A stretch of DNA of 12,799 nt from Actinomycetota bacterium (lineage in GTDB: Bacteria; Actinomycetota; Actinomycetes; Nanopelagicales; Nanopelagicaceae), in contig WLOR01000038.1 in the NCBI GenBank assembly GCA_009699165.1, forward strand, positions 1-12,799, given 5' to 3'. Below the pieces are notes generated by a model. That model was not told the origin of the DNA. It saw only the letters and a program-made list of their open reading frames with translations, and searched no databases. Positions 1-12,799 of this stretch are shown here, in pieces. Numbering within the stretch: the stretch's first letter is position 1; each line of letters opens with the position of its first letter. The position numbers and the translations under genes were made by a program.

Positions 1-123
1 ATTGCAATGGTAGATAAAGCCGAATACAAGCGACGCCAATATCCGCCTGGCACAAAGGTGTCGGCCCGAGCTTTTGGTAAAGATCGACGACTTCCAATGA
101 CATCGCGCTGGAATGAGTCCTAA
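1..123 (+). CDS. nadE: NAD+ synthase (glutamine-dependent type), C-terminal fragment
   Basis: Frame 1 is open from the window edge to the TAA at 121-123 and gives 40 residues. The fragment contains [20 protein letters not shown] followed by DRRLPM, which I recognise as the conserved C-terminal tail of actinobacterial glutamine-dependent NAD+ synthetases. Those enzymes make NAD+ from deamido-NAD+, ATP and glutamine in the cytoplasm. Only the extreme C-terminus is present, so neither the nitrilase-like glutaminase domain nor the ATP-pyrophosphatase motif can be checked. The assignment rests on tail similarity recalled from the family. The gene is complete at its 3' end. No clear intrinsic terminator separates it from the cysK leader region. 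Confidence 0.75.
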
Positions 124-127
124 CTTA

Positions 128-144
128 TTGCAAACTCCTTGCAA
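128..144. promoter_or_regulatory. Dyad of two TTGCAA motifs upstream of the cysK leader promoter
   Basis: TTGCAA occurs at 128-133 and again at 139-144, 11 bp apart start to start, with the spacer ACTCC. Each hexamer is itself palindromic, so the pair reads both as a direct and as an inverted repeat. It lies at about -52 to -36 relative to the predicted start at 180, where an activator would sit, and the promoter has no good -35 hexamer. The role as an operator is inferred, and no regulator can be named. Confidence 0.35.
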
Positions 145-167
145 CTCGCACTATTTAAACTATTAAG

Positions 168-180
168 TAGAATTGCCATA
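168..180 (+). promoter_or_regulatory. Predicted promoter -10 and start point of the cys leader-cysK-cysE transcript
   Basis: TAGAAT at 168-173 fits the actinobacterial -10 consensus (TANNNT, best TANAAT). The usual 6-nt gap places the transcription start on position 180, which is the A of the leader ATG. No convincing -35 is found at 145-150 (CTCGCA). The mRNA would therefore begin with the leader start codon. Confidence 0.5.
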
Positions 181-257
181 TGAAATCAATTATTAATTGG
201 TTATTTACGCGCAACCGCGTTATTGATTTCTGCCTGTCGACTTCCTGCAGCTGCTGA
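180..257 (+). CDS. Cysteine-rich leader peptide (putative cysteine attenuator of cysK-cysE)
   Basis: ATG at 180-182 to TGA at 255-257 encodes 25 residues beginning MKSIINWLF and ending CLSTSCSC. Three TGC cysteine codons (231-233, 246-248, 252-254) fall in the last eight codons, although cysteine is rare elsewhere in the window. There is no Shine-Dalgarno sequence, but a -10 hexamer (TAGAAT) ends six bases before the ATG, so translation is probably leaderless. The ORF ends 66 nt before cysK. Its Cys-codon region is complementary to the cysK ribosome binding site: 228-235 pairs with 314-321 with one mismatch, and 241-247 pairs with 313-319 with two G-U pairs. I infer that ribosomes slowed at Cys codons when charged Cys-tRNA is scarce would alter access to the cysK start. 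Leaderless polycysteine upstream ORFs with this kind of role are known in mycobacteria. The alternative is a chance short ORF. Confidence 0.6.
   Translation: MKSIINWLFTRNRVIDFCLSTSCSC
184..220 (+). other. Two small hairpins within the leader mRNA
   Basis: AATCAATT at 184-191 can pair with AATTGGTT at 195-202 around a 3-nt loop, with one G-U pair. ACGCG at 207-211 pairs perfectly with CGCGT at 216-220 around the loop CAAC. Both lie inside the leader peptide ORF upstream of its Cys codons. They could take part in alternative folding of the leader. Neither is followed by a U-run, so they are not terminators. A functional role is inferred. Confidence 0.3.
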
Positions 258-312
258 TTTTTATTGCACCTTCGCTCGCTTTAATTATCAATCAACCATT
301 TCACTTTATTCC

Positions 313-321
313 TAGGGAGAA
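313..321 (+). promoter_or_regulatory. Strong cysK Shine-Dalgarno with complementary leader segments
   Basis: AGGGAG at 314-319 lies 4 nt before the cysK ATG and is one of the strongest ribosome binding sites in the window. It can pair with the leader at 228-235 (UUCUGCCU against AGGGAGAA, one internal mismatch) or at 241-247 (CUUCCUG against UAGGGAG, two G-U pairs). Both partner segments overlap Cys codons of the upstream leader peptide, so this site is the likely point of control. Confidence 0.5.
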
Positions 322-323
322 TT

Positions 324-1250
324 ATGACAATTTATAACAACATCACAGAGGCGTTCGGAAATACACCTCTTGTTAGAATTAATAAAATAAACGATGGCGC
401 GCAAGGCAATGTCTATGCAAAGTTGGAGTTTTATAATCCAACATCGTCAATCAAAGATCGCCTAGGAATTGCAATGATCGATGCGGCCGAAGCAAGTGGC
501 GTACTCAAGCCCGGCGGAACAATTGTTGAGGCAACCTCTGGAAACACTGGGATTGGAGTTGCAATGGTTGCAGCAGCTCGCGGATATAAATCGATTTTTA
601 CCATGCCAGAGTCGGTATCAAAGGAGCGACGCAAACTCATTCTTGCTTTCGGAGCCGAACTTGTCTTGACACCTGCGGCCGAGGGCATGAAAGGCGCTGT
701 TGCCGCGGCCGAAAAGCTTGGTGAGTCAGGAGCCGTCTTAGTTCGCCAATTTGAAAATGAGGCTGGCCCTGCAATTCACTATGCAACCACCGGCCCAGAA
801 ATCTGGCGCGATCTTGATGGAAAAGTCGATGCATTCGTCTCGGGAATTGGAACCGGCGGAACAATCACGGGCACGGGTCGATTCTTAAAAGAGAAAAACC
901 CCGCAATTAAAGTATTTGGTGTCGAACCTGCGGCTTCACCAATTTTAAATGGTGGAGCTCCAGGACCACACCCACTCCAAGGTATTGGACCAAACTTTAT
1001 TCCCAATATTCTCGATCGCACCGTCTATGACGAGATTCTGGATGCAACTGCAGATGATGCAATCAAATATGCGCGCAGAGCAGCAGCAGAAGAGGGAATC
1101 TTGGCTGGAATATCTTCAGGTGCAACTTTGTGGGCAGCCATTGAAATAGCAAAGCGTCCGGAGTTTGCCGGAAAAAACATCGTTGTAATTCTGGCCTCAT
1201 CAGGCGAAAGATATCTTTCAACAATCTTGTATCAAGATTTAGCGGAATAA
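324..1250 (+). CDS. cysK: Cysteine synthase (O-acetylserine sulfhydrylase)
   Basis: This is a 308-residue cytoplasmic PLP enzyme that makes L-cysteine from O-acetylserine and sulfide. Visible family features in order are the N-terminal GNTPLVRI (12-19), the PLP lysine K44 in NPTSSIKDR, the substrate loop TSGNT (71-75), QFEN (142-145), the phosphate-binding loop GTGGT (176-180), GISSGA near residue 262, and the end GERYLST. The length is normal for CysK. The start is fixed by the Shine-Dalgarno AGGGAG at 314-319. The gene directly abuts cysE, so substrate supply and cysteine synthesis are co-expressed. It is probably controlled by the upstream cysteine-rich leader ORF. A cystathionine beta-synthase is unlikely because there is no regulatory domain and the next gene is a serine acetyltransferase. 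Confidence 0.95.
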   Translation: MTIYNNITEAFGNTPLVRINKINDGAQGNVYAKLEFYNPTSSIKDRLGIAMIDAAEASGVLKPGGTIVEATSGNTGIGVAMVAAARGYKSIFTMPESVSKERRKLILAFGAELVLTPAAEGMKGAVAAAEKLGESGAVLVRQFENEAGPAIHYATTGPEIWRDLDGKVDAFVSGIGTGGTITGTGRFLKEKNPAIKVFGVEPAASPILNGGAPGPHPLQGIGPNFIPNILDRTVYDEILDATADDAIKYARRAAAEEGILAGISSGATLWAAIEIAKRPEFAGKNIVVILASSGERYLSTILYQDLAE

Positions 1251-1763
1251 ATGTCCTTAATCGATCGAATTGTTGAGGACCTCGATAACGCCCTTGCTCA
1301 TGATCCAGCTGCGCGAAGTCGTTTAGAGGTCGCTTTGGCTTACCCCGGCGTGCATGCAGTTTGGGGTCATCGAATCTCACATTATTTGTGGAACCACGGA
1401 TTTAAATTGATTGCACGAATTCATTCAAATTTTATTCGAACCTCTACAGGCATAGAGATTCACCCTGGCGCAAGAATTGGTCGAAGATTTTTCATTGATC
1501 ATGGAATGGGAGTCGTCATCGGTGCAACCACCATTATCGGCGACGACGTCATGCTCTACCACGATGTCACATTGGGGGCTCGTGGCGGTGATTTTGGAAA
1601 ACGGCATCCAACCATTGATAACGATGTAGTTATTGGCGCTGGTGCGCGCGTGCTCGGAAACGTGACCGTGGGCGAGGGATCGCGCATCAGCGCTAACGCA
1701 GTTATTACAAAGGACTTACCGGCGCGGAGCATGTTAAACAGCGCTGAATTCTTTGTTATTTAG
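1251..1763 (+). CDS. cysE: Serine O-acetyltransferase
   Basis: This 170-residue enzyme transfers acetyl from acetyl-CoA to L-serine, giving the O-acetylserine used by CysK. A short helical N-terminus contains the serine-site motif DPAARS (18-23). A left-handed beta-helix of hexapeptide repeats then runs from about 66 to 153, with FIDHG (H84), HDVTLG (104-109) and GKRHPTI (116-122). The protein is of the short SAT class. It stops soon after the last coil: the usual VVG-x-PAR closing segment is replaced by a tail ending AEFFVI. A C-terminal isoleucine is the residue that SAT inserts into the CysK active site in the cysteine synthase complex, so the tail may be functional. The ATG follows the cysK TAA with no gap, which implies translational coupling. 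The other frames around 1700-1760 do not restore a longer family C-terminus, so a frameshift seems unlikely. Confidence 0.93.
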
Positions 1764-1806
1764 CCATTTAACACGGCTGTAACCTGCATTTGCAAGAATC
1801 TGCACC

Positions 1807-4862
<3,056 letters not shown>

Positions 4863-4884
4863 TCAACGCACTACCTTTACCCAT

Positions 4885-5616
4885 ATGAGTTTATATAGGG
4901 ATGAAGCCATTGTGCTGCGCACCCAAAAACTCGCAGAGGCCGATCGGATCATCACTCTTTTAACCAGAGATCATGGGCGCATTCGTAGCGTCGCAAAAGG
5001 TGTTCGACGCACTATGTCTAAGTTTGGGGCACGCCTAGAACCAGGTAGCCACATCGATGTTCAGCTTTATGCTGGAAAGGTTTTTGACACAGTCACCCAG
5101 GTTGAAGCGGTGATGAACTACGGCGAAGAGCTAACGGGTGATTATCAACGTTGGACAGTTGCTACTGCGATATTGGAGACGGCAGAACGATTTAGTCCAA
5201 ATGAACATGAGCCAGCTTCGAAAGAGTTTCATCTTGTCGTTGGTGCATTGAAAGTTTTAGCCCAAAATCGTTACGAGCCCCTGCTCATCCTCGATGCATT
5301 CTTGTTGCGCTCCTTAGATATAGCTGGGTATGCACCGTCCATGACCACATGCTCTAACTGCGAAAAACCAGGTCCTCATCGCTACTTTTCACTCGTCGGA
5401 GGCGGATCTGTCTGCGCTGATTGCCGACCATCTGCATGCGCAACTCCAGCACCTGAAACTTTGATATTAATGGAGGCGTTATTGAGAAGTGATTGGGAGA
5501 TTGCATCAGCGAGTGAGGGAAAGTTTCGCCGCGAGGCTAGCGGATTGATTGCAGCTTATTTACAATGGCACCTCGAACGCGGCTTAAGGAGCTTGCCAAT
5601 GGTGGAGCGTGTATGA
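4885..5616 (+). CDS. recO: DNA repair protein RecO
   Basis: RecO loads RecA onto SSB-coated DNA and anneals strands in the RecF pathway. The 243-residue product has the N-terminal OB-fold with the family start [20 protein letters not shown] (3-22) and [12 protein letters not shown] (31-42). A helical C-terminal region contains the structural zinc site C156, C159, C177 and C180 in two CxxC pairs, so it is of the zinc-containing type. There is no Shine-Dalgarno. A TACCTT hexamer at 4872-4877 lies seven bases before the ATG, so the gene may have its own leaderless promoter besides readthrough from leuA, 22 bp upstream. It overlaps uppS by 4 bp, the usual recO-uppS pairing of actinobacteria. Confidence 0.93.
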
Positions 5617-6317
5617 CGATTCATATTCCTAATCACGTTGCAATTGTGATGGATGGCAATGGTCGTTGGGCCAAGGCGCAAGGCCTTGCACGTACCGCAG
5701 GACATGAGGCGGGGGAGGCCGCACTCTTTGATGTTATTGGCGGGGCAATCGAATACGGTGTTAAAGAGATTAGCGCCTATGCATTTTCAACTGAGAACTG
5801 GCGCAGATCACCTGAAGAAGTTAAGTTTCTCATGGGTTTTAATCGCGATGTAATCCGACGCCGCCGCGATGAGATGAATGAAATGGGAGTTCGCATTCGC
5901 TGGGTTGGGCGACCAAAGCGTTTATGGAGCAGTGTTATCAATGAGTTAGAAGAGGCCGAGGAGCTGACTAAGAAAAATAAGACTCTGACTCTAAATATGT
6001 GCGTTAACTATGGTGGACGTTCTGAAATAGTTGACGCAGCATCAGCTCTCGCTCTGGATGTAAAACTAGGAAAAATTAAAGTTGATTCAATTACTGAAAA
6101 AACCTTCGCTAAATATTTAGATCAACCAAAAATGAGTGATGTAGATCTGTTTTTGCGCTCATCAGGCGAGCAACGGACAAGTAACTTTTTGCCATGGCAA
6201 TCTGTCTATGCAGAGTTTGTATTCATGGATGTACTGTGGCCAGATGTCACTCGCAAAACCCTGTGGGCTGCAATAGAAGAGTACTCACAGCGCGATCGTA
6301 GATTTGGAAAGGCTTGA
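5613..6317 (+). CDS. uppS: Cis-prenyltransferase (polyprenyl diphosphate synthase)
   Basis: This enzyme elongates an allylic diphosphate with isopentenyl diphosphate in the Z configuration, making the lipid carrier for cell wall precursors at the membrane. The 234-residue product has [14 protein letters not shown] (8-21, catalytic D14), the flexible-loop segment [19 protein letters not shown], and [17 protein letters not shown] with [13 protein letters not shown], which are the five conserved regions of the family. The start at 5613 overlaps the recO stop (ATGA) and is preceded by GGTGGAG at 5601-5607. The reading frame extends upstream to an ATG at 5565, but that lies inside recO and lacks a comparable site. 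Chain length (C50 or C55) cannot be read from the sequence. The gene converges with zur, with only 4 bp between the stop codons and no terminator hairpin visible. Confidence 0.93.
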
Positions 6318-6321
6318 TTTC

Positions 6322-6687
6322 TTAACACTTACCACAGAGGCCAAAAATCTCGGCTGTGTGCCCAACATCTCTGAATCCATGTTCTTGAGCAATTACCTTT
6401 GCCCATTTTTCTACAGCTCCACCTTCAATCTCAACCGTATCCCCGCAGCCTTTACAGACCAGATGGTGATGGTGAGTATTTCCGCAGAGTCGATAAATTG
6501 CTTCTCCATCATCGCGACGGAGAATGTCAACAATCTTGTCGTTGACAAGAGACTGTAACGATCGATAAACGGTTGTTAAACCAATACTTTCGCCTTCGCG
6601 TTGCATTAAACGATAGACCTCTTGTGCGCTTGCAAAACCACCTGCGCGCTCAAGAGTGCTAAGAACCCTCGGATTAGATCTGCTCAA
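6322..6687 (-). CDS. zur: Fur-family regulator, probably the zinc regulator Zur
   Basis: The 121-residue product has a winged helix (about 5-65, with the recognition region GLTTVYRSL at 36-44), then YRLCG, HHHHLVCKGCG (72-82) and a terminal LCGKC. Cysteines 78/81 and 118/121 make the structural zinc site. The sequence follows actinobacterial Zur closely (HHHHLVC, VEIEG, HTAEIFG). It would repress zinc uptake genes when zinc is bound. The start is taken as TTG at 6687, because it overlaps the stop of the ZIP transporter gene as TTGA, has GGGAA six bases before it, and gives a family-like beginning. An ATG eight codons upstream (6711) is the alternative. Linkage to a ZIP gene and a Fur-type palindrome favours Zur over Fur, but the metal specificity is inferred. 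Confidence 0.88.
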   Translation of the reverse strand: MSRSNPRVLSTLERAGGFASAQEVYRLMQREGESIGLTTVYRSLQSLVNDKIVDILRRDDGEAIYRLCGNTHHHHLVCKGCGDTVEIEGGAVEKWAKVIAQEHGFRDVGHTAEIFGLCGKC

Positions 6688-7424
6688 CCGATATTCCCAA
6701 CAATAAGCCACATTGCAACAACACCAGTCACGGTAGCCAGCATGGTGATTCTAGATGGATGACGTGAATGTGCCTCGGGTAAAATATGAGAAGTTGCAAG
6801 GTAGATAACAAAGCCAGAAAACATGGCCAGATAAAGCGAAAGTGATGCATCGCTTATAACTACATAGGTTCCAAGTGCTGCTCCACTTACACGCATGAGT
6901 GCATCTAGCCCAAGGAGTGCTATAGCTCGCTTGGTCCAGTGACCGCTTTTAATAAGAAGTGAGACAGTATTGAGCCCATCTGAAAAAGCGTGAGATAAAA
7001 TCGCTATAAATACTGCAAAGCCAAGAGCATCGCTAATTTTAAAAGATAGACCCAAAGCAACGCCATCGAGAAATACATGCCCACCCATTGCAAGAGCGCC
7101 AAGTGTGCCCGCGATATTTACGGAGTGGTCGTGCTCATGTCCATAATCTGACTCTGCTGGCTCGTGCGAACCAAAAATCTGCTCAGCAAAGTGCAGAGCA
7201 AGAAATCCAAGAACAAAGGCGATGGCAACAGTTGGAACATTTCCAAATTTTTGAGTATTGAGTTCAAAGACTTCGGGAAGTAAATCAAAGGCGACTAGTC
7301 CAAGAAGTAGGCCCGCTGAAAGTCCAAGGACAAGGTGAAGGCGGTCGCGTGAACGGATTGCGAGGAATCCGCCGGCCGATGTAGCGATAGCGGTAACTGC
7401 TGCTAGTGCGATAGCTGTATTCAT
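6684..7424 (-). CDS. ZIP-family metal (zinc) transporter
   Basis: The 246-residue membrane protein has about eight hydrophobic segments: roughly 3-22, 30-48, 63-82, 103-125, 132-155, 167-190, 195-214 and 228-244. Metal-site motifs are HVFLDGVALG (116-125) and LSHAFSDGLN (144-152), matching the paired H-x(3)-D/E-G signatures of ZIP transmembrane helices 4 and 5. HILPEAH follows at 213-219. A His/Asp-rich loop at 95-100 (GHEHDH) precedes helix 4, as in many ZIP proteins. It probably imports Zn2+ or a related divalent metal into the cytoplasm. It is the first gene of an operon with zur (TTGA overlap), and a Fur-family palindrome lies 15 bp before the ATG, so repression by metal-bound Zur is expected. 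Zinc as the substrate is inferred from context. Confidence 0.88.
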   Translation of the reverse strand: MNTAIALAAVTAIATSAGGFLAIRSRDRLHLVLGLSAGLLLGLVAFDLLPEVFELNTQKFGNVPTVAIAFVLGFLALHFAEQIFGSHEPAESDYGHEHDHSVNIAGTLGALAMGGHVFLDGVALGLSFKISDALGFAVFIAILSHAFSDGLNTVSLLIKSGHWTKRAIALLGLDALMRVSGAALGTYVVISDASLSLYLAMFSGFVIYLATSHILPEAHSRHPSRITMLATVTGVVAMWLIVGNIG

Positions 7425-7430
7425 AGTGGT

Positions 7431-7459
7431 ACCGTATCAAATATGAAAATGATTGTCAT
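7431..7459 (-). promoter_or_regulatory. Predicted promoter of the zip-zur operon
   Basis: On the - strand, ATGACA (7459-7454, one mismatch to TTGACA) and TACGGT (7436-7431) are separated by 17 bp. Six bases separate the -10 from the ATG at 7424, so the transcript would be leaderless. The -35 lies in the centre of the palindrome at 7440-7468, so a bound repressor would block it. Confidence 0.5.
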
Positions 7460-7468
7460 TTTCATATT
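7440..7468. promoter_or_regulatory. Zur/Fur-type operator palindrome
   Basis: There is a perfect inverted repeat with 13-bp arms (7440-7452 and 7456-7468) and a 3-bp centre TTG. The core contains two overlapping 7-1-7 Fur-family half-site pairs offset by 6 bp: TGAAAATGATTGTCA at 7444-7458 and TGATTGTCATTTTCA at 7450-7464. The TGAAAAT/ATTTTCA arms resemble Zur boxes of actinobacteria. It sits between the divergent zip-zur operon and the ABM-domain gene and could control both. That it binds the Zur protein encoded next door is inferred. Confidence 0.8.
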
Positions 7469-7486
7469 AAAGACCGCTTGGGACTG

Positions 7487-7499
7487 TAGGCTCCATCCA
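7487..7499 (+). promoter_or_regulatory. Predicted -10 and start of the ABM-domain gene
   Basis: TAGGCT at 7487-7492 is followed by six bases and then the ATG at 7499, a spacing that would give a leaderless mRNA. No clear -35 is seen. The position expected for one, about 7463-7469, overlaps the right end of the Zur-type palindrome. Confidence 0.4.
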
Positions 7500-7768
7500 T
7501 GCTTGCCATTGCGCGCTTTTCTATCGCATTAAGCCAGGCAAAGGATTTTCGCACTGATCTAGAAGCTGCCCGAGATGCCCTCGCCGAAGCTCCAGGATTT
7601 ATCGATGCCCAGATCGGTCAAAACCTAGATGATCAGACTCTGTGGGTTCTGAGCACGCAGTGGGAAAACATCGGCTCGTATCGGCGCGCACTCAGTGCGA
7701 TGCGCTCTAAGTTAGAGGCGATTCCAGTTCTGGCCTTAGCAATCGATGAACCTGGTGCGTACGAGTAA
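7499..7768 (+). CDS. Small ABM-domain (antibiotic biosynthesis monooxygenase-like) protein
   Basis: The 89-residue product resembles single-domain ferredoxin-like dimeric alpha-beta barrel proteins of the ABM family. It has a beta strand (about 1-8), a helix with DLEAARDALAEAPGF (20-34), the strand pair AQIGQNL and TLWVLSTQWEN, a second helix SYRRALSAMRSKL, and a final strand VLALAIDEPGAYE. No catalytic residues can be assigned, as the family contains oxygenases, heme-degrading enzymes and proteins of unknown role. It is divergent from zip-zur across a Zur-type operator and 62 bp upstream of glyS. It has no Shine-Dalgarno and appears leaderless. The family call rests on fold-like pattern and size, so I am only moderately sure, and the function is unknown. 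Confidence 0.6.
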   Translation: MLAIARFSIALSQAKDFRTDLEAARDALAEAPGFIDAQIGQNLDDQTLWVLSTQWENIGSYRRALSAMRSKLEAIPVLALAIDEPGAYE

Positions 7769-7830
7769 ACTTAACCTACGAAAGTAACACCAGTTGCTTT
7801 TCGCCGACAGCCAGCCGGACGGAGATATAA

Positions 7831-9210
7831 ATGGCAACGGATCGTTTAGAAAATATTGTAGGACTTGCAAAGCGACGAGGTTTTGTCTTTCCCTCATCTG
7901 AAATTTATGGTGGTCTTCGCGCATCGTGGGACTATGGCCCGCTTGGCGTCGAACTAAAAAACAACGTTAAGCGCCAGTGGTGGAAATCTATGGTCATGGG
8001 TCGCGAAGATGTCGTTGGCCTTGATTCATGTGTCATTTTATCCAAAGAGGTCTGGGAGGCATCGGGTCACGTTGCAACTTTTAGTGATCCTTTAACTGAG
8101 TGCACTGCCTGCCATAAAAGGTATCGCGCAGATCATTTAATGGAGGCCTATGAGGCCAAGCATAAAAAAGAGGCAACGTCATTAACCGAGATTAACTGTC
8201 CTGCATGTGGAAACAAAGGTCAGTTTACTGAACCAAAGCAGTTTTCGGGAATGCTAAAGACGTACCTTGGGCCCGTTGAAGATGAATCCGGACTTGCCTA
8301 TCTACGTCCTGAAACCGCGCAAGGTATCTTTATTAACTTTGATCAAGTCATGACAACTTCTCGGAAGAAACCACCATTTGGAATTGGACAAATTGGAAAA
8401 TCATTCCGAAATGAAATTACTCCTGGAAACTTTATCTTCCGCACACGCGAATTTGAACAGATGGAGATGGAGTTTTTTGTAGTACCTGGAACCGATGAAG
8501 AGTGGCATCAATATTGGATTGATACTCGAATGGCCTGGTATGTAGATCTCGGTATTAACCCTGAGCGTTTGCGTCTATTTGATCATCCAAAAGAGAAGCT
8601 TTCACATTATTCAAAGCGCACCGCAGATATTGAGTACAAGTTTGAGTTTGCTGGAACAGAATGGGGCGAGCTCGAAGGTATTGCTAATCGCACAGATTTT
8701 GACCTGAAAGCCCATTCGGCCGCATCAGGTAAGGATCTTTCTTACTTTGACCAAGAAAAAGGCGAACGCTGGACTCCATATGTCATCGAGCCTGCAGCAG
8801 GAGTTGATCGTTGCACGCTAACTTTCTTAATGGATGCTTTCACTGAAGATGAAGCACCTAACAGCAAGGGTGAAATGGAAAAGCGCGCAGTCTTAAAGTT
8901 AGATCATCGCTTAGCGCCAATAAAAGCTGCAGTTTTGCCATTGTCGCGAAATACTGATTTATCACCTAAGGCACGTGACTTAGCTGCCCAGTTGCGCAAG
9001 AACTGGAGCATCGACTTTGATGATGCCGGTGCAATTGGTCGTCGCTATCGCCGTCAAGATGAAATCGGAACTCCTTACTGCATCACTATCGACTTTGAGA
9101 GTTTAGAAGATAATGCAGTAACGATTCGCGATCGCGACACTATGGCACAGGAGCGCATCGGTATTGATAATGTCGAGGCATGGCTAGCACCACGATTACT
9201 AGGTTGCTAA
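7831..9210 (+). CDS. glyS: Glycyl-tRNA synthetase (class II, alpha2 type)
   Basis: This enzyme charges tRNA-Gly with glycine using ATP. The 459-residue single-chain form is the homodimeric bacterial/eukaryotic-like type. Visible are [12 protein letters not shown] (17-28), WDYGPLG (33-39), a zinc-binding insertion with C91/C94 and C123/C126, RPETAQGIF (159-167), class II motif 2 in [20 protein letters not shown] (191-210) followed by MEMEFF, and motif 3 around [12 protein letters not shown]. The anticodon-binding domain fills the last 100 or so residues. The start has GGAG at 7821-7824 six bases upstream. The 3' end overlaps the assigned start of dusB by 31 bp. The length is normal. Confidence 0.95.
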
Positions 9211-10346
9211 AACCACTACTGCTCCCACTAGCAAGCGGTGATCACTACATTGATCCACCGGTTGTCCTTGCACCTATGGCTGGAATAACCAACGCTCCAT
9301 TTCGAACACTGTGTCGCGAGCAAGGAGCAGGTCTTTTTGTATCTGAGATGGTGACTGCGCGTGCATTGATTGAACGCCGCCCAGAGACCTTGCGCATGAT
9401 TGTCCCTGGCAAGGATGAGTGGCCTCGTTCAGTTCAGCTATATAGCGTGGATCCAACAACCATGCGCGCTGCGGTAACGATGATTGGAAAAGAAAACTTA
9501 GCCGATCACATCGATATGAACTTTGGATGCCCTGTACCAAAGGTGACTCGTAAAGGCGGGGGAGCAGCGCTGCCATATAAGCGAAAACTATTTGCAAATA
9601 TTGTTCAGGCCGCTGTTGAAGCAGCAAAGCCATTTGGGATTCCAGTTAGCGTAAAGATGCGAATCGGAATCGATAGTGATCACCATACATATTTAGAGGC
9701 GGCGCAGTCTGCGGCAGATTTAGGCGTTGCCTGGGTCGCCCTGCATGCACGCACCGCAGCACAAATGTATGAAGGAAAATCAGATTGGTCGGCAATAACT
9801 GCCTTAGTTGAGCACCTAAAGCCAAGCGGGGTACCGGTGTTAGGTAATGGGGATATTTGGTCGGGTAAGGATGCTGTTGCAATGGTCGATGAAACTGGCT
9901 GTGCAGGAGTTGTAGTTGGTCGCGGATGCCTAGGGCGCCCGTGGTTATTTACCGATTTAGTTGCAGCCCTAAAAGGTGAAGAGATTGAAATAACGCCAAC
10001 GTTGCATCAAGTGCGCGAAGTCATGTTTCGACATGCTAATTTAATTGTGGAGTATCTAGAGTCCGAAGATCGCGGAATGCGCGATATGCGAAAGCACATG
10101 GCTTGGTATCTCAAAGGTTTTCGTGTGCCACGAGAAATTCGCCATGATTTAGGTATGGTCAGTTCGCTAGTTGAAATGCGCGTACTTCTAGATCAGCTAG
10201 AAGATCAGCCGTATCCAGTTGAGGTCGGCGATAAACCCCGTGGTCGTACAAGTCATGGGCGTCCACCAACTTTGCCAGATGGATGGCTCGATGATCCCGA
10301 TGAATTGGTGCATGTCGAACTCGAAGATGCGTTTTCAGGGGGATAG
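9180..10346 (+). CDS. dusB: tRNA-dihydrouridine synthase (DusB-like)
   Basis: This is an FMN-dependent enzyme that reduces uridine to dihydrouridine in the tRNA D-loop. The product (388 residues from this start) has a TIM barrel with [17 protein letters not shown] (26-42, FMN-binding start of the family), [19 protein letters not shown] (113-131, catalytic C117), [36 protein letters not shown] and [13 protein letters not shown], the phosphate-binding end of the barrel. A helical C-terminal tRNA-binding domain follows. The start is uncertain: ATG 9180 overlaps glyS by 31 bp and has only GAGG very close upstream, and an in-frame TTG at 9204 would reduce the overlap. The stop is followed at once by the ydcF-like gene. 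Confidence 0.92.
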
Positions 10347-11000
10347 ATGTTTTTATTTCGCTGGATACGCAGAACTCTGACATTAGTTATCATCATTGCT
10401 TTGATTGCACCTGGCTATGCCGCATCTAAAGTCTGGCGGGCCGCAAATAATCCAATCGTGCGAAGCGCTGATGTCATTGTTGTTCTTGGTACTGCCCAGC
10501 TCAATGGCAAGCCGGGAGAGGCCTTAGAGGCTCGGTTAGTCGAAGCCAAAAGAATTTTTGATAAAGCTTTAGCGCCAACGGTTATTACCGTGGGAGCAGG
10601 TGCACCTGGAGATCGAACGACCGAGGCGGCATCCGGCAAAATCTGGCTAATTGCACACGGTGTGCCGGCTAAGAAAATCACGGCGATTGAAGAGGGTCGA
10701 GATACTTTGGTGAGCACAAAGGCATACACCGAAGTCATGAAAAAACGTATGGTGAGTGATGTCATTATTGTTACTGATCCGTTTCACTGCCTACGCGCAA
10801 TGACGATGGCAAATGATCAGGGAGTTGTCAGTACATGTTCACCAGTACAAACGGGGCCTAACACAATTTCAAACTCAGGCTATAGGTATTTACTTCGCGA
10901 GGCAGGTGCGTATCTGGTCTACATCACCGTTGGGCGTCGAGGAGTTCAAATCAGTGATCATTTACCTGGCGCAGATATTCTCACTAAGGTTGTTCCGTGA
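10347..11000 (+). CDS. YdcF/ElyC-family (DUF218) membrane-anchored protein
   Basis: The 217-residue protein begins with RWIRR and a hydrophobic segment at about 11-28, probably a membrane anchor with the rest outside the cytoplasm. The DUF218 core has ADVIVVLGTAQLNGKP (41-56), VGAGAPGDRTTEA (82-94), HGVPAKKI, EEGRDTLVST (115-124) and VTDPFHCLRA (142-151). Relatives such as ElyC and SanA are linked to cell envelope integrity, but the biochemical activity of the family is not settled, so I give no symbol. The ATG directly follows the dusB TAG and is preceded by an AGGGGG run at about 10337-10342. It overlaps dgt by 4 bp (GTGA). No terminator separates it from its neighbours. Confidence 0.82.
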   Translation: MFLFRWIRRTLTLVIIIALIAPGYAASKVWRAANNPIVRSADVIVVLGTAQLNGKPGEALEARLVEAKRIFDKALAPTVITVGAGAPGDRTTEAASGKIWLIAHGVPAKKITAIEEGRDTLVSTKAYTEVMKKRMVSDVIIVTDPFHCLRAMTMANDQGVVSTCSPVQTGPNTISNSGYRYLLREAGAYLVYITVGRRGVQISDHLPGADILTKVVP

Positions 11001-12214
11001 CATATAGCGAATATGACAAGGAGCGCTTCCTTGATGAGCCGGCAAAGCGTCCGGGTCGTACAGAGTTTATGCGCGATCGTGCGCGAGTCATTCACTCGGC
11101 AGCGTTGCGACGATTAGCAGCAAAAACTCAAGTCGCAGTTCCCTGGGAAAATGATTTTCAACGCACACGTCTATCGCACTCATTAGAGTGTGCACAGATT
11201 GGACGCGAACTAGGTGAATCTCTTGGCGCAGATCCCGATTTGCAAGATACGGCCTGCCTTTCACACGACTTAGGCCATCCACCCTTTGGGCATAACGGTG
11301 AAGAAGCTTTAGCCGAGATTGCCAAAGATTTCGGCGGCTTCGAGGGAAATGCTCAAAGTTTCAGATTGCTGGTTCGTTTAGAAGCTAAAACTGTCGATGC
11401 GAATGGAAAAAGTATCGGCCTTAACTTAACTCGCGCATCTTTAGATGGTGCAACAAAATATCCTTGGCCACGTTCGCAGAATCCTCGCAAGTTCGGTGTC
11501 TACGACGATGATGTAGAAGTCTTTAACTGGATGCGAACTGGAGCCCCACAAGATAAGAAATGTATCGAAGCACAAATTATGGATTGGTCTGATGATTGTG
11601 CCTACTCAGTCCATGATTTAGAGGATGCGATTTTTGTTAATCAAATTTCGGTTAAGAACTTTGACCAAGATATGGCAGATATTTATAGAGTGATGACCAA
11701 TGACTACGGTAGTGATGCAACCGAGCAGGAAGCTGCCCAAGCTCATAAACGCCTTGCAACGCTTTCTGCGTGGCCGCATTATTACGACGGGACACTGCGC
11801 TCCTTGGCAAGGCTTAAGGATTCAACATCACAGTTAATTGGCAGATTTGTCTTGGCCGCTGAAGTTGAAACTCGCAGAGTGCATGGTGAAGGCCCGCTTT
11901 CTAGGTACAGCGCAGATTTAGAGATTCCACGCGAGCAGATAATAGAAGTTGATTTTCTCAAAGCTATTGCTGGCCACTATTTGATTAATGCAGCGCACTC
12001 GCAAGAGCGATATGCAAAGCAACAAGTCATCATTGCAGAACTGGTTCAGATGCTTACAGAGTGTGCCCCACGTGAGCTTGATTCGATTTTCATCAAGGCG
12101 TGGAATGAGGCGACCGACGAGAGTTCTAAAATGCGCGTGATAATCGATCAAGTAGCAGCCTTAACCGACCCCGGTGCCTATGCCTTACACGCACGCTTAC
12201 TGGCGAATCGCTAA
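10997..12214 (+). CDS. dgt: Deoxyguanosinetriphosphate triphosphohydrolase-like protein (HD domain)
   Basis: The 405-residue HD-superfamily enzyme belongs to the dGTPase type 2 group, which releases triphosphate from dNTPs. Visible are the N-terminal RTEFMRDRARVIHSAALRRL (21-40), then QVAVP and FQRTRLSHSLECAQI (54-68, metal ligand H61), LSHDLGHPPFGHNGE (89-102, the HD pair H90/D91) and MDWSDDCAYSVHDLED (196-210), which supplies the last metal ligand. The start is GTG at 10997, overlapping the upstream stop as GTGA. It precedes dnaG, a common actinobacterial pairing that links nucleotide pool control with replication. Whether it prefers dGTP or several dNTPs cannot be told from the sequence. 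Confidence 0.92.
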   Translation: MTYSEYDKERFLDEPAKRPGRTEFMRDRARVIHSAALRRLAAKTQVAVPWENDFQRTRLSHSLECAQIGRELGESLGADPDLQDTACLSHDLGHPPFGHNGEEALAEIAKDFGGFEGNAQSFRLLVRLEAKTVDANGKSIGLNLTRASLDGATKYPWPRSQNPRKFGVYDDDVEVFNWMRTGAPQDKKCIEAQIMDWSDDCAYSVHDLEDAIFVNQISVKNFDQDMADIYRVMTNDYGSDATEQEAAQAHKRLATLSAWPHYYDGTLRSLARLKDSTSQLIGRFVLAAEVETRRVHGEGPLSRYSADLEIPREQIIEVDFLKAIAGHYLINAAHSQERYAKQQVIIAELVQMLTECAPRELDSIFIKAWNEATDESSKMRVIIDQVAALTDPGAYALHARLLANR

Positions 12215-12224
12215 AGTGGGCCTA
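12212..12224 (+). promoter_or_regulatory. Possible leaderless promoter for dnaG
   Basis: TAAAGT at 12212-12217 overlaps the dgt stop codon and is followed by six bases and then the dnaG ATG at 12224. This spacing is that of a leaderless transcript. No convincing -35 is seen, and cotranscription with dgt is an equally good explanation. Confidence 0.35.
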
Positions 12225-12799
12225 TGAGCCGACGAATACGAGATGAGGATGTTGCCTATATCCGTGAGCGCTCGCATATCGATGAGGTTGTTGCTGACTA
12301 CGTTCAGTTAAAGAGTGCAGGCGGTGGGGCAAAGAAGGGTTTGTGTCCATTTCATGATGAGAAATCACCATCTTTTACTGTCACGCCAAGCAAAGGATTT
12401 TTTCACTGCTTTGGCTGCCAAGCCGGCGGAGATGTCATTGCTTTTTTAATGAAGATAGATCACCTAACTTTCACTGAGACTATTGAACGTCTTGCTGATC
12501 GCATGGGTTACACACTTCGATATGAAGAAGGCTCCAGTAACACTCCAACTTTTACAGCAGGAGCGCGTTCGCGCTTGATTTCTGCAAACACTGAAGCTGC
12601 AAAGTTTTATCAGGAACAGCTCAATGGCCCCGACGCCGGACATGGTCGTGATTTATTAACTAAGAGAGGCTTCGATAAAGCGGCCTGCATGAACTTTGGA
12701 GTTGGATTCGCACCCGATGAATGGGATGCGCTCACCAAGCATTTACGTGCGATGAATTTTACTATTGACGAGCTAGAGACTGCTGGATTGTCCAAGATG
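12224..12799 (+). CDS. dnaG: DNA primase, N-terminal part (runs off the window)
   Basis: DnaG synthesises RNA primers at the replication fork with the DnaB helicase. The frame is open from ATG 12224 to the window end, giving 192 residues. It starts IRDEDVAYIRERSHIDEVV and contains the complete CHC2-type zinc domain: C41, H44, C62 and C65 in CPFH and HCFGC, with DEKSPSF between. The linker to the TOPRIM catalytic core follows, including FYQEQL, the RDLLTKRGF segment, and NFGVGFAPDEWD. The TOPRIM and helicase-binding parts are beyond the window. The gap from dgt is only 9 bp. The start is supported by the family N-terminus and a possible -10 six bases upstream. Confidence 0.94.
   Translation, partial: MSRRIRDEDVAYIRERSHIDEVVADYVQLKSAGGGAKKGLCPFHDEKSPSFTVTPSKGFFHCFGCQAGGDVIAFLMKIDHLTFTETIERLADRMGYTLRYEEGSSNTPTFTAGARSRLISANTEAAKFYQEQLNGPDAGHGRDLLTKRGFDKAACMNFGVGFAPDEWDALTKHLRAMNFTIDELETAGLSKM

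Follow-up and report, generated by a model that had tools for sequence, protein, structure and literature searches.

The tiny conserved gene that lies before cysK-cysE in this Nanopelagicaceae genome very probably serves as a cysteine gauge. A leaderless mRNA beginning at the ATG at position 180 would encode a cysteine-sensing leader, a divergent relative of the NF042934/Ms5788A-type family, that controls cysK-cysE. We consider this reading likely, and the leader probably acts by translational attenuation, with ribosomes stalling at Cys codons.

The window, i.e. the entire 12,799-nucleotide stretch that was analysed, is a whole contig. The leader-peptide ORF, apparently leaderless, is found at positions 180–257 (+ strand, as are all features below except the palindromic site) and consists of 25 codons and a stop codon (255–257), encoding the peptide MKSIINWLFTRNRVIDFCLSTSCSC-stop. 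A preliminary description had reported this 25-residue ORF, three TGC codons within its final eight sense codons and 66 nt between its stop and cysK; all are present as described, the TGC codons being at 231, 246 and 252 and the spacer at 258–323. The C-terminal residues are CLSTSCSC-stop, and the Cys codons are thus interspersed; no contiguous Cys codons are present in the window ORF. The codon for Asp16, the invariant D of an RVxD motif, is at 225–227, and with reference to it the Cys codons are those of Cys18 (D+2, 231–233), Cys23 (D+7, 246–248) and Cys25 (D+9, 252–254). The first two are lineage-specific and the third is family-wide. The cysK Shine-Dalgarno (SD) sequence AGGGAG is at 314–319, followed by cysK, which encodes cysteine synthase A (324–1250; TIGR01139, 435.9 bits), and cysE, which encodes serine O-acetyltransferase (1251–1763; TIGR01172, 220 bits). 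Both genes were checked against the NCBIfam cut-offs and score above them.

Conservation and kinship of the leader

Relatives of cysK were collected by retaining the best 80 of 518 matches, and 78 of these loci were examined for a leader. The nearest named relatives are mostly freshwater-type actinobacterial MAGs, including Candidatus Planktophila and the complete genome IMCC19121. The titles of certain relatives' MAGs ('Streptomyces griseus', 'Bifidobacterium breve') appear to be mislabelled.

The leader precedes cysK in 38 of the 40 examined loci with a cysK identity of at least 83%, the two without it being L004 and L012, and it is also found in 11 more distant loci (L042–L049, L051, L056 and L058). 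A motif search did not find it in seven loci with cysK identities of 64–74% (L050, L052, L053, L055, L057, L059 and L061), in the 20 remaining examined loci, which are mostly from other phyla, or in five cysK homologues that belong to other families within the class (L093–L097). Distinct cysK leaders number 51 with the window and L091 included, and 52 with the partial L099. Every one of the 11 genomes in the genus that have a close cysK gives a strong leader match. The preliminary description had held that relatives without the ORF or its Cys codons would speak against a leader; close relatives keep both, except for L004, L012 and L035, the last of which has lost the terminal Cys. The alignment of upstream regions that it proposed as a check bears out one part of the expectation, in that the ORF and its Cys codons are kept and the ORF aligns without gaps across 27 RV-type loci as the spacer drifts in sequence and length. 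The second of two proposed SD-complementary segments, by contrast, differs in many relatives.

Selection acts on the peptide. Among 40 Planktophila-type leaders the pN/pS ratio is 0.157 for the whole ORF and 0.099 for codons 9–25, compared with 0.112 for cysK itself (60 sampled pairs), and codon entropy is 0.98 at third positions, 0.32 at first and 0.14 at second positions. By this comparison the ORF is a translated leader peptide under strong purifying selection. Selection of a strength similar to that on cysK might also be expected of a small working protein whose location before cysK is secondary, but this is a highly improbable explanation: the product has only 25 residues in the window and 18–33 across the leaders found, its N-terminus is more variable (pN/pS 0.29 for codons 2–8), in the loci read the ORF is followed by cysK, DUF4395 or rhodanese genes, and it shows kinship to annotated leader peptides.

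That kinship is established by comparison through relatives only, not through the window peptide. The latter, like the leaders of L037 and L058, has no NCBIfam model match even at E 10. Four of the seven cysK leader peptides submitted match NF042934 and/or NF042933, all under the curated cut-offs. The best examples are the L056 leader against NF042934, 'putative leader peptide' (22.2 bits, E 7.9e-5; cut-off 27), and the L044 leader against NF042933, 'Ms5788A family Cys-rich leader peptide' (22.9 bits, E 4.9e-5; cut-off 45). Matching relatives and paralogues score 14–27 bits in all, against the curated cut-offs of 27 (NF042934) and 45 (NF042933). Searches with other collections gave one chance-level match below cut-off (Pfam, five leader peptides) and three matches all far below gathering score (Rfam, window positions 1–1300).

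Paralogous leaders exist as well. A profile built from 30 leaders was used to find them in the genus, and among the 20 loci read, 11 leaders precede DUF4395 genes and eight precede a rhodanese gene; L158 yielded none. The genome of the window, which is 83% complete, has one DUF4395 leader (L148, on contig C13), and a search of it for a YeeE-type transporter gave none. Three proteins were identified with Pfam, namely DUF4395 in L148 (136.4 bits), Rhodanese in L142 (118.7 bits) and, for the gene that follows in L142, Sulf_transp (54.2 bits); the remaining loci were assigned by their likeness to these. All eight paralogous leaders submitted match NF042933 below the cut-off, with E values down to 2.8e-6 for a DUF4395 leader. 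The targets are sulfur-related: cysK-cysE in the window, and rhodanese and DUF4395 (a domain of unknown function) for the paralogues. A motif-bearing short ORF was not found within about 2.5 kb upstream of cysM in the putative mec-cysO-cysM operons of 10 sister genomes, where genes were named by eye.

Class-wide, NF042934 is present in 66 of 79 genomes (54 over the cut-off) and in none of 14 control genomes; at E 0.01 it is found in none of six genomes of the window's genus. Thirty class-wide loci were read, and a script placed 28 of their leaders; DUF4395-like proteins follow at least six of them and rhodanese-like proteins at least six, as judged by eye. Given the NCBIfam matches and the shared targets, the leaders of the acI lineage appear to be divergent members of a set of Cys leaders that spans the class, with cysK-cysE as a further target. 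The preliminary description knew of no such element in this kind of organism. That holds for one search on Planktophila leader peptides, but the kinship with a class-wide family had been missed.

Promoter and upstream site

The –10 element TAGAAT (168–173) lies six bases before the ATG. It had been proposed that this places the transcription start on the ATG itself, and by comparison the position of the element is far beyond chance: of 54 loci, 52 have a TANNNT ending 6–7 bases 5′ of the start codon, the exceptions being L044 and L047, against 3.7 (sd 1.7) in shuffled sequences. The start codon in this count is that of the leader, or the cysK ATG where the leader is absent. A consensus scan detected no sigma-70 promoter on the + strand at the leader start because a standard –35 is absent. 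In L004, L012 and L052, which have no leader, the cysK ATG occupies the same distance from the –10 element, behind the same upstream site. Two of these, L004 and L012, have the appearance of natural deletions in which the promoter is kept and cysK itself would become leaderless. On this pattern, the cysK-cysE leader mRNA is very probably leaderless. Six of the eight rhodanese leaders have no –10 element at the expected place, and therefore a leaderless start is no rule for the whole set of leaders. The leaderless start, the translation of the ORF and the tie between a Cys-codon leader and cysK-cysE, as first described, thus all gain support from the relatives.

The upstream site is a palindrome, TTGCAAACTCCTTGCAA with core GCRAANNNTTYGC, at 128–144, its centre about –44 from the leader start. 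Its core is best matched at –42 to –46 in 54 of 54 cysK loci and at –45/–46 in 11 of 11 DUF4395-leader loci, with at least nine of ten core positions kept in 51 and nine of these, respectively; for rhodanese, the site is at that place in L146 and L147 only. It should be pointed out that the motif was drawn from these same sequences, so that a shuffle control is not independent. Exact matches to the pattern GCRAANNNNTYGCAACTSGC in the genome of the window are confined to the cysK leader (together with its copy at a contig end) and the DUF4395 leader, and allowing one mismatch adds one more place. Searched on its own with one mismatch tolerated, the palindrome shows lower specificity (seven places, one of them a contig-end copy, versus two for a control pattern). 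The palindrome shared by the cysK and DUF4395 leader promoters is thus a putative operator. It fits the Nur consensus as given in a section of PMC3919588, and Nur is a candidate regulator. A Fur-family protein, whose gene neighbours DUF4395, is a candidate for binding the site.

Sensing codon, RNA structure and mode of control

Comparison also brings out a fixed distance between Asp and Cys. Seventy leaders were compared: 40 Planktophila-type cysK, 11 other cysK, 11 DUF4395 and 8 rhodanese leaders. The Asp is present in all 70, the search motif having required it, and a Cys follows nine residues later (D+9) in 69, with L035 as the exception (39/40, 11/11, 11/11 and 8/8 in the four classes, respectively). 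The other positions vary: D+2 is Cys in 40/40, 1/11, 0/11 and 8/8, and D+7 in 38/40, 6/11, 0/11 and 0/8. Just a single Cys follows the Asp in seven of 11 DUF4395 leaders and four of 11 non-Planktophila cysK leaders. The criteria for picking cysK leaders were position before cysK, a loosely defined motif and a Cys among the final ten residues, with no spacing imposed, and several DUF4395 matches covered the profile only to position 20 or 21, without the Cys. Class-wide, the spacing is the same in all 28 leaders placed, where the search model itself ends at that Cys. Because the D+9 spacing is fixed, the D+9 codon (252–254) is the probable sensing codon, and the nascent segment that precedes it would matter as well. 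Conservation at fixed spacing extends to residues that are not Cys, a feature that plain codon counting would not need and that the preliminary description missed; this hints that the nascent peptide takes part in sensing.

The sequence of events can be pictured as follows. The transcript would start on the ATG at 180, and the leader would be translated leaderless. With Cys-tRNA plentiful, ribosomes would reach the stop codon at 255–257 and leave, whereupon the leader RNA would pair with the cysK SD and little cysteine synthase would be made. With Cys-tRNA scarce, a ribosome would wait with a Cys codon in the A site, most likely that at 252–254, helped by those at 231 and 246. The waiting ribosome would block the Cys-codon segment from pairing and so free the cysK SD. 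Here the stalling, its trigger and the placing of control on translation instead of on Rho are what we infer. It may be noted that an excerpt of PMC13236596 describes the cysteine genes of M. smegmatis as being under translation attenuation.

Perhaps the nascent peptide assists the arrest: a motif FT-R/K-x-R-V/I-V/I-D-F/Y-x-R in the exit tunnel would slow the ribosome at the D+9 Cys codon, one Cys codon being enough. This would refine attenuation by Cys-codon stalling and does not exclude it; we regard it as possible, if somewhat short of even prospects. The near-constancy of D+9 before three kinds of target gene as D+2 and D+7 vary, the one-Cys leaders, the recurrence of the spacing class-wide, and selection on amino acids with third positions free (entropy 0.98 versus 0.14 at second positions) all point this way. 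However, the class-wide leaders were found with a model ending at that very Cys, and the spacing could persist by common descent without function. Moreover, L017 has a changed motif (FIHDR) yet keeps its leader, and 36 of 40 Planktophila-type leaders have Leu at D+3, where Arg is found in 11/11 other cysK, 11/11 DUF4395 and 8/8 rhodanese leaders.

Translational attenuation with SD masking was part of the preliminary description, which reported two pairings, 228–235 with 314–321 (one mismatch) and 241–247 with 313–319 (two G-U pairs). Both are present. Among 2000 synonymous recodings, however, 11% match as well as the first and 75% as well as the second, and taken singly the two pairings are not beyond chance. 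The first appears in the RNAalifold consensus of 27 RV-type loci, which has two helices, this pairing and a hairpin at 207–220. As proof of specific pairing it was rejected, since the peptide and the SD largely determine the columns involved and recodings match it in the proportion given. The second belongs to the predicted fold of the window, and many relatives differ from it by a base. Free RNA of the window is predicted to fold with the SD paired to this second segment (241–246 with 314–319, P 0.52–0.57) and with the first segment partly held by a 5′ stem, 182–190 with 222–230.

Accessibility of the SD was ranked against synonymous recodings (median rank, of 1). The rank is 0.07 in 28 RVVD loci, 0.66 in 12 RIVD loci, 0.44 in 11 other cysK loci, 0.17 in 11 DUF4395 loci and 0.27 in eight rhodanese loci. 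A modelled ribosome at the last Cys codon opens the SD in 26/28 RVVD, 5/12 RIVD, 8/11 other cysK, 9/11 DUF4395 and 6/8 rhodanese loci. The gain is modest in the window, where the probability that the SD is unpaired rises from 0.10 to 0.21–0.24 with the modelled stalled ribosome. The whole window leader folds no better than shuffled sequences (z –0.56), and among the DUF4395 leaders the pairing with the leader's own SD beats the mean of swapped ones in only five of 11, i.e. it is not locus-specific. Masking thus goes beyond recodings in RVVD loci and, less clearly, in DUF4395 loci, but not in RIVD or other cysK loci and not clearly in rhodanese loci. According to these models, SD masking likely operates in part of the leader family.

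No intrinsic terminator is found in the spacer (258–323); the sole terminator-like site is the hairpin at 207–220, within the ORF. A rival mode of control is Rho-dependent transcription attenuation, whereby Rho would load on a C-rich, G-poor spacer once the ribosome leaves the leader and would stop transcription before cysK, a stalled ribosome preventing this. C outnumbers G in the spacers of 47 of 52 loci (G outnumbers C in two, and the counts are equal in three; 15 C and 7 G in the window), and Rho would account for SD masking not being conserved. Seliverstov et al. 2005 also proposed Rho for cys leaders, namely those of Mycobacterium, P. acnes and B. longum, although in the portion of the article concerned (PMC1262725) the authors term their own prediction weak. 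The spacer is just 57–76 nt in 39 of 52 loci, and no conserved C-rich motif is seen in the alignment of RV-type loci. Rho-dependent attenuation is unlikely to be the mode of control. Another explanation is that the leader merely boosts cysK expression via ribosome reinitiation and senses nothing. Such a role for short leader genes is proposed in the abstract of PMC4833913, but the actinobacterial distance peak given there is 10–11 bp and the leader-to-cysK distance here is 52–159 nt; the conserved Cys would also be left unexplained. Reinitiation alone is thus very improbable as the whole role of the leader.

The hairpin ACGCG-CAAC-CGCGT (207–220), part of the RNAalifold consensus above, shows covariation at synonymous sites. 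Its middle pair joins the third positions of a Thr codon and the second Arg codon, and is Watson-Crick in 32 of 34 RV-type loci (17 GC, 8 AT and 7 CG, with two mismatched), where 23% is expected from codon usage; it is so in only one of 12 RI-type loci, where the adjoining stem pair is lost. Three of five measures (the covariation score, the number of paired cells and the number of cells with changes on both sides) are higher than in any of 500 shuffles, and two are not (pairs changed on both sides, 496/500; further pair types, 500/500). Parsimony gives six changes in RV loci, in only 3–4 independent pairs (sign test p 0.25), and the RI-type consensus fold shows no compensatory change. Conservation of the hairpin as an RNA structure is thus suggested by covariation, not conclusively. 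The hairpin was rejected as a terminator because of its location inside the ORF and the lack of a clean U-run in its tail. Its distance to the first Cys codon would presumably fit a his-type pause.

A broader and more tentative proposal, doubtful at present, is that Cys leaders are arrest peptides. An RxRVVDFxR-like tunnel segment placed exactly nine residues before the sensing Cys would make the ribosome hypersensitive to missing Cys-tRNA, or to cysteine itself, such that a single codon serves as sensor. To this the lineage would add two elements: the hairpin, lying behind the stalled ribosome, and a Fur-type operator by which the same genes are linked. A literature search on this lineage and on Cys arrest peptides, confined largely to freely readable papers, brought up no description of such a leader in this lineage, of a Cys arrest peptide or of the fixed spacing.

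Significance and comparison with known systems

The leader extends a mycobacterial-type system to streamlined genomes, and it belongs to a small group of paralogous leaders whose targets recur throughout the class. The fixed Asp-Cys spacing makes the working of Cys leaders that have no terminators or long Cys runs testable by mutation. Mycobacteria reportedly possess leaderless polycysteine upstream ORFs (uORFs), with which we take the NF042933 leader_Ms5788A family to overlap. These uORFs are cited (as Canestrari et al. 2020) in passages of PMC9031893, PMC9094748 and PMC13236596. Four acI strains (Kang et al. 2017) are reported, in a section of PMC5301498, to lack assimilatory sulfate reduction and to require reduced sulfur; a cysteine gauge on cysK-cysE would therefore bear on sulfur rationing in an abundant freshwater lineage.

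The acI leaders resemble the mycobacterial polycysteine uORFs and NF042933 in having a Cys-codon ORF shortly before sulfur genes, and the DUF4395 paralogues of the lineage match NF042933. They differ in that the Cys codons of the window are interspersed, the target is cysK-cysE, and the matches of the lineage fall under the 45-bit cut-off. With NF042934 (cis_reg_atten) they share an RRxVDLxR-type motif, a Cys at D+9 and, as judged by eye, similar next genes (DUF4395-like and rhodanese-like), but the window peptide carries RNRVIDFCL and escapes the model. The candidate cys leaders of Seliverstov et al. 2005, as far as that part of PMC1262725 describes them, also precede cys operons without terminators, the mechanism being left open. 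Found in Mycobacterium spp., P. acnes and B. longum cbs, they differ from the window leader in that their Cys codons form runs. The LEU element of actinobacterial leuA, likened here by its description alone in the same part of PMC1262725, likewise has regulatory codons that pair with a downstream SD, but it uses leucine codons and a pseudoknot. Thus, the kind of leader is known from other actinobacteria, and the near-invariant Asp-to-Cys distance is the novel element.

Presence, loss and alteration of the leader at cysK loci

The 25-codon cysteine-codon leader, apparently leaderless itself and found at window positions 180–257 (+) before cysK-cysE, is not a constant feature of cysK loci. Loci L004, L012 and L052 of relatives have no leader, and the −10 element stands 6–7 bases before the ATG of cysK itself; with this spacing cysK would be leaderless and would lack the proposed cysteine sensing. 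Two other relatives have altered leaders. That of L035 (2347–2424) has lost the Cys nine residues after the conserved Asp of the leader motif, the Cys whose codon is the probable sensor, and its C-terminal end reads CTA-stop; this leader is possibly a decaying sensor. The L017 leader (2365–2442) has FIHDR in place of FTRNR but retains every Cys, and thus offers a natural test of the importance of the motif.

Genomes of the genus have either a close cysK or a cysM-like homologue, 42–44% identical. No such leader was found in the 10 putative mec-cysO-cysM operons read that contain the cysM-like homologue (L118–L127 of sister genomes, genes named by eye).

Paralogous leaders

The genome to which the window belongs carries a paralogous leader, MSLASNFTKRRVIDFGRLAGSLCRM, ahead of a DUF4395 gene (L148, contig C13, leader at 601–678, reverse strand). 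Another leader of this type (L142, 1510–1575, + strand) precedes a two-domain rhodanese gene, which is followed by a YeeE-type sulfur transporter, a possible indication of thiosulfate use.

Upstream palindromic site and Fur-family genes

The first 149 bases of the window recur unchanged at one end of a second contig of this genome (C16, positions 1–149), which marks a branch point of the assembly a short way before the leader. Elsewhere in the window, a Fur-family regulator (6322–6711, − strand; NCBIfam matches all below cut-off) adjoins a membrane protein gene, named by eye as ZIP-type metal transporter-like (6684–7424, − strand).

The cysK and DUF4395 leader promoters share a palindromic site, GCRAANNNTTYGC, at about −44 from the leader start; it lies at positions 128–144 of the window and upstream of the leader in L148. 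A Fur-family gene also adjoins DUF4395. The palindromic site of these promoters, a putative operator, resembles the Nur box.
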